Position numbers and translations under genes: made by a program
Source: Bifidobacterium breve
GTDB taxonomy: Bacteria; Actinomycetota; Thermoleophilia; Solirubrobacterales; Solirubrobacteraceae
DNA: 64,000 nt
Assembly: GCA_945878865.1 (NCBI GenBank)
Contig: CAMCUD010000002.1
Coordinates: forward strand, 248,001 to 312,000
Direction of reading: 5' to 3'
In this document: positions 1-64,000 of the stretch, one piece after another
How the letters are laid out: each line of letters starts with the position of its first letter
How positions within the stretch are numbered: the first letter of the stretch is position 1
Notes under the pieces: model-generated
What the model saw: only the letters and a program-made list of their open reading frames with translations
Databases searched by the model: none
What the model was told of the DNA's origin: nothing

Positions 1-1910
1 CTCAGGAGCACCTCGTCGGCGCGTTCCAGGCGGGGGAGGTCGATCGGTTCCTCGGCGGTTGCGATCGCTGGATCGGCGAGCATCGAGGCGCGGCGGACCC
101 CGGGCAGCAGGCGGCCGTCGGCCGGTGGCGTGACGAGCAGATCGCCCTCGCGCAGCCACACGTTCGCCCAGGCGGCCTCGAGGACCTCGCCGCCGCGATC
201 GCACAGCAGCCAGGACGCGCCGTCTGCGGGACCGCGCAGGATCGAACGGTCGGCCCACTTGTGTTCGCCCAGGCCACCGGGCAGCAGGACCGGAATGAGC
301 TTGACCGGTGCGGCGAGCGGGGCGGGGGCGGGCCGGGCCATGACGGTGACGGTCCATCCACCGCGCGTGTCGGGCACCGCGATGATCCTCGCCGCTGCGG
401 CCCCCTCGCGCGCGAGGGCGTGGACCTCGTCGGCGGCGACCGCGAGGTCGGGCGCAGTGCCGCGCAGCCGCGTCGCGCTGCGGTGGAGGCGCGTGAGGTG
501 GGCGTCGAGCGCGACCGGCGCGCCGTCGGCCAGGAGCACCGTCTCGAAGATCCCCGCCGCCGGGTCGGGACGGAACGTCGTGGTGGTGAGCAGCGCCGGC
601 GGTGAGATCGGGGCGCTGCGGCGGGCCGGCTCGGTGGGAGCCGGCAGGCCGAGCGCGCGAAGCAGCGGCGCGGCCTTGACGAGGCACTCCCGCCGCTCGT
701 CGCCCGGCTCGGAATCGGCGACGATGCCGCCGCCCACGCCGAGCGCGAGCTCCTCTCCCTGCACCTCGAGCGTGCGGATGGCGACGCTGAGCTCCAGCCC
801 TGCGATCGGGCTCACGTAGCCGATGGCCCCGCAGTGCGCGCCGCGCGCCGTGGCCTCCTCGGCGGCGATGACCTTCAGCGCCTGGACCTTCGGCGCGCCG
901 ACCACGGATCCGGGAGGGAAGCACGCGCGCAGGAGCTCGGCGTCGCCGACCTCCTCGCGCAGCGTGCCCGACACCCGCCGGACGAGCTGCCACACGCCCG
1001 GATGCGCCTCGACCTCCGGGGCGCCGACCTCGATGCTGCCGTACGCGCAGACGCGGCCCAGGTCGTTGCGCATGAGGTCGACGATCATCACGTTCTCCGC
1101 CGCGTCCTTCGCCGCGGAGGCGAGCTCGCGCGCCCCGGCGTCGTCACCCTTCACCCGCGGGCGCGTCCCCTTCATCGGCAGGGTCTCCACGTGCCGTCCG
1201 CGCCGGCGCAGGAAGAGCTCCGGCGACGCGCTGAGCACCGCGCCGTCGTCCCAGCCGATGAACGCGCCGTAGGCGGCGGGGGCGCGGTCCATGATCGTGA
1301 GCCACGCCTCGAGCGGCGCGCCGGTGAACGGGCCGCCGATCCGCAGCGAGATGTTCGCCTGGAAGATCTCGCCGGCGTGGATGCGGTCGACGACCGAGGA
1401 GACCGCATCCTCGTGGCCGGCGCCGCCGGGCGGCAGGACGCCGAGGGGCCCAGCCCGCCATGGCCGCGCCGCCGGCGGCGCGGCCAGACGCGCGCGGAGG
1501 ACCTCGGCGCGTGCGGCGACCGCGGCCTCGCGGCCGGGCAGGCCCAGCGACTCCAGCCAGCACCGGCCCTGCGCGTCGAGACGCAGGACATGGTCGTAGA
1601 AGGCCAGGCGATGCGGTGGCGCCGTCGCGCCGCGCGGCGGGGCGAACGCCGGCAGATCCTCAACGCGAGCGCTCAGCTCGAAGCCCAGCAGGCCGACCCA
1701 TCCACCGCCGAAGCCGCCGTGGTCCGGTGGGGCGGGGAGGTCGTCGAGCGCCTTGAACGGGTCCTCGTCCTCGGGCAGCTCGCGCAAGGGTGAGGAGCCC
1801 GCGATGACCGAGCCGTCGGCCCACCGCCCGGCAAGCACGAACGGGCGCGGGTCGGCGCCGACCGCGCGCGCGACGTCGGAGAGGGTGACGTTCTCGGCGA
1901 GCAGCACCAC
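1..1910 (-). CDS. pabB: Aminodeoxychorismate synthase component I fused to aminodeoxychorismate lyase (3' end outside window)
   Basis: The protein would convert chorismate to 4-amino-4-deoxychorismate and then to p-aminobenzoate for folate synthesis. The frame is open from the GTG at 1910 to the window edge (636 codons, no stop). The N-terminal two thirds is a chorismate-binding domain with the family motifs GEIFQAN, LPMKGTRPR, ENVMIVDLMRNDLGRV and CFPPGSVVGAPK. From about nt 600 downwards a PLP aminotransferase class IV (PabC) domain follows, with the candidate PLP lysine in HKWADRS and the EAAWANVW segment. The C-terminus is missing because the gene runs off the window. An in-frame TAA upstream limits the start; GTG 1910 is the first plausible codon and a second GTG follows it directly. 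A divergent hydrolase begins about 90 nt away. The two-domain fusion is well known in bacteria. Confidence 0.9.
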   Translation of the reverse strand, partial: MVLLAENVTLSDVARAVGADPRPFVLAGRWADGSVIAGSSPLRELPEDEDPFKALDDLPAPPDHGGFGGGWVGLLGFELSARVEDLPAFAPPRGATAPPHRLAFYDHVLRLDAQGRCWLESLGLPGREAAVAARAEVLRARLAAPPAARPWRAGPLGVLPPGGAGHEDAVSSVVDRIHAGEIFQANISLRIGGPFTGAPLEAWLTIMDRAPAAYGAFIGWDDGAVLSASPELFLRRRGRHVETLPMKGTRPRVKGDDAGARELASAAKDAAENVMIVDLMRNDLGRVCAYGSIEVGAPEVEAHPGVWQLVRRVSGTLREEVGDAELLRACFPPGSVVGAPKVQALKVIAAEEATARGAHCGAIGYVSPIAGLELSVAIRTLEVQGEELALGVGGGIVADSEPGDERRECLVKAAPLLRALGLPAPTEPARRSAPISPPALLTTTTFRPDPAAGIFETVLLADGAPVALDAHLTRLHRSATRLRGTAPDLAVAADEVHALAREGAAAARIIAVPDTRGGWTVTVMARPAPAPLAAPVKLIPVLLPGGLGEHKWADRSILRGPADGASWLLCDRGGEVLEAAWANVWLREGDLLVTPPADGRLLPGVRRASMLADPAIATAEEPIDLPRLERADEVLL

Positions 1911-1989
1911 GCCACAGGTGATAGCGGATCGCGCGATCGGACTGAGGAAAGGGGCGCCAGGCGACCATTTCTTCAGGCGCGTTGCTTGT

Positions 1990-1995
1990 TACGGT
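1990..1995 (+). promoter_or_regulatory. -10 box TACGGT of a leaderless promoter
   Basis: TACGGT ends 7 nt before the GTG at 2003, the spacing expected for a leaderless mRNA. It supports GTG 2003 rather than the upstream TTG at 1982 as the start of the hydrolase. Confidence 0.5.
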
Positions 1996-2002
1996 CCGTC
2001 AG

Positions 2003-2896
2003 GTGAGCACCGCGACCCGCATCGACGTGCATTTCCCCTCGGGGGATACGACCTGCGCAGGCTGGCTGTACCCGGGCGGCGATGGTCGGGCGATCGTCCT
2101 GGGCCACGGGTTGGGCGCCGTCAAGGAGATGCGCCTGGACGCCTACGCCGAGCGCTTCGCCGCCGCCGGCTTCACCGTGCTCGCCTTCGACTACCGCCAC
2201 TTCGGCGAGAGCGGCGGCGAGCCGCGCCAGCTGCTCGACCCCGACCGCCAGCTCGAGGACTGGGCGGCGGCGCTGGCCTACGTCCGCGGCCTGCCGGAGG
2301 TCGATCCCGATCGCGTCGCGATCTTCGGGACGTCGTTCGGCGGCGGCCACGTCATCGAGGTCGCCGCGCGCGATGCGCGGGTCGTCGCCGCGATCTCGCA
2401 GTGCCCGTTCACCGACGGGCTGCGCTCCGCGACGAAGATCGACCCGAAGGGCACCGCCGGCGTCGGCGTGCTCGTCGCGCGGGACCTGCTGGCCGCGGCG
2501 CTGGGCCGTGAGCCGGTCCGCGTGGCGCTCGCCGGCGCGCCCGGCTCACCGGCGCTCATGAACGCGCCCGACGCCGTCTCCGGCTACGAGGCCATCGTCC
2601 CGGAGGGCTTCACCCACGAAGACGGTGTCGCGGCCCGCGTGGCCCTGAAGATCCCGCGCATGCGCCCGGGCGCCCGGGCGAAGGATGTGCGCTGCCCGAT
2701 CTTCTTCGCCGTGTGCGACGAGGACACCGTCGCGCCGCCCGGCCCGACCCTGAAGTACGCCGCCGAGGCGCCGAAGGGCGAGATCCACCGCTACCCGGTC
2801 GGCCACTTCGACATCTACCTCGGCGAGCCGTTCGAGCGCGCGATGGCCGACTACCTCGACTTCCTCAGCCGGTCAACAGCACCCACACCACGCTGA
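2003..2896 (+). CDS. Alpha/beta hydrolase
   Basis: A 297-residue alpha/beta-hydrolase of the dienelactone hydrolase / X-Pro peptidase-like type; the substrate cannot be told from sequence. It shows the oxyanion-side HGLG motif near residue 35, the nucleophile elbow GTSFGG with Ser111, an acidic residue in CDEDTVAPP (about 239-241) and the catalytic His268 in GHFD. There is no signal peptide, so it is probably cytoplasmic. The GTG start is chosen because a -10-like TACGGT lies 7 nt upstream. It is divergent from the pabB-pabC fusion, and its last 32 nt overlap the end of a convergent small membrane protein gene. Confidence 0.85.
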   Translation: MSTATRIDVHFPSGDTTCAGWLYPGGDGRAIVLGHGLGAVKEMRLDAYAERFAAAGFTVLAFDYRHFGESGGEPRQLLDPDRQLEDWAAALAYVRGLPEVDPDRVAIFGTSFGGGHVIEVAARDARVVAAISQCPFTDGLRSATKIDPKGTAGVGVLVARDLLAAALGREPVRVALAGAPGSPALMNAPDAVSGYEAIVPEGFTHEDGVAARVALKIPRMRPGARAKDVRCPIFFAVCDEDTVAPPGPTLKYAAEAPKGEIHRYPVGHFDIYLGEPFERAMADYLDFLSRSTAPTPR

Positions 2897-3041
2897 TCGC
2901 GAACGCGATCTGGCCCACGGTCATCGCGGTGCCGAGGTTCGCCGCGCCGGCGACCTCCGCGACGAGCGTCCCGACGACGAACGCGCCGAGGACGATCGCA
3001 AGCTGGGCGGGCCAGCCCGACGGGGCTGCGGGGACGGTCAT
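2865..3041 (-). CDS. Small membrane protein coupled to meaB
   Basis: A 58-residue hydrophobic protein with two likely transmembrane segments (roughly residues 12-32 and 38-57) and almost no loops. I do not recognise a family. Its ATG (3041-3039) overlaps the TGA of meaB (3040-3038) as ATGA, so it is very likely translated by coupling to meaB. It converges on, and overlaps by 32 nt, the alpha/beta hydrolase gene. The coupling argues that it is real; its role is unknown. Confidence 0.6.
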   Translation of the reverse strand: MTVPAAPSGWPAQLAIVLGAFVVGTLVAEVAGAANLGTAMTVGQIAFAISVVWVLLTG

Positions 3042-4015
3042 GCGGCGGCCTTCCGTTCGAGGGCGGCGACGAGGGACGGAACGTCGAGCGACGGGTCCTG
3101 CTCGGTGAGGAGCCTGACGGCGGCGCGGCGGCCGCCGAGCGCCCGCATCCCGCGTTCGCCGTGCTCAACGGCGAAGTCGGCGAGCGCGGCGGCGCGGCGG
3201 GCCTCGCGACGGCGGGCGGGGACGTCGAGCGCGTCGCGGTGCGCGTCGAACGCGTCGATGAGGTCGTCGATCCCGGTCGGCGGCGGGACCGAGCTCACGG
3301 GGACGATCTGCGTGTCGCGCGCACCGAGCGAACGCAGCGCGGCGGAGAGGTCGCGCCGTGCCCGGATCGCGATCTGCCCGAGGTCCGCCTTCGTGACGAC
3401 GAGGACGTCGGGCGTCTCCATGATCCCGCTCTTGAGGAACTGCAGCGCGTCTCCGGAGCCAGGTTGCACGATGACGGCGACGGTGTCGGCGACGTCAGCG
3501 ACGTCGGTCTCGGACTGCCCGACCCCGACGGTCTCGATGACGACGACGTCGAACGCGGCAGACAGGGCGAGCGCCGCCTCGCGGGTGCCGGCAGCCAGCC
3601 CGCCGAGCCGCTCGCCGGCGGCGGTGGAGCGGATGAAGATCTGCCGGTCGTCCGGATCGTAGGTGATGCGCGCGCGGTCGCCGAGCAGGGAGCCGCCCGA
3701 GCGCTTCGAAGAGGGATCGACGGCGAGGACCGCGACGCTGCGGCCCCGGTCGCGCCACGCCTGCACGAGTGCGGAGAGCAGCGTCGACTTCCCGGCGCCG
3801 GGCGGGCCTGTAACGCCGATGACATGGCCGGGTGCCTCCGCGCCGATCGCCGCAGGGGAGACCTCGTGCAGGAGCCGCGCGGCCTCCTCGCGGTCGCGCG
3901 GCGCGCGCGACTCCAGCAGGTTCAGCGCCGCGGGCGCGGCCGAGAGGTCGCGGTCACGCAGGCGGACACCGATCTGGGCGCCGCGTGAGGTCGAGGTGGC
4001 CGGGACGGAGGACAC
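3038..4015 (-). CDS. meaB: Methylmalonyl/ethylmalonyl-CoA mutase-associated G3E GTPase MeaB
   Basis: MeaB/ArgK GTPases load and protect the adenosylcobalamin of acyl-CoA mutases. The P-loop GPPGAGKS is at about residues 70-77, followed by VDPSSKRSGGSLLGDR, the switch-type segment ETVGVGQSE and a VVTKAD nucleotide-specificity motif, all typical. The frame is open further upstream to 4117, but that extension would overlap the divergent collagen-like gene and its promoter. GTG 4015 gives 325 residues, the usual family length. A matching mutase (meaA) lies 1 kb downstream on the same strand, separated by the convergently read collagen-like gene. The stop overlaps a small membrane protein start. 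Confidence 0.93.
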   Translation of the reverse strand: MSSVPATSTSRGAQIGVRLRDRDLSAAPAALNLLESRAPRDREEAARLLHEVSPAAIGAEAPGHVIGVTGPPGAGKSTLLSALVQAWRDRGRSVAVLAVDPSSKRSGGSLLGDRARITYDPDDRQIFIRSTAAGERLGGLAAGTREAALALSAAFDVVVIETVGVGQSETDVADVADTVAVIVQPGSGDALQFLKSGIMETPDVLVVTKADLGQIAIRARRDLSAALRSLGARDTQIVPVSSVPPPTGIDDLIDAFDAHRDALDVPARRREARRAAALADFAVEHGERGMRALGGRRAAVRLLTEQDPSLDVPSLVAALERKAAA

Positions 4016-4059
4016 GCCGGGAACGCTATCCGGTCGGCGGCCGGCAGCCGATGCACCAC

Positions 4060-4086
4060 TTGCCAGAACTTCCGACCGGACATAGT
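4060..4086 (+). promoter_or_regulatory. Candidate promoter of the collagen-like gene
   Basis: TTGCCA (4060-4065) and CATAGT (4081-4086) are spaced by 15 bp; alternatively TAGTGT at 4083-4088 gives 17 bp. Either places transcription initiation near the ATG at 4097 and disfavours the GTG at 4085 as start. Confidence 0.4.
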
Positions 4087-4096
4087 GTCTCGCGCC

Positions 4097-5050
4097 ATGC
4101 GCCGCCTCGCCGATCACCTCACCTACGCGAACGTCATGGCCACGATCGCCGTCTTCATCGCCCTGGGGGGCGTCTCGTGGGCGGCTGTCACGCTCCCGCG
4201 TAACAGCGTGGGCACCGCGCAGATCAAGAATGGCGCCGTCAGCGAGAAGAAGCTGGCGAAGAACGTCCGGACGCAGCTCGCGAAGGCGGGCAGCGGCGCG
4301 ACCACCGGTGCGTCGAGCATCGGGCAGCAGGGTCCCGCCGGCCTGCCGGGAACCACCGGTGCCGTCGGCGCGACCGGGGCGACGGGCGCGACCGGGGCGA
4401 CCGGGGCGACGGGGCCTGCCGGGCCGCAGGGGGAGAAGGGCGCGACGGGTGCGCAGGGCATCCAGGGCCCGAAGGGCGACAAGGGCGACAAGGGCGACAC
4501 CGGCGCGGCGGGCACCCCCGGCAGCAACGCCACGATCAACGGCGTCACCGCCGGCGGTGACCTCACGGGGACCTATCCCAACCCGCTGCTGGGGGCCAAT
4601 GTCGTCGACGCCGGCAACGTGTCGCCGAACGCCCTCGGCGGCGACGATATCGACGAGAGCACCCTGCGCATGCCGGGCGGCGGCTTCACTGGCGTGGCGG
4701 TGGGGTTGACGAAGACGATCGCGTCGACGGAAGACGGCACGCTCACCGCGACGTGCACCGACGGGGGCTCGGGCAAGGTCGGGATGACGTTCGAGTGGAC
4801 GAACACGAGCGGCTTCTCGGAGCCTGTGGTCGCCATCGGATCCTCGGCGGGGGCGACCCCGGTGACGGTGGGCTCGACACTCTCGCCGGGTATCACGCTG
4901 CCCGTCGCCCTGGACGGCTCGGCCGTGTCGAACGCGGGCCGGACCCTCACGCTCAACGTCGCGACCGGGACCGTCGTGCTCGCGGGTGGCCTCACCCGCG
5001 GCGCCGGCACGAGCACCTGCTCGATGTGGGCGATCGCGCTGCTGCGCTGA
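4097..5050 (+). CDS. Membrane-anchored collagen-like protein
   Basis: A 317-residue surface protein. It begins with a short basic segment and one hydrophobic helix (about residues 15-37), followed by a segment containing PRNSVGTAQIKNGAVS, which I recall from many collagen-like proteins of Thermoleophilia. Next come 21 uninterrupted Gly-X-Y triplets, including five consecutive GAT and a GDK/GDT charged block, then a DLTGTYPNP segment resembling phage-tail/adhesin repeats and a globular beta-rich C-terminal domain with two Cys. The likely topology is N-terminus in, with an extracellular triple-helical stalk and head. ATG 4097 is preferred over GTG 4085 because of the promoter position. The binding partner is unknown. 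Confidence 0.8.
   Translation: MRRLADHLTYANVMATIAVFIALGGVSWAAVTLPRNSVGTAQIKNGAVSEKKLAKNVRTQLAKAGSGATTGASSIGQQGPAGLPGTTGAVGATGATGATGATGATGPAGPQGEKGATGAQGIQGPKGDKGDKGDTGAAGTPGSNATINGVTAGGDLTGTYPNPLLGANVVDAGNVSPNALGGDDIDESTLRMPGGGFTGVAVGLTKTIASTEDGTLTATCTDGGSGKVGMTFEWTNTSGFSEPVVAIGSSAGATPVTVGSTLSPGITLPVALDGSAVSNAGRTLTLNVATGTVVLAGGLTRGAGTSTCSMWAIALLR
4331..4519 (+). repeat. Gly-X-Y coding repeat (21 triplets)
   Basis: Imperfect 9-nt repeats encode 21 collagen-type Gly-X-Y triplets, including five GAT in a row and two GDK. Tracts of this kind expand and contract by recombination or slippage, so strain-to-strain length variation is plausible. Confidence 0.85.
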
Positions 5051-5092
5051 CGGCGAGGCGGCCCGCAGCCGCCTCCCCGTCCCACCCGGCGG

Positions 5093-7087
5093 CTACGCCG
5101 TGGCCGCCACCCCGTGGGCCTCGGCGACGAGGCCCACGATGTCCCGCATGATCTGGTTCATGTTGAAGTCCTTCGGCGTGTAGACGCCGGCGACCCCGGC
5201 GGCCTTCAGCGGCGCCACGTCGGCCTCGGGGATGATCCCGCCGACGACGACCGGCGCCTCGACGCCCGCCGCGCGGAGCTCCTCGATGACCGCGGGGATG
5301 AGCTCCTTGTGCGAGCCGGAGAGAATCGACAGGCCGATGACGTGGACGCCCTCGTCGAGCGCCGAGCGCGCGATCTGCTGCGGCGTCAGGCGGATGCCCT
5401 CGTAGACGACGTCCATGCCCACGTCGCGGGCGCGGACGGCGATCTGCTCGGCGCCGTTGGAGTGGCCGTCGAGGCCCGGCTTGCCGACGAGGATCTTCAC
5501 GGTGCGGCCGAGCGCCTCGCCCACGCGGGCGACCTCCTCGCGCACCTCCTCGAGATCGGCGCCCACCTCGGCCGCGGTGGCTTCGCCGACGCCTGTCGGG
5601 CCGCGGTACTCGCCGAACGCGTCGCGCAGGGTCTGGGCCCACTCGCCGACGGTCACGCCGGCCTTCGCTGCCTCGATGCTCGCGGGCATGATGTTCTGCG
5701 ATTCGTCGAGCGCGACCTCGCGGAGCTTCGTCAGCGCCGCGTCGACGGCGGCCTGGTCGCGGCCGGCGCGCCACGCCTGCACGGCCTCGCGCTGCTGGGC
5801 CTCGACCGCGGGATCGACGGTCATGATGCCGCCCTCCTCGTCGACCAGCGGCGACGGCGAGGACTCCGTGAACTTGTTCATGCCGACGACGACCTGCTCG
5901 CCGGCCTCGATGCGCCGCCAGCGCTCGCGGTGGCTGTCGACGAGCGCGGCCTTCATGTACGGCACGGCCTCGACCGCGCCGCCGTGCTCCTCGACGACCG
6001 CCATCTCGGCGCGGGCGCCGGCAAGCAGCTCGTTGACGAGCCCGTCCATGACGACCGAACCCTCGAAGATGTCCGGGTACTCGAGGAGATCCGTCTCGAA
6101 GGCGAGCACCTGCTGGATGCGCAGCGACCACTGCTGATCCCACGGGCGGGGGAGGCCCAGCGCCTCGTTCCACGCCGGCAGCTGCACGGCGCGGGCGCGG
6201 GCGTTGCGCCCGAGGGTCACGGCGAGCGCCTCGAGGACGATGCGCTGCACGTTGTTCTCCGGCTGCGCCTCGGTCAGGCCGAGCGAGTTGACCTGCACGC
6301 CGTAGCGGAAGCGCAGGTGCTTCGGGTCCTGCACGCCGTAGCGCTCGCGGCCGAGCTCCTCCCAGAGGATGCTCATCGCGCGCAGCTTCGCGTGCTCCTC
6401 GACGAAGCGCACGCCGGCGTTGACGAAGAACGAGATGCGGCTGAAGACCTTGCCCATCTGGTCCTCCGGCACGCGCTCACGGGCGGCGTCGAGGACGGCG
6501 ATGGCGTTGCTCATCGCGTAGGCGATCTCCTGGACGGGCGTGGCGCCCGCCTCCTGCAGGTGGTAGCTGCAGATGTTGATCGGGTTCCACTTCGGGACCT
6601 CGTTGACCGTGAAGGCCACCATGTCCGCGATGAGGCGCATCGACGGGCCGGGCGGGAACGCGTATGTGCCTCGCGCCAGGAACTCCTTGATGATGTCGTT
6701 CTGCGTCGTGCCCTGCAGCAGGGCGCGGTCGACGCCGTTGTCCTCGGCGGTGGTGATGTAGAGCGAGAGCAGGAACGCCGCCGTGGCGTTGATCGTCATC
6801 GACGTGTTCATGTTGTCGAGCGGGATGCCGTCGAGCAGCGTGTGCATCTCGCCCTTGTGGGGGATCGGCACGCCGACCTTGCCGACCTCACCCCGGGCCA
6901 GCTCGTGGTCCGGGTCGTAGCCGGTCTGGGTCGGGAGGTCGAACGCGATCGACAGGCCCGTCTGGCCCTTGGACAGGTTCTCGCGGTACAGCTCGTTGGA
7001 AGCCTTCGCCGTCGAGTGACCGGCGTAGGTCCGCATCATCCACGGCCGGTCGCGCTCGGGCAGGCGGTGCGCAGGGGTCTCGCTCAT
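5093..7087 (-). CDS. meaA: Ethylmalonyl-CoA mutase-type B12 acyl-CoA mutase
   Basis: A 664-residue single-chain B12-dependent mutase with a substrate-binding TIM barrel first and a cobalamin domain last. The B12 domain has DGHSNGAEQ (DxHxxG), GLSILSGSH and VVVGG, the base-off/His-on signature. The segment GKPGLDGHSNGAEQIA is what I know from MeaA/Ecm proteins, whereas classical methylmalonyl-CoA mutases have a GQDGHDRGA-type sequence. Together with the ccr gene at 9.4-10.7 kb and meaB at 3.0-4.0 kb this favours ethylmalonyl-CoA over methylmalonyl-CoA as substrate. ATG 7087 gives the usual family length; longer versions would run into the divergent MBL gene. A -10 TACAAT lies 10 nt upstream. 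Confidence 0.9.
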   Translation of the reverse strand: MSETPAHRLPERDRPWMMRTYAGHSTAKASNELYRENLSKGQTGLSIAFDLPTQTGYDPDHELARGEVGKVGVPIPHKGEMHTLLDGIPLDNMNTSMTINATAAFLLSLYITTAEDNGVDRALLQGTTQNDIIKEFLARGTYAFPPGPSMRLIADMVAFTVNEVPKWNPINICSYHLQEAGATPVQEIAYAMSNAIAVLDAARERVPEDQMGKVFSRISFFVNAGVRFVEEHAKLRAMSILWEELGRERYGVQDPKHLRFRYGVQVNSLGLTEAQPENNVQRIVLEALAVTLGRNARARAVQLPAWNEALGLPRPWDQQWSLRIQQVLAFETDLLEYPDIFEGSVVMDGLVNELLAGARAEMAVVEEHGGAVEAVPYMKAALVDSHRERWRRIEAGEQVVVGMNKFTESSPSPLVDEEGGIMTVDPAVEAQQREAVQAWRAGRDQAAVDAALTKLREVALDESQNIMPASIEAAKAGVTVGEWAQTLRDAFGEYRGPTGVGEATAAEVGADLEEVREEVARVGEALGRTVKILVGKPGLDGHSNGAEQIAVRARDVGMDVVYEGIRLTPQQIARSALDEGVHVIGLSILSGSHKELIPAVIEELRAAGVEAPVVVGGIIPEADVAPLKAAGVAGVYTPKDFNMNQIMRDIVGLVAEAHGVAATA

Positions 7088-7097
7088 CAGACCGTGA

Positions 7098-7107
7098 ATT
7101 GTAAGGT
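7098..7107. promoter_or_regulatory. Overlapping divergent -10 boxes for meaA and the MBL hydrolase
   Basis: On the minus strand TACAAT (7103-7098) lies 10 nt before the meaA ATG. On the plus strand TAAGGT (7102-7107) lies 11 nt before the ATG at 7119. The two hexamers share two base pairs, so polymerase can probably serve only one gene at a time. Confidence 0.45.
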
Positions 7108-7118
7108 GGCGCGCCATC

Positions 7119-7952
7119 ATGAGCGTGCCCGCCCACATCGACGTGAGACACCTCGGCCGCCCGGAGGTCATCGGGGTGTGGAAGGTCGACGACGTGCTCG
7201 TCGACCCCGGGCCGTCGGTGTCACTGCCCACGCTGCTCGACGCCCTGGGCGATTGGGTGCCCAGCCGCATCCTGCTGACCCACATCCACCTCGACCACGC
7301 CGGTGGCACCGGGACGCTCGCCGCGCGCTGGCCCGATGTCGAGGTGTGGGTCCACGAACGTGGCGCGCCGCACCTCATCGACCCGTCCAAGCTGCTTTCC
7401 AGCGCGCAGCGCATCTACGGCGACGAGATGGACACGCTCTGGGGCGACATCCTTCCCGTGCCCGAAGGCCGCATGCGGATCCTGTCCGGCGGCGAGTCGA
7501 TCGAGGGCTTCGACGTCGCCTACACGCCGGGCCACGCCAGCCACCACGTCGCCTACCGCCACGAGCGCACGGGCTGGGCGTTCACCGGCGATGTCGCGGG
7601 CATCCGCATCGACCCGCACGACTTCATCCTGCCGCCCACGCCGCCGCCGGACATCGACGTCGAGCTGTGGCACCGCTCGATCGACCAGCTCCAGGCCTGG
7701 GCGCCCACCGCGCTGGCGCCGACGCACTTCGGCCCGTCGGCGAACGCGGCCGACCACCTCGAGCGCCTGCACGAGGCGCTGACGGGCTGGGCCGAGCTCG
7801 CCCGCCACGTCGACGGGGATGTGTTCGCCGGCGCCGTTCGCGCCGCCGAGGCCAGCGCGCTTCCGCTGGAGGTCCGCGACGCCCTGGAGCAGGGCATGGC
7901 CGCCGCGAACATGTGGCCGGGCCTGCATCGGTACTGGTCCAAGCGCGGGTGA
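7119..7952 (+). CDS. MBL-fold metallo-hydrolase
   Basis: A 277-residue metallo-beta-lactamase-fold hydrolase, presumably binding two zinc or iron ions. The signature HIHLDHAGG is near residue 52, followed by the further ligand regions TPGHASHH, FTGD and APTHFG expected in this superfamily. There is no signal peptide. The substrate is not evident; glyoxalase II-like and other small-molecule hydrolases share these motifs. It is divergent from meaA with nested promoters. ClpS follows after 50 nt with its own -10 box. Confidence 0.9.
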   Translation: MSVPAHIDVRHLGRPEVIGVWKVDDVLVDPGPSVSLPTLLDALGDWVPSRILLTHIHLDHAGGTGTLAARWPDVEVWVHERGAPHLIDPSKLLSSAQRIYGDEMDTLWGDILPVPEGRMRILSGGESIEGFDVAYTPGHASHHVAYRHERTGWAFTGDVAGIRIDPHDFILPPTPPPDIDVELWHRSIDQLQAWAPTALAPTHFGPSANAADHLERLHEALTGWAELARHVDGDVFAGAVRAAEASALPLEVRDALEQGMAAANMWPGLHRYWSKRG

Positions 7953-7987
7953 CGTCCACCGGGGTTGGACGGTTCGCCGATGCTCGC

Positions 7988-7993
7988 TAGTGT
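7988..7993 (+). promoter_or_regulatory. -10 box TAGTGT of clpS
   Basis: TAGTGT ends 9 nt before the clpS ATG at 8003, indicating transcription independent of the MBL gene and a near-leaderless mRNA. Confidence 0.45.
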
Positions 7994-8002
7994 GCTCGGC
8001 GT

Positions 8003-8290
8003 ATGAGCCAGACCATCGAGCTACCTCGCGTCTCCGGCCCCGGCTCGGGCCTGGGCGACGCATGGCGGGTGATCGTCAAGAACGACGATCACAACACCTT
8101 CCAGCATGTCGCGCACACCCTCGCGCGGTACATCCCCGGCGTGACGGTCGACTCCGGGTACGCCATCGCCGACCGCATCCACAACAGCGGCCTCGCCGTC
8201 GTGTGGACCGGTCACCGCGAGGCCGCGGAGCTGTACTGGGACCAGCTCCGGGGCGCGGGCCTCACGATGGCCCCGCTCGAGCAGGGCTAG
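8003..8290 (+). CDS. clpS: ATP-dependent Clp protease adaptor ClpS
   Basis: A 95-residue adaptor that delivers N-degron substrates to the ClpC/ClpA-ClpP protease. The family core is clear: VIVKNDDHNTFQHV, where the NDD-H residues form the N-degron pocket, then a helix and the IHNSGLAVVW stretch. The N-terminal about 20 residues form the usual flexible extension. It is preceded by its own -10 box and followed after 45 nt by a sigma factor gene on the same strand. No clp ATPase or clpP is in this window. Confidence 0.92.
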   Translation: MSQTIELPRVSGPGSGLGDAWRVIVKNDDHNTFQHVAHTLARYIPGVTVDSGYAIADRIHNSGLAVVWTGHREAAELYWDQLRGAGLTMAPLEQG

Positions 8291-8335
8291 CACGTTTCGC
8301 GCGACGCGCAGCGGGCATGATCGCTCGCAGGGACG

Positions 8336-9091
8336 ATGACGGACCGCGAAGCCAGCCAGTCCGCGGCGCGCGCTCGCCGCGAGCGCGAGCTGCTGCGGCG
8401 CTACCACGAGCAGGGCGACATCCGGGCTCGGGAGCAGCTCCTCGAGGAGATGCTCCCGCTCGCGCGTTCCCTGGCGTCCCGCTATGCCGGGCGCGGTGAG
8501 CCCCTGGAGGACCTCGTCCAGGTCGCGTCCGTCGGCCTGGTCAAGGCGATCGACGGGTTCGACCTCGACCGCGAAGTGCGCTTCTCCAGCTACGCGACCC
8601 CGACCGTGCTCGGCGAGCTGCGCCGCCACTTCCGCGACACCACGTGGATGGTCCGCGTGCCGCGCGGCATGCAGGAGCTGCAGCTCGAGATCGCGCGCCA
8701 GCGCGACCGGCTGACCACGGAGCTCGGCCGCGCGCCCACCGTCCAGGAGCTCGCCAAGGCCGTCGATCAGCCCTTCGAGGAGGTGCTGGCCACGATCCAG
8801 AGCCAGGACGCGCGGCGCGCGCGCTCCTTCGAGGAGCCCACGGGGGAGGACCTGACGCTCGGCGACACGCTCGGCGGAGGCGACCCCGAACTCGGGCTTG
8901 CCGAGACCCGCGCGATGTTGGGCGACGCCTCGGCGATCCTGTCGCCGCGCGACCGTGAGGTGCTGCGGCTGCGCTTCGCCGAGGACCTGACGCAGTCGCA
9001 GATCGCCGAGCAGGTCGGCGTCTCGCAGATGCAGATCTCGCGGATCATCCGCCGCTCGCTGGAGCGGCTGCGCGACCGGCTGGAGGACTGA
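8336..9091 (+). CDS. RNA polymerase sigma factor, SigB/SigF/SigG family
   Basis: A 251-residue group 3 sigma-70 factor. Region 2 contains EDLVQVASVGLVKAIDGFD and the -10 recognition helix segment VRFSSYATPTVLGELRRHFRDTTW. Region 3 follows (VPRGMQELQLEI). Region 4 ends with LSPRDREVLRLRFAEDLTQSQIAEQVGVSQMQISRIIRRSLERLR, a helix-turn-helix for the -35 element. SigB/SigF proteins usually direct general stress responses and are held by an anti-sigma factor; no anti-sigma gene is adjacent here, so control must come from elsewhere. A strong hairpin follows the stop. Confidence 0.93.
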   Translation: MTDREASQSAARARRERELLRRYHEQGDIRAREQLLEEMLPLARSLASRYAGRGEPLEDLVQVASVGLVKAIDGFDLDREVRFSSYATPTVLGELRRHFRDTTWMVRVPRGMQELQLEIARQRDRLTTELGRAPTVQELAKAVDQPFEEVLATIQSQDARRARSFEEPTGEDLTLGDTLGGGDPELGLAETRAMLGDASAILSPRDREVLRLRFAEDLTQSQIAEQVGVSQMQISRIIRRSLERLRDRLED

Positions 9092-9095
9092 CGAC

Positions 9096-9120
9096 GCGCA
9101 CCCCGCCGGGCGGGGTGCGC
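9096..9120. terminator. Perfect GC-rich hairpin between convergent genes
   Basis: Twelve-base arms (9096-9107 and 9109-9120) are perfect complements around one base, so in practice a 10-11 bp stem with a small loop. It lies 5 nt after the sigma factor stop and 13 nt from the end of the convergent small gene, so it can terminate from both sides. There is no clear T tract, as is usual in high-GC actinobacteria. Confidence 0.7.
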
Positions 9121-9133
9121 AGGAACAGCGTCG

Positions 9134-9448
9134 CTAGGCGGTCTCGAGCTCGAGACGGCCGCTGGCCGCCCGCTGCACGGGCGAGTAGAGGACCGGCACG
9201 GTGTACCAGCCCGCCGTCGAGGCACGCATGTCCTGGAACTCCTCGCCGTACCAGAACCGCTCCCACTCGAGCTTCGACGGGAACTCGAGGAAGTGGAAGA
9301 ACTTGTACTTGTCCTCCTTGGACCGGTACAGGTCGTAGCTCAGCGCGCCGTTCTTCAGCGCGTCCTTGCTGATCTTCTCGAGCGCGTACTCGAGGTCGTC
9401 GGCCCGGAACGCCGTGGCGTACCAGGGAATATGCACCGTGTACGACAT
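9134..9448 (-). CDS. Small protein translationally coupled to ccr (ferredoxin-like/Dabb type fold suspected)
   Basis: A 104-residue soluble protein rich in aromatic residues, with YRSKEDKYKFFHFLEFPSK and WERFWYGEEFQDMR. The pattern resembles dimeric alpha/beta-barrel (antibiotic biosynthesis monooxygenase-like) proteins that I recall as hypotheticals in actinobacteria; this assignment is tentative. Its ATG (9448-9446) shares one base with the ccr stop (TGATG), so it is coupled to ccr and may act with it or on its product. The function is not known. Confidence 0.7.
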   Translation of the reverse strand: MSYTVHIPWYATAFRADDLEYALEKISKDALKNGALSYDLYRSKEDKYKFFHFLEFPSKLEWERFWYGEEFQDMRASTAGWYTVPVLYSPVQRAASGRLELETA

Positions 9449-10704
9449 CAGGCGCCCACCTCCGCGTGGATCGCGCCGGGACCCTCGGCCGTGCGGCCCA
9501 GGCCCTCGGATTCCGCGCCGACCAGGATCGAGATCTTGCCGGCGTGCTTGTTCTCGTGCATGAGCTGGTGCGCTTCTGCGACCTGCTCGAAGCCCATCGT
9601 CTTCCAGAGGACCGGCTGAATCAGCCCCTGGTCGATGAGGGCGTTGGCCTTGTGGCACTCCCACGCGTTGGCGAAGTGCGAGCCGAGGATCTCCTTCTGG
9701 CGCATCCACAGGTACCGGACGTCGAAGTCCAGCGTGTAGCCCGAGGTGGCGCCGCAGATCACGACCTTGCCGAAGGTCTTCACGGTGAAGACGGACGTCG
9801 GGAACGTCGCGGCTCCGACGTGCTCGAAGACGATGTCGGGTGACTCGCCGAGGATCTCCTTCACGCGCTTGGCGAACTCGCGGGAGACCTTGAAGCGCGC
9901 CTTCTCCTCCTCGGGCGTCTCCTTGCCCGTGCGCATCATGCCCTTGAAGTCGTTGCGGTTGATGAAGTCCTTGGCGCCGAGCTGCTTGACGAGCTCGCCC
10001 TTCTCGTCGGACGACACCACGCCGACGGACTCGCCGCCCGCGGCCTTGACGAGCTGGGTGGCGAAGACGCCGAGGCCGCCCGCCGCGCCCCAGATGAGGA
10101 CCTTCTGGCCGGCCTCGATCTTCGCGCGGTTGAAGAGCATGCGGTACGCCGTGAAGTACGTGAGGCCGTACGAGGCGGCCTCCTCCCACGACAGCGACTT
10201 GGGCTTGGGCAGCAGCTGCTGGGCCTGGACCTTCGTGAACTGCGCGAACGAACCCCAGGTCGTCTCGTAGCCCCAGATGCGCTGGCTCGGCGCCGCCATC
10301 GGGTCGAGGCCGTGGACCTCGACGTCCTCGTAGGAGGTCATGTTGCAGTGGATGACGACCTCGTCGCCGACCTTCCAGCGGGTCACGCCGGGGCCGACCT
10401 TCCAGACGACGCCCGAGGCGTCCGAGCCGCCGATGTGGTGGCCGTACTCGGGGTGGTCGGCGTAGTTGAAGACCGAGACGGGCTGGCCGAGGGCCGCCCA
10501 GACGTTGTTGAAGTTCACGCCGGCGGCCATGACCCGGACGATGACCTCGAAGGCGCCGGGCTCCGGGACGTCGATCTCCTCGACCTGGAAGGCGTCCTTC
10601 GGCTCGCCCTCGCGCTCCTGGCGGATGACCCACGCGGCCATGGTCTTGGGCAGCTCGCCCGGCTGGGCATCGACTTCGGTCACTCGACTCAGATCAACGG
10701 CCAC
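9448..10704 (-). CDS. ccr: Crotonyl-CoA carboxylase/reductase
   Basis: Ccr reductively carboxylates crotonyl-CoA with NADPH and CO2 to (2S)-ethylmalonyl-CoA, the key step of the ethylmalonyl-CoA pathway and of ethylmalonyl extender-unit supply. The 418-residue protein is a zinc-independent MDR-family enzyme with the NADPH-binding GAAGGLGVFA. Residues matching the CO2-binding set of characterised Ccr are visible: Asn in NFNNVW, Glu in WGYET and His in GSHFAN. The position before that Glu is Tyr where some characterised enzymes have Phe. The length is usual for the family. Ethylmalonyl-CoA mutase (meaA) and meaB are encoded nearby on the same strand. A small gene is coupled downstream. Confidence 0.93.
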   Translation of the reverse strand: MAVDLSRVTEVDAQPGELPKTMAAWVIRQEREGEPKDAFQVEEIDVPEPGAFEVIVRVMAAGVNFNNVWAALGQPVSVFNYADHPEYGHHIGGSDASGVVWKVGPGVTRWKVGDEVVIHCNMTSYEDVEVHGLDPMAAPSQRIWGYETTWGSFAQFTKVQAQQLLPKPKSLSWEEAASYGLTYFTAYRMLFNRAKIEAGQKVLIWGAAGGLGVFATQLVKAAGGESVGVVSSDEKGELVKQLGAKDFINRNDFKGMMRTGKETPEEEKARFKVSREFAKRVKEILGESPDIVFEHVGAATFPTSVFTVKTFGKVVICGATSGYTLDFDVRYLWMRQKEILGSHFANAWECHKANALIDQGLIQPVLWKTMGFEQVAEAHQLMHENKHAGKISILVGAESEGLGRTAEGPGAIHAEVGA

Positions 10705-10785
10705 GGTCTGGAACCCCTACAAGTTTCGCGGTCAGGACAGCGGCCGGATCCTACCGGCCAACGCACGACATCGGCTTCCTGCCTT

Positions 10786-11211
10786 TTACGGCTGGAGGAG
10801 GTCGTTGTTCGAGTTGGGCCGCTCAGGCCCGACGGCGAGGGTCGTCGAGCGGGCGCTGTCGCCTTCTCCGACGGTCACCGTGTAGCGGCCCTCGGGCAGA
10901 TCGGCCTGCAGCGCGGCGGTGTCCGACGGGTTGATCGGGCCGGTGCGCTGGCGCAGGCCCGCGCCCGAGCCGGCCGTCTCGAGCTTGAGCTCCTTCGACG
11001 TGCCGGTCTGGTTCGTGACGACCAGGCGCACGGGGCCGGCGCCGAACTGCTTGGGCGAGACGGCGACCTGCTTGTCGAGGATCGCGGCGCTCACGACGAT
11101 GGGCGTCGGGGGGCGGTTGCCCCGCGGCTGCTGCTCCTCGCCGCCGCACGACGACGCGAACAGGCCCACGGCGAGGACGCCCGCGGCAAGGCGCAGGCGA
11201 GACGGCGTCAT
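10786..11211 (-). CDS. Predicted lipoprotein with a beta-rich domain
   Basis: The start MTPSRLRLAAGVLAVG leads into a lipobox (FASSC, Cys at about residue 22), so the mature protein is probably lipid-anchored outside the membrane. The remaining about 120 residues form a small beta-rich domain with alternating hydrophobics (VRLVVTNQTG, GRYTVTVGEG) reminiscent of cupredoxin-like or Ig-like folds. No Cys/His/Met copper set is seen. An in-frame upstream ATG at 11232 would add seven residues, but the signal peptide is better placed from 11211. Function unknown. Confidence 0.75.
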   Translation of the reverse strand: MTPSRLRLAAGVLAVGLFASSCGGEEQQPRGNRPPTPIVVSAAILDKQVAVSPKQFGAGPVRLVVTNQTGTSKELKLETAGSGAGLRQRTGPINPSDTAALQADLPEGRYTVTVGEGDSARSTTLAVGPERPNSNNDLLQP

Positions 11212-11265
11212 GGCGTGCGTCGCGATCTCCATCCCAGGTGCGTCACGGACGACGCGAGGAGAACC

Positions 11266-11469
11266 CTAACCGACGAGCCCGCGGCGTTCGGTCTCGAGGA
11301 ACTCGAGCTCGGCCTGAAGGTGGTCCCACGCCTCGGTTTCGGCCTCGTCGTACTCCGCGCCGGTCAGGCCGCGCAGGGCCTCGCGGTAGTCGATCCACGC
11401 GTCGGTGACGGCGGCATCGAGCTCGGCGAGCCGGACGGCGGGGTCATCGGATGTCGCGAACGAGGACAT
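11266..11469 (-). CDS. Small acidic helical protein
   Basis: A 67-residue acidic protein, predicted almost entirely helical, with repeated Glu/Leu patterns (LAELDAAVTDAWIDYREAL, WDHLQAELEFLETER). I do not recognise a family. A -10 box TAGCAT lies 6 nt before the ATG, indicating a real leaderless gene. It is followed by the lipoprotein gene on the same strand. Confidence 0.65.
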   Translation of the reverse strand: MSSFATSDDPAVRLAELDAAVTDAWIDYREALRGLTGAEYDEAETEAWDHLQAELEFLETERRGLVG

Positions 11470-11475
11470 GGCTCG

Positions 11476-11481
11476 ATGCTA
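11476..11481 (-). promoter_or_regulatory. -10 box TAGCAT of the 67-residue protein
   Basis: Read on the minus strand, TAGCAT ends 6 nt before the ATG at 11469, a leaderless arrangement. Confidence 0.4.
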
Positions 11482-11571
11482 GATCATCCTCGAGCGGCGC
11501 CGCGTGGGCAATCGATCGGTCGTCCGCAACTCGGCGTGCACGCCGTCGGTGGGACGCGGTACCACTCCGCG

Positions 11572-13326
11572 ATGGACCTCGACGACCAGCCGCTGGCCTC
11601 CGCGGAGTTCCTCGTCGTCGACTGCGAGACGAACGGCCGCGCCGGGGCGGCGTGCGAGCTGACGGAGGTCGGCGCCGTGCTCGTCGGCGGCGGTGAGCTG
11701 CACGACAGGTGGTCCTCGCTCGTGGCCGTGCGCGCGCCGCTCACCCGGCGCATCCAGCGCTTCACTGGGATCACCCAGGCGATGGTCGACGGCGCGCCGC
11801 CGCCGCAGGCGGTGCTCCAGCAGCTCGCCACGCGCATGGAAGGCCGGGTGCTCGTCGCGCACAACGCGCCCTTCGATCGCCGCGCGCTCGCGCAGGGCTT
11901 CCGCGAGGCGGGGCTGCGCTGGCCGGCCCCACCCGTCCTGTGCACGGTCGCGATCGCGCGCAAGTTCGCGCCGCTGCAGACCAAACGCGGCCTCGCGACG
12001 CTCGCCGCCGGGCTGGGCATCGACGTCGAGCAGTCGCACCGCGCGCTGCCGGACGCCGAGACGTGCGCGCGGGTGCTGTGCGCGCTGCTCCCGCGCCTCG
12101 TGGCCTCGGTGGAGACGGTGGGGGAGGCGGTGGCGCTGCTGCGTCCCTCCCGCTCGCGCCCGCGCAGGATCCGCGCGGGGAGGACGGTGGGGGCGCTGCC
12201 GGGCCACGAGCCCGCACAGCCTGCCGGCATGAAGGAGCTTCCGGAGGAGCCGGGGATCTACATCGTGCGCAACGCCGCCGGCCAGCCGCTCTACGTCGGC
12301 AAGTCGGTGACGGTCCGCTCACGCGCGCGGGCGCACTTCCAGCCGTCGGCGCCGCTGGAGCCATGGACGGCGCAGGCGGCGAGCGTCGAAGCGCGCACGT
12401 GCGGCTCGGAACTCGGCGCGCTGCTGCTCGAGTGCCGGGAGATCAAGCGTCTGCGCCCGCCGGGCAACGTGCGCCTCAAGCACGACGACCCGTACGTCTT
12501 CCTGCGCTGCCGCCTGGACATCCCGTTCCCGGTGCTGGAGATCGCGCGCGAGCCAGCGGCCGGGCACGCGGTGAACATCGGGCCGCTGGCGGGCCCGCGC
12601 GGAGCGACCGAGCTCATGGAGCAGCTCAACTCGCTGTTCGGGCTGCGGCACTGCGGCCGGAACCTCCAGCGGCGCGAGCACCCGTCCGCCTACGGCCAGA
12701 TGGGGCGCTGCATGTCGCCGTGCCTGCACGACCTCGACCCGAACGTCTACCGCGCGCGGCTCGACGAGGCGCTCGGGCTGTTCTGCGGGGATGGGGACGC
12801 GGGCGACGCGCTGCTCGACCACGTGCGCCTGCAGATGCACGAGGCGGCCGAGGCGCAGGCCTACGAGCGCGCGACCTGGCTTCGCCGTCGCCATCGGCGC
12901 CTGCGGGCGTTGTGCGAGGAGCTCACCGCGCGCACCGGCGCGCTGCGGGCGTTGCATGTGCGGCCGGTACGGATCGTCGCGCCGCACCCCGGCGGGGACG
13001 CACCCGGCGACGTGTTCTGGATCGTGGGCGGGCGGGTCGTCGACTGGGCGCGCGCGACGTCGGAAGAGGAGGTGGCGCGGCGTGAGGCCCGTGTCCTCCT
13101 GCGCGCCCGCGGCCGCGCGACAGGGCACGTGCCCGCCGAGGAGGTCGACGAGCTCCGGGTCGTGGCGACCTGGCTGGCATCCCACGCGCACGAGGCGCAC
13201 GACCTTCCGGCCCTCGGCGACGTCCCGCCGCCCTCGGCGCTGGGTGCGGAGATCAAGGTGACGCGCGTGGCGCGCCCGAAGGCGCCCGCTGGGATGGAGG
13301 CCCTTCCCGGCCTTAGCGGCGTCTGA
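11572..13326 (+). CDS. DEDD exonuclease fused to GIY-YIG (UvrC-like) nuclease domain
   Basis: A 584-residue DNA-processing protein. The N-terminal 190 residues are a DnaQ-type 3'-5' exonuclease: VVDCETNG (Asp/Glu pair at residues 17 and 19), VAHNAPFDRRAL and HRALPDAETCARVL complete the DEDDh set. A GIY-YIG domain follows (EEPGIYIVRNAAGQPLYVGKS, then RSRARAHF), as in UvrC and Cho, then a helical UvrC-like region including QMGRCMSPCLHDL. The UvrC C-terminal RNase H-like and HhH domains are absent. Such fusions are known in actinobacteria, where they are often misnamed Pol III epsilon. ATG 11572 begins directly at the exonuclease fold. It ends 3 nt from a convergent ygfZ-like gene. Confidence 0.88.
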   Translation: MDLDDQPLASAEFLVVDCETNGRAGAACELTEVGAVLVGGGELHDRWSSLVAVRAPLTRRIQRFTGITQAMVDGAPPPQAVLQQLATRMEGRVLVAHNAPFDRRALAQGFREAGLRWPAPPVLCTVAIARKFAPLQTKRGLATLAAGLGIDVEQSHRALPDAETCARVLCALLPRLVASVETVGEAVALLRPSRSRPRRIRAGRTVGALPGHEPAQPAGMKELPEEPGIYIVRNAAGQPLYVGKSVTVRSRARAHFQPSAPLEPWTAQAASVEARTCGSELGALLLECREIKRLRPPGNVRLKHDDPYVFLRCRLDIPFPVLEIAREPAAGHAVNIGPLAGPRGATELMEQLNSLFGLRHCGRNLQRREHPSAYGQMGRCMSPCLHDLDPNVYRARLDEALGLFCGDGDAGDALLDHVRLQMHEAAEAQAYERATWLRRRHRRLRALCEELTARTGALRALHVRPVRIVAPHPGGDAPGDVFWIVGGRVVDWARATSEEEVARREARVLLRARGRATGHVPAEEVDELRVVATWLASHAHEAHDLPALGDVPPPSALGAEIKVTRVARPKAPAGMEALPGLSGV

Positions 13327-13329
13327 CCG

Positions 13330-14283
13330 TCAGGCGAAGGGCAGCTCAACGACCGTGGCGGTCGCGCCGCCCTCGACCTCGAGCGTGTCGCCGAGCGCGG
13401 CCTCGCGGCGCACGATCGCCAGGCCGATCGGCCCGAACGCGGGGGAGATGACCGAGCTGCCGAGCGTGCCCACGTCCTTGTCGCCGAGCCGCAGCGTGGC
13501 GCCCGTCACGACCGGGCTGGACAGTTTCAGCCCGCGCAGGTGGCGGTTGGGCTTGCCCTTGTAGAACAGGCGCGCGACGGTCTCCTGGCCGACGTAGCAG
13601 CCCTTCGTGAAGCTCACCGCGCGATCGTTGAGGCCGGCCTCCTGCGGAATGACCGACTCGTCGAGGTCGAGGCCGTACCGCGGGCGGCCGTGCTCGACGC
13701 GCACGATCTCCGCGATCGCCTCGCCGACGGGCTCGGCGCCCGCGGCGAAAAGCGCGGCCTCCACGGCCTCACGATCCTCGGCGACGGCGAGCACGTCGAC
13801 GCCGAGATCGGTGGCGACGAGCCGGACCTCACGCCCACCGAGCGTCGTGGCGACGTGGTCGTGCTCGTCAGCGCCCAGGCCCGCGGCGTCCGCGCCGGTG
13901 ACCGCGCGCGCCTTCGGGCCCGCCACGCTCAGCAGCGCGCGCTCGAGCGTGCGCTTGTGCAGCTCGACGTCGTAGCCGAGCTTGAAGGTCCGGATGGTGT
14001 CGAAGACCGCCTGGAGGGCCGAGCGCTCCGTGTCGAGCAGCAGCTCGTCGCCCGCGTCGAGCACCCGCAGGTCCGCGCGCATCTTGCCCTTGTGCGTCAG
14101 CAGCGCGGCATAGCAGCCGTGGCCCGGCTCGAGGCCGAGGATGTCGTTGGTCACCTGTCCGGCGAGGAACTCCTTCGCGCCGGTGCCGGTGAGGGCGAGC
14201 TTGCCCCGCTCGGAGCGGTCGACGAGCGCGGCGCCCTCATTGATGGCACGGTATCCGTCGATGACTCGGTCGATGGCGGCCAT
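13330..14283 (-). CDS. ygfZ: Folate-binding iron-sulfur cluster assembly protein YgfZ/GcvT-like
   Basis: A 317-residue GcvT-fold protein. YgfZ proteins bind tetrahydrofolate and help assemble or repair some 4Fe-4S enzymes. The diagnostic KGCYVGQETVAR motif near residue 230 carries the conserved cysteine. The N-terminal half matches the GcvT/YgfZ barrel. ATG 14283 has TACAGT 6 nt upstream, implying a leaderless message. It is divergent from the CDF transporter with only 13 nt between the start codons. Confidence 0.88.
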   Translation of the reverse strand: MAAIDRVIDGYRAINEGAALVDRSERGKLALTGTGAKEFLAGQVTNDILGLEPGHGCYAALLTHKGKMRADLRVLDAGDELLLDTERSALQAVFDTIRTFKLGYDVELHKRTLERALLSVAGPKARAVTGADAAGLGADEHDHVATTLGGREVRLVATDLGVDVLAVAEDREAVEAALFAAGAEPVGEAIAEIVRVEHGRPRYGLDLDESVIPQEAGLNDRAVSFTKGCYVGQETVARLFYKGKPNRHLRGLKLSSPVVTGATLRLGDKDVGTLGSSVISPAFGPIGLAIVRREAALGDTLEVEGGATATVVELPFA

Positions 14284-14295
14284 ACCCTCACTGTA
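14283..14295. promoter_or_regulatory. Interlocked leaderless promoters for ygfZ and the CDF transporter
   Basis: Only 13 nt separate the two start codons. The minus-strand -10 TACAGT (14295-14290) is 6 nt from the ygfZ ATG. The plus-strand -10 TACCCT (14283-14288) is 8 nt from the ATG at 14297 and begins inside the ygfZ start codon. The -35 regions would lie in the opposite coding sequences. Confidence 0.5.
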
Positions 14296-14296
14296 G

Positions 14297-15226
14297 ATGG
14301 CTCACGACCACCACCATCACGGTCACGACCACGACCACTCGCATGCGCCCAGCGCCGACGCGGACCGGCGCTGGCTGGCCCTCGCGCTGGCGGTCATCGC
14401 GGCGTTCATGGTCGTCGAGGTCGTCGCGGGCATCCTCGCCGACTCGCTGGCGCTGCTCTCCGACGCGGCGCACATGCTCACCGACGCGGGCGCGATCGCG
14501 CTGGCGCTCGTGGCGGCCAGGATCGCGACGCGGCCGGCGGGCGGCCGGTTCACCTTCGGCTGGGGGCGCGCGGAGATCATCAGCGCGCAGGTCAACGGCG
14601 CGACGCTGCTCGTGCTCGCCGGCGTCATCGGTGTGGAGGCGGTACAGCGGTTCATCGACCCGCCGAAGGTCGAAGGCGGCATCGTGATCCTCGTCGGCGT
14701 CCTGGGCGGGTGCGCGAACGTCGCCGCCGCGTGGGCGCTGGCGAAGGCCGAGCGGCAGAGCCTCAACGTCGAGGGCGCGCGCCAGCACGTGCTCACCGAC
14801 CTCTACGCGTCGATGGCCGCCGCGACCTCCGGCCTCATCATCGTGCTGAGCGGCTGGGACCGTGCCGACGCCATCGCGTCGTTCCTCGTCGCCCTGCTGC
14901 TCCTGCGCTCGGGCTGGCGCCTCTCGCGTGACGCTGCGGTCGTCCTGCTCGAAGGCGCGCCGTCGGGCTTCGACCCACCCGAGATCGGCCGGGCCCTCGC
15001 GGCGATGCCGGGCGTCGCCCAGGTGCACGACCTCCACGTGTGGGAGGTCACGTCGGGGTTCGTCACGCTGTCCGCCCACGTGATGGTCGCCTCCGGCGAC
15101 GACTGCCACGCGCGCCGCCGGGAGATGAAGGACCTGCTGCGCGATCGCTTCGGCATCGAGCACACCACGCTGCAGGTCGATCACGCGCCGGCGCCCGCGC
15201 TGCTGGACATCGAACCGCGCAGGTAG
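14297..15226 (+). CDS. Cation diffusion facilitator (zinc/cobalt efflux) transporter
   Basis: A 309-residue CDF-family metal/proton antiporter of the inner membrane. A His-rich N-terminus (HDHHHHGHDHDHSH) can bind metal. Six transmembrane segments follow; the first metal-site motif SDAAHMLTDAG in TM2 and HVLTDLYAS in TM5 form the HxxxD pairs typical of zinc-type CDFs. The cytoplasmic C-terminal domain contains VHDLHVWEVTSGF. It shares a compact divergent promoter with ygfZ. No metal-responsive regulator is adjacent. Confidence 0.92.
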   Translation: MAHDHHHHGHDHDHSHAPSADADRRWLALALAVIAAFMVVEVVAGILADSLALLSDAAHMLTDAGAIALALVAARIATRPAGGRFTFGWGRAEIISAQVNGATLLVLAGVIGVEAVQRFIDPPKVEGGIVILVGVLGGCANVAAAWALAKAERQSLNVEGARQHVLTDLYASMAAATSGLIIVLSGWDRADAIASFLVALLLLRSGWRLSRDAAVVLLEGAPSGFDPPEIGRALAAMPGVAQVHDLHVWEVTSGFVTLSAHVMVASGDDCHARRREMKDLLRDRFGIEHTTLQVDHAPAPALLDIEPRR

Positions 15227-15229
15227 AAT
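15224..15229 (+). promoter_or_regulatory. -10 box TAGAAT overlapping the CDF stop codon
   Basis: TAGAAT starts with the transporter's TAG stop and ends 7 nt before the ATG at 15237, so the following gene can be transcribed on its own as a leaderless mRNA. Confidence 0.45.
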
Positions 15230-15236
15230 CGCGCGC

Positions 15237-15599
15237 ATGCCCCTGGCCGACACCTTCAACGCCATCGTCGAGTCCCTGCCCGACGACTGGACGGACCTGG
15301 AGCTGGATCTGCGGATCGCCGACGAGGAGCGGTACATCGACGCCGCGACCTACCTCGTCATGTGCAACGCGCAGCCGTACTCGCGCCACGACTGGCACTG
15401 GAAGCTCTTGGTCGCCCACCGGTTCGGTCATGCGGCCGCGCCGTCGGCGGTGCACACGTCGCTGAAGCTGCTCGACGATGCGGGCATCGAAGGCGAGCTC
15501 GTGGTGCGCGGCACGCGCGTGGGCCGCGCCGAGGTCGTGCAGATGTGGGGCCGGCCGGAGTCGGTCCGCCAGGAGTTCAAGCAGCTCCGCGCGCAGTAG
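15237..15599 (+). CDS. Conserved hypothetical protein, 120 residues
   Basis: A soluble, acidic protein with no signal or transmembrane segment. Visible features are DDWTDLELDLRI, a Trp/His-rich stretch (SRHDWHWKLLVAHRFGHAA) and an alpha/beta C-terminal half (LLDDAGIEGELVVRGTRVGRAEVVQMWGRP). I cannot assign a family. It has its own leaderless-type -10 box and lies between a metal transporter and an aquaporin. Confidence 0.7.
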   Translation: MPLADTFNAIVESLPDDWTDLELDLRIADEERYIDAATYLVMCNAQPYSRHDWHWKLLVAHRFGHAAAPSAVHTSLKLLDDAGIEGELVVRGTRVGRAEVVQMWGRPESVRQEFKQLRAQ

Positions 15600-15662
15600 C
15601 GCACCGCCCGAGGCGATGGATAGCATCGCCGTCGCTCTGTCCCCAGCAGCGAAGGAGGGCGC

Positions 15663-16493
15663 ATGGAAGACCGTGGCTGGCCCGCATATCTCGTCGAGTT
15701 CGTCGGCACCTTCATCCTCGTGTTCGCCATCTGCATGGCGGCCGTCGCGAACTCCAAGGGAGGGATCGGGCTCACCGACTGGGTGACGATCGGTCTCGTC
15801 CACGCCTTCGCGCTCGCGGCGATCGTCGCGGCGTTCGGCGGCACGTCCGGTGCGCACTTCAACCCGGCGGTGACGACGACGCTCCTGTCGCTGCGCAAGA
15901 TCGCGCCGATCGACGCTGTCATCTACATCCTCGTCCAGCTCGCCGGGGCCGTCGCGGCGGCGCTGGTCGTCAAGCTCGTCCTCAACCAGGACGGTGGCGC
16001 GGTGGCCGAGGCCGCGAACTACGGCGCCCCGACCATCGCCGACAACCGCTTCATCAGCGGCGCGTTCGGCGGCATGATCCTCGAAGCCATCGGCGTGTTC
16101 TTCCTCCTCACGGCGATCATGGGCGTCGCGGTCAACGTGCGAGCCAACCAGGCGTGGACGCCGATCATCATCGGCACGACGCTGGGCCTAGCGTTCCTCG
16201 TCATCGGCCCGATGACCGGCGGCGCGCTGAACCCGGCGCGCGCGTTCGGGCCGACCCTCGTGTCGGGCACGCTGTTCGACGACTTCGGCACGTTCCTCGT
16301 CGTCTACGTGCTCGGGCCGATCATCGGCGGCGGCCTGGCGGGCTTCTTCTACACCTACGCGGTCCTCGGCCCGCAGGAGGCGGAGTTCGGCGCGCGGCTC
16401 GTCGACGCCGACGTCCCGCCGGGCCGCGAGGTCGGCGCGGTGGAGTCGGCGCTGGAAGGGCCCGGCGAGCGGCCGGAGGACAAGCTCAGCTGA
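15663..16493 (+). CDS. Aquaporin/MIP-family channel
   Basis: A 276-residue major intrinsic protein forming a water or small-solute channel. Both half-helix signature motifs are present: GAHFNPAVT in the first half and GGALNPARAFGP in the second, with six transmembrane segments between and around them. The acidic C-terminal tail (about 30 residues) is probably cytoplasmic. The start has an SD-like GGAGG 5 nt upstream. Selectivity for water or glycerol cannot be read safely. The last 8 nt overlap a convergent LLM oxidoreductase gene. Confidence 0.92.
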   Translation: MEDRGWPAYLVEFVGTFILVFAICMAAVANSKGGIGLTDWVTIGLVHAFALAAIVAAFGGTSGAHFNPAVTTTLLSLRKIAPIDAVIYILVQLAGAVAAALVVKLVLNQDGGAVAEAANYGAPTIADNRFISGAFGGMILEAIGVFFLLTAIMGVAVNVRANQAWTPIIIGTTLGLAFLVIGPMTGGALNPARAFGPTLVSGTLFDDFGTFLVVYVLGPIIGGGLAGFFYTYAVLGPQEAEFGARLVDADVPPGREVGAVESALEGPGERPEDKLS

Positions 16494-17523
16494 GCACCGC
16501 GTCGCGCCAGCCCAGGGCCGGCGCGACGTGCTGCAGGACGTTCTCGATCACCGCGGCGTTGTAGTCGACGCCCAGCTGATTCGGCACGGTCAGCAGGAGC
16601 GTGTCCGCCGCGGCGATCGCCTCGTCCTCGCGCAGCTGCTCGACGAGGACGTCGGGCTCGTCGGCGTAGGAGCGGCCGAAGACGGCCTGGACGGTCGGCT
16701 CGATCATCCCGAAGGAATCCCGGGACTCCCGCTCGCGGCCGAAGTACGCGCGGTCGAGGTCGGAGACGATGGGGAAGATGCTGCGGCTCACCGACACGCG
16801 CGGCTCGCGCTCGTGCCCGGCGGCTTCCCACGCGGCGCGGAACGCGTCGATCTGCTTGCGCTGCTGGACGTGGAACGGCTCGTCGCTCTCGGCGAAGACG
16901 AGCGTGGAGCTCATGAGGTTCATGCCGCGCTGCGCGGCCCACTCGACGGTCGGCGTGCTGGCGGCACCCCACCAGATCCGATCGCGCAGCCCCTCGGAGA
17001 ACGGCTCGACCCGCAGCAGGCCCGGCGGGTTGGGGAACATGGGGCGCGGGTTGGGCTGCGCGAAGCCGTCGCCGCGCAGCACCTCGAGCAGCTCGTCGGC
17101 GCGGCGGCGCGCCATGTCGGCGTCATCCTCGCCGTCGCGCGGCTCGGCGCCGAAGTAGCGCCAGCCGTCGACGACCTGCTCGGGCGATCCGCGGCTGATG
17201 CCCAGCTGGAGCCGGCCGCCGGCGATGATGTCCGCCGCGCCCGCGTCCTCGGCGAAGTAGAGCGGGTTCTCGTAGCGCATGTCGATGACGCCGGTGCCGA
17301 TCTCGATGCGGCTCGTGCGCGCGCCGATCGCCGCCAGCAGCGGGAACGGCGACGCGAGCTGGCGCGCGAAGTGGTGCACCCGGAAGTACGCGCCGTCGGC
17401 GCCGAGTTCCTCGGCGGCGACCGCCAGATCGATCGACTGCAGCAGCGCGTCTGACGCGGTCTGTGTGGCGCTGCCGCGCTGGGGCGACCAGTGGCCGAAG
17501 GAGAGGAACCCGATGCGCTTCAT
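16486..17523 (-). CDS. LLM-class flavin/F420-dependent oxidoreductase
   Basis: A 345-residue luciferase-like monooxygenase-family TIM barrel. Recognisable are the N-terminal GFLSFGHWSP strand, SIDLAVAAEELGADGAYFRVHHFARQ, the EIGTGVIDMRYENPLYFAEDAGAAD segment and the cofactor-phosphate loop region RLQLGISRGSPEQ. LLM enzymes use FMNH2 or F420; being adjacent and divergent to fbiC suggests F420 but does not prove it. ATG 17523 is used; an in-frame ATG at 17547 would add eight residues. Substrate unknown. Confidence 0.85.
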   Translation of the reverse strand: MKRIGFLSFGHWSPQRGSATQTASDALLQSIDLAVAAEELGADGAYFRVHHFARQLASPFPLLAAIGARTSRIEIGTGVIDMRYENPLYFAEDAGAADIIAGGRLQLGISRGSPEQVVDGWRYFGAEPRDGEDDADMARRRADELLEVLRGDGFAQPNPRPMFPNPPGLLRVEPFSEGLRDRIWWGAASTPTVEWAAQRGMNLMSSTLVFAESDEPFHVQQRKQIDAFRAAWEAAGHEREPRVSVSRSIFPIVSDLDRAYFGRERESRDSFGMIEPTVQAVFGRSYADEPDVLVEQLREDEAIAAADTLLLTVPNQLGVDYNAAVIENVLQHVAPALGWRDAVLS

Positions 17524-17546
17524 CTCAACCAGTAAAGCGGGCGTCA

Positions 17547-17552
17547 TAGACT
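17547..17552 (+). promoter_or_regulatory. -10 box TAGACT of fbiC
   Basis: TAGACT ends 7 nt before the GTG at 17560 and supports that GTG as a leaderless start. Confidence 0.45.
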
Positions 17553-17559
17553 CCCGGCC

Positions 17560-19767
17560 GTGCGCCGCCGCGTGACCTTCTCGCGCAACTTCACGATCTC
17601 GCTGTCGCGCACCTGCGCGTCGCACTGCAAGTACTGCGCGTTTCAGACGCACCAGGCTCATCTGCACGGGCCCGACGAGGTGGAGCGGCTGCTCGACGAC
17701 GCGGTCAAGCGCCGGGCCAAGGAGCTGCTCGTCCTCACGGGAGACCGCCCCGCCGACCACCGGGGTGTGCAGGCTCGGCTGGAGGAGCTCGGGCACGCCG
17801 ACTTCGTCTCGTACGTCGCTTGGGTGTGCGAGCGTGCGCTGGACCGCGGCATGCTGCCGCACACGAACCTCGGGGCGCTGGACCGCGACGAGCTCGCGCG
17901 TCTGCGCCGGGTCACCGCCTCGCAGGGCCTGATGCTCGAGTCGATGCGCGAGGACCTCGTCGCGCACCAGGGCTCGCCGACGAAGGACCCGCACCTGCGC
18001 CTCGATACCATCCGCGCCGCCGGCGAGCTGAAGATCCCGTTCACCAGCGGCATCCTCGTCGGGATCGGCGAGACGCACGAGGACCGCTTCACCGCGCTGC
18101 GCGCGCTGGCCGACGTCCACGCGCAGTTCGGCCACCTCCAAGAGGTCATCCTCCAGAACTACGTGCCGCACCGCCGGTACTACGGCGAAGAGCCCGCGGA
18201 CATCGCGACCGAGGCCGCGGAGGCGTACTGGCGCACCGGCCTGGGCACGCCGCCGCAGCACGCGACGCCGCCCTGGGCGTCGGAGGTCACGCTCGACGAG
18301 CTCGAAGAGCTCATCGCGTTCACCGGCGAGGTGATGCCGGGCGTCGGCGTGCAGATCCCGCCGAACCTCTCCGAGCACTGGCCGCGGCTCGTCGCGGCGG
18401 GCGCGACGGACCTCGGCGGGCTGAGCGCCAACGGCGACCACATCTCCCCGGAGCACCCGTTCCCCTCGCCGCCGCAGGTCCGCAAACGGCTCGGCGAGGA
18501 CGGCATCGCGGTCGCCGAGCGGCTGTGCGTCTACCCGCAGTACCTCAACCCCGAGTGGGTCGACCGGGCGGTGCTCGACGTCGTCACGGTGAAGTATTGG
18601 AGCTTCATCCCGCGCGGCAGCTCCGGGCGGCCCGAGCAGCGCACGATCCACCGCGACCTCGTCCCCGGCGCGATCGCCAAGGGCCGTGACGGCCTCGCGC
18701 TCACCGCCGACGAGCTCACCGCGCTGTTCGCCGAGGATCGGCCCGAGGCGATCGAGGATCTCCGCCAGGCCGCCGACGAGCTGCGCGCCGAGCTCGCGGG
18801 GGACACGGTGACGTTCGTCGTCAACCGCAACATCAACGTCAGCAACGTGTGCACCGTCGGCTGCGCCTTCTGCGGATTCGGGCAGTCCAAGCGCTCGCCC
18901 GACGCCTACGAGCACTCCCGCGCGGACTTCGTCCGCCGCATCGGTGACGCCGTGGACTACGGCGCGACCGAGCTGTGCATCCAGTCGGGCATCCACCCGG
19001 ACTGGTCGTTCGACGACTACCTGGGCTGGCTGCGCCTGGCCAAGGAGACCGCGCCCCAGCTGCACCTGCACGCATACTCGCCGATGGAGATCGACCACAT
19101 CGCCCAGGTCAGCGGGCTGCCGCTCTCCGACGTCTTCGCACAGCTGCGCGAGGCGGGGCTCGGCTCGACGCCCGGGACGGCGGCCGAGGTGCTCGACGAC
19201 GGCGTGCGCATGCGCATCAGCCCGAACAAGCTTCCCGTCGACCGCTGGGTCGAGGTCATCGAGGCGTCCCATCGCGCGGGGCTGCGCTCGACGTCGACGG
19301 TGATGTTCGGCCACGTCGAGGAGCCGTGGGAGCTCGCCGAGCACATGCGCGTCGTGCGCGAGCTGCAGGAGCGCACGGGCGGCATCACGGAGTTCGTGCC
19401 GCTGTCGTTCATCCCGTTCCAGACGCTGCTCGGGCGCACGCACGGCATCGAGGAGATCAGCCGCGAGGAGAACCTCAAGCACACGGCGGTCTTCCGCCTC
19501 GCGCTCGGCCGGACGATCCCGAACGTGCAGGCGTCCTGGGTGAAGATGGGGCTGGAGACGGCGACCGAGTCCCTGCGTTGGGGCGTCAACGACCTCGGCG
19601 GCACGCTCATGGAGGAGTCGATCAGCCGCCTGGCCGGCAGCCATCACGGGGTCAAGCTCGACCCGCCGCAGCTCATCGCCGCCGCGCACGCCGCCGGGCG
19701 ACCGGCGGCGGAGCGCACCACGTTGTACGAGGTGCGCTCCGCCCATCCCCTGCGGATTGCGGCCTAG
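17560..19767 (+). CDS. fbiC: FO synthase (CofG-CofH fusion), F420 biosynthesis
   Basis: This bifunctional radical-SAM enzyme makes the deazaflavin FO of coenzyme F420 from tyrosine and the flavin precursor 5-amino-6-ribitylaminouracil. The 735-residue protein contains two radical-SAM domains. The CofG-like half has CASHCKYC (Cys19, 23, 26). The CofH-like half has CTVGCAFC (Cys431, 435, 438). Both are CX3CX2C clusters for 4Fe-4S. The fusion is the actinobacterial form; this one seems shorter at the N-terminus than many FbiC proteins. The GTG start is supported by a -10 box 7 nt upstream. The remaining F420 genes are at 25.9-28.9 kb. Confidence 0.95.
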   Translation: MRRRVTFSRNFTISLSRTCASHCKYCAFQTHQAHLHGPDEVERLLDDAVKRRAKELLVLTGDRPADHRGVQARLEELGHADFVSYVAWVCERALDRGMLPHTNLGALDRDELARLRRVTASQGLMLESMREDLVAHQGSPTKDPHLRLDTIRAAGELKIPFTSGILVGIGETHEDRFTALRALADVHAQFGHLQEVILQNYVPHRRYYGEEPADIATEAAEAYWRTGLGTPPQHATPPWASEVTLDELEELIAFTGEVMPGVGVQIPPNLSEHWPRLVAAGATDLGGLSANGDHISPEHPFPSPPQVRKRLGEDGIAVAERLCVYPQYLNPEWVDRAVLDVVTVKYWSFIPRGSSGRPEQRTIHRDLVPGAIAKGRDGLALTADELTALFAEDRPEAIEDLRQAADELRAELAGDTVTFVVNRNINVSNVCTVGCAFCGFGQSKRSPDAYEHSRADFVRRIGDAVDYGATELCIQSGIHPDWSFDDYLGWLRLAKETAPQLHLHAYSPMEIDHIAQVSGLPLSDVFAQLREAGLGSTPGTAAEVLDDGVRMRISPNKLPVDRWVEVIEASHRAGLRSTSTVMFGHVEEPWELAEHMRVVRELQERTGGITEFVPLSFIPFQTLLGRTHGIEEISREENLKHTAVFRLALGRTIPNVQASWVKMGLETATESLRWGVNDLGGTLMEESISRLAGSHHGVKLDPPQLIAAAHAAGRPAAERTTLYEVRSAHPLRIAA

Positions 19768-19773
19768 CCGACG

Positions 19774-22035
19774 CTACGTCGCCGACGGCGCGGTCTTCAG
19801 CAGCGACAGGACCGGCGGATCGTGGTCGGACAGCTTGTGGCTGTCTCCCGCGCGGTCGCGGTCGTAGTAGTCGTTGTCGAAGTGCGCGTAGTCGAAGTCG
19901 TCGACGCGCGACTGCAGCCCGCTCGTGATGAGGATGTGATCGAGGGTCTGCAGCTTGCCCTGGAACGCGAACGAGTAGCGCAGCTCGGCGGGCAGCGTGT
20001 CCCACAGGTTGTCGAGGCTCGTCTGCGGGCCTTCGAGGACCCCCAGCGGGGTCTCGTCCTCGAACGCGTTGAGGTCACCGGTGACGACCACGTTGACGCC
20101 CTGCGCCTCCAGCGCGGCGACCCGGTCGCGCACGAACGCCGCCTGCGCATCGCGGCAGGAGTCCGGCGCCGCCTTCGACGCGAAGTGGTTCGTGATCACC
20201 CGCAGGCGGAACGGACCGGTCTTCACGGCGATCTCGAGCGGCGGGCGATCGAACAGGTTGCCCGTGATGTCCGAGCAGCTCGTGCCCGGGATGCTCTCCG
20301 TCGCGGTCTTGCCGAGCTGCGTCACGGACTCGACCTTGAGGGTCGGCGCGACGAGGAACCCGACGTCGATCCCGCGGTTGTCGTTGCCCTCCTCGAGGTA
20401 GGCCGTGTAGCCGGTCCGCGTGGCGACGTCCTCGAGGATCGTCTTGTCGACGACCTCCTGGACGGCGACGATGTCCGGGTTGACCAGCCGCTGCTGGATC
20501 GCAGCGACGATGCTGTCGCGCTTGTCCTCGTACTCGGCCTGGGTGACCGGGCCGCCGTCGAGATCCCCGCCGACCGGGAAGAAGTTCTCGACGTTGAAGG
20601 ACGCGATCCGGAGGCGGTCCTTCGGCTTTCCGTTCAGGGCGAGCGCCGGGGACGGGAACCGGATCGGGCCGGAGCCGACGGTCGGCAGCGCGTCTTCCTG
20701 CACCATGATCTTGTAGTTGGTGAACGAGAACACCAGCGGCCCGACGACGTCGCTGACCCGCTGGAAGAGGTTCGCGTTGACGACAGTCGTCGACGGCGCG
20801 GCCGGCCGTGCGGGGTTCGCCGGATTGCCCGCGCCGGCGTCGGCGTCGGTGCCGATCAGGTCGGGCTGCGTCTCGGTGCGGAACACCCGGTCGCGCAGCG
20901 GGCCGGGGGTGAGGAACAGTTCGCCGAACTTGCTCGTCCCGCCGCTGTTGGCGGTGCCCTGAGCGAGGCGGACGCGCATGCCCTCGAACCGCTCGTAGTA
21001 CGAACGCGAGCCGTCTGCCGCGACCGTCTGGGTCGCCGCGGCGACCGGGTCCAGCGTGACCGGCGCGGGGATGGTGCCATCCCCGAGGACGGTCGGCTCC
21101 TGGTTGATCGTCTCGTCGATCTGCGTCATCCCGAACTTCTCGCGGACCTTGCCGTTCACCCGCACGCGCTTGCCCAGCAGCGGCGCCGGGTCGTCGACGT
21201 AGCCGACGAAGACGCCCTCGGAGGTCGCGGGGTCGCCGTCCGGCGTCTCCTGCTGCACGAAGATGCCGCGGTCGTCACGGAAGATCTGGCCGGCCGTGCT
21301 GCGGCCGACCTCGTCGTCGATCCCGGTCACGACGCCTTCGATCGTGACGTTCAGGCCGTCGCACTCCGAGACGTCGCCATCACCCTGGATCGTCCCGATC
21401 GGGGTGACGGCGGGGGTCGCCGGGCACGGGGGCGGGGGCGGGATACATGCCGTTCCGCAGTTCTGCGGGTTCGAGCCGACGCGCACCGTGAAGTCCGCCG
21501 CGTTGTTGTCGGTGTCCTGGTCCGCGCCGGCGCCGAGGCGCTCGAAGCTTGAGTTGACGTTGCCGAACGTCGTGAAGCTTAGCCCCGTCGTCTCGCGGCA
21601 CGGGCTCGTGCCGTTGCCGATGGTGTCGATGACGGTGCCGGACGCGTTCTCGATGCGCAGGCCGGATCCGGTCGAGTTCGAGATGCCGGTGCCGTACGTG
21701 GCGTCACCCGGGACGCTGCCTGAGTACCCGCCCGACGCGGTGTTCGTGAAGAGGAACCGCGCGCCGGCCGGCAGGGTCGTCCCGGCCGCGACGGTCGCGC
21801 GGTTGGACGGGTTGCCGGACGTGGCGGCGCAGCCGACGAGCTTCCACCCGGAGATGTCGATCGCCGCGGCGGTGGTGTTCTTCATCTCGACGAACTCGTC
21901 GTTGCCGCCGTTCGGCCCCTGCGGGCGGAACTCGGAGATGACGACGGGGGCTGCGGCGGCCATCGACGGGCCGGCGAGCAGCGGGACGGCGGCGGCGAGC
22001 ACCGCCAGCCCTCCTCGGCGCAGAACACGGGACAA
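19774..22035 (-). CDS. Secreted nuclease with lamin-tail and endonuclease/exonuclease/phosphatase domains
   Basis: A 753-residue extracellular protein resembling ExeM/NucH-type nucleases. It starts at TTG 22035, which has GAGGAG about 6 nt upstream and begins a Sec signal peptide (SRVLRRGGLAVLAAAVPLLAG ending AAAA). The lamin-tail domain (VVISEFRPQG, NDEFVEMKNT, GWKLVGC) spans about residues 30-160. A proline linker follows, then an OB-like region, and a C-terminal EEP nuclease from RIASFNVENFF with VAVQEV, NHFASK, VVTGDLNAFEDETP and the terminal KLSDHDPPV. The Asn/Glu/Asp/His catalytic set is therefore complete. It probably degrades external DNA for nutrients or biofilm turnover. Confidence 0.88.
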   Translation of the reverse strand: MSRVLRRGGLAVLAAAVPLLAGPSMAAAAPVVISEFRPQGPNGGNDEFVEMKNTTAAAIDISGWKLVGCAATSGNPSNRATVAAGTTLPAGARFLFTNTASGGYSGSVPGDATYGTGISNSTGSGLRIENASGTVIDTIGNGTSPCRETTGLSFTTFGNVNSSFERLGAGADQDTDNNAADFTVRVGSNPQNCGTACIPPPPPCPATPAVTPIGTIQGDGDVSECDGLNVTIEGVVTGIDDEVGRSTAGQIFRDDRGIFVQQETPDGDPATSEGVFVGYVDDPAPLLGKRVRVNGKVREKFGMTQIDETINQEPTVLGDGTIPAPVTLDPVAAATQTVAADGSRSYYERFEGMRVRLAQGTANSGGTSKFGELFLTPGPLRDRVFRTETQPDLIGTDADAGAGNPANPARPAAPSTTVVNANLFQRVSDVVGPLVFSFTNYKIMVQEDALPTVGSGPIRFPSPALALNGKPKDRLRIASFNVENFFPVGGDLDGGPVTQAEYEDKRDSIVAAIQQRLVNPDIVAVQEVVDKTILEDVATRTGYTAYLEEGNDNRGIDVGFLVAPTLKVESVTQLGKTATESIPGTSCSDITGNLFDRPPLEIAVKTGPFRLRVITNHFASKAAPDSCRDAQAAFVRDRVAALEAQGVNVVVTGDLNAFEDETPLGVLEGPQTSLDNLWDTLPAELRYSFAFQGKLQTLDHILITSGLQSRVDDFDYAHFDNDYYDRDRAGDSHKLSDHDPPVLSLLKTAPSAT

Positions 22036-22153
22036 AGGGGTCTCCTCGGACGGGGTCAGGTGGCGACCGTACGTGGACCCCGGCGGCACCTCGTCACCAG
22101 GAGGTCAAGGAGTGGAGACGGTCTGGTGAAGCCGTCGTGACGCGTCGGTGCGC

Positions 22154-24127
22154 TCAGCGGTAGGCGGCCAGCAGCGACCGTGCGGCCGCGGTCAGCGCGC
22201 CCTTCTCGCCGTTCGCGCTCGACGTCAGGCCGAAGTAGGACTCCCGGGCGTTCGTCGCGCCGTGCGCGGCGTAGTCCGTGCCCATGTAGAGCATGACGCG
22301 CGCGACGCCGTTGTCCTTGAGGTCGGTGACGATCTTCCGGATCGTCTGCGCCGCCTCGGTGAAGGTCATCGCGGCGTTCCACCCGTAGTTGTTCGGCGAC
22401 GAGCCCTGGTAGAGCGTGCGGCCGTCGTCCGTCGCCACGCCGACCTCGGTGGCCCAGACCTCGGTGGCGCCCCAGCCGACGTCGGCGAGGTCTCGGCGCA
22501 GGTCACCCAGGCGCTGCAGGTAGTTCGGCCCGTAGGGGTGGAACTGGACGGCCCGCGGGCGGACGCCGGCGCGCTGCAGCGCCTGGAGGACGAGCAGCCC
22601 CGGGCGGTGCGCCCGGTTGGCCGAGTCCCCGACGGCGATGAGCGTCATGCTGGGGTTCGCGGCGAGCACCGCGTCGTTGGCGGCGCGGAACGACCGGGCG
22701 TACTGGTCGTAGTCCCATCCGGCGTTGAGCCACGGCTCGTTGCCGTATTCGATGGCCGCGACGCCCTTCACCGTCGCCCATGTGCCGACGTTGCGGGCGG
22801 TGACGTCGTCCGGCGCGCCGTCGTTGAAGTCGACGAGCGGGACGATCTTCGCGCCGCGTGCCGCGTACGCGTCGGCGATCGCCTGGATCTCCGCACGGCG
22901 CATCGACGCGTCGAGGCCGCCGACGCGCACGATGCTCGGCTTGAGGACCTCGGTCGCCCGGTAGTCGATGTCGCGGGCGCCGGTGTGCACGCCGAGCGCG
23001 AAGCCGGGAGCGGGCGCCGGCTCCGGTGTCGGGTCGACGGGTGGGGCGGTCACCGGGGTCGGCGTGCTGCCGCCGCCCACGAGGTCGTCGAGCGCGCCCT
23101 CGTAGCCGCTGACGGCGAGGAACCCGGAGCAGCGCTCGGCCGCCGGGTCGACCACGCGGCGGGCGAGCTTCCACGTGCCGAGGTAGGGCTTGATCCAGGC
23201 TTCGACGGCGCCGTTCTTGACCCGCAGGCCGAGGCTGTCGCCGATGCCGACCGTGCCCGCGGCGTCGAAGCGGCGGAACAGCTCGGTGTCCACGCCGTCG
23301 TCGCGCCGCCACAGCCACAGCGCGCCGTTGCCGTCGAGCTCGAGGCTGTACCCGTCGTGGGCGGCACCCGGGTCCTGCACGCACGCGCCGACGCCGATCG
23401 AGCCGGCGGCGACCTTGCGCACCGCGATCTCCTGGGCCGCCCCGAAGCGCAGCGTCGCCAGGTACGCGGAGCCCCAGGTGTCGGTCGGCATCTGCAGGCG
23501 GCCCGAGCTCGTCACCGGCGCAGCCGGGGCGCCAGGGTAGACCGGCGAGCCCCACGTGGGCCCGAGCACCGCGCGCTCGAACGCGTCCCTGATGTCGGTG
23601 AACGCCGGGAAGCCGGGGTCGGCGGGAGGCGCCGGCGGCTCGGAGGGGGGCTCGGGATCGAGGCCCGTGCCCTCGCCGGCCGGCGGAGCGCCCGTGACCG
23701 AGATGGTCTCGCAGCCCGTCGTCCGGGCACGGATGAGCGCCTCGAGCTCACCGCCGGCGTCTTGCACGACCAGGCTGTCGGCGCCCGGCCCGCAGTCCAC
23801 GCGCCACGCCAGACCGGCCGCGGTCGTCAGGACGATCGCATCGTCGTCGCCACCACCGTAGATCGTGTCGCGCTCGTCACCGAGGATCCGGTCGTCGCCC
23901 CCGCCGCCGTTGAGGTAGTCGCGGCCGCCGCGGTCGATGATCGTGTCGTCGCCGCCGTTGCCCCAGGCCGAGTCGTTCGTCGTGCCGAGGCGCAGGGTGT
24001 CGTTCGCCGGGGTGCCGACGGCGACGATCGCGTGTCCGCTCGGCGCGGCGCCGAACGCGCACGCGGCCAGCACGACGCCGAGCGCCGCCGTGCGGCGGCG
24101 CGTCAGATGGACAGGAATGCGGGGCAT
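22154..24127 (-). CDS. Secreted RTX-repeat protein with LamG-like and glycosidase-like domains
   Basis: A 657-residue exported protein with a signal peptide ending near SGHA. Residues about 35-100 hold calcium-binding RTX-type motifs (WGNGGDDTI, LNGGGGDDRI, IYGGGDDDAI). A middle domain (about 170-330) looks like a concanavalin/LamG beta sandwich with WGSAYLATL and YSLELDGNGALWLW. A proline linker then leads to a C-terminal TIM-barrel domain (about 375-657) resembling clan GH-A glycosidases: EYGNEPW carries the acid/base Asn-Glu pair and VWATEVG the candidate nucleophile Glu. The substrate is presumably a polysaccharide but is unknown. The next gene upstream is a paralogue lacking the middle domain. 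The start codon lies in a strong hairpin. Confidence 0.8.
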   Translation of the reverse strand: MPRIPVHLTRRRTAALGVVLAACAFGAAPSGHAIVAVGTPANDTLRLGTTNDSAWGNGGDDTIIDRGGRDYLNGGGGDDRILGDERDTIYGGGDDDAIVLTTAAGLAWRVDCGPGADSLVVQDAGGELEALIRARTTGCETISVTGAPPAGEGTGLDPEPPSEPPAPPADPGFPAFTDIRDAFERAVLGPTWGSPVYPGAPAAPVTSSGRLQMPTDTWGSAYLATLRFGAAQEIAVRKVAAGSIGVGACVQDPGAAHDGYSLELDGNGALWLWRRDDGVDTELFRRFDAAGTVGIGDSLGLRVKNGAVEAWIKPYLGTWKLARRVVDPAAERCSGFLAVSGYEGALDDLVGGGSTPTPVTAPPVDPTPEPAPAPGFALGVHTGARDIDYRATEVLKPSIVRVGGLDASMRRAEIQAIADAYAARGAKIVPLVDFNDGAPDDVTARNVGTWATVKGVAAIEYGNEPWLNAGWDYDQYARSFRAANDAVLAANPSMTLIAVGDSANRAHRPGLLVLQALQRAGVRPRAVQFHPYGPNYLQRLGDLRRDLADVGWGATEVWATEVGVATDDGRTLYQGSSPNNYGWNAAMTFTEAAQTIRKIVTDLKDNGVARVMLYMGTDYAAHGATNARESYFGLTSSANGEKGALTAAARSLLAAYR

Positions 24128-24155
24128 CCGCCGACCTCATTGGAGGTCGGCGGAT
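24126..24155 (-). promoter_or_regulatory. 13-bp hairpin covering the ribosome binding site and start codon
   Basis: Arms 24126-24138 and 24143-24155 are perfect complements with a 4-nt loop. On the minus strand the 3' arm contains GAGG, the only SD-like sequence, and the first two bases of the ATG at 24127. In the mRNA the stem would hide both. It also sits just after the stop of the upstream paralogue, so it may work as a terminator/attenuator as well. Confidence 0.6.
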
Positions 24156-24181
24156 GATTCCCTTCCCCTGCCCGAAACGGT

Positions 24182-25627
24182 TCAGCGGTTTGCGCGCATG
24201 AGGGTGCGGACGGCCGGCGTGTAGGCGCCCTTATCCGCGCCCGTGCTCGTCGTCAGCCCGAAGTACTTCTCGCGCTCGCTCGACCCGCCGTGCGCCGCGT
24301 AGTCGGTGCCCATGTAGAGGATCACGCGGGCCACGCCGTTGGCCTTGAGGTCGGTGACGATCTTCGTGACCGTCTTCGCCGCCTCCGCGTACGTCATCGC
24401 GGTGTTCCAGCCGTAGTTGTTCGGGCTGGAGCCCTGGTAGACCGTCCGGCCGTCGTCGGTGGACACGCCGGTCTCGGTCGCCCAGATCGCGGTGTCGCTC
24501 CAGCCCACCTCGGCGAGGTCGCGGCGCACGTCACCCAGGCGGTTCATGTAGTTCGGGCCGTACGGGTGGAACTGCACGGCACGCGGGCGGGCGCCGATCG
24601 CCTTCATCGCCTTCATGACCTGCAGGCCGGGCCGGTGGCTGCGGTTGGCCGAGTCGCCGACGGCGACGACGACCATGTTCGGGTTGGCGGCGCGCACGGC
24701 ATCGTCGGCGAGCTTGAACGAGCGTGCGTACTGCACGTAGTCCCAGCTCTCGTTCTGCAGCCACGGCTCGTTGCCGTACTCGATGGCGTCGAGGCCGGGG
24801 ATCGTCGCCCACGTGCCGACGTTGCGGGCGTCGGCGTCGGACGGCGCGGCGTCGTTGAAGTCGACGAGCGCGATGATCCGGGCGCCGAGCGAGGTGTACT
24901 GCGCGGCGATCGCAGCGACCTGGGCACGCGACATCGAGGCGTCGAGGCCGCCGACACGGACGAGGCCGGGGCGCAGCGACTGCGTCGCCCGGTAGTCGAT
25001 GTCGCGCGCACCAGTGTGCATCCCGAGCACGAAGCCCGGCGCGGTCGACGGCTGGGTCGGCGTGGGGGGGGGGGTCGGCGCTGGCGGGGTGGGTGGCGTC
25101 GAAGGCGTCGGCGGGGGCGTCGGCGCGGGCGCGGGCGGCTCGGCCACCGGCGGCGGCGTCGTGTCGGCCGGGGGCGTGGGCGTGGCCGCGCGGGTGATGG
25201 TCACGGTCTCGCAGCCCGTCAGCCGGCCGCGGATCGCGGCGTCCGTCTCGTTGCCCGGGTCCTGCACCGTGACGGTGTCTGCGCCCGCGCCGCAGTCGAC
25301 GCGGAATCCGAGGCCCGCGACGGAGGTCAGCACGATCGTGTCGTTGTCGTTGCCGCCGTAGATGGTGTCGTAGCGGTCACCGGTGATCGTGTCGGCGCCC
25401 GCGCCGCCGTTGAGCGTGTCGCGGCCGCCGCGGTCGGTGATGGTGTCGTTCCCGCCGTTGCCCCAGGCCCAGTCGTTGCCTGCACCCGGGCGGAAGGTGT
25501 CGGCCCGCGACGTCCCGTAGAAGAGCGCGGCATGTGCCTGCGGCGCGACGAGCACGAGCAGGAGGGCGGTGAGGAACGTGACGAGCGTGAGCCGCTGATG
25601 GGGGCGGCGGATGGTCCTGAGGGGCAT
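24182..25627 (-). CDS. Secreted RTX-repeat protein with glycosidase-like domain (paralogue)
   Basis: A 481-residue exported protein. The signal peptide (LVTFLTALLLVLVAPQAHA) is followed by RTX-type repeats (WGNGGNDTI, LNGGAGADTI, IYGGNDNDTI), a long Pro/Thr linker and the same C-terminal barrel as the neighbouring gene: EYGNEPW and WATETG carry the two catalytic Glu candidates. Compared with the downstream paralogue the beta-sandwich domain is missing, replaced by the proline linker. The linker is encoded in part by an 11-base homopolymer. ATG 25627 is chosen because GGAG lies 8 nt upstream; a GTG at 25636 is the alternative. A structured leader precedes it. Confidence 0.82.
   Translation of the reverse strand: MPLRTIRRPHQRLTLVTFLTALLLVLVAPQAHAALFYGTSRADTFRPGAGNDWAWGNGGNDTITDRGGRDTLNGGAGADTITGDRYDTIYGGNDNDTIVLTSVAGLGFRVDCGAGADTVTVQDPGNETDAAIRGRLTGCETVTITRAATPTPPADTTPPPVAEPPAPAPTPPPTPSTPPTPPAPTPPPTPTQPSTAPGFVLGMHTGARDIDYRATQSLRPGLVRVGGLDASMSRAQVAAIAAQYTSLGARIIALVDFNDAAPSDADARNVGTWATIPGLDAIEYGNEPWLQNESWDYVQYARSFKLADDAVRAANPNMVVVAVGDSANRSHRPGLQVMKAMKAIGARPRAVQFHPYGPNYMNRLGDVRRDLAEVGWSDTAIWATETGVSTDDGRTVYQGSSPNNYGWNTAMTYAEAAKTVTKIVTDLKANGVARVILYMGTDYAAHGGSSEREKYFGLTTSTGADKGAYTPAVRTLMRANR
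25064..25074 (+). repeat. G11 homopolymer (C11 in the coding strand)
   Basis: Eleven consecutive G on the plus strand lie within the Pro/Thr linker codons of the secreted paralogue, between its RTX repeats and its catalytic domain. Slippage here would shift the frame and remove the catalytic domain. Confidence 0.9.
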
Positions 25628-25652
25628 GGCGGGCACTCCGTTGATCGCTTCC

Positions 25653-25692
25653 CGAGGCCGTTCGTGGCCTCGTGTCGCCGGTATCGCCCGGC
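25653..25692 (-). promoter_or_regulatory. Tandem hairpins in the 5' leader of the secreted protein gene
   Basis: Two stems lie 26 nt and more before the ATG at 25627: a 7-bp stem (25653-25659 with 25666-25672, six-base loop) and a 5-bp stem (25677-25681 with 25688-25692, six-base loop). The rest of the 300-nt leader region to 25927 has no gene. Such tandem structure may be a regulatory leader, but no known riboswitch class was identified. Confidence 0.3.
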
Positions 25693-25927
25693 ACCCCTGT
25701 CTCGGTTGAGTGCGCGCCGCCCCCGCTTCTGGTGAGCACGCGATCGCCTCAGAACCGGGGCACTACGCCCCGAGACTCGGTGTACTTCGTGACGGCGGGC
25801 CGCGCGGCGTCGGGACCGACCTGCGATGCGGCCGTGAGCTGGCGCATAGGCGCTCGCCGCGATTCGGCCGGACGTATGAGTTTGGGATGGACGCGTGCGC
25901 GCAAACGCGGCCGAATGTCCTACGCCC

Positions 25928-26680
25928 TCAGGGGAAGAGGTCCTCGTCGCGCCCGCGCAGGAGGGGCCCGACACCCTCGCCGTCCTCGCTGCTGACGTGG
26001 GCGCCGAGGCCGCCGATCGCCACTGCGGGCTCGCCGCTGTCCTTGCCGGTTCGCGCGAGGTCGGCGGCGGCCGCCGCCTCGTCGGCGATGGCGATCCACG
26101 TCGCGCGCAGCTCCCGCCCGTTGCGGTCGGTCCGTCCGCGCCAGTCAACCAGCGGGGTCAGGCCGGCGAGACCGATCGCGACGTCGACCTGTCCGTGCCG
26201 CCACGCCCGGCCGAACGAGTCGGCGACGACGACGGCGGGCGCGACCCCGAGCGCCGTGCGCAGCGCGGCACGCAGCCGGCGGGCCGACGCGTCGGGATCA
26301 CGCGGGAGCGTGAGCACCGTGTCGGCGGGGCCGGTGTTCGACGCGTCGACGCCCGCGTTCGCACAGACGAAGCCGTGATGCGTGCGGCAGATGAGCACGC
26401 CGCGCTCGGCGCGCATGAGCTCCGCGGTCTGGTCGAGGACGACCTGCACGTGGCGCGGGTCCTTGTCGTGCTGGTGGGCGAGGACCTCCGCCTCGGGCTC
26501 GGGGGTGACGTCGGCCAGGGCGACGACGGCGCCCTCGGCCTTGGAGATCACCTTGTGGGCGACGACGAGCACGTCGTCGTCACCGATGCCGGCGCTGCGC
26601 GCGGCGTCGGCGATGAGGGCGCCGAGGTCGTCGCCGGGACGGACCTCCGGGATGCCCGCCAGCGCGCGGGCGGTGATCAT
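25928..26680 (-). CDS. cofE: Coenzyme F420-0:L-glutamate ligase
   Basis: CofE adds gamma-linked glutamates to F420-0 using GTP. The 250-residue protein shows the family sequence VVAHKVISKAEG, a metal/GTP region HQHDKDPRHVQVVL, GVLICRTHHGFVCANAGVDASN and VVVADSFGRAWRHGQVDVAIG. Only the ligase domain is present; the C-terminal nitroreductase-like domain found in mycobacterial FbiB is absent. It is the last gene of the npdG-cofD-cofC-cofE operon, and its ATG overlaps the cofC stop (ATGA). Confidence 0.94.
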   Translation of the reverse strand: MITARALAGIPEVRPGDDLGALIADAARSAGIGDDDVLVVAHKVISKAEGAVVALADVTPEPEAEVLAHQHDKDPRHVQVVLDQTAELMRAERGVLICRTHHGFVCANAGVDASNTGPADTVLTLPRDPDASARRLRAALRTALGVAPAVVVADSFGRAWRHGQVDVAIGLAGLTPLVDWRGRTDRNGRELRATWIAIADEAAAAADLARTGKDSGEPAVAIGGLGAHVSSEDGEGVGPLLRGRDEDLFP

Positions 26681-27333
26681 CGGCTCGCCGTGTCGATGCG
26701 GCCGAGCAGCCCGCGCGTGCTCGCGGCGGTCCCCCGGGCCGAAGCGAGCGCGTCGCGCAGGGTCGCGAGGTCCTCGGGGGTGTCGACGTCCATCGCGAAG
26801 GCGTCGACGCTGGCGACCACCGCGCGGATCCCTGCCTCGGCGGCGAGCTCGTCGTGGCGCGCCCGGCTGCCGGGGCCGAAGGCCGGCCGGATGGCGTCGG
26901 GCGGCGTGAGGACGAGGGCGTTCGTCCCGGTGCCGTGGCGGTCGGGAACGACGACGACGGACGGCGACCCGGGGGCGGCGCCGAGCACGGCCTCGATGTC
27001 CGTGGGCGCCAGCGCCGGGCAGTCTCCGGGCAGCAACAGCACCCGGTCGGCGCCGGGGGCCGCGGCGATGCCCAGCAGCGCGGCCTCGGTGTGGCCGCGC
27101 TCCTCGGGGTCGCCCACGACCTTCGCGCCCTGGCTCGTCGCCAGCGCCGCCGCAATCGGCTCGGCCGTCACCACGACGACCTCGTCGATCGTCTTCGTGC
27201 GCCGCAGCGCGCGCAGGACGTCGGACACCATCGCTTCCGCGAGCGAGCGCCGCAGGTCCGCCGGCAGGGACGCGGCGAGGCGCTGCTTGGCGTTGGCGAA
27301 GCGCTTGACGGGGAGGACGGCAGTCGTGGTCAT
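26677..27333 (-). CDS. cofC: 2-phospho-L-lactate (phosphoenolpyruvate) guanylyltransferase
   Basis: CofC/FbiD activates 2-phospholactate or, in actinobacteria, phosphoenolpyruvate with GTP for F420 assembly. The 218-residue nucleotidyltransferase starts with AVLPVKRFANAKQRLA and has LLLPGDCPALAPTDIEAVL, HGTGTNALVL and the C-terminal FAMDVDTPEDLATL, all typical. ATG 27333 overlaps the cofD stop and its own stop overlaps the cofE start (both ATGA), so expression is tightly coupled. Confidence 0.93.
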   Translation of the reverse strand: MTTTAVLPVKRFANAKQRLAASLPADLRRSLAEAMVSDVLRALRRTKTIDEVVVVTAEPIAAALATSQGAKVVGDPEERGHTEAALLGIAAAPGADRVLLLPGDCPALAPTDIEAVLGAAPGSPSVVVVPDRHGTGTNALVLTPPDAIRPAFGPGSRARHDELAAEAGIRAVVASVDAFAMDVDTPEDLATLRDALASARGTAASTRGLLGRIDTASR

Positions 27334-28238
27334 CGCAGGCTCTCCGCGAACCCGAGCGTCGAGTCGGCGACGCTGCGGCGGGCCTCGGGAGTGTCGAGCA
27401 TGGTGTCGCACTTCAGGGTCGGAACGTCGTCCGGGCCGTCTTCGTCGGCGACGACGCCGTCGAGGATGTCCCCGTAGAGCGCCGTGACGCCTGCCGCGTT
27501 CGCGGCGTGGCCGGTGTGTGCCAGGAAGTCCGCGGTCGGGCCCTTGAGGACCGCGCCACCGACGATCGGCGACACCGCGACGACCGGCGCCGGCGCGCCG
27601 CGCAGGGCGTCGCGCATGCCCGCGAGCGCGAGGATCGGCCCGATCGAGATGACGGGGTTCGACGGGCCGACGATGATCGCCCGCGCGGTGGTGATTGCCT
27701 CGAGCACCTCGGGCGAGGGCGCCGCCTGGTCGGCCCCTTCGAGCCGCACGCCTTCCACCGCCGCGCCGCGGTGCAGGATGAGGAAGCGCTGCAGGTCGAC
27801 CCACTGCCCGCCGGTCCGCACCTCGGTGCGGACGGGGTCGTCGCTCATCGGCAGCACCCGGGCAGGCACTCCGAGCGCCCGCACGATCTCCGCGTGGGCC
27901 TCGGTCAGGCGCGCGCCCTCACGCAGGCGCTCCGCGCGGCGGATGCCGTAGGCGAGGTCGCGATCGCCCAGGTTGAACCACACGTCGACGCCGAGCTCGC
28001 GCAGCCCGTCCATGACCGCGAAGGTGTCACCGTCCAGCCCCCAGCCGCGTTCGTCGATGCGGTCGGCCAGCCAGAACGTGCAGAGGTCCGGGTCCGGCGA
28101 GACGTGGGCGCCGTAGAGCTCGATGTCGTCCCCGGTGTTGGCGACGACCGCGAGGTCGTCACCCACGACGTCGAGCATGCCGCGGGCGAGCTTCGCCCCG
28201 CCGGTGCCACCGGCGAGGACGACCACGGGACCGCTCAC
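27330..28238 (-). CDS. cofD: 2-phospho-L-lactate transferase
   Basis: CofD/FbiA joins the GTP-activated three-carbon unit to FO, giving F420-0 or dehydro-F420-0. The 302-residue protein begins VVVLAGGTGGAKLARGM, followed by VVANTGDDIELYGAHVSPDPD, WFNLGDRDLAYGIRR and IIVGPSNPVISIGPIL, all diagnostic. The start is GTG, overlapping the npdG stop as GTGA. No dehydro-F420 reductase (FbiB nitroreductase domain) was found next to it, so that step must be encoded elsewhere. Confidence 0.95.
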   Translation of the reverse strand: MSGPVVVLAGGTGGAKLARGMLDVVGDDLAVVANTGDDIELYGAHVSPDPDLCTFWLADRIDERGWGLDGDTFAVMDGLRELGVDVWFNLGDRDLAYGIRRAERLREGARLTEAHAEIVRALGVPARVLPMSDDPVRTEVRTGGQWVDLQRFLILHRGAAVEGVRLEGADQAAPSPEVLEAITTARAIIVGPSNPVISIGPILALAGMRDALRGAPAPVVAVSPIVGGAVLKGPTADFLAHTGHAANAAGVTALYGDILDGVVADEDGPDDVPTLKCDTMLDTPEARRSVADSTLGFAESLR

Positions 28239-28936
28239 GACTTCGGCTTCAGGGGCGGCCAGAGATCGCCGGGCAGGCCCGTGATCTTGATGCCGGCGTG
28301 GGTCTTGTGGCGGACGTTCGTGCTGATGAGCAGGGCGGTGAGGCTCTCGCAGATGCGGGCCATCTCCAGGCGGCCGACGTCGACGCAGCGCAGCCCGTCG
28401 ATCCGGTCGAGCACGTCGGCGACCCGCTTCTTGTCCGCGCGCTTGTCACCGGCCACGAGGACGTCCTCGTCGAGCGGATGATCGAGGTCGCCGAGCGTGG
28501 GGGCGCCGACGGTGTGCAGGGCGCTGACCACGCGCACGCCGTCGGGGACCATCTCCTGCGCCTGTTCTGCGGCCGAGCCCTGCCAGACGCCCAGCATGCG
28601 CGTCGCCTTGCCGCTGACCGCGGCGGCGAGCGGCACCGTCGCGTCGACGACGATCTGCCCGTCGCGCAGCACGCCCTTGAGGTTCGTCAGCGTCTCGGAC
28701 TGGTTGCGGAACGGCACCGAGAGGATGACCAGCTCGTTCGCGGCGGCCGCCTCGGCGTTCTCGGCGCTCGAGAACTCACCGGACGGGACGAGCTCGCGCG
28801 CGCGGCGCTCGGCCTCGGCGGCGCGCTCGGCGTCGCGCGAGCCGATGGTGACGGGGACGCCGGCCCGGCCGAGCCGGGTGGCGAGGGCGAAGCCCAGGGC
28901 GCCGGAGGCGCCGACGATGGTGACCGGCTCAGACAT
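28235..28936 (-). CDS. npdG: NADPH-dependent F420 reductase
   Basis: The 233-residue enzyme transfers hydride between NADPH and F420, feeding F420H2-dependent oxidoreductases. The N-terminal Rossmann motif is TIVGASGALGFALATRLGRAG, with SRD at the NADP-selective position. NELVILSVPF, VVDATVPL and the C-terminal MARICESLTALLISTNVRHKTHAGIKITG match the family. It is the first gene of the four-gene F420 operon. A -10 box TATCCT lies 10 nt before the ATG and overlaps that of the divergent thioesterase gene. Confidence 0.93.
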   Translation of the reverse strand: MSEPVTIVGASGALGFALATRLGRAGVPVTIGSRDAERAAEAERRARELVPSGEFSSAENAEAAAANELVILSVPFRNQSETLTNLKGVLRDGQIVVDATVPLAAAVSGKATRMLGVWQGSAAEQAQEMVPDGVRVVSALHTVGAPTLGDLDHPLDEDVLVAGDKRADKKRVADVLDRIDGLRCVDVGRLEMARICESLTALLISTNVRHKTHAGIKITGLPGDLWPPLKPKS

Positions 28937-28946
28937 GAGGCGGGCG

Positions 28947-28956
28947 AGGATATCTT
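28947..28956. promoter_or_regulatory. Overlapping divergent -10 boxes of npdG and the thioesterase
   Basis: The minus-strand TATCCT (28952-28947) is 10 nt before the npdG ATG. The plus-strand TATCTT (28951-28956) is 11 nt before the ATG at 28968. The start codons are only 31 nt apart and the hexamers share two bases. Confidence 0.45.
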
Positions 28957-28967
28957 GCGCTCCTGCG

Positions 28968-29360
28968 ATGCCCGACCTGACGCCCGGCCTGACCCGCTCC
29001 GAGGACTTCGTCGTCGAAGGCATCCTGCTCACCGACGTGGGCGGGACCATCGGCGTGTCCGTCCTCTCGACGCCGGGGATGATCGGGCGGATGGAGCGCA
29101 ACGCGGCGATGCTCGCGATCGAGCACCTGCCCGACGGCAAGGCGACCGTCGGCTTCGAGGTCTGCATCAAGCACGTCGCCGGCGCGCCTGAGGGCGCGTC
29201 CTGCACGGCGTACGCGACGCTTCGCGAGATCGTCGACGGACGCAAGCTGCGCTTCGACGTCGAGGTCCGCGACGGCGACCGCGTGCTCGGCGTCGGGACC
29301 CATGAGCGGCGGGTCATCGACGTGGCCGGGCACGCGGGCGCGATCTCCGCGCAAGGCTGA
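28968..29360 (+). CDS. FlK-like hotdog-fold acyl-CoA thioesterase
   Basis: A 130-residue hotdog protein of the fluoroacetyl-CoA thioesterase (FlK)-like family. The helix segment STPGMIGRMERNAAMLAIE places a Ser/Thr and a Glu where FlK has its catalytic Thr and Glu, and GFEVCIKHVAGAPEG has the conserved His. Most family members are not known to act on fluoroacetyl-CoA; small acyl-CoA hydrolysis is the safe reading. It is divergent from npdG with overlapping promoters, but a functional link to F420 is not evident. Confidence 0.82.
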   Translation: MPDLTPGLTRSEDFVVEGILLTDVGGTIGVSVLSTPGMIGRMERNAAMLAIEHLPDGKATVGFEVCIKHVAGAPEGASCTAYATLREIVDGRKLRFDVEVRDGDRVLGVGTHERRVIDVAGHAGAISAQG

Positions 29361-29502
29361 CCGCGTCGCCTCCCCGCCTGGCCGATCCGTAATCTCCCGC
29401 GCGGTGGGGACCCCTGACGACGTGACCTGCGGCTCGACGAACGATCCCCCGAGCCACCGCTCGGGCTGATCGACCGGCCCGCTCCAGCCGATCACTCAGG
29501 CG

Positions 29503-31113
29503 ATGGATCGTTTGCGACACCGCCGCGCCCGGCTCGTGCCGATCGCGCTCTGCGCCCTCGTCGCGGGAGGCGCCCCGGGTGCTGCCCGGGCACAGGAGCC
29601 CGTGCAGACCGCCACGACGGCCGGGACGACGACGAGCTCCGTCGCCGCGGCGATCGCCAGCGCCGCGCAGGAGACCGTCGCGCCCGCGCCCGAGCGCCCG
29701 CCGATCAAGCACCTCAGCCGGCCCCGGCCGACTCGCGCGGTCTGGATCGACGAGCTCCGCGCGGAGGCCGAGCGCCGGGCGCAGGCCACGCGGCTGGCGC
29801 GCTCGCGCACTGTTCCGGGCGCGCTGCGACGCGCGCTGCTTCTGCGCGCGATCGATCAGGACGAGCACGACGCGTTCCGGCGCACCTGGTGGCGCGCCGA
29901 GCTGGCCGAGGCCCGTCTCGGCGGTCAGCGTGGCGCAGAGCTCGGCGCGGTGCTCGACCAGGTGCGCTCACTGGCTCGTCGCCGGATGCTCGGCCCGAGC
30001 CGGATCGAGGCGGCGATGCTCAGCGTGCGCCGCAACGCCGAGGTCTGGACCTCACGGCCGTTTCCCAAGCCTGGCGACGACGTCGCGTTCCGCCGCGATC
30101 GCCGCGTGTACCGCTACATCCCCGGGCAGGGCGTCCAGCTGCACCCGCTCGCGTCGTTCGGCGTGGCCAACGCGCTTGCCCGCGCGTGCATCGGCACCCC
30201 GTCGACGTGCCGGCGCCGCACGCTGCGTCGCCTGCTCGACGATCTCGTGCACGTGTCATCCTGGCGCGCCGGCTACCGGGCGTGGGAGTACCAGTACCGG
30301 TTCGGCACCGGCGCCCCGCCGTGGGTCAGCGGGATGGCACAGGGCACCGCGGTGCAGGCCTTCGCGCGCGGTGCCAAGGCACTCGGCGACCGCCACTACT
30401 ACGACATCTCGCGCAGCGCGCTCGGCGCCTTCGAGCACCGGCCGCCCACGGGCGTGTCGACCGGCGAGGGGGACCGGCGGCGGTACGTCATGTACTCGTT
30501 CGATCCCGGCCAGCACATCCTCAACGGGGAGCTGCAGGCGATCGCCGGACTGCACGACCTCGCGGTGCTCACCGGCGACGGCGAGGCCGAGGCGCTGTAC
30601 GAGCGCGGTGAGCGCGGGGTGCGCGCGTCGGTCGCCTCCTACGACACGGGCGCGTGGTCGCTCTACAGCGAGGGCGGTGCCGAGGCGAACCTGCACTACC
30701 ACCAGTTCACGACCTACCAGCTGCGCGGCCTGTGCCGGCGGACGAAGCAGCCCGCGTACTGCCGCGCCAAGCAGCGCTTCCGCCGGTACCAGAAAGAGCC
30801 CACCACGGTGCGCATCGGCGCGGTGCGCGGGGCGTGGGCGCGGCGGGCGACGCGCATCGGCTTCTCGACCTCGAAGGTCGGCCGCGTGTGGATCCGGGTG
30901 GACGGGCCGGGCGGCCGGTCGCTCGACCGCGTGCTGCAGCTGCCGCGCGGCCGCCACAGCGTGGTCTGGGTGCCGCCCCGGCGCGGCGCGTACGTCGTCC
31001 GTGTCGATGCGCGCGGGCTGAGCGGGCCCGCCGGGCGCACGGCGATGAAGGTGCGCGTCGTCTACCCGAAGCCGAAGCCCAAGCCGAAGCGCAAGAAGAA
31101 GGCCAAGGCGTAA
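29503..31113 (+). CDS. Secreted protein with D-glucuronyl C5-epimerase-like domain
   Basis: A 536-residue exported protein with a signal peptide (VPIALCALVAGGAPGAARA). After a low-complexity and helical N-terminal third comes the epimerase-like catalytic region: GVQLHPLASFGVANAL, PPWVSGMAQGTAVQAF, YSFDPGQHILNGELQAIAGLHDLA and WSLYSEGG followed by LHYHQ. These match the C-terminal domain of D-glucuronyl C5-epimerases, known from heparan/alginate-type polymers. Bacterial members are poorly characterised. A beta-rich C-terminal domain and a basic Lys/Pro tail end the protein. An M15-type peptidase gene follows after 11 nt. Confidence 0.8.
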   Translation: MDRLRHRRARLVPIALCALVAGGAPGAARAQEPVQTATTAGTTTSSVAAAIASAAQETVAPAPERPPIKHLSRPRPTRAVWIDELRAEAERRAQATRLARSRTVPGALRRALLLRAIDQDEHDAFRRTWWRAELAEARLGGQRGAELGAVLDQVRSLARRRMLGPSRIEAAMLSVRRNAEVWTSRPFPKPGDDVAFRRDRRVYRYIPGQGVQLHPLASFGVANALARACIGTPSTCRRRTLRRLLDDLVHVSSWRAGYRAWEYQYRFGTGAPPWVSGMAQGTAVQAFARGAKALGDRHYYDISRSALGAFEHRPPTGVSTGEGDRRRYVMYSFDPGQHILNGELQAIAGLHDLAVLTGDGEAEALYERGERGVRASVASYDTGAWSLYSEGGAEANLHYHQFTTYQLRGLCRRTKQPAYCRAKQRFRRYQKEPTTVRIGAVRGAWARRATRIGFSTSKVGRVWIRVDGPGGRSLDRVLQLPRGRHSVVWVPPRRGAYVVRVDARGLSGPAGRTAMKVRVVYPKPKPKPKRKKKAKA

Positions 31114-31116
31114 CGT
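31111..31116 (+). promoter_or_regulatory. -10 box TAACGT on the epimerase stop codon
   Basis: TAACGT begins with the TAA stop and ends 8 nt before GTG 31125, allowing separate leaderless transcription of the peptidase gene. Confidence 0.4.
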
Positions 31117-31124
31117 TCGGCGGC

Positions 31125-31769
31125 GTGCGGGCTCTGCTCCTCACCGCGGCCCTCCTGCTGCTCGCGGCGCCGGCGACCGCGGCCGCCGCCCCGCCGTTTC
31201 GCGCGACGGTCTCCAAGCTCAGCGCCGCGCAGCGCTCCGCGATGACGCCGAGCGTCTGGCGGCCCGGCTGCCCGGTCGGCCCGCGCGACCTGCGGGCGGT
31301 CCGCCTGCGCCACTACGGCTTCTCGGGGCGCGTCGGCGTCGGCACGCTCGTCGTCCATCGCGCCGCCGCAGCGGACATCGTCCAGGTCTTCCGCCGCCTG
31401 TACGCCGCGGAGTTTCCGATCCGGCGGATACGCCCGATCGAGCGCTACGGCGGCTCGGACTTCGCGTCGATCGAGGCCGACAACACGAGCGCCTTCAACT
31501 GCCGGGCGGTCACCGGCGGGACGGGCTGGAGCGAGCACGCGTACGGCCGGGCGATCGACGTCAATCCGATCGAGAATCCGTACGTCAACAGCGGGCGGAC
31601 CGAGCACGAGGCGTCCGTGCCGTATCTCGACCGCTCGCCCTACCGACCCGGCATGGCCGTCCCTGGCCGGGTGCTCGTGCGGGCGTTCGAGCGGGCCGGC
31701 TGGGGCTGGGGCGGCCGATGGAAGGGCGCGATCCGCGACCTGCAGCACTTCTCCACGACCGGGCGGTGA
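31125..31769 (+). CDS. Secreted M15-family (VanY/D-Ala-D-Ala carboxypeptidase-like) peptidase
   Basis: A 214-residue exported zinc peptidase. The signal peptide ALLLTAALLLLAAPATAAAA is followed by a domain with TGWSEHAYGRAIDVN, the SxHxxGxAxD motif supplying two zinc ligands, and a C-terminal LQHFS with a third His. Related proteins trim peptidoglycan stem peptides or act as endolysin-type peptidases. GTG 31125 is preceded by a -10 box. Its partner upstream is the epimerase-like secreted protein, so both may act on the cell envelope. Confidence 0.85.
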   Translation: MRALLLTAALLLLAAPATAAAAPPFRATVSKLSAAQRSAMTPSVWRPGCPVGPRDLRAVRLRHYGFSGRVGVGTLVVHRAAAADIVQVFRRLYAAEFPIRRIRPIERYGGSDFASIEADNTSAFNCRAVTGGTGWSEHAYGRAIDVNPIENPYVNSGRTEHEASVPYLDRSPYRPGMAVPGRVLVRAFERAGWGWGGRWKGAIRDLQHFSTTGR

Positions 31770-31770
31770 A

Positions 31771-32400
31771 TCAGCCTGAGACTGTCAGCGTCTTCGTCAT
31801 GGAGCTGTGGCCCGGCACCGTGCAGAACAGGCGGTAGGCGCCCGCGGACAGCGAGGTCGTCGTCGTGGCGTCCGCGCCGCCGGCGAGATCGTCGACGAGC
31901 CGGACCGCCCCGACGAACGGGGATGTGCCCTCGATCCACAGGTTGTGCTCGTCACTGTCGTAGTTGCGGAAGGAGACCGTCAGCACACCGGGTCGCACGG
32001 TGCTGCGCGTCGTCTCGAACGTGAAGACGCCGCTGCGGTCGTAGGCGCGCACGCCGAGCGCGTTGAGCTCCGGTGCGCCGCCGCTGTCGCCGGTCTGCCC
32101 ACCGCTCGTCGAGCCGCCGCTCGACGGAGCGCTCGATCCGCCCCCCGAACCCCCGGCCGGCGTCGTCGCTCCCGGAGCCTGGGGGGTGGCGCCGCCGTCA
32201 CGCAACGGTCCGCCCCCTGCGGACGTGTCGCGCGACGGCGGGCGCCGGGCCTTCGGCGCACTGCGCGTCAGGCACAAGCTTGTGCGGGCACGGACCTGCT
32301 TGGCGACCTTCTCGCCGCACCGCGCCGGAGCCGGCCGTGCCTCGGCGACGGCCGCGGATGTCAGCAGCGCGCTCGCCGCGATGACGGCGGTCGCCCTCAC
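31771..32400 (-). CDS. Secreted cupredoxin-like protein
   Basis: A 209-residue exported protein: signal peptide (TAVIAASALLTSAAVAEA), a Cys-containing helical segment, a long Gly/Ser/Pro-rich spacer and a C-terminal about 100-residue cupredoxin domain. The copper ligands of a type 1 site are visible: His in DEHNLWI, then Cys, His and Met in LFCTVPGHSSM. GTG 32400 overlaps the stop of the DUF1501 gene (GTGA), so it is the third gene of that operon and probably an electron carrier or copper protein working with it. Confidence 0.82.
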   Translation of the reverse strand: MRATAVIAASALLTSAAVAEARPAPARCGEKVAKQVRARTSLCLTRSAPKARRPPSRDTSAGGGPLRDGGATPQAPGATTPAGGSGGGSSAPSSGGSTSGGQTGDSGGAPELNALGVRAYDRSGVFTFETTRSTVRPGVLTVSFRNYDSDEHNLWIEGTSPFVGAVRLVDDLAGGADATTTTSLSAGAYRLFCTVPGHSSMTKTLTVSG

Positions 32401-33800
32401 AGGAGCGCCGGCCGGGGCAGCGCGCCGGCGCCCGGGATGATCCCGGCGGCGTCGGTCTGCAGCCACTGCTCGAGGATCGACGAGTACAGGGCGCGGAAGT
32501 CGGCGGTGGCGCGCAGGTTGCCGTCCTGGTCCAGCCCCGCGCCGACCGTGCCGTAGTCCGTCAGCCCGGGGAACTCGCCGATCATGCCCTGCTGCACGTT
32601 CTTGCCGATGACGAACGCTGTCCCCGCCGCGCCGTGGTCGGTGCCCTGCGAGCCGTTCTCCTCCGGACGGCGGCCGAACTCGGTCCACATCACGATGAGC
32701 ACGCGGTCGTCGAGCCCGCGCAGCCGCAGGTCGTTCCAGAACGCCTGGAGGTTCAGGCAGGTCGTCGACAGGTTCCGGGCGAAGTCTCCGGCCTGGCCGG
32801 AGTGCGTGTCCCAGCCGCCCGCCGCGTCGACGGTGACCGCCCGGATCGGCAGGTAGTTCCCGCTGGTGTTGACGTGCAGGAGCTTGGCCAGCGACTGCAG
32901 GCGCGACTTCAGTGTGCTGCTCGCCGCGGGGTAGCCGGCGGCGGGGTCGGTCGCCGGCGCCGTCGTCGCCGAGGACAGGTCGCTGCGCAGCTGCGCGCTG
33001 CTGGCCTGGATCTTCCGCGCGTAGGCGAGCGCCGGGTCGGCCGTGGCGACGGCGCCAAGCTGGCGGTGCGTGTCGCGCAGCCGCGTCTGCATCGTCCCCC
33101 AGGTCCCGAACGTCTGGAAGTCATACGAGCCGATGCTGTCGGTCGCCGCCACCGGATTCGCGGCGGTCGCCAGCGCGGGGGAGAGCAGGCCCGAGAAGCT
33201 CAGCCCCTGGATGGGAACGTCCGGCGCTCCGACCCGGTCGAGGTAGCGGCCGAGCCAGCCGGTGCTGCCCGTCGGGTCGAGCGCGCCGACCTCCCAGTAG
33301 TGGCGGCTCGTGAAGTGCGACTGGTTGGCGCCGGGATAGCCGATCGCCGGCGCGACGGCCACGCCGCACGACGGGTCGTCCCACAGCTGGCGGATCCCCT
33401 CGGCGTCCGGGCTCCAGACCAGCGACGGGTCGGGACCGAAGCGCCGCGCCGCATCGTCTGCGACGGCCAGCGTGGGCCGCAGCGTCGGGTATCGGCTGTG
33501 GCCGGCGGGGGCGAGGATGCTGAAGTTGTCCGCTCCGCCGTCCATGAACATCGACACGACGACGCGGTGGTCGCCCGCCGCCTCGGCGATGGCGGCCTCG
33601 AAGGCCTCGGGCGCCAGGAGCTTGCCCGCGCCGTAGACGGAAAGCGCCAGCCCGGCGCCGCGCAGCATGAGCGAGCGGCGGGTCAGGCCGGTGCCGGCCG
33701 GCGCGGGCATCCCCGGCTCGATCGCGGGCAGGCCGTCGCCCGCGCGCGCGACGCCGCCGTGCGAGCGGGTCCAGTCCGAGCAGCAGCGATGAGCACCCAT
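32397..33800 (-). CDS. DUF1501 protein with twin-arginine signal
   Basis: A 467-residue member of the DUF1501 family, a sulfatase/alkaline phosphatase-superfamily relative of unknown activity. A twin-arginine-like signal LTRRSLMLRGAGLAL lies near residues 39-53. Typical family segments follow: VVSMFMDGGADNFSIL, ANQSHFTSRHYWEVG, GWDTHSGQ and IVMWTEFGRRPEENGSQGTDHG. It is nearly always encoded with a DUF1800 protein, as here. The ATG at 33800 shares a base with the DUF1800 stop (TGATG) and the downstream cupredoxin gene overlaps its own stop. Confidence 0.9.
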   Translation of the reverse strand: MGAHRCCSDWTRSHGGVARAGDGLPAIEPGMPAPAGTGLTRRSLMLRGAGLALSVYGAGKLLAPEAFEAAIAEAAGDHRVVVSMFMDGGADNFSILAPAGHSRYPTLRPTLAVADDAARRFGPDPSLVWSPDAEGIRQLWDDPSCGVAVAPAIGYPGANQSHFTSRHYWEVGALDPTGSTGWLGRYLDRVGAPDVPIQGLSFSGLLSPALATAANPVAATDSIGSYDFQTFGTWGTMQTRLRDTHRQLGAVATADPALAYARKIQASSAQLRSDLSSATTAPATDPAAGYPAASSTLKSRLQSLAKLLHVNTSGNYLPIRAVTVDAAGGWDTHSGQAGDFARNLSTTCLNLQAFWNDLRLRGLDDRVLIVMWTEFGRRPEENGSQGTDHGAAGTAFVIGKNVQQGMIGEFPGLTDYGTVGAGLDQDGNLRATADFRALYSSILEQWLQTDAAGIIPGAGALPRPALL

Positions 33801-35407
33801 CAGCACACCTGGAAGTCGGGCGAGGACGCAAGGAGATGCCGCAGCCCGTTCTGCCGCATCGCGCGGAAATCCGCCGACCCGACGCCGCTCGGGCGGGCCT
33901 GGTCGGCGTAGGCGCGCAGCACGCCGAGCGTGTCCGCGCCGATCGTCGGGTCGCCCCAGAAGCGCAGCGCCGCGGCGACGGCCTCCGCCGGGGTCTCGGT
34001 CGAGCCGCTGTACGAGCCGCTCGTCGCGGCGACGCCGTTCATCGCCTCGTAGACGAGGCCCCAGCGGCCCAGGTGGGTCGACGTGTCGAGCCAGCTCTGG
34101 TCCTTCCAGCCCGACACGTTCGGGGGGAAGAACAGCCGCTGGCCGGAGGGGTCGGCGCGCCAGCCCCAGTTCGTCGTCGTCACCCCGCGCCCGGCGGCGC
34201 GCAGCAGCCCCGCCGACAGCACGGCGGGCGGCTTGACCATCGACGGGCCCGTGTGGAAGTCGGGGTGCAGCAGGATCGCCTCGACGACGTCGGCGATCGA
34301 GCGCCCGCTCCACTCGTAGAGGGACTCGAGCGCCGTCTGGGTCTGCGCCGACGGCGGCGTCGGCACGAAGTACGACCACAGCTTCAGCACGAAGAACGAC
34401 CGGTGGTACGGGTTCTCCAGGCAGAGGTCGACGGCCGCCTGCCAGTCGAAGTTCCCGCGGCGCTGATACGCCTTGCCCGCCCACAGCGTCTTCGTGCCCT
34501 TGTCCTGCCAGTTGGCGTGCAGGCGGAAGTTCACGAGCCGGCCGTCGGCGTCGCTCCAGTCCGCGCGCCAGCCGGTGAGGCATCGCGCGAGCTCGCGGAC
34601 GTCTGCCTCGGTATAGGCGCCCCGGTCTGCGCCCAGGGTGAAGAGTTCCATGAGCTCGCGGGCGTAGTTCTCGTTCGGGCTGAACCGGCGGTTCTCGATC
34701 CCGTCGAGCCAGACGAGCATCGCCGGATCGACCGTCAGCTGCACGGCGAGGTCGCGGAACGACCCGAGCGCGCGGCGGCGCAGCAGCTCGTTCTGGTCGA
34801 TGGCGAGCCACTGCCCGACCTTGTCCGCGCTCGTGGCGAACCAGTCGTGGAAGACGAGCGTGAGGCGCTCGACGAGCTGCTGGTCGGAGCGCACCATCCG
34901 GTCGAGCCACCAGCAGTGGTCGTGGCTCCAGGCGTCGCGCGGCGCGAGCGCGACGGGCGCGGGGCCGACGAGGGTCGCGGCGCCCTGCGGCCGCGTCAGC
35001 GACTGCACGGCCGCCTCGAGGCCCATCGCGGCGAGACGATCGGCATCGGCGCGCCCCTTCGGCCCGAACCCGGCACGCCAGAGCAGGCGCTCGGCCTGCG
35101 CCGTCCCGAACGGGCCCTCGTAGACCTCCAGCCCGGCCGGACGCGGCGGCTTGGGCGGCGGCGTCGGGATCGGCCCGTCCGGCGTCGTGGGAGGGGGCGC
35201 GGCGGGGGACAGCGGACGCGGCGCCGGCGTCGTGGCGACCGGCGTCTTCTTCTGCTTCTTCTTCGCGTTCGCCTGCTGACGCTGCTTGGCCAGGCACTTC
35301 TTGTAGGCGCTGACCTTCTTCTTCGAAGCCCCCCTGCTGGGCTTCTTGCAGGCGACCTTCTTCGTCGCCTTCTTGCGCGTCTTCCCTGACGTCGTCCCTG
35401 CCGCCAC
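33800..35407 (-). CDS. DUF1800 protein with a Lys-rich N-terminus
   Basis: A 535-residue DUF1800 family member; the family function is unknown. The core shows AERLLWRAGFGPKGRADADRL, FHDWFATS, ENYARELMELFTLGADRGAYTEADVRELARCLTGW, NPYHRSFFVLKLW and FPPNVSGW, all characteristic. The first about 75 residues are unusual: about 50 residues rich in Lys with two Cys, then a Pro-rich stretch, and no hydrophobic signal. GTG 35407 is chosen because GGGGAGGGG lies directly upstream; the frame is open further. It heads a three-gene operon with DUF1501 and a cupredoxin. Confidence 0.85.
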   Translation of the reverse strand: MAAGTTSGKTRKKATKKVACKKPSRGASKKKVSAYKKCLAKQRQQANAKKKQKKTPVATTPAPRPLSPAAPPPTTPDGPIPTPPPKPPRPAGLEVYEGPFGTAQAERLLWRAGFGPKGRADADRLAAMGLEAAVQSLTRPQGAATLVGPAPVALAPRDAWSHDHCWWLDRMVRSDQQLVERLTLVFHDWFATSADKVGQWLAIDQNELLRRRALGSFRDLAVQLTVDPAMLVWLDGIENRRFSPNENYARELMELFTLGADRGAYTEADVRELARCLTGWRADWSDADGRLVNFRLHANWQDKGTKTLWAGKAYQRRGNFDWQAAVDLCLENPYHRSFFVLKLWSYFVPTPPSAQTQTALESLYEWSGRSIADVVEAILLHPDFHTGPSMVKPPAVLSAGLLRAAGRGVTTTNWGWRADPSGQRLFFPPNVSGWKDQSWLDTSTHLGRWGLVYEAMNGVAATSGSYSGSTETPAEAVAAALRFWGDPTIGADTLGVLRAYADQARPSGVGSADFRAMRQNGLRHLLASSPDFQVC

Positions 35408-35511
35408 GTCCCCTCCCCGGTAGGAAGCCGGTATGCATGGTGCGGCATGGACGCGAGCGCCTGGCCGTCCGTTCGAGTCCAGGTCGCACCGTCCAGGTCT
35501 GGCAAGGCACG

Positions 35512-35517
35512 TAGTCT
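35512..35517 (+). promoter_or_regulatory. Possible -10 box TAGTCT upstream of the amidase operon
   Basis: TAGTCT lies 11 nt before ATG 35529, which opens an 11-codon reading frame (35529-35564) whose TGA overlaps the amidase GTG start at 35561. This could be a small leader peptide translated before the amidase. Confidence 0.3.
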
Positions 35518-35560
35518 GTGCGGCGTTCATGCCGTCCCGATCGCCCGCCGCAGCCCACCG

Positions 35561-36931
35561 GTGACCGAGGCCCTCGCGTTCGCCGGGGTCGCGCGCCAGG
35601 CCGAGCTCATCCGCCGCGGGGAGGTCGACCCGGTCGCGCTCGTCGACCTCGCCCTCGACCGCATCGCGCGGATCGACCCGCAGCTCAACAGCTTCCGCGT
35701 GGTCTTCGCCGACCGCGCGCGGGCCGAGGCCGAGCGGGCCGCCGCGCGCGTGCGGCTGGGGGAGGACCTGCCGCTGCTCGGCGTGCCGATCGCGGTCAAG
35801 GACGACCTCCCCGTCGCCGGCGAGGTCCGCACCTACGGCTCGCGCGCCCATGGCCCCGCCGAGCCCGCTGACGCGCTCGCGGTCAGCCGGCTGCGTGCTG
35901 CCGGGGCGATCGTCGTGGGCATCACCCGCGTGCCGGAGCTCTGCATCTGGCCGTTCACCGAGACGCTCGCGGGCGGCGTCACGCGCAACCCGTGGAACCT
36001 CGACCGGTCGCCGGGCGGCTCGAGCGGCGGATCGGGCGCCGCGGTCGCCGCCGGGCTCGTCGGCCTGGCGACGGCGTCGGACGGCGCGGGCTCGATCCGG
36101 ATCCCGGCGGCGTGGAACGGTCTCTTCGGGCTCAAGCCGACCCGCGACCTCGTGCCGACCGACCCGTTCGCCGCGCCGTGGCGCGGACTGACCGTCTTCG
36201 GCGTGCTCACGCGGACGGTCGCCGACACGGCGCTGGGGCTGGAGGTCATGAGCGGCCGGCCGCTCGTCGACGAAGCCCGCCGCCCGGTCCGCCCGCTGCG
36301 CATCGCGCTGTCGGTCCGCTCGTCGCTGCCGATGCCTGTGCCGGTCGATCCGGCGTGGCGCTACGGCGCGCAGGCGACCGCGCAGCTGCTCGAGGAGCTC
36401 GGTCACGAGGTCATCGAGCGCGACTTCCACGTGGGGCCGAAGACGGTCGCGGCGATCTCGGCGCGCTACCTCACCGGCATCGCCGACGACGCCGCCGCGA
36501 TGGCGCACCCCGACCGCCTGGAGCGGCGGACGCGCGTGATGGCGCGCATGGGTAACGGCGCGCGGCATCTCCTGCCGACGATCGAGGGCTGGAACGCCGA
36601 CGTCATGGCGGAGTGCAGCGCGATCTTTGAGGACGTCGACGTGCTCCTGACCCCGGCGCTCGCGCAGCCGCCGCAAGAGGTGGGGACGTGGGAGGGGGTC
36701 GGCGCCCTGCGGACGCTCGAGGGCTCGCTGCGCCGCGTGCCGTTCTCGCCGCTGTGGAACGTCGCGGGCTTCCCGGCGGCCGTCGTCCCTGCGGGCCGCG
36801 ACGGTGACGACCTGCCGCGCGCCGTCCAGCTCGTCGCCCCCGCGGGCCGGGACGGGCTGCTGCTCGCGCTGGCCGCACAGATCGAGGAGGCCCGTCCGTG
36901 GGCCGGGCTGATCCCGCCGGTGGCCCGATGA
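35561..36931 (+). CDS. Amidase signature-family hydrolase
   Basis: A 456-residue amidase signature enzyme. The Ser-cisSer-Lys triad can be located: Lys in GVPIAVKDDLPVAG, the cis-Ser in SPGGSSGGSGAAVAAG and the nucleophile Ser in DGAGSIRIPAAWNGLFGLKPT. It lacks the features of GatA-specific loops that I would look for, and no gatB/gatC are nearby, so a catabolic amidase is more likely. GTG 35561 is the only plausible start near the fold. The stop overlaps the IMPase start (ATGA), forming an amidase-IMPase-rpiA operon. Confidence 0.87.
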   Translation: MTEALAFAGVARQAELIRRGEVDPVALVDLALDRIARIDPQLNSFRVVFADRARAEAERAAARVRLGEDLPLLGVPIAVKDDLPVAGEVRTYGSRAHGPAEPADALAVSRLRAAGAIVVGITRVPELCIWPFTETLAGGVTRNPWNLDRSPGGSSGGSGAAVAAGLVGLATASDGAGSIRIPAAWNGLFGLKPTRDLVPTDPFAAPWRGLTVFGVLTRTVADTALGLEVMSGRPLVDEARRPVRPLRIALSVRSSLPMPVPVDPAWRYGAQATAQLLEELGHEVIERDFHVGPKTVAAISARYLTGIADDAAAMAHPDRLERRTRVMARMGNGARHLLPTIEGWNADVMAECSAIFEDVDVLLTPALAQPPQEVGTWEGVGALRTLEGSLRRVPFSPLWNVAGFPAAVVPAGRDGDDLPRAVQLVAPAGRDGLLLALAAQIEEARPWAGLIPPVAR

Positions 36932-37704
36932 GCCCGCGTCCGGTCGCGCTGCGCGTCATCGCCTCCGAGGCCGCGCGTGCCGCGGGCGACGAGCTGCTCG
37001 CACGCTTCCGCTCCCGTGACGAGCTCGTGGTCCGCGCGAAATCCTCGCCGACCGACATGGTCTCGGAGGCCGACGAGGCGGCCGAGGCGGCGATCCGCCG
37101 GATCCTCGGCGCCCGCCGTCCCGACGACGCGATCCTCGGCGAGGAGGGCGGGCGGACCGGCGACGGCGAGCTGGAGTGGGTCGTCGACCCGCTCGACGGC
37201 ACGACGAACTTCCTCTACGGCATCCCGGCGTGGTGCGTGAGCGTCGCGGTGCGCGACGCCGAGGGCGGGATCGCCGGCGTCGTCTTCGATCCGGTGCGCG
37301 ACGAGGTCTTCGCCGCCGAGCGCGGTGGCGCGGCAACGATGAACGGTGAGGCGCTTCGGCGCGATGATGATCCGGAACTCGCGGTGTCGCTGATCGGAAC
37401 CGGCTTCGGGTACGACGCCGCGGTGCGCGAGCGCCAGGCGGCTGTGGCGGCGGCGCTGCTGCCGCGGGCACGCGACCTGCGACGTGTCGGCGCGGCCGCG
37501 CTCGATCTCGCGTGGTGCGCCGCCGGGCGCCTGGACGGCTACTACGAGCGCGGCGTCAAGCCCTGGGACATCGCGGCCGGCGCGCTGATCTGCGAGCGCG
37601 CCGGGCTCGACGTCCGGGTGCTCCCCGAGACCGGCGAGCTTCCGTCGGGCTTGCTCGCCGCGCCGCCGCGTCTGGCCGCCGAGCTGGAGAGGATCGTCGG
37701 ATGA
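36928..37704 (+). CDS. Inositol monophosphatase family protein
   Basis: A 258-residue Mg-dependent sugar phosphatase. The metal-binding motifs are complete: the GEEGG glutamate, WVVDPLDGTTNFLYGIP and the C-terminal KPWDIAAGALI. Family members act on inositol-1-phosphate, histidinol phosphate, fructose-1,6-bisphosphate or NADP, and the choice cannot be made here. Its ATG overlaps the amidase stop and its stop overlaps the rpiA start (both ATGA). Linkage with rpiA hints at sugar-phosphate metabolism. Confidence 0.9.
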   Translation: MSPRPVALRVIASEAARAAGDELLARFRSRDELVVRAKSSPTDMVSEADEAAEAAIRRILGARRPDDAILGEEGGRTGDGELEWVVDPLDGTTNFLYGIPAWCVSVAVRDAEGGIAGVVFDPVRDEVFAAERGGAATMNGEALRRDDDPELAVSLIGTGFGYDAAVRERQAAVAAALLPRARDLRRVGAAALDLAWCAAGRLDGYYERGVKPWDIAAGALICERAGLDVRVLPETGELPSGLLAAPPRLAAELERIVG

Positions 37705-38402
37705 GCTACACCCCGCACGCCGCGCCGTTCCTCGCGTGGCCCGCGTCGATCGCGTCGCTGGAGGAGAAGACCCGCGTCGCGCGCGAGATCGCCGCCCGCG
37801 CGGTTGATGGTGAGATCGTGGGGATCGGCTCAGGCACCGCCGCGTACCTCGTGCTCCAGCGCCTGGCCGAGCGCCGGCGCGAGGAGGGCCTCGCGCTGCG
37901 CGTGGTCGGGACCTCGCACGAGATCGAGATCGCCGCCGTGCAACTCGGCGTCGATGTCCTGCCGCTCGGGCAGGTCACCCCGGCATGGATGGTTGACGGC
38001 GCCGATGAGGTCGATCCGGCGGGCCGGATTCTCAAGGGCCGGGGCGGCGCGCTGTTCCGCGAGAAGCTGTTGTGGTCCTCGTGCGAGACCCGGCTGCTGG
38101 CGATCGACCCGTCGAAGCGCGTCGGGCGCCTGGGCACCAAGTTCTCCGTGCCGATCGAGGTGCACCCGTCGTGCGTCACCACCGTGGTCGCGCGCGCGAT
38201 CGAACTCGGCGCGGCACGCGCTGAGCTGCGGATGGGCAACGGCAAGGACGGCCCGGTCGTCACGGAGACGGGCTTCCTCCTGCTCGAGGCATCGTTCGAC
38301 GACGGGGTGCCGCCGTCGTTCCACGAGCAGGTGAAGCTGCTCCCGGGCGTGCTGGAGACCGGGCTGTTCGAGGGCTACGCCGTGGAGATCGTCGGCGCCT
38401 GA
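37701..38402 (+). CDS. rpiA: Ribose-5-phosphate isomerase A
   Basis: A 233-residue enzyme interconverting ribose-5-phosphate and ribulose-5-phosphate in the pentose phosphate pathway. Diagnostic motifs are GIGSGTAAYL (phosphate loop), MVDGADEVDPAGRILKGRGGALFREKL with the catalytic Asp and Lys/Glu region, and MGNGKDGPVVTETGF. The start overlaps the IMPase stop. The stop codon abuts, in convergent orientation, the stop of the F420-dependent oxidoreductase gene. Confidence 0.93.
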   Translation: MSYTPHAAPFLAWPASIASLEEKTRVAREIAARAVDGEIVGIGSGTAAYLVLQRLAERRREEGLALRVVGTSHEIEIAAVQLGVDVLPLGQVTPAWMVDGADEVDPAGRILKGRGGALFREKLLWSSCETRLLAIDPSKRVGRLGTKFSVPIEVHPSCVTTVVARAIELGAARAELRMGNGKDGPVVTETGFLLLEASFDDGVPPSFHEQVKLLPGVLETGLFEGYAVEIVGA

Positions 38403-38792
38403 TCAGCCGCCGTGCACGGAGACGTGCTCGGGGGCGATCGTGAAGCGCACGCGCTGCTCTCCGGGCTGGCGGAACGGGTACTCGTCCTGGCCGAGGTACT
38501 TCTTGGCCATCGCGTTGATGTGCTCGTCGGCCGTCTCGTGGTCCTCCCCGGCGAGGCGCCCGCGGATCATCGCGTAGCGGTACGGGTTCTCCTTGTCGGC
38601 AACGAGGATCGTGATGCGCCCGTCGCGGCGGAGGTTCGCCGGCCACGCGCGACCCTCGGCGCTGTTGAGCACGACGTTGTCGCCGTCGACGTCGACCCAC
38701 ACGAGCGCGGCGTGCGGCGAGCCGTCCTTGCGCAGCGTCGAAATGTGAGCGAAGTTCGGGGCCTGCAGCAGCTCAGCGGCCTGCGTATCCAT
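38403..38792 (-). CDS. PPOX-class F420-dependent oxidoreductase
   Basis: A 129-residue split beta-barrel protein of the flavin/deazaflavin oxidoreductase (PPOX) superfamily. The pattern FAHISTLRKDGSPHAALVWVDVDGDNVVLNSAEGRAWPANLRRDGRITILV is typical of actinobacterial F420-binding members; cofactor use is inferred. It fits the F420 biosynthetic and reductase genes found elsewhere in the window. There is no signal peptide. It is convergent with rpiA with no spacer. Substrate unknown. Confidence 0.87.
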   Translation of the reverse strand: MDTQAAELLQAPNFAHISTLRKDGSPHAALVWVDVDGDNVVLNSAEGRAWPANLRRDGRITILVADKENPYRYAMIRGRLAGEDHETADEHINAMAKKYLGQDEYPFRQPGEQRVRFTIAPEHVSVHGG

Positions 38793-38873
38793 CGTGCTCC
38801 TCCTCGGTGAGGTGGTGTCTGGGTGCCACGAAGGCTACGAGCCTGCGCTGGTCGTCGATGACTCTGTGCCGGG

Positions 38874-39650
38874 TCAGGACTTCGGGCCGATGAAGCGGTC
38901 GAGCTCCTCGACGGACCGGCGGCGTGAGACGTTCGTCGTGTACCGCCCGCTTGCGCGCCACTCGACGCCGACGCGCTCGCACGCGTCGCGGAAGATCGCG
39001 TGGATGTCCTGCGAGCGGTTGGAGAACTGGTAGCGGGGATAGAAGTACGTCTTCTTCGGCATGGTCGCGCGGTTCATGACGCGGCAGCCATCGGAGTGGA
39101 TGAGGCCGCGGAGGAGGGCCTCGGGCTCCCAGCTCACGATCCACATCTGCCAGGGCTCGAGGAGGATGCGCCGTGTGTGTTTCAGCCCTGGGCCGTGCTG
39201 CGGGAACAGACACGGCATGTGTCGACAGTACGCAGACACGTCGAGACAGTTGGCGCCGCGGTGCGGGACGAGCCCCACCTGTCGGCCGGGGATGACCTCC
39301 CGGATAGCCGCCGCACACTCGTCGATGATCCCCGGGTACGCCGTATCGAGCGTGATGCGCAGGCGGAAGACTCCCCGCTTGGCTGCCACGATGGAGCCGT
39401 CGCCGAGGTACATGCCGAGCAGGTATGCGTACTCGCGCTGGGGCAACGTGCTCAGAAGGTCGCCGGCGACACCGCACGACTCGCACCGCGAGGTCGGGCG
39501 GGTCGGCTCACCTCCGGTCCACGGGCCGGGACGGTGCACCCACGACACGATGGTCGCGCGGGGGATGCCGAGGCGACGGCTGACCTCGGATTTCGACACG
39601 CCGGCGTCAACCAGGGTGAGTGCGGCGAGCCGCTCTTCCTGCGAACGCAT
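38874..39650 (-). CDS. Free-standing HTH/LAGLIDADG-type protein
   Basis: A 258-residue protein with an N-terminal helix-turn-helix (GVSKSEVSRRLGIPRATIVSWVHR, residues 17-40), a CESCG knuckle-like pair and two LAGLIDADG-type segments: YAYLLGMYLGDGSI (about 75-87) and EALLRGLIHSDGCR (about 177-190), each with the acidic residue expected for metal binding. Between them is the conserved-looking CLFPQHGPGLKHTR. I recall similar stand-alone proteins in many actinobacteria; whether they are homing endonucleases or regulators is unclear. ATG 39650 avoids overlap with the tRNA gene just upstream. No intron or intein is visible around it. Confidence 0.8.
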   Translation of the reverse strand: MRSQEERLAALTLVDAGVSKSEVSRRLGIPRATIVSWVHRPGPWTGGEPTRPTSRCESCGVAGDLLSTLPQREYAYLLGMYLGDGSIVAAKRGVFRLRITLDTAYPGIIDECAAAIREVIPGRQVGLVPHRGANCLDVSAYCRHMPCLFPQHGPGLKHTRRILLEPWQMWIVSWEPEALLRGLIHSDGCRVMNRATMPKKTYFYPRYQFSNRSQDIHAIFRDACERVGVEWRASGRYTTNVSRRRSVEELDRFIGPKS

Positions 39651-39679
39651 GTTCGTATCGTATGCGCCCGTGCGGTCGA

Positions 39680-39753
39680 TGCCCGGGGTGGGATTCGAAC
39701 CCACACTTTACCGATTTTGAGTCGATCGCCTCTGCCAGTTGGGCTACCCGGGC
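39680..39753 (-). tRNA. tRNA with anticodon CAA (leucine by anticodon), short variable loop
   Basis: The minus strand folds into a complete cloverleaf: acceptor GCCCGGG (39753-39747) with CCCGGGC (39687-39681), a 3-bp D stem, anticodon stem ATCGA/TCGGT with loop CTCAAAA, a five-base variable loop AAAGT, T arm GTGGG-TTCGAAT-CCCAC and discriminator A. No CCA is encoded. Anticodon CAA reads the Leu codon UUG. Bacterial leucine tRNAs normally carry a long variable arm, which is missing here although the second tRNA 0.6 kb away has it. Confidence 0.85.
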
Positions 39754-39785
39754 GGGAAGCCGGTACAGCCTAAGGGAGTCCGCCG

Positions 39786-40268
39786 CTACGCCCAGGCGTT
39801 CGCGCTGCGCGTCGAGCCGTCGGGCATGCGCTCGACCTCGACGCTCCACCGCTGCGAGAACCCGCGCATCGCAAACGCGATGAGGAGGATCTGCAAGGGG
39901 ATCAGCACGATCGTGAGCAGCCCCAGCAGGTCTGCCGGCAGTGCCGGATCGGTGAACCCCGTCGCGTCACGCGCGAACCACGCGGGCGCCGCGATGACCG
40001 CGAAGATCAACCAGATCGCCGCCAGCGCCGCGGTGAGCGGCAGCATGCCGCTGCGCCAGTTCGAGACGAAGTACGCGAGCACGAGATAGATCGCGATGTA
40101 CACGATCTGCAGGTTCCGCCCGCCCGTCAGCACCGACCAGCCGCCGACCGTGATGACCGCCGTCACGGCGGCCGAGGCGAGCAGGAGCAGGATCACGATC
40201 GCGCGCGTCGACTTCGACGCCGCGGTCTCGCGGTTGGGGTGCTCCAGGATCACGTCGCTCTCCGCCAT
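39786..40268 (-). CDS. Four-helix membrane protein
   Basis: A 160-residue integral membrane protein with four hydrophobic segments (about residues 23-43, 55-68, 75-97 and 112-135) and short polar ends. I do not recognise a family. ATG 40268 is followed by a charged cytoplasmic-type N-terminus ([20 protein letters not shown]). It lies between two tRNA genes, transcribed towards the CAA tRNA and divergent from the second one. Confidence 0.72.
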
Positions 40269-40329
40269 GACTGCGGACCTTACAATCGCGCGCGGTCCCG
40301 TGGTGCCGCCGAGGCGGCGGCAGGGCCGA

Positions 40330-40411
40330 GCGGGCGTGGTGAAATTGGTAGACACGCCAGCCTTAGGAGCTGGTGGCGCAAGCCGTGGGGGTTCGAGTCC
40401 CTCCGCCCGCA
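40330..40411 (+). tRNA. tRNA-Leu (anticodon TAG)
   Basis: A class II tRNA: acceptor GCGGGCG (40330-40336) with CGCCCGC (40404-40410), D arm with AAATTGGTAGA, anticodon stem CCAGC/GCTGG with loop CTTAGGA (anticodon TAG), a long variable arm TGGCGCAAGCCGT, T arm GGGGG-TTCGAGT-CCCTC and discriminator A. CCA is not encoded. All features are typical of bacterial tRNA-Leu reading CUA. Confidence 0.95.
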
Positions 40412-40433
40412 TCGTCATGCAAGGATCGAGCGC

Positions 40434-40796
40434 GTGAGCCCGACCAAGCACCGCATCTACACCACGAGCTTCGCGAGCGTCTACCCCCACTACGTCGCCA
40501 AAGCGGAGAAGAAGGGGCGGACGAAGGACGAGGTCGACACGATCATCCGCTGGCTCACCGGCTACACCCAGGCGGGCCTGGACGCGCAACTGGAGGCCAA
40601 GACCGACGTCGAGACGTTTCTCGCCGAGGCCCCCGAACCCAACCCCGCCCGGGAGACCATCACCGGCGTCGTCTGCGGCGTCCGCGTGGAGGAGGTCGAA
40701 GAGCCGACGATGCGCGAGATCCGCTACCTCGACAAGCTCATCGACGAGCTGGCCAGGGGCAAAGCGATGGAGAAGATCCTCCGCTCTGCTCCTTAG
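40434..40796 (+). CDS. DUF2200 family protein
   Basis: A 120-residue soluble protein. The sequence [41 protein letters not shown] is the signature of the DUF2200 family, which is widespread and uncharacterised. Its second half contains [44 protein letters not shown] 40434 begins 22 nt after the tRNA-Leu gene, so both may share a transcript. Confidence 0.85.
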
Positions 40797-40832
40797 CTCT
40801 CGCCGCGCTCGAAGCAGCCGCTATCGAATCAA

Positions 40833-40861
40833 TTGCTTCGACCAGTACACCGCTGTACACT
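40833..40861 (+). promoter_or_regulatory. Promoter TTGCTT-17-TACACT of the secreted lipase
   Basis: -35 TTGCTT (40833-40838) and -10 TACACT (40856-40861) are separated by 17 bp, 41 nt before the lipase ATG. The 3' part contains a repeat GTACAC-CGCT-GTACAC overlapping the -10, which could be an operator. Confidence 0.5.
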
Positions 40862-40902
40862 CCGCACCGTTCGGGAGAGACGGCCGGGGGAGAAGTCGTT
40901 CG

Positions 40903-42228
40903 ATGGGTATCAGGGTTGCGTCCGCCTGCGCGCGGGCGGTTGTCGTCGTGTTCGCGTGCGCCGGGCTCATTGCGCCCGCCACGGCCAGCGCCGTGCCGCG
41001 GCCGGCGGACGATCCGTTCTACGCGTACACGAGCAGCACGCCGCTCGCCGACCTCGCGCCGGGCACGGTCATCCGGTCGCGCGACGTCTCGTACCACGTG
41101 GCCGGCTTGGCGCTGCCGCTCTCGGCCAAGCAGCTGGCCTACCGCTCGACGAACATGCTCGGCGAGCCGATCGTCGCATCCACCACGCTCATCCGGCCTC
41201 CGGGTAAGAAGACCGTCAGCCGCGTCGTCTCCTACCAGTCGGCGTATGACTCGCTGAGCCCGAACGACCAGCCGTCGCACGTCATCGCAGGGGGCCCGGC
41301 CACGCTCGGGAGCGCGATCTCCACCCTGGAGTCCCTGGCCCTTCCGGCCTTCCTGCTCAACGGCTACGGCGTCGCGATTCCGGACACCGAAGGGCCGATG
41401 GCCGACTTCGCCGCAGGGCCCGAGTACGGGTACACGACGCTCGACGGCCTGCGCGCCGCGTTCAAAGCGAAGTACACGCGCATGACCGATGCGACGAAGG
41501 TCGTCCTCTTCGGCTACTCCGGCGGGGCGATCGGCACCGAATGGGCGGCCGAGCTCGCGCCGAGCTATGCGCCCGACGTCAACGAGCACCTGATCGGCGC
41601 GGCCATGGGCGGCGTGCTCGTCAAACCCTCGACGAACCTGCATTACGTCGACGGCAGCCCGCTCTGGGCGGGGGTCATGCCGATGGCGATCGTCGGTGTC
41701 GCGCGCTCGTTCCGCATCGACCTGCTGCCGTACCTCAGCGACTACGGGAAGAGCGTGTACCGCCGGCTCCAGCGGGTTGGCATCGTCGAAGCGCTCGCAA
41801 CCAACTCCGGCGTGACGTGGGCGAAGCTGGCCAAGCCGGAGTACCGCGAGCCGGAGAGCGTGGCCATCTACGTCGAGGCGGCGAACAAGCTCATCATGGG
41901 CTCGTACGGCACCCCGACGATCCCGCTGTTCATCGGCCAGGGCGCCAAGGGTGAGCTCGAGGGCACGAAGGGCAACCGTCCCGGGATCGGCAAGGGCGAC
42001 GGCGTGATGGTCGCCGGCGACGTGCGCAGTCTCGCGCGCAAGTACTGCGACCAGGGCGTGCCGGTGAAGTACCGCCAGTACGGCCAGGGCAGCCACGCGA
42101 CGACCGTCCTGAGTTGGGGGCCGCAGGCGATTCACTGGATCGACGCCCGGTTCAAGGGTGCCGTGGCGCCGCAGAATTGCGCGGAGATCGCGCCCGGCAA
42201 CTCGCTGGAGCCGATCGCGGTGAAGTGA
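40903..42228 (+). CDS. Secretory lipase-family protein
   Basis: A 441-residue exported alpha/beta hydrolase of the secretory lipase (LIP) family. The signal peptide spans about residues 1-29 (ending ATASA). The nucleophile elbow GYSGGA lies near residue 205, and QGSHATTVLSW near the end supplies the likely catalytic His. Segments such as RVVSYQSAYDSLSPNDQPSHV and LNGYGVAIPDTEGP match the family. Probable substrates are extracellular esters or triacylglycerols. A MarR-type regulator follows 53 nt downstream and may control it. Confidence 0.87.
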   Translation: MGIRVASACARAVVVVFACAGLIAPATASAVPRPADDPFYAYTSSTPLADLAPGTVIRSRDVSYHVAGLALPLSAKQLAYRSTNMLGEPIVASTTLIRPPGKKTVSRVVSYQSAYDSLSPNDQPSHVIAGGPATLGSAISTLESLALPAFLLNGYGVAIPDTEGPMADFAAGPEYGYTTLDGLRAAFKAKYTRMTDATKVVLFGYSGGAIGTEWAAELAPSYAPDVNEHLIGAAMGGVLVKPSTNLHYVDGSPLWAGVMPMAIVGVARSFRIDLLPYLSDYGKSVYRRLQRVGIVEALATNSGVTWAKLAKPEYREPESVAIYVEAANKLIMGSYGTPTIPLFIGQGAKGELEGTKGNRPGIGKGDGVMVAGDVRSLARKYCDQGVPVKYRQYGQGSHATTVLSWGPQAIHWIDARFKGAVAPQNCAEIAPGNSLEPIAVK

Positions 42229-42268
42229 CGGGGTCGCCGGGCGCGCCACCGGATGCCGCGCCCTCGGG

Positions 42269-42274
42269 TAGCGT
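42269..42274 (+). promoter_or_regulatory. -10 box TAGCGT of the MarR gene
   Basis: TAGCGT ends 7 nt before ATG 42282, a leaderless arrangement that selects this start. Confidence 0.45.
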
Positions 42275-42281
42275 CCTGGCA

Positions 42282-42788
42282 ATGGCGCGGGTGCTGGCCT
42301 TCGATCCGATTCGCGAGGCGGCCCGGCAGTGGCGCAAGCACTGGGGGGTCGCGTCCGCGCCGCCGATGGCCGCGGTCACCTCGGTCATGCGCACCCACCA
42401 GATCATGCTGGCGCGGCTGAACGAGCAGCTCGAGCCGCACGATCTGACGTTCCCCCGCTACGAGGCGCTCATGCTCCTGTTCTTCTCGCGGACCGGCTCA
42501 CTGCCGCTCGGCAAGATGGGGGTTCGCCTGCAGTTGCATCAGACCTCGGTGACACCGCTCGTCGACGCGCTCGTCGAGCGCGGGCTGGTCGAGCGCACAC
42601 CGCATCCGACGGATCGCCGCACGACCCTTGCGACGATCACCTCGCGCGGTCGCGAGGTGGCCGACGCGGCGACGCGTGATCTCAACGCGATCCGGTTCGG
42701 CACGGCGCCGATGAAGCGCGCCGAGCTGGACCTGCTCGTCGACACGCTCGAGCGCTTCCGCCGGGAAGCCGGCGACTTCGACGACTAG
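42282..42788 (+). CDS. MarR-family transcriptional regulator
   Basis: A 168-residue winged-helix regulator. The DNA-binding region is LPLGKMGVRLQLHQTSVTPLVDALVERGLVERTPHPTDRRTTLATITSRG, with the recognition helix and the DRR wing typical of MarR. Dimerisation helices flank it. MarR proteins usually release DNA on binding phenolic or acyl ligands. Nearby candidates for control are the upstream lipase and the 3-hydroxyacyl-CoA dehydrogenase promoter at 43.06 kb. The last 4 nt overlap a convergent small gene. Confidence 0.9.
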   Translation: MARVLAFDPIREAARQWRKHWGVASAPPMAAVTSVMRTHQIMLARLNEQLEPHDLTFPRYEALMLLFFSRTGSLPLGKMGVRLQLHQTSVTPLVDALVERGLVERTPHPTDRRTTLATITSRGREVADAATRDLNAIRFGTAPMKRAELDLLVDTLERFRREAGDFDD

Positions 42789-43045
42789 CGCGATCCGGCG
42801 GCGGCGACGCCGTCGATGAGCTCGGCGGCCGTCCGGGCGTCGAGGGCGTCGGGGGGGATGGCGATGTGGAGCGTTCGCCCGATCCGCTGGAGCGTGTCGG
42901 ATCCCACGCGCAGCTCGCTGAGCGGCGTCGATGGCCAGACGACGTCCAGTCCACGGGCTTCGCGCAGCGCGGCGAGGGTCGCGGCCTGGGCGGCGACACG
43001 CTCGAGGTCGTCAGCGGGCGGGGCGATGGTGAGTTGCGTACGCAC
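42785..43045 (-). CDS. Small hypothetical protein, 86 residues
   Basis: A soluble protein with an amphipathic N-terminal helix (ADDLERVAAQAATLAALREARG) and a small beta segment (LRVGSDTLQRIGRTLHIAIPPDAL). I do not recognise a family. The GTG start at 43045 has TATCCT 11 nt upstream on the minus strand, inside the AT-rich site shared with the divergent dehydrogenase gene. Confidence 0.55.
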   Translation of the reverse strand: MRTQLTIAPPADDLERVAAQAATLAALREARGLDVVWPSTPLSELRVGSDTLQRIGRTLHIAIPPDALDARTAAELIDGVAAAGSR

Positions 43046-43060
43046 GGAGAAAAGCTAGGA

Positions 43061-43080
43061 TACCCATATATCTGATATCC
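43061..43080. promoter_or_regulatory. AT-rich operator-like site between divergent genes
   Basis: TACCCATATAT (43061-43071) followed by TGATATCC lies between the divergent starts. The same 11-mer occurs inverted at 52886-52896 before an acyl-CoA dehydrogenase gene. GGATA (43058-43062) and TATCC (43076-43080) form inverted ends. This is a candidate regulator site and also the likely -10 region for both genes. Confidence 0.45.
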
Positions 43081-43104
43081 ATGCAAATGGACGGAAGGGA
43101 CGAC

Positions 43105-43971
43105 ATGGCTGACATCGCCGTCGTGGGCGTCGTAGGCGCGGGGTTCATGGGCTCCGGCATCGCGGAGTCCGCCGCGCGCGCCGACAAGCACGTGCTGGTC
43201 TACGAGCCCGAGCGCGCGCCGCTGGAACGTGCGCGCGAGGCGCTGCGCCGCTCGCTCGAGCGGGCGGCTGCCCGGGGGAAGGTCGACGACCCCGACGTGA
43301 TCGTCGATCGCGTGGCGTACACGTCCGAGCTCGATGACCTGCGCGCTGCCGACGCCGTGATCGAGGCCGTGATCGAGGACCCGAAGGTCAAGGGCAAGCT
43401 GTTTCAGCGGCTTGACCGGGTGCTGCCCGACGCGGTGTTCCTGGCCTCCAACACCTCCTCCATTCCCATCGCGGAGATCGCCGCGTGGACGGCGCGGCCC
43501 GAGCGGGTGCTCGGCCTGCACTTCTTCTCGCCGGTCCCGGTGATGTCGCTCGTCGAGGTCGTACGGGCGATCGACACGGCGGAGGATGTGCTCGACGCCG
43601 CGTGCGTCTTCGCCGGCGAGATCGGCAAGCACACCGTCCTGACGAAGGACCGCAGCGGCTTCATCGTCAACATGCTCCTCGTTCCGTACCTGATGTCCGC
43701 GATCCGGATGTACGAGGACGGCTTCGCCAGCCGTGAGGACATCGACGAGGGGATGAAGCGTGGATGTGGCCACCCCATGGGGCCGCTGACGCTCGCCGAC
43801 TTCATCGGCCTCGATGTGATGTACGCGATCGGCCAGTCGCTCTACGAGGAGTTCAAGCGCCCGGACTTCGCGCCGCCGCCCCTGCTCAAGCGCATGGTCG
43901 TCTCTGGCCATTTCGGCCGCAAGTCCGGTCGGGGCTTCTACCAGTACGCCGAGGCGCCCGCCGCGGCCTGA
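43105..43971 (+). CDS. 3-hydroxyacyl-CoA dehydrogenase
   Basis: A 288-residue NAD-dependent enzyme of the 3-hydroxybutyryl/3-hydroxyadipyl-CoA dehydrogenase type, acting in beta-oxidation. The Rossmann motif VGVVGAGFMGSGIAE is N-terminal; SNTSSIPIAEIAA, GLHFFSPVPVMSLVEVV with the catalytic His, and DRSGFIVNMLLVPYL and MGPLTLADFIGLD follow. ATG 43105 has GGAAGGGA 6 nt upstream; an in-frame ATG at 43081 would lie in the operator region. It is divergent from a small hypothetical gene and convergent with a cyclase gene. Confidence 0.92.
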   Translation: MADIAVVGVVGAGFMGSGIAESAARADKHVLVYEPERAPLERAREALRRSLERAAARGKVDDPDVIVDRVAYTSELDDLRAADAVIEAVIEDPKVKGKLFQRLDRVLPDAVFLASNTSSIPIAEIAAWTARPERVLGLHFFSPVPVMSLVEVVRAIDTAEDVLDAACVFAGEIGKHTVLTKDRSGFIVNMLLVPYLMSAIRMYEDGFASREDIDEGMKRGCGHPMGPLTLADFIGLDVMYAIGQSLYEEFKRPDFAPPPLLKRMVVSGHFGRKSGRGFYQYAEAPAAA

Positions 43972-43981
43972 CCTGCAGTGG

Positions 43982-44833
43982 TCAGGCGCGGACGGTCAGC
44001 GCTCGGACGGGCCGTGGGAGCCCGCGGATGGCAACGTCCCGCCACGTTCCGGCGGGTGCCGGCTCGGGTACGGCGGTCTCGCTGAGGACCACCTCGTCGG
44101 GCTGTGCCAGCTCGGCCAGTCGTGCCGCGCGGTTGACGGGCGTGCCGAAGTAGTCGCCTGCGCGGGTCGTCAGCGCGCCGAAGTCGATCCCGACGCCGGC
44201 GGTGAGCGGGGTCGTCCGGGCCATCTCGCGCGCGGCAGCCCGGCCGGCAGCCAGCATCTCGGCAGGGTCGAGACCGACGAGCATGACGCCGTCACCGAGG
44301 TGCTTGGCCACGGCGACGTCGTGGTCGCGGGTGATGCGCTGGGCGGCGGCGAACATCCCGTCGATCAGCGCGCGGATAGCCGGCGTGTCGTGGTCGGCCA
44401 TGTAGGCGGTCGAGCCCCGGAGATCGACGAACGCCACGCTGCGCGGTCCCGCGTTGGGATCGTTCGGCAGGTCGACGAGGCGCGTGATGCGCGGCGCCAG
44501 TCGCGCAGCATGCAGCGCGTGCAGCGACGCGGTGGTGGCGCACGTCAGGTCGCGGATCCAGCGGTCGGCCCATCGGCGCCGGTGCTCCGGCGCGACGCGC
44601 GTAAGCAGGCGTGCGGTGAGGTTGACCTCCGCCGCGACGACGCGGTCGATGGCGCTCAGGTAGGCCTGTGTGAGTCCGCGGATGTCCGGGGCGCCGAGGC
44701 CCGGCGCGGGGGCATCAGGAGCGAGGGTCCCGAGCATCTCGAGCGTGTCGCCGGTCGCGGCATCCTGGTCTTGGGCCACGCGGGGTCGGGGATCGACGGT
44801 CTCGTTCGCGGGGAAGTGAGTCATCTGTCGCAC
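43982..44833 (-). CDS. Class III adenylate/guanylate cyclase-domain protein
   Basis: A 283-residue soluble protein. The C-terminal catalytic domain has VAFVDLRGSTAYM with the first metal Asp, KHLGDGVMLVG with the second, and AGVGIDFGALTTRAGDYFGTPVNRAARL with the transition-state Asn and Arg. The N-terminal 130 residues are helical and may be a regulatory domain. Whether ATP or GTP is cyclised cannot be decided. An alternative ATG at 44824 would remove three residues. It is divergent from the P450 gene. Confidence 0.85.
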   Translation of the reverse strand: MRQMTHFPANETVDPRPRVAQDQDAATGDTLEMLGTLAPDAPAPGLGAPDIRGLTQAYLSAIDRVVAAEVNLTARLLTRVAPEHRRRWADRWIRDLTCATTASLHALHAARLAPRITRLVDLPNDPNAGPRSVAFVDLRGSTAYMADHDTPAIRALIDGMFAAAQRITRDHDVAVAKHLGDGVMLVGLDPAEMLAAGRAAAREMARTTPLTAGVGIDFGALTTRAGDYFGTPVNRAARLAELAQPDEVVLSETAVPEPAPAGTWRDVAIRGLPRPVRALTVRA

Positions 44834-44859
44834 CGGATGTGCTGTTGTCTGAGGGCGGG

Positions 44860-44888
44860 TTGCGCTCTCTCGGTCAAGCTCGTATATT
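44860..44888 (+). promoter_or_regulatory. Promoter TTGCGC-17-TATATT of the P450 gene
   Basis: -35 TTGCGC (44860-44865) and -10 TATATT (44883-44888) are spaced by 17 bp, about 63 nt before the P450 ATG. Confidence 0.55.
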
Positions 44889-44896
44889 CATTACAT
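44882..44896. promoter_or_regulatory. Operator-like site at the P450 promoter
   Basis: Read on the minus strand this is ATGTAATGAATATAC, identical at 13 of 15 positions to ATGTAATGGTTATAC at 62040-62054 in front of the acyl-CoA dehydrogenase/enoyl-CoA hydratase pair. It overlaps the -10 box, as a repressor site would. Confidence 0.4.
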
Positions 44897-44951
44897 CAAA
44901 TGCCCGGGTTACACCAGCCGGGACATGATGGGTTGAATCAAGGAGAGCTCC

Positions 44952-46205
44952 ATGACGGTGTCCACGTCCGAGGCCCCGGACATCTTTTCCGAGGCCCACG
45001 CCCGAGATCCACACGCGTCCTATCGCATCCTGCGCGACGAGTTCCCCGTGGTCTTCCACGAGGGATCGAAGAGCTGGCTCGTCAGCCGGCACGAGGACAT
45101 CGTCGCGTTGCTCAAGCGCAAGGACGTGACGTCGGAGATCTACTCGTCCTCCATCGCGCCGGTGCACGGACACACGATCATCGAGATGGAGGGCAAGGAG
45201 CACTCGACGCATCGGCGGCTGCTGTCTCCGTTCTTTCACCGGGACGGGCTCGACAGCTTCAAGCCGACGATCGCGCGGGTGGCTCGCGAGCTGGCCGAGC
45301 CGTTCCTCACCCGGGAGGCTGACGCCGTCCGCCGCGGCGAGAAGGCGCGCGGAGAGGTCGACCTCGCCGTCGAGTTCTTCCACCAGTTCCCGATCAGCGT
45401 CATCGAGCAGATGCTGGGTCTCCCCAAGGAGCGTCACGCGGACTTCGAGCGCTGGTACACGGCGATCATGGAGTACATCGACAACCTCCAGGGCGATCCC
45501 GGGCGCTTCGAGCGTGGGCTGCAGGCCAAGAAGGAGATGACCGAGTACTTCCTGCCGCTCATCGCCGAGCGCCGGCAGGGCGACGGTGACGACCTGCTCA
45601 CCATGATGTGCCAGGCTGACGTCGACGGCGACCGTCTCACCGACGAGGAGGTCCGGGCGTTTGTCAGCCTCATGATCACCGCGGGCGGTGAGACGACCGA
45701 CCGCGCGCAGGGCAACATGTTCATGCGCCTCCTCGAGCATCCCGACCAGCTCGAAGCTGTCTACGCTGATCCGTCGCTCGTCGTCGACGCGTTCGCCGAG
45801 ACGCTCCGCCACACGCCGCCCGTCCATGTCGCCGCGCGCACGCCGCAGGTCGACATCGAGATGCACGGCGTGACGATTCCGGCAGGGGACACCATCACGT
45901 GCCTCGTCTCGGCGGGCAGTCGCGATCCGCGCAAGTTCGAGGACCCCGACCGGTTCGACATCTTCCGCGAGGACAACAACACCGAGCGCGCGTTCAGCGC
46001 TGCGGCTGACCATCTCGGCTTCATCAACGGCCGGCACTTCTGCGTCGGCGCGATGCTGGCGAAGGCCGAGATCGAGATCGGCGTGACGTACCTCCTGGCG
46101 AACATGCCGGGCCTGCGGATGGCCGAGGGCTTTGTCCCCGTCGAGTCCGGGCTCTTCACCCGCGGCATCGACAGCCTCAAGGTCACGTACGACCCCATCA
46201 TCTGA
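44952..46205 (+). CDS. Cytochrome P450
   Basis: A 417-residue soluble bacterial P450 monooxygenase. The I-helix motif AGGETT is at 244-249 (Gly-Glu-Thr-Thr, with Glu in place of the more common Asp or Glu pair), ETLR (Glu283, Arg286) is the K-helix, and FINGRHFCVGAML contains the heme ligand Cys364. An AGGAGAG ribosome site precedes the ATG. No ferredoxin or ferredoxin reductase is adjacent, although a Rieske protein is encoded at 52.5 kb. It is followed by a terminator-like hairpin and an aldo/keto reductase gene. Substrate unknown. Confidence 0.92.
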   Translation: MTVSTSEAPDIFSEAHARDPHASYRILRDEFPVVFHEGSKSWLVSRHEDIVALLKRKDVTSEIYSSSIAPVHGHTIIEMEGKEHSTHRRLLSPFFHRDGLDSFKPTIARVARELAEPFLTREADAVRRGEKARGEVDLAVEFFHQFPISVIEQMLGLPKERHADFERWYTAIMEYIDNLQGDPGRFERGLQAKKEMTEYFLPLIAERRQGDGDDLLTMMCQADVDGDRLTDEEVRAFVSLMITAGGETTDRAQGNMFMRLLEHPDQLEAVYADPSLVVDAFAETLRHTPPVHVAARTPQVDIEMHGVTIPAGDTITCLVSAGSRDPRKFEDPDRFDIFREDNNTERAFSAAADHLGFINGRHFCVGAMLAKAEIEIGVTYLLANMPGLRMAEGFVPVESGLFTRGIDSLKVTYDPII

Positions 46206-46224
46206 CCCCCCGATCCCATCCCAC

Positions 46225-46257
46225 GGGCGGGCCCGTCCTCCCCAGACGGGTCCGCCC
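46225..46257 (+). terminator. Hairpin after the P450 gene
   Basis: A 12-bp stem (46225-46236 with 46246-46257, one G-U pair) with a nine-base loop, starting 20 nt after the P450 stop. It has no T tract. It separates the P450 and aldo/keto reductase transcripts at least partly. Confidence 0.6.
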
Positions 46258-46276
46258 GCCCTTGCCAGGAGGCCTC

Positions 46277-47308
46277 ATGCAGACACTGGAATCGGCGCCC
46301 ATCGGATCGGGCGCGCGCCAGGTGACGGCCCTCGGGCTCGGGACTACTGCGCTCGCGAACATGTACGCGGCGCTGGATGACGACGCGGCCGCGGCGACGC
46401 TGGACGCGGCCTTCGACGCGGGCATCCGGTACATCGACACCGCACCCGCCTACGGCAGCGGCTTGGCCGAGCAGCGGGTCGGCGCGTGGCTCGCGCGGCG
46501 CGATCGAGACAGCGTCGTCATCTCCACGAAGGTCGGCAACTCGCTGCGGCCGATCAGCGCGGAGGAGGCGGCCGGCGGCCTCTTCGAGAACGCTCTGCTC
46601 GCCGCGCCGTACATGGACTTCTCGCGCGACGCGATCCTGCGCTCCCTCGAAGAGAGCCTTTCGCGCCTGCAGACCGACCGCGTCGACATGATCGCCATCC
46701 ACGACCCCGACGAGGCCGCGTCGATCGAGCCGGGCGTCGACCCGTATGCGCGCAGTCACTTCCGTGAGGCGATGGAGGAGACGTATCCGGTCCTGGACGA
46801 GCTTCGCAGCCAAGGGGTCATCGGGGCCGTCGGCGTCGGGATGAACGGCTGGGAGATGCTCGTCGATTTCGCGAAGGCCGGCGACTTCGACTACTTCCTG
46901 CTGGCCGGGCGCTACACGCTGCTCGAACAGGAGTCGGCGCGCACGCTGCTGCCGCTGTGCGCTGAGCGGGGGATCTCCGTCGTGATCGGCGGTCCCTACA
47001 GCTCAGGGATCCTCGCGACGGGAGCCGTCGAGGGCGCGCGTTTCAACTACGCGCCGGCGGGGCCCGACGTCCTGGAGCGCGTGCGGCGGATCGAGGCGGT
47101 GTGTGCGCGCCACGCCGTGCCCCTGCGTGCTGCCGCGCTGCAGTTCCCCGCGCGCCACCCGGCCGTGACCTCGGTGATCCCCGGGGCGCGGACCGCCGAC
47201 GAGGTGCGCGAAAACATCGAGCTCTTTACTGCCCCGATTCCCGGCGATCTGTGGTCCGAACTCGTCGCCGAAGGGTTGATCGACGCATCCGTCGGATCGC
47301 CCGTCTAG
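46277..47308 (+). CDS. Aldo/keto reductase
   Basis: A 343-residue NAD(P)-dependent TIM-barrel oxidoreductase similar to the D-threo-aldose/L-fucose dehydrogenase and pyridoxal dehydrogenase branch. The start is supported by AGGAGG 5 nt upstream. The catalytic Asp, Tyr and Lys appear in RYIDTAPAYGSG and VVISTKVG, and the His region in VDMIAIHDPD. The C-terminal VIPGARTADEVRENIELF is the cofactor phosphate region. It lies between the P450 and an ABC importer, so it may act on the same substrate. Confidence 0.88.
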   Translation: MQTLESAPIGSGARQVTALGLGTTALANMYAALDDDAAAATLDAAFDAGIRYIDTAPAYGSGLAEQRVGAWLARRDRDSVVISTKVGNSLRPISAEEAAGGLFENALLAAPYMDFSRDAILRSLEESLSRLQTDRVDMIAIHDPDEAASIEPGVDPYARSHFREAMEETYPVLDELRSQGVIGAVGVGMNGWEMLVDFAKAGDFDYFLLAGRYTLLEQESARTLLPLCAERGISVVIGGPYSSGILATGAVEGARFNYAPAGPDVLERVRRIEAVCARHAVPLRAAALQFPARHPAVTSVIPGARTADEVRENIELFTAPIPGDLWSELVAEGLIDASVGSPV

Positions 47309-47328
47309 TATATTTCGTATATTAGTTA

Positions 47329-47357
47329 TTGACATTGCTCCGCGAGCGGCGTAGTGT
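47329..47357 (+). promoter_or_regulatory. Consensus promoter TTGACA-17-TAGTGT of the ABC importer operon
   Basis: -35 TTGACA (47329-47334) and -10 TAGTGT (47352-47357) are spaced by 17 bp. Directly upstream, TATATT occurs twice in a row (around 47309-47323), and TCGTATATT (47315-47323) is shared with the P450 promoter. Confidence 0.65.
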
Positions 47358-47456
47358 CGAGAAGCCTCGGGCGTGGGTCTGTTCCGAGGACGAGAGATAC
47401 CTGCACAACCCCTGAATTTCACCGGCTCGCAGATGCGGCTGGGGGAGAGGCGAACC

Positions 47457-48620
47457 ATGATGGGTTACCGGACGTTCGCCGGGCGCGGACCCCTGCGCAC
47501 GGCGCTGATGATCGCTGCCTTCGCGGCGAGCGGGACCGCGGTCGCGGCCTGCGGAAGCGATGACGGAGGCTCGGCCTCCAAGGACGATGGTGCGGCAACT
47601 GCGGCCGAGAGCTCGGGGGTCCAGCAGGTCACCGCGCTCGCGAACGAGCTGCTCAAGCGGCCGACATCGATCTCGATCACGAAGCCGATCGGCAAGCCGG
47701 TTCCCGAAGGCAAGGAGGTCGTGTGGATCTCGTGCGGCGTCCCGGCCTGTGTGACGCTCGGCGAGACGTTCACCGAGGGCGCCAAGGAGCTCGGCTGGAA
47801 GACCCGTGTGATCAACACCGACGGCACGCCCGAGAAGATCAAGGCCGCCTGGTCTCAGGCCGCCTCGAGCAAGCCTGATGGTGTCGCGTCGTCCGGCACG
47901 GATCTGTCGGTCGTCGCCCCGCAGCTCAAGCAGCTCGAGGAGGCGGACATCCCGGTCGCGCTGTACGCCGTGCCCGAGAAGACCAACGGGGTCGACGTGC
48001 TCGTCGGCGACATGCAGGGCGAGGCCGAGTCCTACGGCGAGCCGATGGCCGCCTGGATCGTCAAGGACAGCGGCGGCGACGCCAACACGCTGCTCGTCAC
48101 ACTGCCGAGCTTCCCGATCCTCGCGGGCCTGAAGCAGGGCTTCGACTCGACGTACAAGCAGGGCTGCGCGGACTGCGGCATGAAGACGCTCGACCTCCCG
48201 CTCAGCGCGCTGGGCAAGGACGTTCCGGCGCGGATCGTCTCCACGCTGCGGGCCAACCCGAACATCGACTACGTCGCGATGGCTGTCGACGACCTGACCG
48301 TCGGCCTGCCGGCGGCTCTGCGCGCAGCCGGGCTTGCGGACAAGGTGAAGATCATCGGCGCCACCACGGGCCAGACGAACATCCAATACATCAAGGCCGG
48401 CCAGCAGGCCGCGGGTGTGCCGAACGCCTGGTACGACGATACGTGGCAGCTCGTCGACGGCCTGGCGCGGATCTTCGTCGGCGAGGATCCGAGCGTCTCC
48501 GAGGCCACGCCGCCGCGGATGATCCTCGTCCAGGACAACCTCCCGGACAACACCGACGTGTTCCCGCTCGTGCCGGACTTCCGCGAGCAGTTCCTGAAGC
48601 TCTGGGGCAAGAACGCCTGA
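47457..48620 (+). CDS. ABC transporter substrate-binding lipoprotein (ribose-type)
   Basis: A 387-residue periplasmic-type binding protein of the Peripla_BP_4 (ribose-binding) family. The signal peptide ends in a lipobox VAACGSD (Cys about residue 33), so it is membrane-anchored. The mature domain begins VVWISCGVPACVTLGETFTEGAKELGWK and has the usual two-lobe pattern with SGTDLSVVAPQLKQLEEADIPV. ATG 47457 has GGGGAGAGG upstream; a second ATG follows directly. It heads an operon with an ATPase, a permease, an amidohydrolase and a Rieske protein. The ligand may not be a sugar given these partners. Confidence 0.88.
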   Translation: MMGYRTFAGRGPLRTALMIAAFAASGTAVAACGSDDGGSASKDDGAATAAESSGVQQVTALANELLKRPTSISITKPIGKPVPEGKEVVWISCGVPACVTLGETFTEGAKELGWKTRVINTDGTPEKIKAAWSQAASSKPDGVASSGTDLSVVAPQLKQLEEADIPVALYAVPEKTNGVDVLVGDMQGEAESYGEPMAAWIVKDSGGDANTLLVTLPSFPILAGLKQGFDSTYKQGCADCGMKTLDLPLSALGKDVPARIVSTLRANPNIDYVAMAVDDLTVGLPAALRAAGLADKVKIIGATTGQTNIQYIKAGQQAAGVPNAWYDDTWQLVDGLARIFVGEDPSVSEATPPRMILVQDNLPDNTDVFPLVPDFREQFLKLWGKNA

Positions 48621-48659
48621 CCAACCGGCGCGGGTGCTCCCTTGCCCGCCCACCCACGG

Positions 48660-48695
48660 GATGCGCCGGAGGTCTGCCGAAGCCTCCGGCGCATC
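48660..48695 (+). terminator. 13-bp hairpin between binding protein and ATPase genes
   Basis: Perfect arms 48660-48672 and 48683-48695 with a ten-base loop, 40 nt after the binding-protein stop. It probably acts as a partial terminator or mRNA-stabilising element that keeps the binding protein in excess over the membrane components. Confidence 0.6.
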
Positions 48696-48721
48696 CCCAC
48701 CACGGACCAGGAGACCAGGAG

Positions 48722-50248
48722 ATGGCCACCGCAATACGCCGCCCCGTGCGCACTCCGGCGCTCAGGATCGAGCGGCTCTCCAAGACCTTTGGCGCGACCA
48801 AGGCGCTCGACGACGTGACGATCGCGTTCGACCGCGGCCAGACGCACGCGCTCGTCGGCTCCAACGGCTCGGGCAAGTCGACGCTGATCAAGACGCTCGC
48901 GGGCTACCACCGGCCCGACCCGGGTGCCCACGCGTACTTCGCCGGTGAGGAGTTCGATCTCGAGGCGCCGGGCGACGAGCGCCCCGCGGGCCTGCGGTTC
49001 ATCCACCAGGACCTCGGCCTCGTCCTCGAGCTCAGCGCGGTCGACAACTTCGGCCTGAAGTGCGGCTTTTCCACGTCACGCGGCTTCGTCAGCTGGCGCG
49101 AGCAGGCCCGCCGTACCCGCGAGGCGATCGCCCGCTTCGATCTCGGCCTCGACGTGCACGCGCCGCTCTCGCAGGCCACGCCGGTCGAGCGCACGATCGT
49201 CGCGATCGCCGCGGCCATTCAGGACTGGGACGAGGACGGTGGCCTCCTCGTGCTCGACGAGCCCACCGCCGCGTTGCCGCCCGTCGAGGTCACCGAGCTG
49301 TTCGCGATCCTCGACGAGGTCAAAGCCGCCGGCGCCACGATCGTCTACGTCTCGCACCGGCTCGACGAGATCTTCCAGATCTGCAGCGACGTGAGCGTCC
49401 TGCGCGCCGGCCGGCTGGTCGCTTCGCGCGCGGTCGAGGGACTCGAGCCGCAGGACATCGCTGCGCTCATGGTCGGCACGGACGTCGACACGGAGATCCG
49501 GCCGACCCGTCCGGCCGCGCAGCGCACGGACCTCGCGCTCGAAGCGCGCGGGCTGCGTGGGGAGTTCCTGCGCGGCGTCGACCTGCAGGTCGGCCACGGC
49601 GAGATCGTCGGCGTCGCGGGACTTCTCGGCTCCGGGCGGGAGGAGCTGCCCTACGTCGTCGCCGGGGCGCGCGCGGACATCGCCAGCGGGCGGCTGCGGG
49701 TCGGCGACGGCGAGTGGAGCCGCGTCGAGTCGGGAGGCTTTCGACACCCGATCGTCCCGGCCGACCGGCTGCGCGAGGGGATCGTCGGCGAGATGACCAT
49801 CGAGGAGAACCTCGCACTTCCCGTCCTGTCCGAGCTCGGCCGCGGCGGCCTGCTGCGACGGGGCGCCGAGCGGGACGTCGCGCGCGAGAGCATCCGCCGG
49901 GTCGACCTCGTCCCGCCTGAACCCGACCGCGTGATCTCCACGCTCAGCGGCGGCAACCAGCAGAAGGTCGTCGTCGCGCGGTGGCTCACCGAGCAGCGGC
50001 CGCTGCTGATCCTGGCCGAGCCCACGGCGGGCGTGGACATCGCTGCGCGCATGGCGCTCTTCCGGCTGCTCATCGCCGAAGCCGATCGCGGTCTCGGCGT
50101 CCTCGTCTCGTCCTCGGACGTCGACGACCTCCTGCACCTCTGCACCCGCGTCCTGGTGCTCCGCGACGGCGTCGTGGCGCGCGAGCTCGCGTACGACGAG
50201 ATCACCGAGACCAACCTCCTCCATGCGATGGAAGGGATCGATTCCTGA
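48722..50248 (+). CDS. Sugar-type ABC transporter ATP-binding protein (two ABC domains)
   Basis: A 508-residue duplicated ATPase of the RbsA/MglA type. The first domain has the Walker A GSNGSGKST and Walker B LLVLDEPTAA; its signature is the variant SQATPVERTIVAIAAAIQ. The second domain has the usual degenerate Walker A region GVAGLLGSGREEL, a canonical signature LSGGNQQKVVVARWL and LLILAEPTAGVDIAAR. It powers import together with the permease, whose start overlaps this stop (TGATG). Confidence 0.9.
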   Translation: MATAIRRPVRTPALRIERLSKTFGATKALDDVTIAFDRGQTHALVGSNGSGKSTLIKTLAGYHRPDPGAHAYFAGEEFDLEAPGDERPAGLRFIHQDLGLVLELSAVDNFGLKCGFSTSRGFVSWREQARRTREAIARFDLGLDVHAPLSQATPVERTIVAIAAAIQDWDEDGGLLVLDEPTAALPPVEVTELFAILDEVKAAGATIVYVSHRLDEIFQICSDVSVLRAGRLVASRAVEGLEPQDIAALMVGTDVDTEIRPTRPAAQRTDLALEARGLRGEFLRGVDLQVGHGEIVGVAGLLGSGREELPYVVAGARADIASGRLRVGDGEWSRVESGGFRHPIVPADRLREGIVGEMTIEENLALPVLSELGRGGLLRRGAERDVARESIRRVDLVPPEPDRVISTLSGGNQQKVVVARWLTEQRPLLILAEPTAGVDIAARMALFRLLIAEADRGLGVLVSSSDVDDLLHLCTRVLVLRDGVVARELAYDEITETNLLHAMEGIDS

Positions 50249-51372
50249 TGAGCACCACTCCGACCGCGGACCCGGTTCAGCCCCAGCGCTCCGCGGACCC
50301 CCAGGCCTCCTCCAGGGAACAGGCTCCCGCGCGCGGTTCGCGCGCGGGAGCGCTGTTTGGCTCGGCGCTGAGCCCGCGGCGCATCGGCGCGGTCTATGTG
50401 TGGGCCGTGATCGTCCTGTTCTTCGCGATCTACACACCCGACACGTTCCTGACGGGCACGACGGTCACGCAGATCCTCAACAACAGCGCGATCACGGGGC
50501 TCGCGGCACTCGCGCTGCTCATCCCGCTCGCCACGCGCACGTTCGACCTCTCGATCGGCTTCGTCATGAGCCTCTCGGGGGTGACCGCGGCGAACTTCGT
50601 CGCCAACGGCATGCCGCTCGTTCCCGCGGTGCTGCTCGGTCTCGGCGCCGCGCTCGTCGTCGGCGTCATCAACGCCACGGTCGTCGTCGTCATGCGCGTG
50701 GATTCGTTCATCGGCACGCTGGCGACCGGGTCGATCATCGCGTCGTTCATCACGATGGTCACCAACGAGCAGGACATCACCGACGTCCGGCTCACGGGCG
50801 CGTTCTCCGACCTCGGCCAGACGGACATCGGGGGCGTGACGCTCCCCGTCCTCTACGCCCTCGCGGTGGTCATCGTGCTGTGGGTCCTGCTCGAGCACAC
50901 CACGACGGGCCGGCGGCTGTACAGCACCGGCTTCAACCCGGACGCCGCGAAGCTCGCCAGCGTCCGCGTCGACAGGCTGCGCTTCCTCTCGCTCCTGGCG
51001 AGCGCGTTCATCGCCGGCGTCGCCGGAATCGCGTTGGCCGCGACGCTCGGCGCGGGCTCGCCGTCGGCCGGCCAGTCCTACCTGTTGCCCGCCTTCGCGG
51101 CGGCGTTCCTCGGGGCGACGCAGATTCGCCCTGGACGCTTCAACGCGATCGGCACCGTGATCGCCGTCCTCGTGCTGACGACGGGCACGACCGGCCTCGC
51201 GCTGGCGCTCGCCCCCGCGTGGGCGGCCGACCTCTTCACCGGGGTGGTCCTCATCGCCGCGCTGACGCTGACCGGGGCCGAGCGGCGCCGGCTGCGCAGC
51301 CGCGGCTCCGCGTTCCTCCGCCTGCGCAAGCGCGGCGGCAGCACCCCCGACACGCCCGAGGTGGCCTCATGA
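50248..51372 (+). CDS. Sugar-type ABC transporter permease
   Basis: A 374-residue integral membrane permease of the RbsC/BPD_transp_2 family with about nine to ten transmembrane segments after a 45-residue polar N-terminus. Family motifs are LAALALLIPLATRTFDLSIGFVMSLSGVTAA and the coupling-loop segment GRRLYSTGFNPDAAKLASVRVDRLRFLSLLASAFIAGVAG. Only one permease gene is present, so it probably works as a homodimer. Its start and stop overlap the neighbours by 1 and 4 nt. Confidence 0.9.
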   Translation: MSTTPTADPVQPQRSADPQASSREQAPARGSRAGALFGSALSPRRIGAVYVWAVIVLFFAIYTPDTFLTGTTVTQILNNSAITGLAALALLIPLATRTFDLSIGFVMSLSGVTAANFVANGMPLVPAVLLGLGAALVVGVINATVVVVMRVDSFIGTLATGSIIASFITMVTNEQDITDVRLTGAFSDLGQTDIGGVTLPVLYALAVVIVLWVLLEHTTTGRRLYSTGFNPDAAKLASVRVDRLRFLSLLASAFIAGVAGIALAATLGAGSPSAGQSYLLPAFAAAFLGATQIRPGRFNAIGTVIAVLVLTTGTTGLALALAPAWAADLFTGVVLIAALTLTGAERRRLRSRGSAFLRLRKRGGSTPDTPEVAS

Positions 51373-52508
51373 GCGTCTCAACCGCGGCAGCAGCCGCGCC
51401 CGACCGCGCGACGGACGTCGGCGTCATCGACTCCGACGTCCACCCGAACTTCGAGGCCGGGATCCGCGACCTCATCCCGTACATGACCGATACGTGGCGC
51501 CAGCGCATGGGCTTCGGTCAGGAGGGGTGGGAGACGTCCTTCGCCGCCTCGGCGTTCCACCTGCCGCTGAACTACCTGCACGTCAACACCGCCGGCGCGT
51601 TTCGCAAGGACGCCGCGTTCGAGGGCAAGCCACCGGCGTCGGACGCGCGGCACACCGCACGTGACCTGTTCGACCGCCACGACATCTCACGCGGCCTGCT
51701 GATCGCCGGGCAGATGTTCGGTATCGGCGCGATGCCCCAGGCGGAGGTCGCCGCGACGCTGGCCTCGGCCTACAACGAATGGATGGACGAGCGGTGGCTG
51801 CAGGTGGACGACCGCTACCGCGGCGCGCTGATCATCGCCCCGCAGGACCCCGACCTGGCTGTTGCGGAGATCGAGCGGATGGCGGGCCGCGACGCGATCG
51901 CGGCGATCTTCATGCCGCTCCACGAGATCCTCTGGGGTGAGAAGCACTACCACCCGATCTTCGAGGCCGCCCAGCGCCACGAGCTGCCGGTGGTCACGCA
52001 CCCGAGCGGCACGGAGAGCATCTTCGCCCGCGCGCCGAAGATGGCCGGGACGCCGACGTTCTACATCGAGTGGCACGCGGGCCTCGCGCAGATCCACTAC
52101 TCCAACGTGCTGAGCATGCTCTGCCACGGGACGTTCGAGCGCTTCCCCGGGCTGAAGGTCGTCATCGCCGAGGGCGGCTTCACGTGGCTGGCCGAGCTCA
52201 TGTGGAAGCTCGACCGAGACTGGCAGTCGCTGCGCGACGAGGTGCCGTGGATCAAGCGGCCGCCGAGCGAGTACATCCTCGATCACGTCTGGTGCACGAC
52301 GCAGCCGTTCGTCGAGCCGCACAAGAAGGAGCACGTCGCGCAGGTGCTCGACATGGTCTGCGCGGACCGCAACCTCATCTTCAGCTCGGACTACCCGCAC
52401 TGGGACTTTGACGACCCGCAGCGCGCGCTGGCGGCGATCGACCCTGCGCTGCGGCGGCGGATCATGGTCGAGGCGCCGCTCGAGGTCTACGGGGATCGGA
52501 TCCGCTGA
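51369..52508 (+). CDS. Amidohydrolase-family (ACMSD/decarboxylase-like) metal enzyme
   Basis: A 379-residue TIM-barrel hydrolase/decarboxylase of the amidohydrolase 2 family. The N-terminal metal motif is IDSDVHPN (Asp-x-His variant), further ligands lie in PVVTHPSG and the C-terminal SSDYPHWDF holds the conserved Asp. Relatives include 2-amino-3-carboxymuconate semialdehyde decarboxylase and aromatic acid decarboxylases. The start overlaps the permease stop (ATGA), so it is part of the importer operon and probably acts on the imported compound or its product. Confidence 0.87.
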   Translation: MSVSTAAAAAPDRATDVGVIDSDVHPNFEAGIRDLIPYMTDTWRQRMGFGQEGWETSFAASAFHLPLNYLHVNTAGAFRKDAAFEGKPPASDARHTARDLFDRHDISRGLLIAGQMFGIGAMPQAEVAATLASAYNEWMDERWLQVDDRYRGALIIAPQDPDLAVAEIERMAGRDAIAAIFMPLHEILWGEKHYHPIFEAAQRHELPVVTHPSGTESIFARAPKMAGTPTFYIEWHAGLAQIHYSNVLSMLCHGTFERFPGLKVVIAEGGFTWLAELMWKLDRDWQSLRDEVPWIKRPPSEYILDHVWCTTQPFVEPHKKEHVAQVLDMVCADRNLIFSSDYPHWDFDDPQRALAAIDPALRRRIMVEAPLEVYGDRIR

Positions 52509-52509
52509 G

Positions 52510-52872
52510 ATGTCGCGTCACGTCATCGACCGGGCGGAAGAGATCCCGCCCGGCACGCGGCGGGTGGTTGACCTCGACGGGAGGTCCATCGGCGTGTTCA
52601 ACGTCGAGGGGACGTTCTACGCGCTGCGCAACCGCTGCCCGCACCACGGCGCGCCGCTGTGCGAGGGCCCGGTCTCGGGAACGATGCTGCCCTCCGATCC
52701 CGACGAGTACCGCTTCAGCACCGCCAGGGAGCACCAGATCATTCGCTGCCCCTGGCACGGCTACGAGTTCCGGCTCGACGACGGACGTGGACTGGTCAAG
52801 CCCGAGACCTCGCGCGTGAAGGCGTATCGCGTCGAGGTCGAGGCGGGCGACGTGGTGGTCTACACCCGATAA
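52510..52872 (+). CDS. Rieske 2Fe-2S protein
   Basis: A 120-residue Rieske-type iron-sulfur protein. Cluster ligands are CPHHG (Cys43, His45) and CPWHGYEF (Cys80, His83). The 34-residue gap between the two motifs is longer than in classical Rieske ferredoxins. There is no oxygenase catalytic domain, so it is either an electron carrier or a small subunit. It begins 1 nt after the amidohydrolase stop and ends the importer operon. It might serve the P450 or an oxygenase encoded elsewhere. Confidence 0.88.
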   Translation: MSRHVIDRAEEIPPGTRRVVDLDGRSIGVFNVEGTFYALRNRCPHHGAPLCEGPVSGTMLPSDPDEYRFSTAREHQIIRCPWHGYEFRLDDGRGLVKPETSRVKAYRVEVEAGDVVVYTR

Positions 52873-52885
52873 TTTGTTATCATCA

Positions 52886-52896
52886 ATATATGGGTA
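52886..52896. promoter_or_regulatory. Shared 11-mer upstream of the acyl-CoA dehydrogenase
   Basis: ATATATGGGTA is the exact inverse of TACCCATATAT at 43061. Just upstream, GATAA-TTTG-TTATC (52869-52882) forms an inverted repeat. The whole AT-rich stretch fills the gap between the Rieske stop and the ATG at 52912, and may be the promoter and operator of the downstream genes. Confidence 0.4.
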
Positions 52897-52911
52897 AGGA
52901 ACCGCGGACGC

Positions 52912-54105
52912 ATGAGCACAGCACGCATCGCATCGCCTGAGGCGCAGGCCACCGATCGCCGCGAGATCGTCCGCCTCGCGGCGGACTTCGCGCGCAAGGA
53001 GATCGCGCCGCGCGTCGCCGACTACGACCTCGCCGAGCAGATGCCGCGCGACCTCCTCGACGAGATGGGGCGGTTGGGGTTCTTCGGCGGCGTCATCCCC
53101 GAGGAGCTCGGCGGGCTCGGGCTGGACTACGACATCTTCGCCGAGCTCATCGAGGAGGTCTCGAAGACCTGCCAGATCCTGGGGACGTTCGTCTCCATGC
53201 CGTCGGGTCTCGTCGGCTCGGCGCTCCAGGCGTTCGGCACGCCCGAGCAGCAGGACCGGTGGCTGCGGCCGCTCGCCGCAGGGGAGATCTTCGGCGCGGC
53301 CGGTGTCACCGAGCCTGGGTCGGGCAGTGACGTCGCGGCGATGACGACGACGTACCGCCGCGACGGCGACGACTACGTCATCACCGGCGCGAAGGCGTGG
53401 ATCTCGAACCTCGACATCGCGGAGTTCGTCCTGACGTTCGCGTCGTCGGATCGCAGCCTTCGTCACCGAGGGATCACGGCGTTCGTCATCCCGCGCGACA
53501 CGCCCGGGCTCGGCCTGCACCCGTACAAGAACAAGCTGGGGTTCCGCCCGATCTGCACCGGCGAGGTCGTCCTCGACGAGGTCCGCGTTGGGCCTGACGC
53601 GGTCCTCGGCGTCGAGGGTCAGGGCTTCCACGTCGCGATGAACGCGGTGGAGCGCGGCCGTCTCGGTGTCGCCGCACGCGCCGTCGGCGTTGCGCAGGCG
53701 TGCCTTGAGGACTCGCGGGAGTACGCGCGCAGCCGGGTCGCGTTCGGCCAGCCGATCTCGAACTTCCAGATCGTCCAGTCGAAGATCACCGACATGGCGG
53801 TCGGCGTCACGACCGCGCGCCTGCTTGTCCGCGAATGCGCGACCGCGCTACAGACCGGCTCTCGCGCGCGCGAGCTGACGAGCATGGCGAAGATGTACGC
53901 CAGCGACGTCGCGGCACGGTCGGCGTCGGACGCCGTGCAGATCCACGGCGCGGCGGGCGTCAGCCCGGAGTACCGCGTGGGCCGCATGTACCGCGACGCG
54001 AAGGTGCTGCAGATCGTCGAGGGATCGAACGACCTGCACCGCGCGCTCATCGGCGAGATGGAACTCGGGCTGCGCGGCGACGGCGAGATCAAGTCGGCGA
54101 CATGA
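52912..54105 (+). CDS. Acyl-CoA dehydrogenase
   Basis: A 397-residue FAD-dependent acyl-CoA dehydrogenase, first step of beta-oxidation. Family landmarks are FGAAGVTEPGSGSDVAAM (FAD/substrate loop), ITGAKAWISN, GRLGVAARAVGVAQACLEDSREYARSRVAFGQPISNFQ and the C-terminal VLQIVEGSNDLHRALIG with the catalytic-base Glu. It forms a coupled operon with an enoyl-CoA hydratase (ATGA overlap) and a 3-hydroxyacyl-CoA dehydrogenase, giving three consecutive beta-oxidation steps. Confidence 0.93.
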   Translation: MSTARIASPEAQATDRREIVRLAADFARKEIAPRVADYDLAEQMPRDLLDEMGRLGFFGGVIPEELGGLGLDYDIFAELIEEVSKTCQILGTFVSMPSGLVGSALQAFGTPEQQDRWLRPLAAGEIFGAAGVTEPGSGSDVAAMTTTYRRDGDDYVITGAKAWISNLDIAEFVLTFASSDRSLRHRGITAFVIPRDTPGLGLHPYKNKLGFRPICTGEVVLDEVRVGPDAVLGVEGQGFHVAMNAVERGRLGVAARAVGVAQACLEDSREYARSRVAFGQPISNFQIVQSKITDMAVGVTTARLLVRECATALQTGSRARELTSMAKMYASDVAARSASDAVQIHGAAGVSPEYRVGRMYRDAKVLQIVEGSNDLHRALIGEMELGLRGDGEIKSAT

Positions 54106-54881
54106 GCGCGGTCGACGCGGGCGCCTCGGTCCGGGTGGAGCGCCGCGGCGCGGTCGCGGTGCTGACAGTCGATCGTCCCGATGTCCGCAACGCGCTGACC
54201 GACGAGACCCTGGCGGCGCTGACTTCGCTGGCGGTGGCGTGTGATGCCGATGGTGACGTGCGATGCCTCGTGATCGCCGGGAGCGAGAAGGTCTTCGCCT
54301 CGGGCGCCGACGTGCGCGCGCTGCTCGAGCGCGACCCGGTGGAGGTCTACGACGGCGACCGTGCCCGCCTCTGGGATCAGCTGCGCGCGCTGCGGACCCC
54401 GGTCGTTGCGGCGGTGAGCGGCTTCTGCCTGGGTGGCGGCTTCGAACTGGCGATGATGAGCGACGTCGTCGTGGCCGCGCCGACCTCCCGCTTCGGCCTG
54501 CCCGAGACGCAGCTCGGCCTCATTCCCGGCGCCGGCGGGACGCAGATGCTCCCGCGCGCGGTTGGCAAGGCGCTCGCGATGGACATGATCCTGACGGGCC
54601 GGATGCTGGACGCCGACCAGGCGCTGGTCGTCGGCCTCGTCTCCCGTGTGGCCGAGGACTGGCTCGGCGAGGCGCTGATCGCCGCGGAGCGCATCGCCGC
54701 CCGCCCCGCGGTCGCGCAGCGCCGAGCCAAGGACGCGGTGAACACGTCGTTCGACGTCGGCCTGGCGGCCGGCGTGGAGGTCGAGCGTCGCACCTTCGCG
54801 ATGGTCTTCGCCACCGAGGACGCGCGCGAGGGCATGCAGGCGTTCGTGGACAAGCGCGAGCCGTCGTGGCGTCACGCCTGA
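54102..54881 (+). CDS. Enoyl-CoA hydratase
   Basis: A 259-residue crotonase-fold enzyme that hydrates trans-2-enoyl-CoA. The oxyanion-hole segments are ASGADVRALL and SGFCLGGGFELAMMSD. Both catalytic glutamates of true hydratases are present: Glu in GGGFELAM and Glu in FGLPETQLGLIPGAGGTQ. The start overlaps the dehydrogenase stop by 4 nt, and the next gene begins 13 nt downstream after an AGGAG. Confidence 0.92.
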   Translation: MSAVDAGASVRVERRGAVAVLTVDRPDVRNALTDETLAALTSLAVACDADGDVRCLVIAGSEKVFASGADVRALLERDPVEVYDGDRARLWDQLRALRTPVVAAVSGFCLGGGFELAMMSDVVVAAPTSRFGLPETQLGLIPGAGGTQMLPRAVGKALAMDMILTGRMLDADQALVVGLVSRVAEDWLGEALIAAERIAARPAVAQRRAKDAVNTSFDVGLAAGVEVERRTFAMVFATEDAREGMQAFVDKREPSWRHA

Positions 54882-54893
54882 GAGGAGCAGGAC

Positions 54894-55760
54894 ATGCAAG
54901 CACCGGACAAGGTCGCCGTACTGGGCGCAGGGATCATGGGCAACGGGATCGCGCAGCTTGCCGCGATGGCCGGGATGACGGCCGTCGCGCGCGATGTTTC
55001 CGCGGAAGCGCTCCGTCGTGCCGGCGACGCGATCGACACGAGCCTCGCGCGGTTCGTCAAGGCCGGCAAGCTCTCGGCGCATGACGCCGCGGCGGCTCGC
55101 GGCCGGGTCACGCTCACCGCAGACCTCGCCGAGGCGACGGACGGCGCCTCCGTCGTCATCGAGGCGGTCACGGAGGTCCTCGACGTCAAGCAGCAGGTGC
55201 TCGGGGAGGCTGTCGAACTCGCCCCCGAGCACGCGCTGCTCGGCACGAACACCTCACAGCTCTCGATCACCACGATCGCCGCCGGGCTCGGGGAGCACGC
55301 GTCGCGCCTGGTGGGCGTCCACTTTTTCAACCCGCCTGTGATGATGCGTCTCGTCGAGGTGATCGCCGGCCTGCAGACGCGGCCCTCGGAGATCGAGCGC
55401 GCGCGGGCGTTCGGCGAGGCGCTGGGCAAGCAGGTCGTGGTCTGCCGCAAGGACAGCCCCGGCTTCATCACGAGCCGCGCCTACGCGATCCTGCGCCTGG
55501 AGTGCGTGAAGATGCTCGAAGAGGGCATCGCGACGGCTGAGGACATCGACACCGCGCTGAAGCTCGGCTTCAACTTCCCGATGGGCCCGCTGGAGCTGGG
55601 CGACATGAACGGGTTGGACACGTACGTGCACGCGATCGAGGGCCTGGCCGACGCGCACGGCGACCGGTTCCGCCCGACGGTCGGCCTGCGGAACATGGTG
55701 GCGGCGGGGCGGTTGGGGCGGAAGAGCGGGGCGGGGTTCTACGAGTACGAGCCGCGCTGA
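54894..55760 (+). CDS. 3-hydroxyacyl-CoA (3-hydroxybutyryl-CoA) dehydrogenase
   Basis: A 288-residue NAD-dependent enzyme. The N-terminal dinucleotide motif is VAVLGAGIMGNGIAQ; GTNTSQLSITTIAAGLG, GVHFFNPPVMMRLVEVI with the catalytic His, KDSPGFITSRAYA and MGPLELGDMNGLDTYV follow. It is the third gene of the acyl-CoA dehydrogenase operon and the second such dehydrogenase in the window (the other is at 43.1 kb). Immediately downstream the composition changes and the TIR-caspase island begins. Confidence 0.92.
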   Translation: MQAPDKVAVLGAGIMGNGIAQLAAMAGMTAVARDVSAEALRRAGDAIDTSLARFVKAGKLSAHDAAAARGRVTLTADLAEATDGASVVIEAVTEVLDVKQQVLGEAVELAPEHALLGTNTSQLSITTIAAGLGEHASRLVGVHFFNPPVMMRLVEVIAGLQTRPSEIERARAFGEALGKQVVVCRKDSPGFITSRAYAILRLECVKMLEEGIATAEDIDTALKLGFNFPMGPLELGDMNGLDTYVHAIEGLADAHGDRFRPTVGLRNMVAAGRLGRKSGAGFYEYEPR

Positions 55761-56275
55761 GCTCCACTGACGGTCGAGGCCTGTCTGCGCATGCCGATTG
55801 GATCAGTAGGCCGCCGTCGTGCCTCGATGGGGCCAGTCCGGCTGCCTGCCTTTGCTATCGAGCGATGAACTTCATCGCTGACGTTGGCAGACTGTGTGCT
55901 CGAAGCGGGTTGGGCGGTTCCGATTCGCGTCCACGAGTCCCCTCGTTCGAGGGTGCTGAGCGGGTTCGCGCCCGGCATGGCCAGCCGGATCTGTTCTCTC
56001 GCAGATCGCCGCGGGCGACGTCGGCGTCCGTTGGGACGAGTGTGAGCACTCGTTAGGGCACGTCACGACCGCCTTCCTCTCACGGCGGTTGGGTCGGTTC
56101 ACCGCGGCCCGGAGCCGCGGCGCTTGCCTTCGGTGCGGCCTGCCCCTCGCCTAACGGGGTACGCCGCGTCGTCGATGCGCACCGTACGGCACCGTCTGGC
56201 GAGTACAAGATAGGGTCTCCGTCAATCAGGTGATGGTGACTACTCACAGGCCCGCACGGGCGGAGAGGATCGAGG
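55761..56275. other. Gene-free stretch of atypical composition before the TIR gene
   Basis: About 515 nt without a convincing gene. Short open frames on both strands lack family features. The stretch has less GC-skewed third positions than the flanks, contains a 19-bp palindrome (55861-55879), a CCCTCG-TT-CGAGGG inverted repeat and GAGTG-TGAG-CACTC near 56036-56053. It probably carries the promoter of the TIR operon at its 3' end. I see no integrase, tRNA or direct-repeat attachment site. Confidence 0.6.
55861..55879. repeat. 19-bp palindrome
   Basis: AGCGATGAACTTCATCGCT has 9-bp perfect arms around one base, 100 nt after the dehydrogenase stop. It could be a terminator stem, a regulator site or a trace of the insertion boundary. 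Confidence 0.6.
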
Positions 56276-56647
56276 ATGGCCGATAAGAAGACCGTCTTTG
56301 TTGCGTTCGCTATCGAGGACGAGCGACAGCGCGACTTCCTCAAGGGCCAATCGCTTAGCCCCCGCGCCCCCTACGAGTTCATTGACATGTCTGTCAAGCA
56401 GGCGTACGACGAGGCGTGGAAGGACAAGGTGCGCACACGCATCCGGCGATCGGACGGAGTGCTTGTCCTGGTCAGTGCGAACTCCCTCACGTCCAGTGGT
56501 CAGAAGTGGGAGATCCAGTGTGCGAAGGACGAGGGTAAGGCGATCCGGGGAATCTGGGCGTACAAGGATGATCGGACGACTCTCGCGGGAGTCACGACGC
56601 TCACTTGGAGCGACGCCAACATCAGCGCGTTCATCGACTCTCTCTAG
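56276..56647 (+). CDS. TIR-like (ThsB/DUF1863-type) protein
   Basis: A 123-residue single-domain protein with the TIR-like fold of the MTH538/ThsB family. It starts [19 protein letters not shown] (first strand and helix), followed by [53 protein letters not shown]. The Glu in KWEIQCA (Glu79) is at the position of the NAD-processing glutamate in TIR and ThsB proteins. In Thoeris defence such proteins sense phage and make a cyclic ADP-ribose-type signal from NAD. Base composition and codon use differ from the flanking metabolic genes, suggesting transfer. The caspase-like gene starts 2 nt after its stop. Confidence 0.82.
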
Positions 56648-56649
56648 CC

Positions 56650-57642
56650 GTGCGCAAGGCACTGATCGTCGGCATCGACCACTACGAGCATCTCAGCTGC
56701 CTCAGCGGATGCGTGAATGACGCGCACTCCGTTCGGAGCGTCCTCGAAAGGCACGCGGACGGAACGCTGAACTTTGCCGGACCTCAATTGCTGACGGGTA
56801 CGAGCGGTGCTCAGCAGGTTCTGAAGCGCGACATGAAGGAAGCAGCGCGGGAGCTTTTCGCGGATGACTCTGAGATCGCGCTCTTTTACTTCGCCGGACA
56901 CGGCTACCTGGAAGACACAGGCGGATTTCTGTGTGCGAGTGACTCCGAGGCGGGCGATGATGGCTTGTCGCTACAGGAGTTGATGACCCTTGCACACGGG
57001 TCGAAGGCGCAGAACAAGATGATCGTGCTGGACAGCTGCCACAGTGGCGTAGCAGGCAATGACCCGATAGCGCCAGGACTGGCGGAGTTGTCTGACGGGC
57101 TAACGGTGTTGACCGCCTCGTCGCCTCATCAGTACGCGCTCGAGGTTCCTGGCGGCGGGGCGGGCGTCTTCACGAGTCTGTTCGTCGACGCGCTCAGTGG
57201 TGCGGCGGCGAACCTCGTGGGAGATATCACCCCGGGGAGCGTGTACGCCCACATTGATCAGTCGCTCGGCCCGTGGGCGCAGCGTCCGGTCTTCAAGACG
57301 AACGTGCGGACGTTCGTGTCCCTGCGCGAAGCGGAGTCTCCCATCGCGCTAAACGACCTACAGGCGATCACAACGCACTTTCCGACTGCGGACTTTCAAC
57401 TGCCATTGGATCCGTCGTACGAGCCCGAGCGGTCCGCCGACCAGGGTGAAGGCTCGGGGATCCCGCTGCCTGATCCTGAGCACACTGACACCTTTCGGGT
57501 ACTCCAGAGCTACGCCAAGGTGAACCTCGTGAGGCCGGTCGATGCGCCGCACATGTGGCACGCAGCGATGGGTAGCAAGTCCTGCGAGTTGACTGTGCTC
57601 GGCCAGCACTACTGGAACCTTGTCAACCAGGGGCTGATTTGA
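56650..57642 (+). CDS. Caspase-like (C14) protease, probable defence effector
   Basis: A 330-residue protein. Residues 1 to about 225 form a caspase-type fold: [14 protein letters not shown], then [13 protein letters not shown] with catalytic His84 and [14 protein letters not shown] with catalytic Cys130, and [14 protein letters not shown] linker rich in Pro/Glu/Asp leads to a C-terminal about 45-residue domain ([30 protein letters not shown] and following) that looks like a small helical or winged-helix module and may receive the activating signal. GTG 56650, 2 nt after the TIR stop, is chosen because it begins the fold directly. As in TIR-caspase immunity, a signal made by the TIR protein could activate proteolysis and stop growth. 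Confidence 0.85.
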
Positions 57643-57644
57643 TC

Positions 57645-57935
57645 ATGGCTAACCCGGACCGAGCAGCGGCACTACTCGGGAGCGAAGACCTCATCGAGGG
57701 ACTCGCTGCCATCGAACACGAGCGTTGGAGTCACTGGCAGCGATACCTCCACGCGCAGTGCACGCGGGCCCCGGACGGATCCCTCACGATCCCAGCCGAG
57801 CTCGTAGCGAAATGGTCAGCCCAATCGGCTACTCCGTACGTCGAGCTGTCAGAACAAGAGAAGGAAAGCGATCGGGAACAGGTTCGCCGTTATCTCCCAA
57901 AGATCGCTCAGTGTGTACGGGACTACGTCCCGTAG
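57645..57935 (+). CDS. RyR-domain-like small protein
   Basis: A 96-residue protein, mostly helical. The pattern LAAIEHERWSHWQRYLHAQC, ELVAKWSAQSATPYVELSEQEKESDREQVRRYLPKI resembles the prokaryotic RyR (ryanodine receptor repeat) domain: paired Trp/His/Glu-rich helices and the TPYxxLSExEKxSDR signature. RyR domains recur in nucleotide-signal conflict systems, where a ligand-sensing role has been proposed. The ATG at 57645 lies 2 nt after the caspase stop, making it the third gene of the operon. Composition is as atypical as in the two genes before it. Confidence 0.7.
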   Translation: MANPDRAAALLGSEDLIEGLAAIEHERWSHWQRYLHAQCTRAPDGSLTIPAELVAKWSAQSATPYVELSEQEKESDREQVRRYLPKIAQCVRDYVP

Positions 57936-57995
57936 TCGCGGCCGTCCCGCTGAAGGGACCGATGACGCAATGGAGGGATCGGCTGATGCTGTCTC

Positions 57996-58835
57996 TCAAC
58001 TGCGCAGCAACGCCTGGGCCGCCTGAGCCGCCGGCTGGCCTACCTCGACGCCACGAGATGCCCCCAGCGCGTTGCGCGCGCTGATCACCCCGTCGACGTA
58101 CGTGCTGTGCCCATCACCCATCCGCGCCGTCCGCGCGTCCACCGTCGCGCCGGCCAGCCCGAGCTCGTCGGCGATCGCCAGCCCCGCGATCCCCGAGTCG
58201 TCCTTTCCGCGTCCGCCGTCCGAGCAGATGAACCCGTGCGGCGCTACGTCGCGGAGGTAGGGGACCGCGCTCCGTCCCGTATGCCCTGCGGTGCACAGCA
58301 CGTTGCGCCCGCGATCTTCCGGCAGGCCGAACGCGATCGAGTCGGTGCACACGATCGACCGCCCCTCCTCGTTGGTGAACATCACCTCGCGGTTCGTCAC
58401 GTCGGCCGCGGCGCGCTGCGCCGGGTCGCGCTCGAGCAGCAGCCCTGCCGCCTCGCGCACCGGCATCCCGCGCGCCACGCCGCACGCCTCCGCCACCGCG
58501 TTGACGTAGGACACCACCGCGGTCCCGTACATGTCGACGCCGTCGCCGAGCGTCACCGTCGCGATGTCCGCCGCCGCTGCACCGATGCCCAGCGCTTCGA
58601 GGTACCAGAGGCCCGCGATGGCCGCGCCCTCCGGGCCGACCGCGCAGTCCACGCCGATCGCGCCGCGCGGGCGGCACTCGCCGACGAAGCGGGCGGGCAG
58701 GACCCCGGAGTACGAGGCGTTGACGACGACGTCGCGATCCCGGTTCTCCGGTCGCGCGTCGTACGCCGAATCTACCGCGACCACGCGGCCGCGCGGCGTC
58801 TCGAAGACGACCGTCTGCACCTGCTCTGAGGCCAT
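57996..58835 (-). CDS. Internally duplicated protein of unknown function in the FadR operon
   Basis: A 279-residue soluble protein that I cannot assign. It is built of two similar halves of about 130 residues. In the first, RDVVVNASYSG, RPRGAIGVDCAVGPEGAAIAGLWYLEALGIGAA and TLGDGVDMYGTAVVSYVNAVAEACGV align with RNVLCTAGHTG, APHGFICSDGGRGKDDSGIAGLAIADELGLAGA and RMGDGHSTYVDGVISARNALGASRGV in the second. The conserved Asp, Gly and Ser residues suggest a metal or phosphate site. AGGAG precedes the ATG, 8 nt after the stop of the FadR-type regulator, so it belongs to the enoyl-CoA hydratase-ligase-regulator operon. Confidence 0.75.
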   Translation of the reverse strand: MASEQVQTVVFETPRGRVVAVDSAYDARPENRDRDVVVNASYSGVLPARFVGECRPRGAIGVDCAVGPEGAAIAGLWYLEALGIGAAAADIATVTLGDGVDMYGTAVVSYVNAVAEACGVARGMPVREAAGLLLERDPAQRAAADVTNREVMFTNEEGRSIVCTDSIAFGLPEDRGRNVLCTAGHTGRSAVPYLRDVAPHGFICSDGGRGKDDSGIAGLAIADELGLAGATVDARTARMGDGHSTYVDGVISARNALGASRGVEVGQPAAQAAQALLRS

Positions 58836-58843
58836 GTCGACTC

Positions 58844-59611
58844 CTAGTCGATCTGGTCCCAGCGGATGGGCGCGTCGACCACGGCCGGGTAGCGCCTCGC
58901 CAGGAACTTCGCGAAATCCTCGATGTGCGACGCCATCGCCGCGCGCGAGCCCTCGGCGTCGCCGGCGGCGACCCGCTCGTAGATGCGCTTGTGCTCGCGG
59001 AGGACGGACTTGCGCTGCTTGGTCTCGTACTCGACGCCCAGCCGCGTGCCGTCGATGATCCAGTGCAGCGCCGACATCACGTTGGCGAACACCGCGTTGT
59101 TCGATGCCTGCGCGATGATCGCGTGGAAGTTCTCGTTCTCCTCGAGGAAGATCGACGGGTCCTCGATGTGCTCGCCCATCCGGTCCATCGAGGCCTGCAG
59201 CTCGGCCAGCTGCTCCTCGGTGATGTTCTCCGCCGCGCGCGCGGCCAGGGTGGGCTCGAGCGTCGTGCGCGCGTCGAGCACGGCCGCGAACGGCGCGCCC
59301 TCCAGCTGGAGCACCATCGCGAGGTTGGACGCCAGGTGCCGGGAGCTGGGCTCGGCGACGATCGGGCCGCCCCCTGGGCCCGTCTTGATCTGGATGACGC
59401 CCTGGATCTCGAGGAACCGCAGCGCCTCGCGCAGGGTGCCGCGGGCGAGCTGGTAGCGCTCGAGCATCTCCTTCTCGGACTCCAGCGGGGTACCGGGGGC
59501 GAGGTGGCCGTCGGCGATCTCCCCGACGATGCGCTGAGCAAGCAGCGTCGCCGTCTTCTTCGGCTTGTGGCCGTTGCGGCGGGACGCGGTGCGGGTCTGA
59601 GTCGGGCTCAT
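58844..59611 (-). CDS. GntR-family regulator, FadR subfamily
   Basis: A 255-residue transcription factor. The winged-helix DNA-binding domain (about residues 20-85) contains LAQRIVGEIADGHLAPGTPLESEKEMLERYQLARGTLREALRFLEIQGVIQIKTGPGGGPIV. The C-terminal all-helical FCD effector domain carries the metal-type residues in ENFHAIIAQAS and LREHKRIYERVAAGDAEGSRAAMASHIEDF. FadR-subfamily proteins typically bind acyl-CoA or carboxylic acids. Its ATG overlaps the ligase stop (ATGA). A TGGT-TAT-ACTA sequence at 62046-62056 in the operon's control region is a candidate site. Confidence 0.9.
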   Translation of the reverse strand: MSPTQTRTASRRNGHKPKKTATLLAQRIVGEIADGHLAPGTPLESEKEMLERYQLARGTLREALRFLEIQGVIQIKTGPGGGPIVAEPSSRHLASNLAMVLQLEGAPFAAVLDARTTLEPTLAARAAENITEEQLAELQASMDRMGEHIEDPSIFLEENENFHAIIAQASNNAVFANVMSALHWIIDGTRLGVEYETKQRKSVLREHKRIYERVAAGDAEGSRAAMASHIEDFAKFLARRYPAVVDAPIRWDQID

Positions 59612-61245
59612 AGCTGGATGGGGGCGGTCGCGGCCTGCTGGGCGGCGAGCTCTCGAAGTTCGATCTTGCGGACTTTGCCAGACGGAGTCATCGGAAGCGC
59701 GTCGAGGACGGCCACATACTCGGGAAGCGCGAAGGCGGGCAGGCGTTCTGTGCACCATGTCCGAACCGTGTCCTCCTCGAGCGTCACACCCTCGCGGGCG
59801 ACGACGAAGATCGCGACCTCGTCCTCGCCGGCCTCGACGCGCGCGGGGGCGGCGACGGCTGCGCACTCGACGATGTCCTCGTGGCCGAGCACGGCCTGCT
59901 CGATCTCGTACGAGCTGATGTTCTCGCCGCGGCGGCGCATCGCGTCCTTCAGGCGGTCGACGAAGTAGAACCAGCCGTCCTCGTCGCGGCGCAGCCCGTC
60001 GCCGGTGTGGAACCAGAGGTTGCGCATCGCCTCGGCCGTCTTCTCCGGCATGCCGTAGTAGCCGGTGGTCATCGTCCACGGCTGCTTCGTGCGGACGACG
60101 AGCTCGCCGACCTGCCCGACCGGGACCTCCTCGTCGGTGTCCGGGTCGACGAGGCGTACGTCGAACCACGCGTCGGCGAGCAGCCCCGCCGCGCCCGCCG
60201 GGCGCTCCTCGCCGTACGGGCTGAGGAACGGCGCGGCGGTCTCGGTGAGGCCGAAGACCTCGACGAAGGCCTCGATGCCGAAGCGCGACTTGAACGCCTC
60301 GAGGATCGATGTGGCCGTCGGCGCGGCGAAGACGCAGCGCAACTGGTTGTCGGCGTCGTCCGGGCGCGGCTCCTGCTTCCAGGTCCAGTCCATCATCACG
60401 CCGACGAAGTTCGTCACGGTCGCGCCGCACTCGCGGATCTGGTCGATCCACCGGCTCGCCGAGAACTTCTCGCGCAGGACGAAGCGGGCGCCGGCGATGA
60501 GGGCGGGGTAGGCGGCGAGGAACTGCGCGTTGCCGTGGAAGAGCGGGCCGACGCACATGTACGTGTCGGCGTCGGTCAGCCGCGTCAGTGAGACGCACTC
60601 CTCGGCGAAGAACGTCATGTGCGCGTGGGGCATCATCACGCCCTTCGACAGGCCGGTCGTGCCCGACGTGAAGAAGACGGACGCGAGGTCGTGGTGGCGC
60701 ACATCGGGCAGTTCGGCGCCGGTCGCCGACGGCAGGTCGGCCCAGGGGCGCGCGTCGTAGCCGGCGGCCGCCAGCACCTGCAGCGCGTCGCCCAGGCCGT
60801 CACCGCCGAGCACGTGGACGCGCTCGATTGTCTCGTACGCGCTGGTGTCGCCGGTAACGAACCGCTCGGCGAACGCGGGCTCGATGATCGCGGCGCGCGG
60901 GCCGGTCGTGCGCACCTGGTGCTCGAGGAACGAGCCGGAGTACGCCGTGTTGATGGGAACCTCCGCCATGCCGGCCAGCGCCGCGCCGAACCAGGAGAGG
61001 ATGACCTCCGAGCGGTTGGCCGACATGAGCAGCACGCGGTCTCCGGGCGCGCCGCCGTCGAGCAGGCCGCGCGCGAGGTCCTCGGCCGCCGCGAGGGTCT
61101 CGGCGTAGGTCAGCGCGAGCCCCTCGCTCGGCACCTCGAGGTACGTGCGGTCGCCGTGGGTGCGGGCGCGCTCGCGCAGGATCCACGGGAGGTTCCAGCG
61201 CGCCGGGTCCTCGAAGGTCGGGTGCAGGTCGCGGTACGTCCTCAT
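59608..61245 (-). CDS. AMP-forming acyl-CoA ligase
   Basis: A 545-residue member of the adenylate-forming (ANL) superfamily activating a carboxylic acid to its CoA thioester. The P-loop FFTSGTTGLSKGVMMPH, the GLTET motif, the hinge YFVDRLKDAMRRRGENIS and the catalytic Lys in TPSGKVRKIEL are all present. The overall pattern resembles carnitine/crotonobetaine-CoA and medium/long-chain ligases; the acid is unknown. It is coupled on both sides by ATGA overlaps to an enoyl-CoA hydratase and the FadR-type regulator. Confidence 0.92.
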   Translation of the reverse strand: MRTYRDLHPTFEDPARWNLPWILRERARTHGDRTYLEVPSEGLALTYAETLAAAEDLARGLLDGGAPGDRVLLMSANRSEVILSWFGAALAGMAEVPINTAYSGSFLEHQVRTTGPRAAIIEPAFAERFVTGDTSAYETIERVHVLGGDGLGDALQVLAAAGYDARPWADLPSATGAELPDVRHHDLASVFFTSGTTGLSKGVMMPHAHMTFFAEECVSLTRLTDADTYMCVGPLFHGNAQFLAAYPALIAGARFVLREKFSASRWIDQIRECGATVTNFVGVMMDWTWKQEPRPDDADNQLRCVFAAPTATSILEAFKSRFGIEAFVEVFGLTETAAPFLSPYGEERPAGAAGLLADAWFDVRLVDPDTDEEVPVGQVGELVVRTKQPWTMTTGYYGMPEKTAEAMRNLWFHTGDGLRRDEDGWFYFVDRLKDAMRRRGENISSYEIEQAVLGHEDIVECAAVAAPARVEAGEDEVAIFVVAREGVTLEEDTVRTWCTERLPAFALPEYVAVLDALPMTPSGKVRKIELRELAAQQAATAPIQL

Positions 61246-62015
61246 GTGCGGGCCTCCGTGCGGCGGAACTGCGGCGTGCGCTTCTCGATGAACGCCGTGG
61301 CGCCCTCGATCATGTCCTCCGAGCCGATGGCCTGGGCGAGCATCCCGAGCCCCGACTGGAACGAGTCGTGCGCGTGGTTCCACCACACGTTCGAGCTGAT
61401 CTTCGCGATCTCGAGGTAGCGCGGGCTCATCGCCAGCAGCTCCTTGGCCATCGCGGTCGTCGCGTCCTCCAACTGCTCGTCGGGGACGACGGTGTTGATC
61501 ATGCCGAGCTCGAGCGCCGTCTTGGCGTCGTAGCGACGGCAGAGCATGGAGATCTCCTTCGCCCGCTTCTCGCCGACGGACATCGCGAGCATGTTTGTCC
61601 CGCCCAGGACGGGGGCGCTGCCCACGCGCGGGCCCGTCTGGCCGAACGTGGCGCTCTCGCCGGCGACGGCGAGGTCGCACGCGACGACGAGCTCGTTGCC
61701 ACCACCCGCGGCCGCGCCGTTGACGCAGGCGATGACGGGGCGGGGGCTGCGGCGGATCGCGTCGAACAGCCGCATCGACGCGGCGAACATCGCGCGGATC
61801 TCGCCCTCGTCGGGGTCAGCGAGGTTCGCGAGGAAGCCGCCGGCGCAGAACGCGCGGTCCGTGCCGGTGATGACGATCACCCCGCTGTCGATGGCGGCGT
61901 CCACCGCGGCGGTGAGCTCCGCGGCCATCGCGGCGTCGTAGGCGTTGCGGCGCTCAGGACGGTTGAGACGCAGCCAGGTGACGTCGCCTGAGCGCTCGGT
62001 GACGATGTCGCTCAT
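61242..62015 (-). CDS. Enoyl-CoA hydratase/isomerase family protein (MenB-like pocket)
   Basis: A 257-residue crotonase-fold enzyme, first gene of the minus-strand operon. The oxyanion segments are FCAGGFLANL and NGAAAGGGNELVVACD. The region FGQTGPRVGSAPVLGGTNMLAMSVGEKRAKEISMLCRRYDAKTALELGMINTVVP resembles naphthoate synthase/ring-opening hydrolase relatives more than true hydratases: the second catalytic Glu (PExxLG) is replaced by Thr-Gly-Pro. The MenB Asp is also not at its place. The reaction may therefore be other than simple hydration. It overlaps the ligase gene by 4 nt. Confidence 0.83.
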   Translation of the reverse strand: MSDIVTERSGDVTWLRLNRPERRNAYDAAMAAELTAAVDAAIDSGVIVITGTDRAFCAGGFLANLADPDEGEIRAMFAASMRLFDAIRRSPRPVIACVNGAAAGGGNELVVACDLAVAGESATFGQTGPRVGSAPVLGGTNMLAMSVGEKRAKEISMLCRRYDAKTALELGMINTVVPDEQLEDATTAMAKELLAMSPRYLEIAKISSNVWWNHAHDSFQSGLGMLAQAIGSEDMIEGATAFIEKRTPQFRRTEART

Positions 62016-62039
62016 CGGGGGACCCTGTCTCCATAAGCC

Positions 62040-62056
62040 ATGTAATGGTTATACTA
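62040..62056. promoter_or_regulatory. Operator-like site in the divergent hydratase/acyl-CoA dehydrogenase promoter
   Basis: ATGTAATGGTTATAC (62040-62054) lies in a longer imperfect palindrome (about 62037-62063). TGGT-TAT-ACTA (62046-62056) matches the FadR-type consensus TGGTnnnACCA except for one base. The -10 TATACT (62050-62055) sits inside it, 9 nt before ATG 62065, so binding would block transcription. Confidence 0.5.
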
Positions 62057-62064
62057 CATTGGCT

Positions 62065-63195
62065 ATGGCGTTCCAACTCGATCCAGCGTACTCCGATCTC
62101 CAGGACGAGGCGACGGCTCTGGCCCGGGCGGTCGAACCGCTCGCGGTCGAGGCGGACGCCATGAGCGAGGTCCACGCGGGCGTGCATCGCGCGCTCGTCG
62201 ACAGCGGCCTCACGCGGGTGATGGTCCCCGCGGCGTACGGCGGGCGCGACGAGCGGCTCGACCCGCTCGCCATCGCCGTCGTGCGCGAGGTGCTCATGGC
62301 GACGAGCTCGCACCTCGACTCGCTGTTCGCCCTGCAAGGCATCGGCAGCTTCGCAATCACCGCGGGCGGGACCGAGGAGCAGAAGCGCCGCTGGCTGCCG
62401 AGTGTCGCCTCGGGCGAGACGCTCGCCGCGCTGGCGCTGACCGAGCCCGACGTCGGCTCGGATCTGAAGGCGCTCGGCACCGAGCTCGTGCCGTCGGGCG
62501 ACGGCTTCGTGCTGCGCGGCCGCAAGGCCTTCATCTCCAACGCCGGCGCCGCCGCGTTCTACAGCACGCTCGCCCGGGAGGGGGACGGGTTCTCCGTCGT
62601 CCTTGTGCCCGCCGACCGCGACGGCGTGCGCGTGACGCCGACGCCCGAGCTCATCGCGCCGCACGTGCTCGGCGACGTCGAGTTCGACGACGTCGTGATC
62701 ACCGACGAGGACCGGCTCGGCGCGCCCGGACAGGGCTTCTCCCTCGTGCTCGGCACGCTCGGCGTGTTCCGCATCTCCGTCGCGGGCGCGTCGCTCGGGC
62801 TCGCCCAGGCGGCGCTCGAGGCGGCCACGCGGCACGCCACGACGCGCGTGCTCAACGGCAAGCCGATGATCCGGCTCGGCGAGGTCGCCGCGATGCTCGC
62901 CGACTCGTGGGCCGAGCTGTCGGCGTCGCGGCTGCTGACCTACAGCGCCGGTGAGCGCGCCCGGGAGGACCCGGAGGCGTCGCTGCCGTACTCGTCGATG
63001 GCCAAGCTCCACGCCTCGGAGATGGCCGGCCGGGTCGTCGACCGCGCGGTGCAGGTCTCCGGACGCTTCGGCCTCGTGCGCGACCACAAGATCGAGCGGC
63101 TGTACCGCCAGGCGCGCGCGATGCGCATCTACGAAGGCGCCTCCGAGGCGCTGCGGCCGGGCATCGCCCGCGAGCTCGCGAAGGTGGTCGGCTGA
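62065..63195 (+). CDS. Acyl-CoA dehydrogenase
   Basis: A 376-residue FAD enzyme of the acyl-CoA dehydrogenase family. Landmarks are LAALALTEPDVGSDLKAL, LRGRKAFISNAGAAAFY, LGVFRISVAGASLGLAQAALEAATRHATTRVLNGKPM and the C-terminal RAMRIYEGASEALRPGIARE, where Glu in YEGAS is the usual catalytic base. ATG 62065 is supported by the leaderless-type -10 TATACT. It is divergent from the hydratase-ligase-FadR operon, sharing an operator-like palindrome, and is coupled (TGATG) to an SDR gene. Confidence 0.92.
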   Translation: MAFQLDPAYSDLQDEATALARAVEPLAVEADAMSEVHAGVHRALVDSGLTRVMVPAAYGGRDERLDPLAIAVVREVLMATSSHLDSLFALQGIGSFAITAGGTEEQKRRWLPSVASGETLAALALTEPDVGSDLKALGTELVPSGDGFVLRGRKAFISNAGAAAFYSTLAREGDGFSVVLVPADRDGVRVTPTPELIAPHVLGDVEFDDVVITDEDRLGAPGQGFSLVLGTLGVFRISVAGASLGLAQAALEAATRHATTRVLNGKPMIRLGEVAAMLADSWAELSASRLLTYSAGERAREDPEASLPYSSMAKLHASEMAGRVVDRAVQVSGRFGLVRDHKIERLYRQARAMRIYEGASEALRPGIARELAKVVG

Positions 63196-63944
63196 TGGAC
63201 CTCCAGCTCGAGGGCAAGGTCGCGATCGTCACCGGCGCCGGCCGCGGGCTGGGCCGTGCGGCGGCGCTGGCGCTGGCCGCCGAGGGCGTGCGGGTGCTCG
63301 GCGTCGCGCGCTCGCAGGACGAGCTGCGCACGCTCGCCGAGACGGACCCGCAGCGCATCGCCGTCCGGACGTGCGACATGCTCGACACCGCCGCCGTCGC
63401 CGCGCTGCCCGAGGCGGCGATCGCGCAGTTCGGCCGCATCGACATCGTCGTCAACAACGCGGGGATCGCGCCCGCTGGGGCGTTCGTCGACATGGACGAC
63501 GAGACGTGGCGCCGGGTCTTCGGCGTCAACGTCTTCGCCTGCGCGACCCTCGCGCGCGCGGCCGGGCCGCACCTGCTCGCGCAGGGGTCGGGGAAGATCA
63601 TCAACATCGCCTCGACCTCCGGCCTGCTCGGCAAGCCGACGCTCGTCGCCTACTCGTCCTCCAAGGGCGCGGTCCTGCAGATGACCAAGGCGCTGGCGGG
63701 GGAGTGGGCCAAGCACGGCGTGCAGGTCGACGCGATCGCGCCGGGCGCGTACGAGACCGAGGCGCAGTCCGCGGTGCTCGAGTCCCAGGAGATCCTCGCG
63801 CGGCGGCTGCGGAAGATCCCGGCCGGCCGGATGGGCGCCCCCGAGGAGATCGGACCGCTCGTCTGCCTGCTGGCGTCGCCGGCGAGCGACTTCGTCACCG
63901 GCGCGGTGTTCGTGGCCGACGGCGGCGAGTCCTCGAAGCTCTAG
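63195..63944 (+). CDS. Short-chain dehydrogenase/reductase
   Basis: A 249-residue classical SDR. The cofactor motif TGAGRGLG is at about residues 13-20, NNAG at about 90, the catalytic Ser in NIASTSG, and Tyr/Lys in YSSSKGAV. The C-terminal FVTGAVFVADGGESS is standard. It is similar to 3-oxoacyl-ACP reductase/gluconate dehydrogenase-type SDRs; the substrate is unknown. The start overlaps the acyl-CoA dehydrogenase stop (TGATG), so it probably acts in the same pathway. Its stop overlaps the convergent partial gene at the window edge. Confidence 0.9.
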   Translation: MDLQLEGKVAIVTGAGRGLGRAAALALAAEGVRVLGVARSQDELRTLAETDPQRIAVRTCDMLDTAAVAALPEAAIAQFGRIDIVVNNAGIAPAGAFVDMDDETWRRVFGVNVFACATLARAAGPHLLAQGSGKIINIASTSGLLGKPTLVAYSSSKGAVLQMTKALAGEWAKHGVQVDAIAPGAYETEAQSAVLESQEILARRLRKIPAGRMGAPEEIGPLVCLLASPASDFVTGAVFVADGGESSKL

Positions 63945-64000
63945 CTCAGGCCGATGAGCCGCGCGAGGTTGCCGCCCAGGATCGCTTCGGTGTCCTGCGC
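63941..64000 (-). CDS. C-terminal end of a probable amidohydrolase (partial)
   Basis: Nineteen codons and a TAG stop at the window edge read AQDTEAILGGNLARLIGLS. The ILGGNLARLIGL ending is typical of amidohydrolase 2-family proteins such as the one at 51.4 kb. The rest of the gene is outside the window. Confidence 0.5.
   Translation of the reverse strand, partial: AQDTEAILGGNLARLIGLS

Follow-up and report, generated by a model that had tools for sequence, protein, structure and literature searches.

We detected a three-gene locus at positions 56276-57935 of the window (the whole stretch of DNA that was analysed, 64,000 nucleotides), which by sequence is well supported as a Thoeris-type TIR-caspase module. 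The reading that we favour, with some reserve, is a horizontally acquired anti-phage module similar to type IV Thoeris, in which a third, regulatory gene for an RyR-like protein would brake the signal. The new part is probably this conserved, unannotated third gene with its candidate role as a brake.

Locus organization and probable acquisition

The three genes, encoding TIR-like, caspase-like and RyR-like proteins, lie on the + strand and are separated by 2 nt each. The caspase-like ORF is best read from GTG 56650, while the automatic ORF list opens it at a TTG within the TIR gene; the RyR-like ORF was taken from ATG 57645, for which the list gives TTG at 57639. The GC content in 500-base windows is ~0.60-0.64 over 56250-57999 and ~0.66-0.75 on both sides. 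Both the 2-nt gaps, seen in the ORF coordinates, and the composition unlike that of the neighbours had been pointed out in the first-pass annotation of this DNA, and both observations stand. The neighbouring genes, read from their translations, look like fatty-acid or acyl-CoA catabolism genes.

The caspase gene is single-copy in the source genome (4.96 Mb, 79 contigs) and was detected in 0 of 60 related genomes of varied completeness (1 of 61 including the window's own, of which 48 are >=90% complete and <=5% contaminated), and therefore the island was probably acquired by horizontal transfer. In the empty-site comparison, five relatives gave no match to the downstream neighbour, and for the upstream one the matches stayed at the level of paralogues (37-42% identity for the best in each genome); no insertion boundary can therefore be drawn. 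The flanks of the module contain no convincing repeats.

TIR-like and caspase-like proteins

The TIR-like gene (56276..56647, + strand) encodes a 123 aa protein of the ThsB_TIR family, a predicted NAD+-using signal synthase. The protein matches Pfam ThsB_TIR PF08937 (1.7e-7, 32 bits, over the cut-off of 21.2) and PADLOC ThsB (2.4e-7), and the PADLOC model is also matched by 26 of the 31 members of the TIR alignment A3. The A3 profile (31 rows) detected the PDB chains 8fz9, named 'TIR' (2.5e-9), and 9uv0, named 'ThsB' (4.7e-4). The conserved TIR glutamate, Glu79 (codon 56510..56512, + strand), is E in 63 of 64 TIR rows, the sole exception, L058, being a TIR ORF with its C-terminal part out of register; in the A3 profile alignment, read by eye, Glu79 falls opposite a Glu in 9uv0, the ThsB chain.

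The caspase-like protease (56650..57642, + strand; GTG start, 330 aa) consists of a protease domain at residues ~1-230 and a conserved C-terminal domain at ~231-330, which we infer to be the signal receptor. It matches Pfam Peptidase_C14 (7.9e-17, 62.1 bits, cut-off 21.4), PADLOC caspase (4e-20), PHROG 18397 (1.3e-77, residues 2-328) and NCBIfam caspase_w_EACC1 (2.4e-27, yet under that model's cut-off). The AlphaFold2 model (pLDDT 88.1) aligns over residues 1-228 with the MALT1 paracaspase 8v4x_A (Z 22.1, rmsd 3.2, 202 aligned residues) and likewise with plant metacaspases and human caspases; residues 231-330 were barely probed by this structure search. The predicted catalytic residues His84 (codon 56899..56901, + strand) and Cys130 (57037..57039, + strand) are present in all 71 distinct caspases compared, the window's own included. 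The C-terminal domain as a lone query matched 44 plasmid records and revealed no clear fusion to another effector; these matches are caspase genes or unannotated/hypothetical stretches, one of which also overlaps an annotated TIR gene.

These profile scores, the conservation of Glu79, His84 and Cys130 and the caspase fold bear out the earlier description of a ThsB-type TIR protein with Glu79 and a caspase-like protease with His84 and Cys130, and the Pfam and PADLOC matches to ThsB and caspase agree with its Thoeris-type reading.

Type IV Thoeris, a TIR-caspase pair, was reportedly described by Rousset et al. in Science in 2025. According to the accessible text of PMC12847820 and PMC13373217, which cite Rousset et al. 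2025, the TIR protein of this type makes N7-cADPR, which activates the caspase-like protease; the caspase-effector Thoeris variant mentioned in the first-pass annotation is this type IV. As in type IV, the ThsB-type TIR gene is followed directly by a gene for a caspase-like protease with conserved catalytic residues; unlike type IV as described in these citing texts, the locus has a conserved RyR-like gene downstream. The module shares with Thoeris types I and II the ThsB-type TIR signal synthase and differs from them in its caspase effector and in having no ThsA (SIR2-SLOG or TM-macro) in the operon: the two non-TIR genes match caspase and, weakly, RyR only, and no ThsA match was obtained with Pfam or PADLOC.

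RyR-like protein

The third gene (57645..57935, + strand; ATG start, 96 aa) encodes the RyR-like protein, predicted to be a brake that binds a cyclic-ADP-ribose-type signal. Alone, the window's protein scored 0.0099 and 16.5 bits against Pfam RyR PF02026, below the cut-off of 27.4, and 24 of 34 family members matched the model at E<=0.01 (best 8e-5). The RyR profile A4 (44 rows) detected the PDB RyR1 chimera 6uhi at 7.5e-8, as a sum of weak stretches, other RyR1/2/3 chains at 1.7e-4 to 1.7e-3 and the bacterial RyR-like 3nrt at 0.003. The structural model (pLDDT 95) gave no RyR fold among the PDB chains compared (VIA) and no match at E<=0.001 among the viral structures in BFVD. Because the Pfam score is below the cut-off and the fold searches gave no support, we use the name 'RyR-like' and regard the protein as a divergent relative. 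The RyR-domain-like third protein of the first-pass annotation is thus upheld in part: the family profile matches PDB RyR sequences, but the protein's own Pfam score and the fold searches do not add to this.

The gene has escaped annotation. Of the 21 plasmid records that contain it, 19 label it 'hypothetical protein' and two list no gene there, and PADLOC and NCBIfam did not recognise the protein, with one weak match (0.006) among 34 relatives.

RyDEP, the phage DyoEdafos protein gp78, uses H75 and D117 to cleave 2'cADPR and 3'cADPR, with W78 stacking on the adenine and H100 coordinating the phosphates; when eight phage homologues were tested, binding of the signals was seen with six and cleavage with none (PMC13232231, accessible part). 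In our alignment with gp78, His25 (codon 57717..57719, + strand) and Asp76 (57870..57872, + strand) correspond to the catalytic H75 and D117, and Trp28 (57726..57728, + strand) to the adenine-stacking W78. Over 51 distinct operon RyR rows, His25, Trp28, Trp31, Trp57 and Asp76 are invariant, and His25, Trp28 and Asp76 are also invariant in the 44 rows of A4. The phosphate-binding His100 has no counterpart in the RyR-like family, and for this reason we did not class the protein as RyDEP. The direct comparison of profile A4 with the RyDEP sequence alone was not significant (E 0.33); since the fold searches with the model were empty as well, the link to RyDEP comes from PF02026 and the residue alignment, not from the fold.

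The protein resembles RyDEP and the phage RyR sponges in being a small RyR R12-related protein with aligned His, Trp and Asp and with relatives in phages apart from TIR-caspase. It differs from them in that the gene lies inside a bacterial defence operon, from gp78 in that the family has neither His100 nor the long N-terminal region, and from RyDEP in that the signal here is probably N7-cADPR and not 2'/3'cADPR.

Gene order in bacterial genomes

The caspase scan of GTDB-species contigs detected 140 relatives; we retained the best 80, a choice that favours close kin. By profiles, 58 of these best 80 of 140 loci have TIR upstream and RyR downstream, 15 have TIR only, 2 RyR only and 5 neither. 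The RyR gene is therefore present downstream of the caspase in 60 and lacking in 20; two of the 20 have less than 300 nt after the caspase (L067, 265 nt; L068, 191 nt), and the absence there may reflect the contig end. The start codon of RyR overlaps the stop codon of the caspase gene in 23 of the 60 loci with RyR (TGATG or TAATG). RyR is missing from four loci (L005, L032, L078, L081) whose caspase is intact and whose TIR shows at least 60% identity, with 1,767-6,000 nt examined downstream.

The 58 three-gene loci were assigned to six named phyla (Pseudomonadota 26, Actinomycetota 24, Acidobacteriota 3, Spirochaetota 1, Bacillota 1, Cyanobacteriota 1; 2 unassigned), although MAG assignments may be wrong, as illustrated by the Sediminivirga locus L003, which shares 7.3 kb at 99.97% with L002 and L004. 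The first-pass annotation had proposed a survey of the three-gene order elsewhere and had taken a lack of co-occurrence as a point against itself; the order recurs in other genomes (the 58 loci among the best 80 of 140, and RyR immediately downstream in 19 of 21 plasmids), and its reading therefore holds on this point.

Of 396 genomes of the own phylum, 8 matched the caspase profile at 1e-20. RyR is present in 3 of these, in one of them at a decayed locus, and the assessment of the remaining five covered flanks of ~1.5 kb. RyR-first searches of chromosomes yielded few loci. The search of the same 396 genomes returned the window, a full operon (L083), a decayed operon (L084/L086) and a prophage-like locus (L085/L087), the last adjoining ORFs that are read by translation as lysin and integrase. 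Among 398 Pseudomonadota genomes this search gave the seed and L090, where RyR lies on the strand opposite to a TIR-caspase pair, and among 339 Cyanobacteria genomes the seed Leptolyngbya locus and one 5e-4 match in a 436-codon frame. One further Pseudomonadota match (L091), with a frame crossed by stops, was dropped as noise. RyR is patchy among distant caspases (3 of 8 in the own phylum; 20 of 40 listed plasmid records), and so it belongs mainly to the caspase sub-lineage nearest the window.

We also considered the TIR type as a predictor of RyR presence (48/4 versus 1/11, Fisher 2e-8). The caspase tree offers just one or two independent contrasts, so this link does not go beyond shared descent and was rejected as independent evidence.

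RyR-like genes on plasmids and in viral contigs

The context of the RyR gene is opposite in the two sets: it occurs with caspase on plasmids and without caspase in viral contigs. In the plasmid collection (72,556 records) the RyR protein was matched in 21, and all 21 carry caspase within ~3 kb, one (NZ_AP017657.1) as just a C-terminal-end remnant. RyR lies immediately after the caspase in 19 of these, 253 nt upstream in one and 3 kb downstream in another. The caspase itself was detected on 52 plasmid records, 29 of them typed conjugative, and 20 of the 40 listed among these 52 belong to the 21 RyR records.

Viral contigs contained 31 RyR loci, 30 of them without caspase or TIR in the available flanks by profile; L098 has both. 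In three of the 30 (L095, L123, L124) the contig starts less than 350 nt upstream, where a caspase could not show. The comparison of 21/21 plasmid with 1/31 viral loci for RyR with caspase (Fisher 1e-13) is only indicative, as the test takes related records as independent and the three short-flank contigs as lacking caspase. The caspase-first search of viral contigs gave 18 close loci (L125-L142), of which 17 have a TIR match, some weak, and 1 has RyR; L126, L141 and L142 end at or inside the caspase, and L125 is on the L098 contig.

Phage hallmark genes were found beside RyR in L094 (tail sheath, 3.5e-32), L097 (head protein, 1.9e-12) and L105 (endolysin, 3.9e-45), and the fourth contig tried, L110, gave just a helicase-loader match (6.5e-7). 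The phage collection returned ten records with RyR matches, nine of them Microcystis cyanophage with two genomes listed twice. In the isolated Microcystis phage Ma-LMM01, the one cyanophage inspected, RyR is gp44, with no caspase or TIR nearby. The tenth record, a 'Bacteriophage sp.' scaffold with all three genes, is 99.4% identical over 7.7 kb to the Sphingomonas locus L011 and was treated as bacterial for that reason.

RyR phylogeny and co-divergence

The RyR tree (84 rows, 89 columns) is unrooted and weakly resolved, with bootstrap not settled. It places 48 of 49 operon RyR rows in one supported group (97/90), together with the stand-alone viral L097, the L098 system and the bacterial rows L086 and L090, while the Leptolyngbya operon RyR (L077) clusters with phage copies. 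The topology fits at least two associations of RyR with TIR-caspase operons, and L097, which is weakly placed, perhaps represents one capture by a phage.

Over 47 operons (L077 and the broken L058 omitted), RyR distances correlate with caspase distances at r 0.68 (0.61 with the caspase cut to 110 columns) and with TIR distances at r 0.18 (partial -0.03). Inclusion of L077 gives 0.73 for caspase and 0.42 for TIR; the corresponding values are 0.85 and 0.50 in Actinomycetota alone and 0.68 and 0.18 in Pseudomonadota alone. RyR thus tracks the caspase over the TIR, suggesting that TIR genes are swapped more freely and that caspase and RyR stay linked, fitting a partner that would share the ligand of the caspase or touch it.

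Discussion

By homology, phage infection would lead the TIR protein to turn NAD+ into a cyclic ADP-ribose-type signal, likeliest N7-cADPR. The signal would bind the caspase, probably via its C-terminal domain, and switch on the His84/Cys130 protease, which would cleave cell proteins and so end the infection. The RyR-like protein would bind, and perhaps hydrolyse, the same signal. In the manner of a sponge or off-switch encoded by the host, it would set a threshold and guard against accidental activation. Carriage of RyR by phages apart from the system is expected if RyR blocks the signal, and the stand-alone phage copies suggest, by analogy, a counter-defence function. Viral RyR genes without caspase or TIR, taken with the four close operons without RyR, make the gene look like an accessory brake on the signal and not a required third step. 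It is possible, though we hold this only tentatively, that a phage-type RyR sponge was captured beside TIR-caspase operons at least twice (in the main clade and in Leptolyngbya) and is now a built-in brake.

Several data count against the brake. RyR is absent from 20 of the best 80 of 140 near caspase loci, the RyR-TIR correlation rises to 0.42 with the Leptolyngbya row and to 0.50 in Actinomycetota alone, and the ligands shown for phage RyR proteins in the accessible text of PMC13232231 are 2'cADPR and 3'cADPR, not N7-cADPR. The tight coupling of the genes (start/stop overlap in 23 of 60), the divergence that follows the caspase (r 0.68) and the caspase near RyR in 21 of 21 plasmid records would also suit a protein that acts positively, as a co-receptor, adaptor or infection sensor needed for full caspase activation, the phage copies then being decoys or unrelated. 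We consider such a role unlikely, as L005, L032, L078 and L081, with intact caspases and TIRs of 60% identity or more, have no RyR, 30 of 31 viral RyR loci have neither caspase nor TIR in the available flanks (three with too short flanks), and blocking of Thoeris signals has been shown for characterised phage RyR proteins (PMC13232231, accessible part). The protein might instead be a glycosidase that cuts the cyclic signal to ADP-ribose like RyDEP, ending signalling and sparing NAD+ precursors. The His/Asp pair aligned with the RyDEP dyad is invariant in the 51 operon rows and in A4, which argues for cleavage, but the eight phage homologues, although highly conserved, included six that bound the signal and none with cleavage activity (same source), RyDEP His100 is absent, and the N7 bond differs as a substrate from the ribose-ribose bond; we rate this activity as doubtful.

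That the locus is a plain two-gene type IV Thoeris, with RyR as an unrelated small passenger without a pathway role, appears highly improbable: the gene is missing in 20 of the best 80 of 140 loci and in 5 of 8 own-phylum caspase genomes, but caspase accompanies it in all 21 plasmid RyR records, the gene order is common to several phyla and the ligand residues are invariant. A device for programmed death or stress that is not directed against phages, for instance in plasmid maintenance, would agree with the caspase on 52 plasmid records, 29 of them conjugative. We find this quite improbable, because the putative antidote is found in phages separately from the rest of the system, and because the module's TIR and caspase are similar to those of what has reportedly been demonstrated to be an anti-phage system.

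In the open literature searched, which does not include two key papers, we found no report of TIR, caspase and RyR in one operon and no host-encoded terminator of a Thoeris signal, and to our knowledge no such terminator has been described. Should the RyR gene already be described in the type IV Thoeris paper, this locus would be a known variant, with the phage/host contrast alone as the new element. Ring nucleases of type III CRISPR systems are a host-encoded off-switch for a second messenger and have viral immunity-blocking counterparts; they differ from the RyR-like protein in fold and in signal.

The RyR-like gene is a small conserved candidate for keeping TIR-driven suicide systems quiet and perhaps for switching them off. 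The plasmid/viral contrast in its context makes the brake idea directly testable. If the reading as a captured sponge is true, the gene would encode the first host-encoded Thoeris signal terminator known to us, and RyR domains would act on cADPR-type signals inside native bacterial immunity. This would bear on the long-argued link of cADPR to animal ryanodine receptors, on which NAD-derived signals have been suspected to act.

Variants and genomic settings of the TIR-caspase-RyR operon

Two Nocardia loci (L024 and L037) carry a large ORF (919 and 975 aa), read as TIR-like, which adjoins the caspase gene downstream or upstream and replaces the small TIR gene of the operon. We detected an extra TIR-like ORF adjoining the TIR-caspase pair in three other loci, with the TIR assignment made partly by reading: L041 (7055-7516) and L081 (3783-4262), where the RyR-like gene is absent, and the viral contig L098 (1910-3862), where it is present. 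In the decayed locus L086 (G197 contig 93), an RyR-like gene on the minus strand retains an open reading frame (6422-6787), and of the caspase only the C-terminal end remains, adjoining this gene. No TIR gene was detected in a search across 16 kb of L086.

The Sediminivirga luteola locus (L003) shares 99.97% identity over 7.3 kb with contigs that binning placed in Acidobacteria and Spirochaetaceae (L002 and L004), reflecting either mis-binning or recent transfer. L092 (MT835687.1) matches a Sphingomonas locus carrying the complete three-gene operon, with 99.4% identity across 7.7 kb, and is probably not a phage despite its record name, 'Bacteriophage sp.'. The three-gene module was also found on the P. 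aeruginosa plasmid CP136985.1 (L164, 7620-9283), flanked by trb conjugation genes, with one of two oppositely oriented trb sets on either side.

Conserved C-terminal motif of the caspase

Caspase residues 285-324 (window 57502-57621) form a strongly conserved C-terminal motif that includes LQ, and L178, whose TIR-linked caspase is more distant, has a similar stretch. The motif, assigned to no family in this analysis, is possibly a signal-receptor site.

Follow-up and report, generated by a model that had tools for sequence, protein, structure and literature searches.

The locus raises the question of what a small RyR-like protein does in an operon that also encodes a TIR protein and a caspase. 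In the window (the whole 64,000-nucleotide stretch of DNA that was analysed) the three genes follow one another on the + strand. The leading gene (56276-56647) encodes a ThsB-type TIR protein of 123 aa that matches ThsB_TIR (PF08937) at 32 bits, against a cut-off of 21.2. The caspase gene (56650-57642) has a GTG start at 56650, 2 nt beyond the TIR stop; its product, a caspase-family protease with a conserved C-terminal domain, matches Peptidase_C14 (1.2e-16; 61.6 bits, cut-off 21.4) and, over its full length, phrog_18397 (1.3e-77). The catalytic His and Cys of the caspase and the Glu of the KWE motif of the TIR protein, its probable catalytic Glu, are invariant across 62 operons. Another 2 nt separate the caspase stop (57640-57642) from the RyR-like ORF, which runs from an ATG at 57645 to a TAG ending at 57935 (96 codons, + strand). 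An earlier note on this DNA had described a stand-alone 96-residue gene directly after the caspase, and the ORF and its spacing bear that description out.

The GC contents of the three genes (TIR 0.60, caspase 0.62, RyR-like 0.61) set them off from their flanking genes (0.70-0.73). A block of about 61% GC, from 56276 to 57935 on the + strand, thus sits inside DNA of about 71% GC, with third-position GC likewise lower in the block; since the block stops close to where the RyR-like gene does, the three genes have the look of a cassette that was imported as a unit. The genome holds the RyR-like gene in a single copy. Its homologues, lying after caspases, are conserved in Actinomycetota, Pseudomonadota and Acidobacteriota, and dN/dS for near pairs having synonymous changes is 0.04-0.14, which signifies purifying selection; conservation and dN/dS together rule out a chance ORF. 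Routine annotation misses the gene, because neither PADLOC nor NCBIfam holds a model for it, its Pfam score falls below the cut-off, and members of its family are mostly annotated as 'hypothetical protein'.

How closely is the protein related to the RyR domain? Searched alone against Pfam, the window's 96-aa protein (P0001) has PF02026 as its sole match, with an E-value of 0.0099 and a score of 16.5 bits, under the curated cut-off of 27.4. PF02026 is matched individually by 46 of the 54 family members (best, 3.8e-5). When a family profile was compared with all PDB sequences, the 13 matches below E 0.01 were all ryanodine receptors, the best a RyR1 chimera (1.9e-10), and a single-domain Bacteroides protein was reached at 4.3e-5. 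When hhalign compared profile with profile, the operon family and ordinary bacterial RyR domains matched over the whole domain at E 2.3e-7 with a probability of 93.5%; hhalign against single RyR sequences gave no significant match. By sequence, then, the operon protein is related to the RyR domain (PF02026), though divergent, the homology being perceptible at the level of profiles.

The predicted fold tells a different story. An AF2 model, computed for the monomer from rows without the plasmid-derived ones, is confident (pLDDT 95.7); neither Foldseek (run on PDB and BFVD) nor VIA-align returned a RyR structure for it, whereas a control, the model of a bacterial PF02026 domain, matches RyR structures by Foldseek at 7e-9. 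The order of a long helix, a hairpin, a PYxxL-type turn and a helix is common to the operon and control models, and the operon family differs from the control in an additional helix at 51-62 and a broken last helix. The putative ryanodine receptor of Bacteroides thetaiotaomicron (PDB 3nrt, 6uag) shows the same discrepancy, being matched by the family profile at 4.3e-5 to 4.5e-5 but not by Foldseek with the predicted fold. RyR homology is therefore claimed from sequence and not as identity of fold, and the geometry of the pocket is putative. The RyR-like identity proposed in the earlier note holds for the family in profile and profile-profile searches; the note had named a sensitive profile search as the check that might speak against it, and such searches find RyR. 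P0001 on its own stays below the Pfam cut-off, and the predicted fold of the monomer has no RyR match. (In the window's phylum, PF02026 matches, at L134-L154, lie mostly inside long open frames of 450-920 aa; a TIR-like ORF adjoins the RyR domain in L133, L148 and L149.)

The company that the gene keeps is much more uniform. A caspase is also present on 21 of the 22 plasmid records that bear the RyR-like gene (one of these caspases is a fragment), where independence would predict co-occurrence on 0.017 plasmids; the plasmids are related to each other, so that a P-value for this co-occurrence comes out too small. In genomes, a caspase is nearby in 77 of the 78 readable loci among the best 80. 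In those 80, the most query-like of 100 confirmed in a one-per-species genome collection (remoter members could differ), the RyR-like gene lies directly after the caspase on the same strand in 74; in the remainder there is a caspase nearby in another arrangement (3), a contig end (2) or the gene by itself (1). The median gap between caspase and RyR-like genes across operons is 2 nt. Four copies turned up when 396 genomes of the window's phylum were searched with a profile: two in operons (the window's included), one with a caspase remnant and one in a prophage-like setting. That the gene belongs to the TIR-caspase module, as the earlier note surmised, is strongly supported by this linkage on plasmids and in genomes, and the note's own counter-case, a gene usually found far from TIR-caspase genes, is ruled out by it: the gene is usually adjacent. 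It is a well-supported conclusion that the RyR-like gene is a conserved third component of many TIR-caspase operons. Distances among RyR-like proteins and among caspases are correlated (Mantel r 0.41); the caspase-TIR correlation exceeds that of the RyR-like protein with either. At four loci (L005, L080, L101 and L157) the RyR-like gene is intact and the caspase is reduced to its C-terminal part; having been found through RyR, they do not discriminate between the readings weighed below.

The converse, that is, how often TIR-caspase loci carry the gene, is a count that the earlier note had suggested. Among 42 plasmid caspases that span 80% or more of the query, and that were found independently of RyR, 20 have the RyR-like gene and 22 do not; for plasmid caspases of at least 60% identity the proportion is 10 of 11. 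The caspase occurs in six of the 396 genomes of the window's phylum, twice with the RyR-like gene, three times with a SLOG-like gene and once with neither. On a caspase tree (made by a quick method, and with RyR-positive rows over-represented by loci found through RyR) presence of the gene changes six times; it is fixed within one clade of 51 rows, and one lineage without it is nested among carriers. The RyR-like gene is, then, frequent but dispensable. Since the TIR-caspase pair so often occurs without it, the role of an obligatory receptor is an unlikely one for it, and it is better regarded as an accessory.

In RyR-lacking operons a SLOG-like gene follows the caspase at L124, L125, L126, L128, L130, L131 and in the second operon of L071 (8301-8867), and lies 5' of the TIR gene in L127 (2545-3105). 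One SLOG-like member matches YpsA (PF06908) at 0.0023, under the cut-off. The Rhodococcus erythropolis locus L071 (3629-8867) holds both arrangements, a RyR-type and a SLOG-type TIR-caspase operon about 2 kb apart, and on the quick tree the caspase of its SLOG-type operon is sister to that of L053, which has the RyR-like gene. SLOG domains of the YpsA-like clade have been implicated in cADPR sensing (PMC9503650). Two unrelated families, each linked to ADPR ligands, thus alternate in this place, which supports a role in ligand handling for whatever occupies it. A calcineurin-like metallophosphoesterase gene was also seen, after the RyR-like gene in L010 (4276-5652) and L013 (4258-5637) and after the caspase in L007 (6484-7857); some operons of the metallophosphoesterase type also bear a second TIR gene.

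A TIR protein and a caspase-like protease working through an N7-cADPR signal constitute type IV Thoeris, as the work of Rousset et al. (2025) is cited in PMC12847820. As far as that citation describes the system, the window's locus resembles it in having a ThsB-type TIR gene followed directly by a caspase-family protease gene in one operon, and differs in adding the third, RyR-like gene. The window's operon is probably a type IV Thoeris variant whose third gene is conserved and had not been named before. No description of that gene was found in the literature surveyed, which excluded the primary type IV Thoeris report: RyR is unmentioned in PMC9503650 and PMC7159879, and ryanodine receptors appear in PMC8195603 in the reference list only. 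The earlier note knew of no described role for a RyR protein here. For the bacterial operon gene this agrees with the literature surveyed, but RyR-domain proteins that act on Thoeris have been described: according to a 2026 preprint, 2'/3'cADPR is hydrolysed or sponged by RyR-domain proteins of phages (RyDEP), which defeat Thoeris (PMC13232231).

RyDEP is a homodimer with H75 and D117 as its catalytic pair; W78 stacks on adenine, and the phosphates are coordinated by H100 (PMC13232231). Three residues of the window's protein align with these: H25 (codon 57717-57719, + strand) with H75, W28 (57726-57728, +) with W78 and D76 (57870-57872, +) with D117, the match having been made by motif spacing and by alignment to the RyR profile, not against the RyDEP sequence itself. 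All 43 operon members and all 11 phage members keep H25, W28 and D76 unchanged. At the position aligned with H100 there is no His (I49, or A59/Q60), and H100 is also absent from most ordinary bacterial RyR domains in the alignment. The operon protein thus shares with RyDEP and its sponge homologues a relationship to the RyR domain and the ADPR-contacting His/Asp and Trp; it differs from phage RyDEP in being bacterial, encoded within the defence's own operon and divergent, with an additional predicted helix and without an equivalent of H100. Phage homologues that are highly conserved in sequence bind the signal and do not cleave it (PMC13232231), so the residues that have been kept predict ligand handling better than they predict catalysis.

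What might a ligand-handling accessory do? The reading that we prefer, at somewhat short of an even chance, is by analogy: the RyR-like protein may be a brake that the host itself encodes and that works by binding or cleaving the product of the TIR protein. The TIR protein would make a signal of the cyclic ADP-ribose kind (for type IV Thoeris, N7-cADPR has been reported), and this would switch the caspase on; the RyR-like protein would bind the same signal and then sequester or hydrolyse it, setting a threshold for the protease and turning it off, much as ring nucleases do for CRISPR. Between the extra sensor and the brake that the earlier note had considered, two points incline towards a brake: TIR-caspase pairs occur without the gene, and the characterised phage relatives remove or sequester the signal. 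The linkage of the gene to TIR-caspase pairs, the invariant H25, W28 and D76, the SLOG-like gene in the same place and the stand-alone phage relatives also speak for it. Against a brake stand the failure of the predicted fold to match RyR structures where the control does, the lack of a His aligned with H100, and the fact that the RyDEP evidence concerns 2'/3'cADPR, while N7-cADPR has a different linkage.

The same facts can be read in other ways. The RyR-like protein might instead assist activation, delivering the TIR product to the C-terminal domain of the caspase or docking there, and thereby sharpening or enabling the response. Its close position after the caspase, the correlated distances of the two proteins and the capacity of RyR domains to bind adenine-containing ligands (PMC13232231) are what such a co-sensor would lead one to expect; but common RyR-lacking pairs, one lineage of them nested among carriers, mean that it could not be obligatory, and caspase and TIR distances correlate better with each other than either does with RyR. 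We regard a co-sensor as improbable. An enzyme that processes the signal would make from the TIR product a different ADPR derivative, either the real ligand of the effector or a step in recycling, and might do so together with the metallophosphoesterase encoded after it in L010 and L013. Such an enzyme would explain why a catalytic-type His/Asp pair is invariant in 43 of 43 operon members, which is beyond what a pure sponge needs. Here too the many systems that do without the gene are an objection, and the conserved phage homologues that bind without cleaving make these residues no proof of catalysis, so that processing seems quite improbable.

No more can be said for a passenger gene that protects plasmids and phages from the recipient's Thoeris and owes its place in the operon to travel in a cassette, not to regulation of the caspase. 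Phage relatives do stand alone, many operons are on conjugative plasmids, and RyR-like genes survive intact beside the truncated caspases noted above, at loci found, however, through RyR. But a place in the operon that is constant over three phyla, at 2-nt spacing, is not what a passenger would show, most copies are on chromosomal or whole-genome contigs, and we think the idea very unlikely. Least credible of these alternatives is an unrelated small helical protein that has converged on two short motifs and acts through contacts with the caspase. The failure of a confident model to find RyR structures that the control finds, and the sub-threshold Pfam score of P0001, speak for it; a profile-profile match that spans the whole domain, a PDB search whose significant matches are RyR without exception, and the independent matches of most family members to PF02026 speak against it.

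To return to the proposed brake, its family also has members in phages. Of 17 such members on viral contigs, 16 have neither a TIR nor a caspase gene in the surrounding DNA that was read; several adjoin terminase, tail-sheath or primase genes, and Microcystis phage LMM01 carries one. Phages would carry such relatives as a means of silencing the defence, in the way that AcrIII-1 stands to Crn2: one family of ring nucleases serves in defence loci as a host brake (Crn2) and in viruses as an anti-defence (AcrIII-1; PMC7293037). The likeness to the CRISPR ring nucleases is one of how things work, a family found in both defence locus and viruses and acting on the defence signal; in family and signal the two are unrelated, and the host function of the RyR-like protein is inferred. 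The fuller proposition, that the operon contains a gene dedicated to switching off a cyclic ADP-ribose immune signal, drawn from a family that phages also use and with SLOG as an unrelated alternative, we consider unlikely as a whole. If true, it would be the Thoeris counterpart of the CRISPR ring nucleases. According to the RyDEP preprint, no mechanism for degrading the stable 2'/3'cADPR was known before phage proteins were reported to do so (PMC13232231); a host relative fixed in many TIR-caspase operons makes the question of how bacteria shut off the signal themselves a testable one. The family would also suggest that phages and bacterial defence operons have traded RyR proteins; these are too short for their tree to give the direction of transfer.

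Two loci at this border deserve mention. L020 (MT835687, 'Bacteriophage sp.') has a TIR-caspase-RyR operon near an ORF that resembles, by eye, an ArdC-type antirestriction protein; with such an ORF nearby, MT835687 may be a plasmid scaffold, and a phage origin of the cassette was not adopted on its account. In L158 (1504-3119), in prophage-like surroundings, a RyR-like relative lies beside an ORF resembling a GH25-type lysin, with a TAG within the match.
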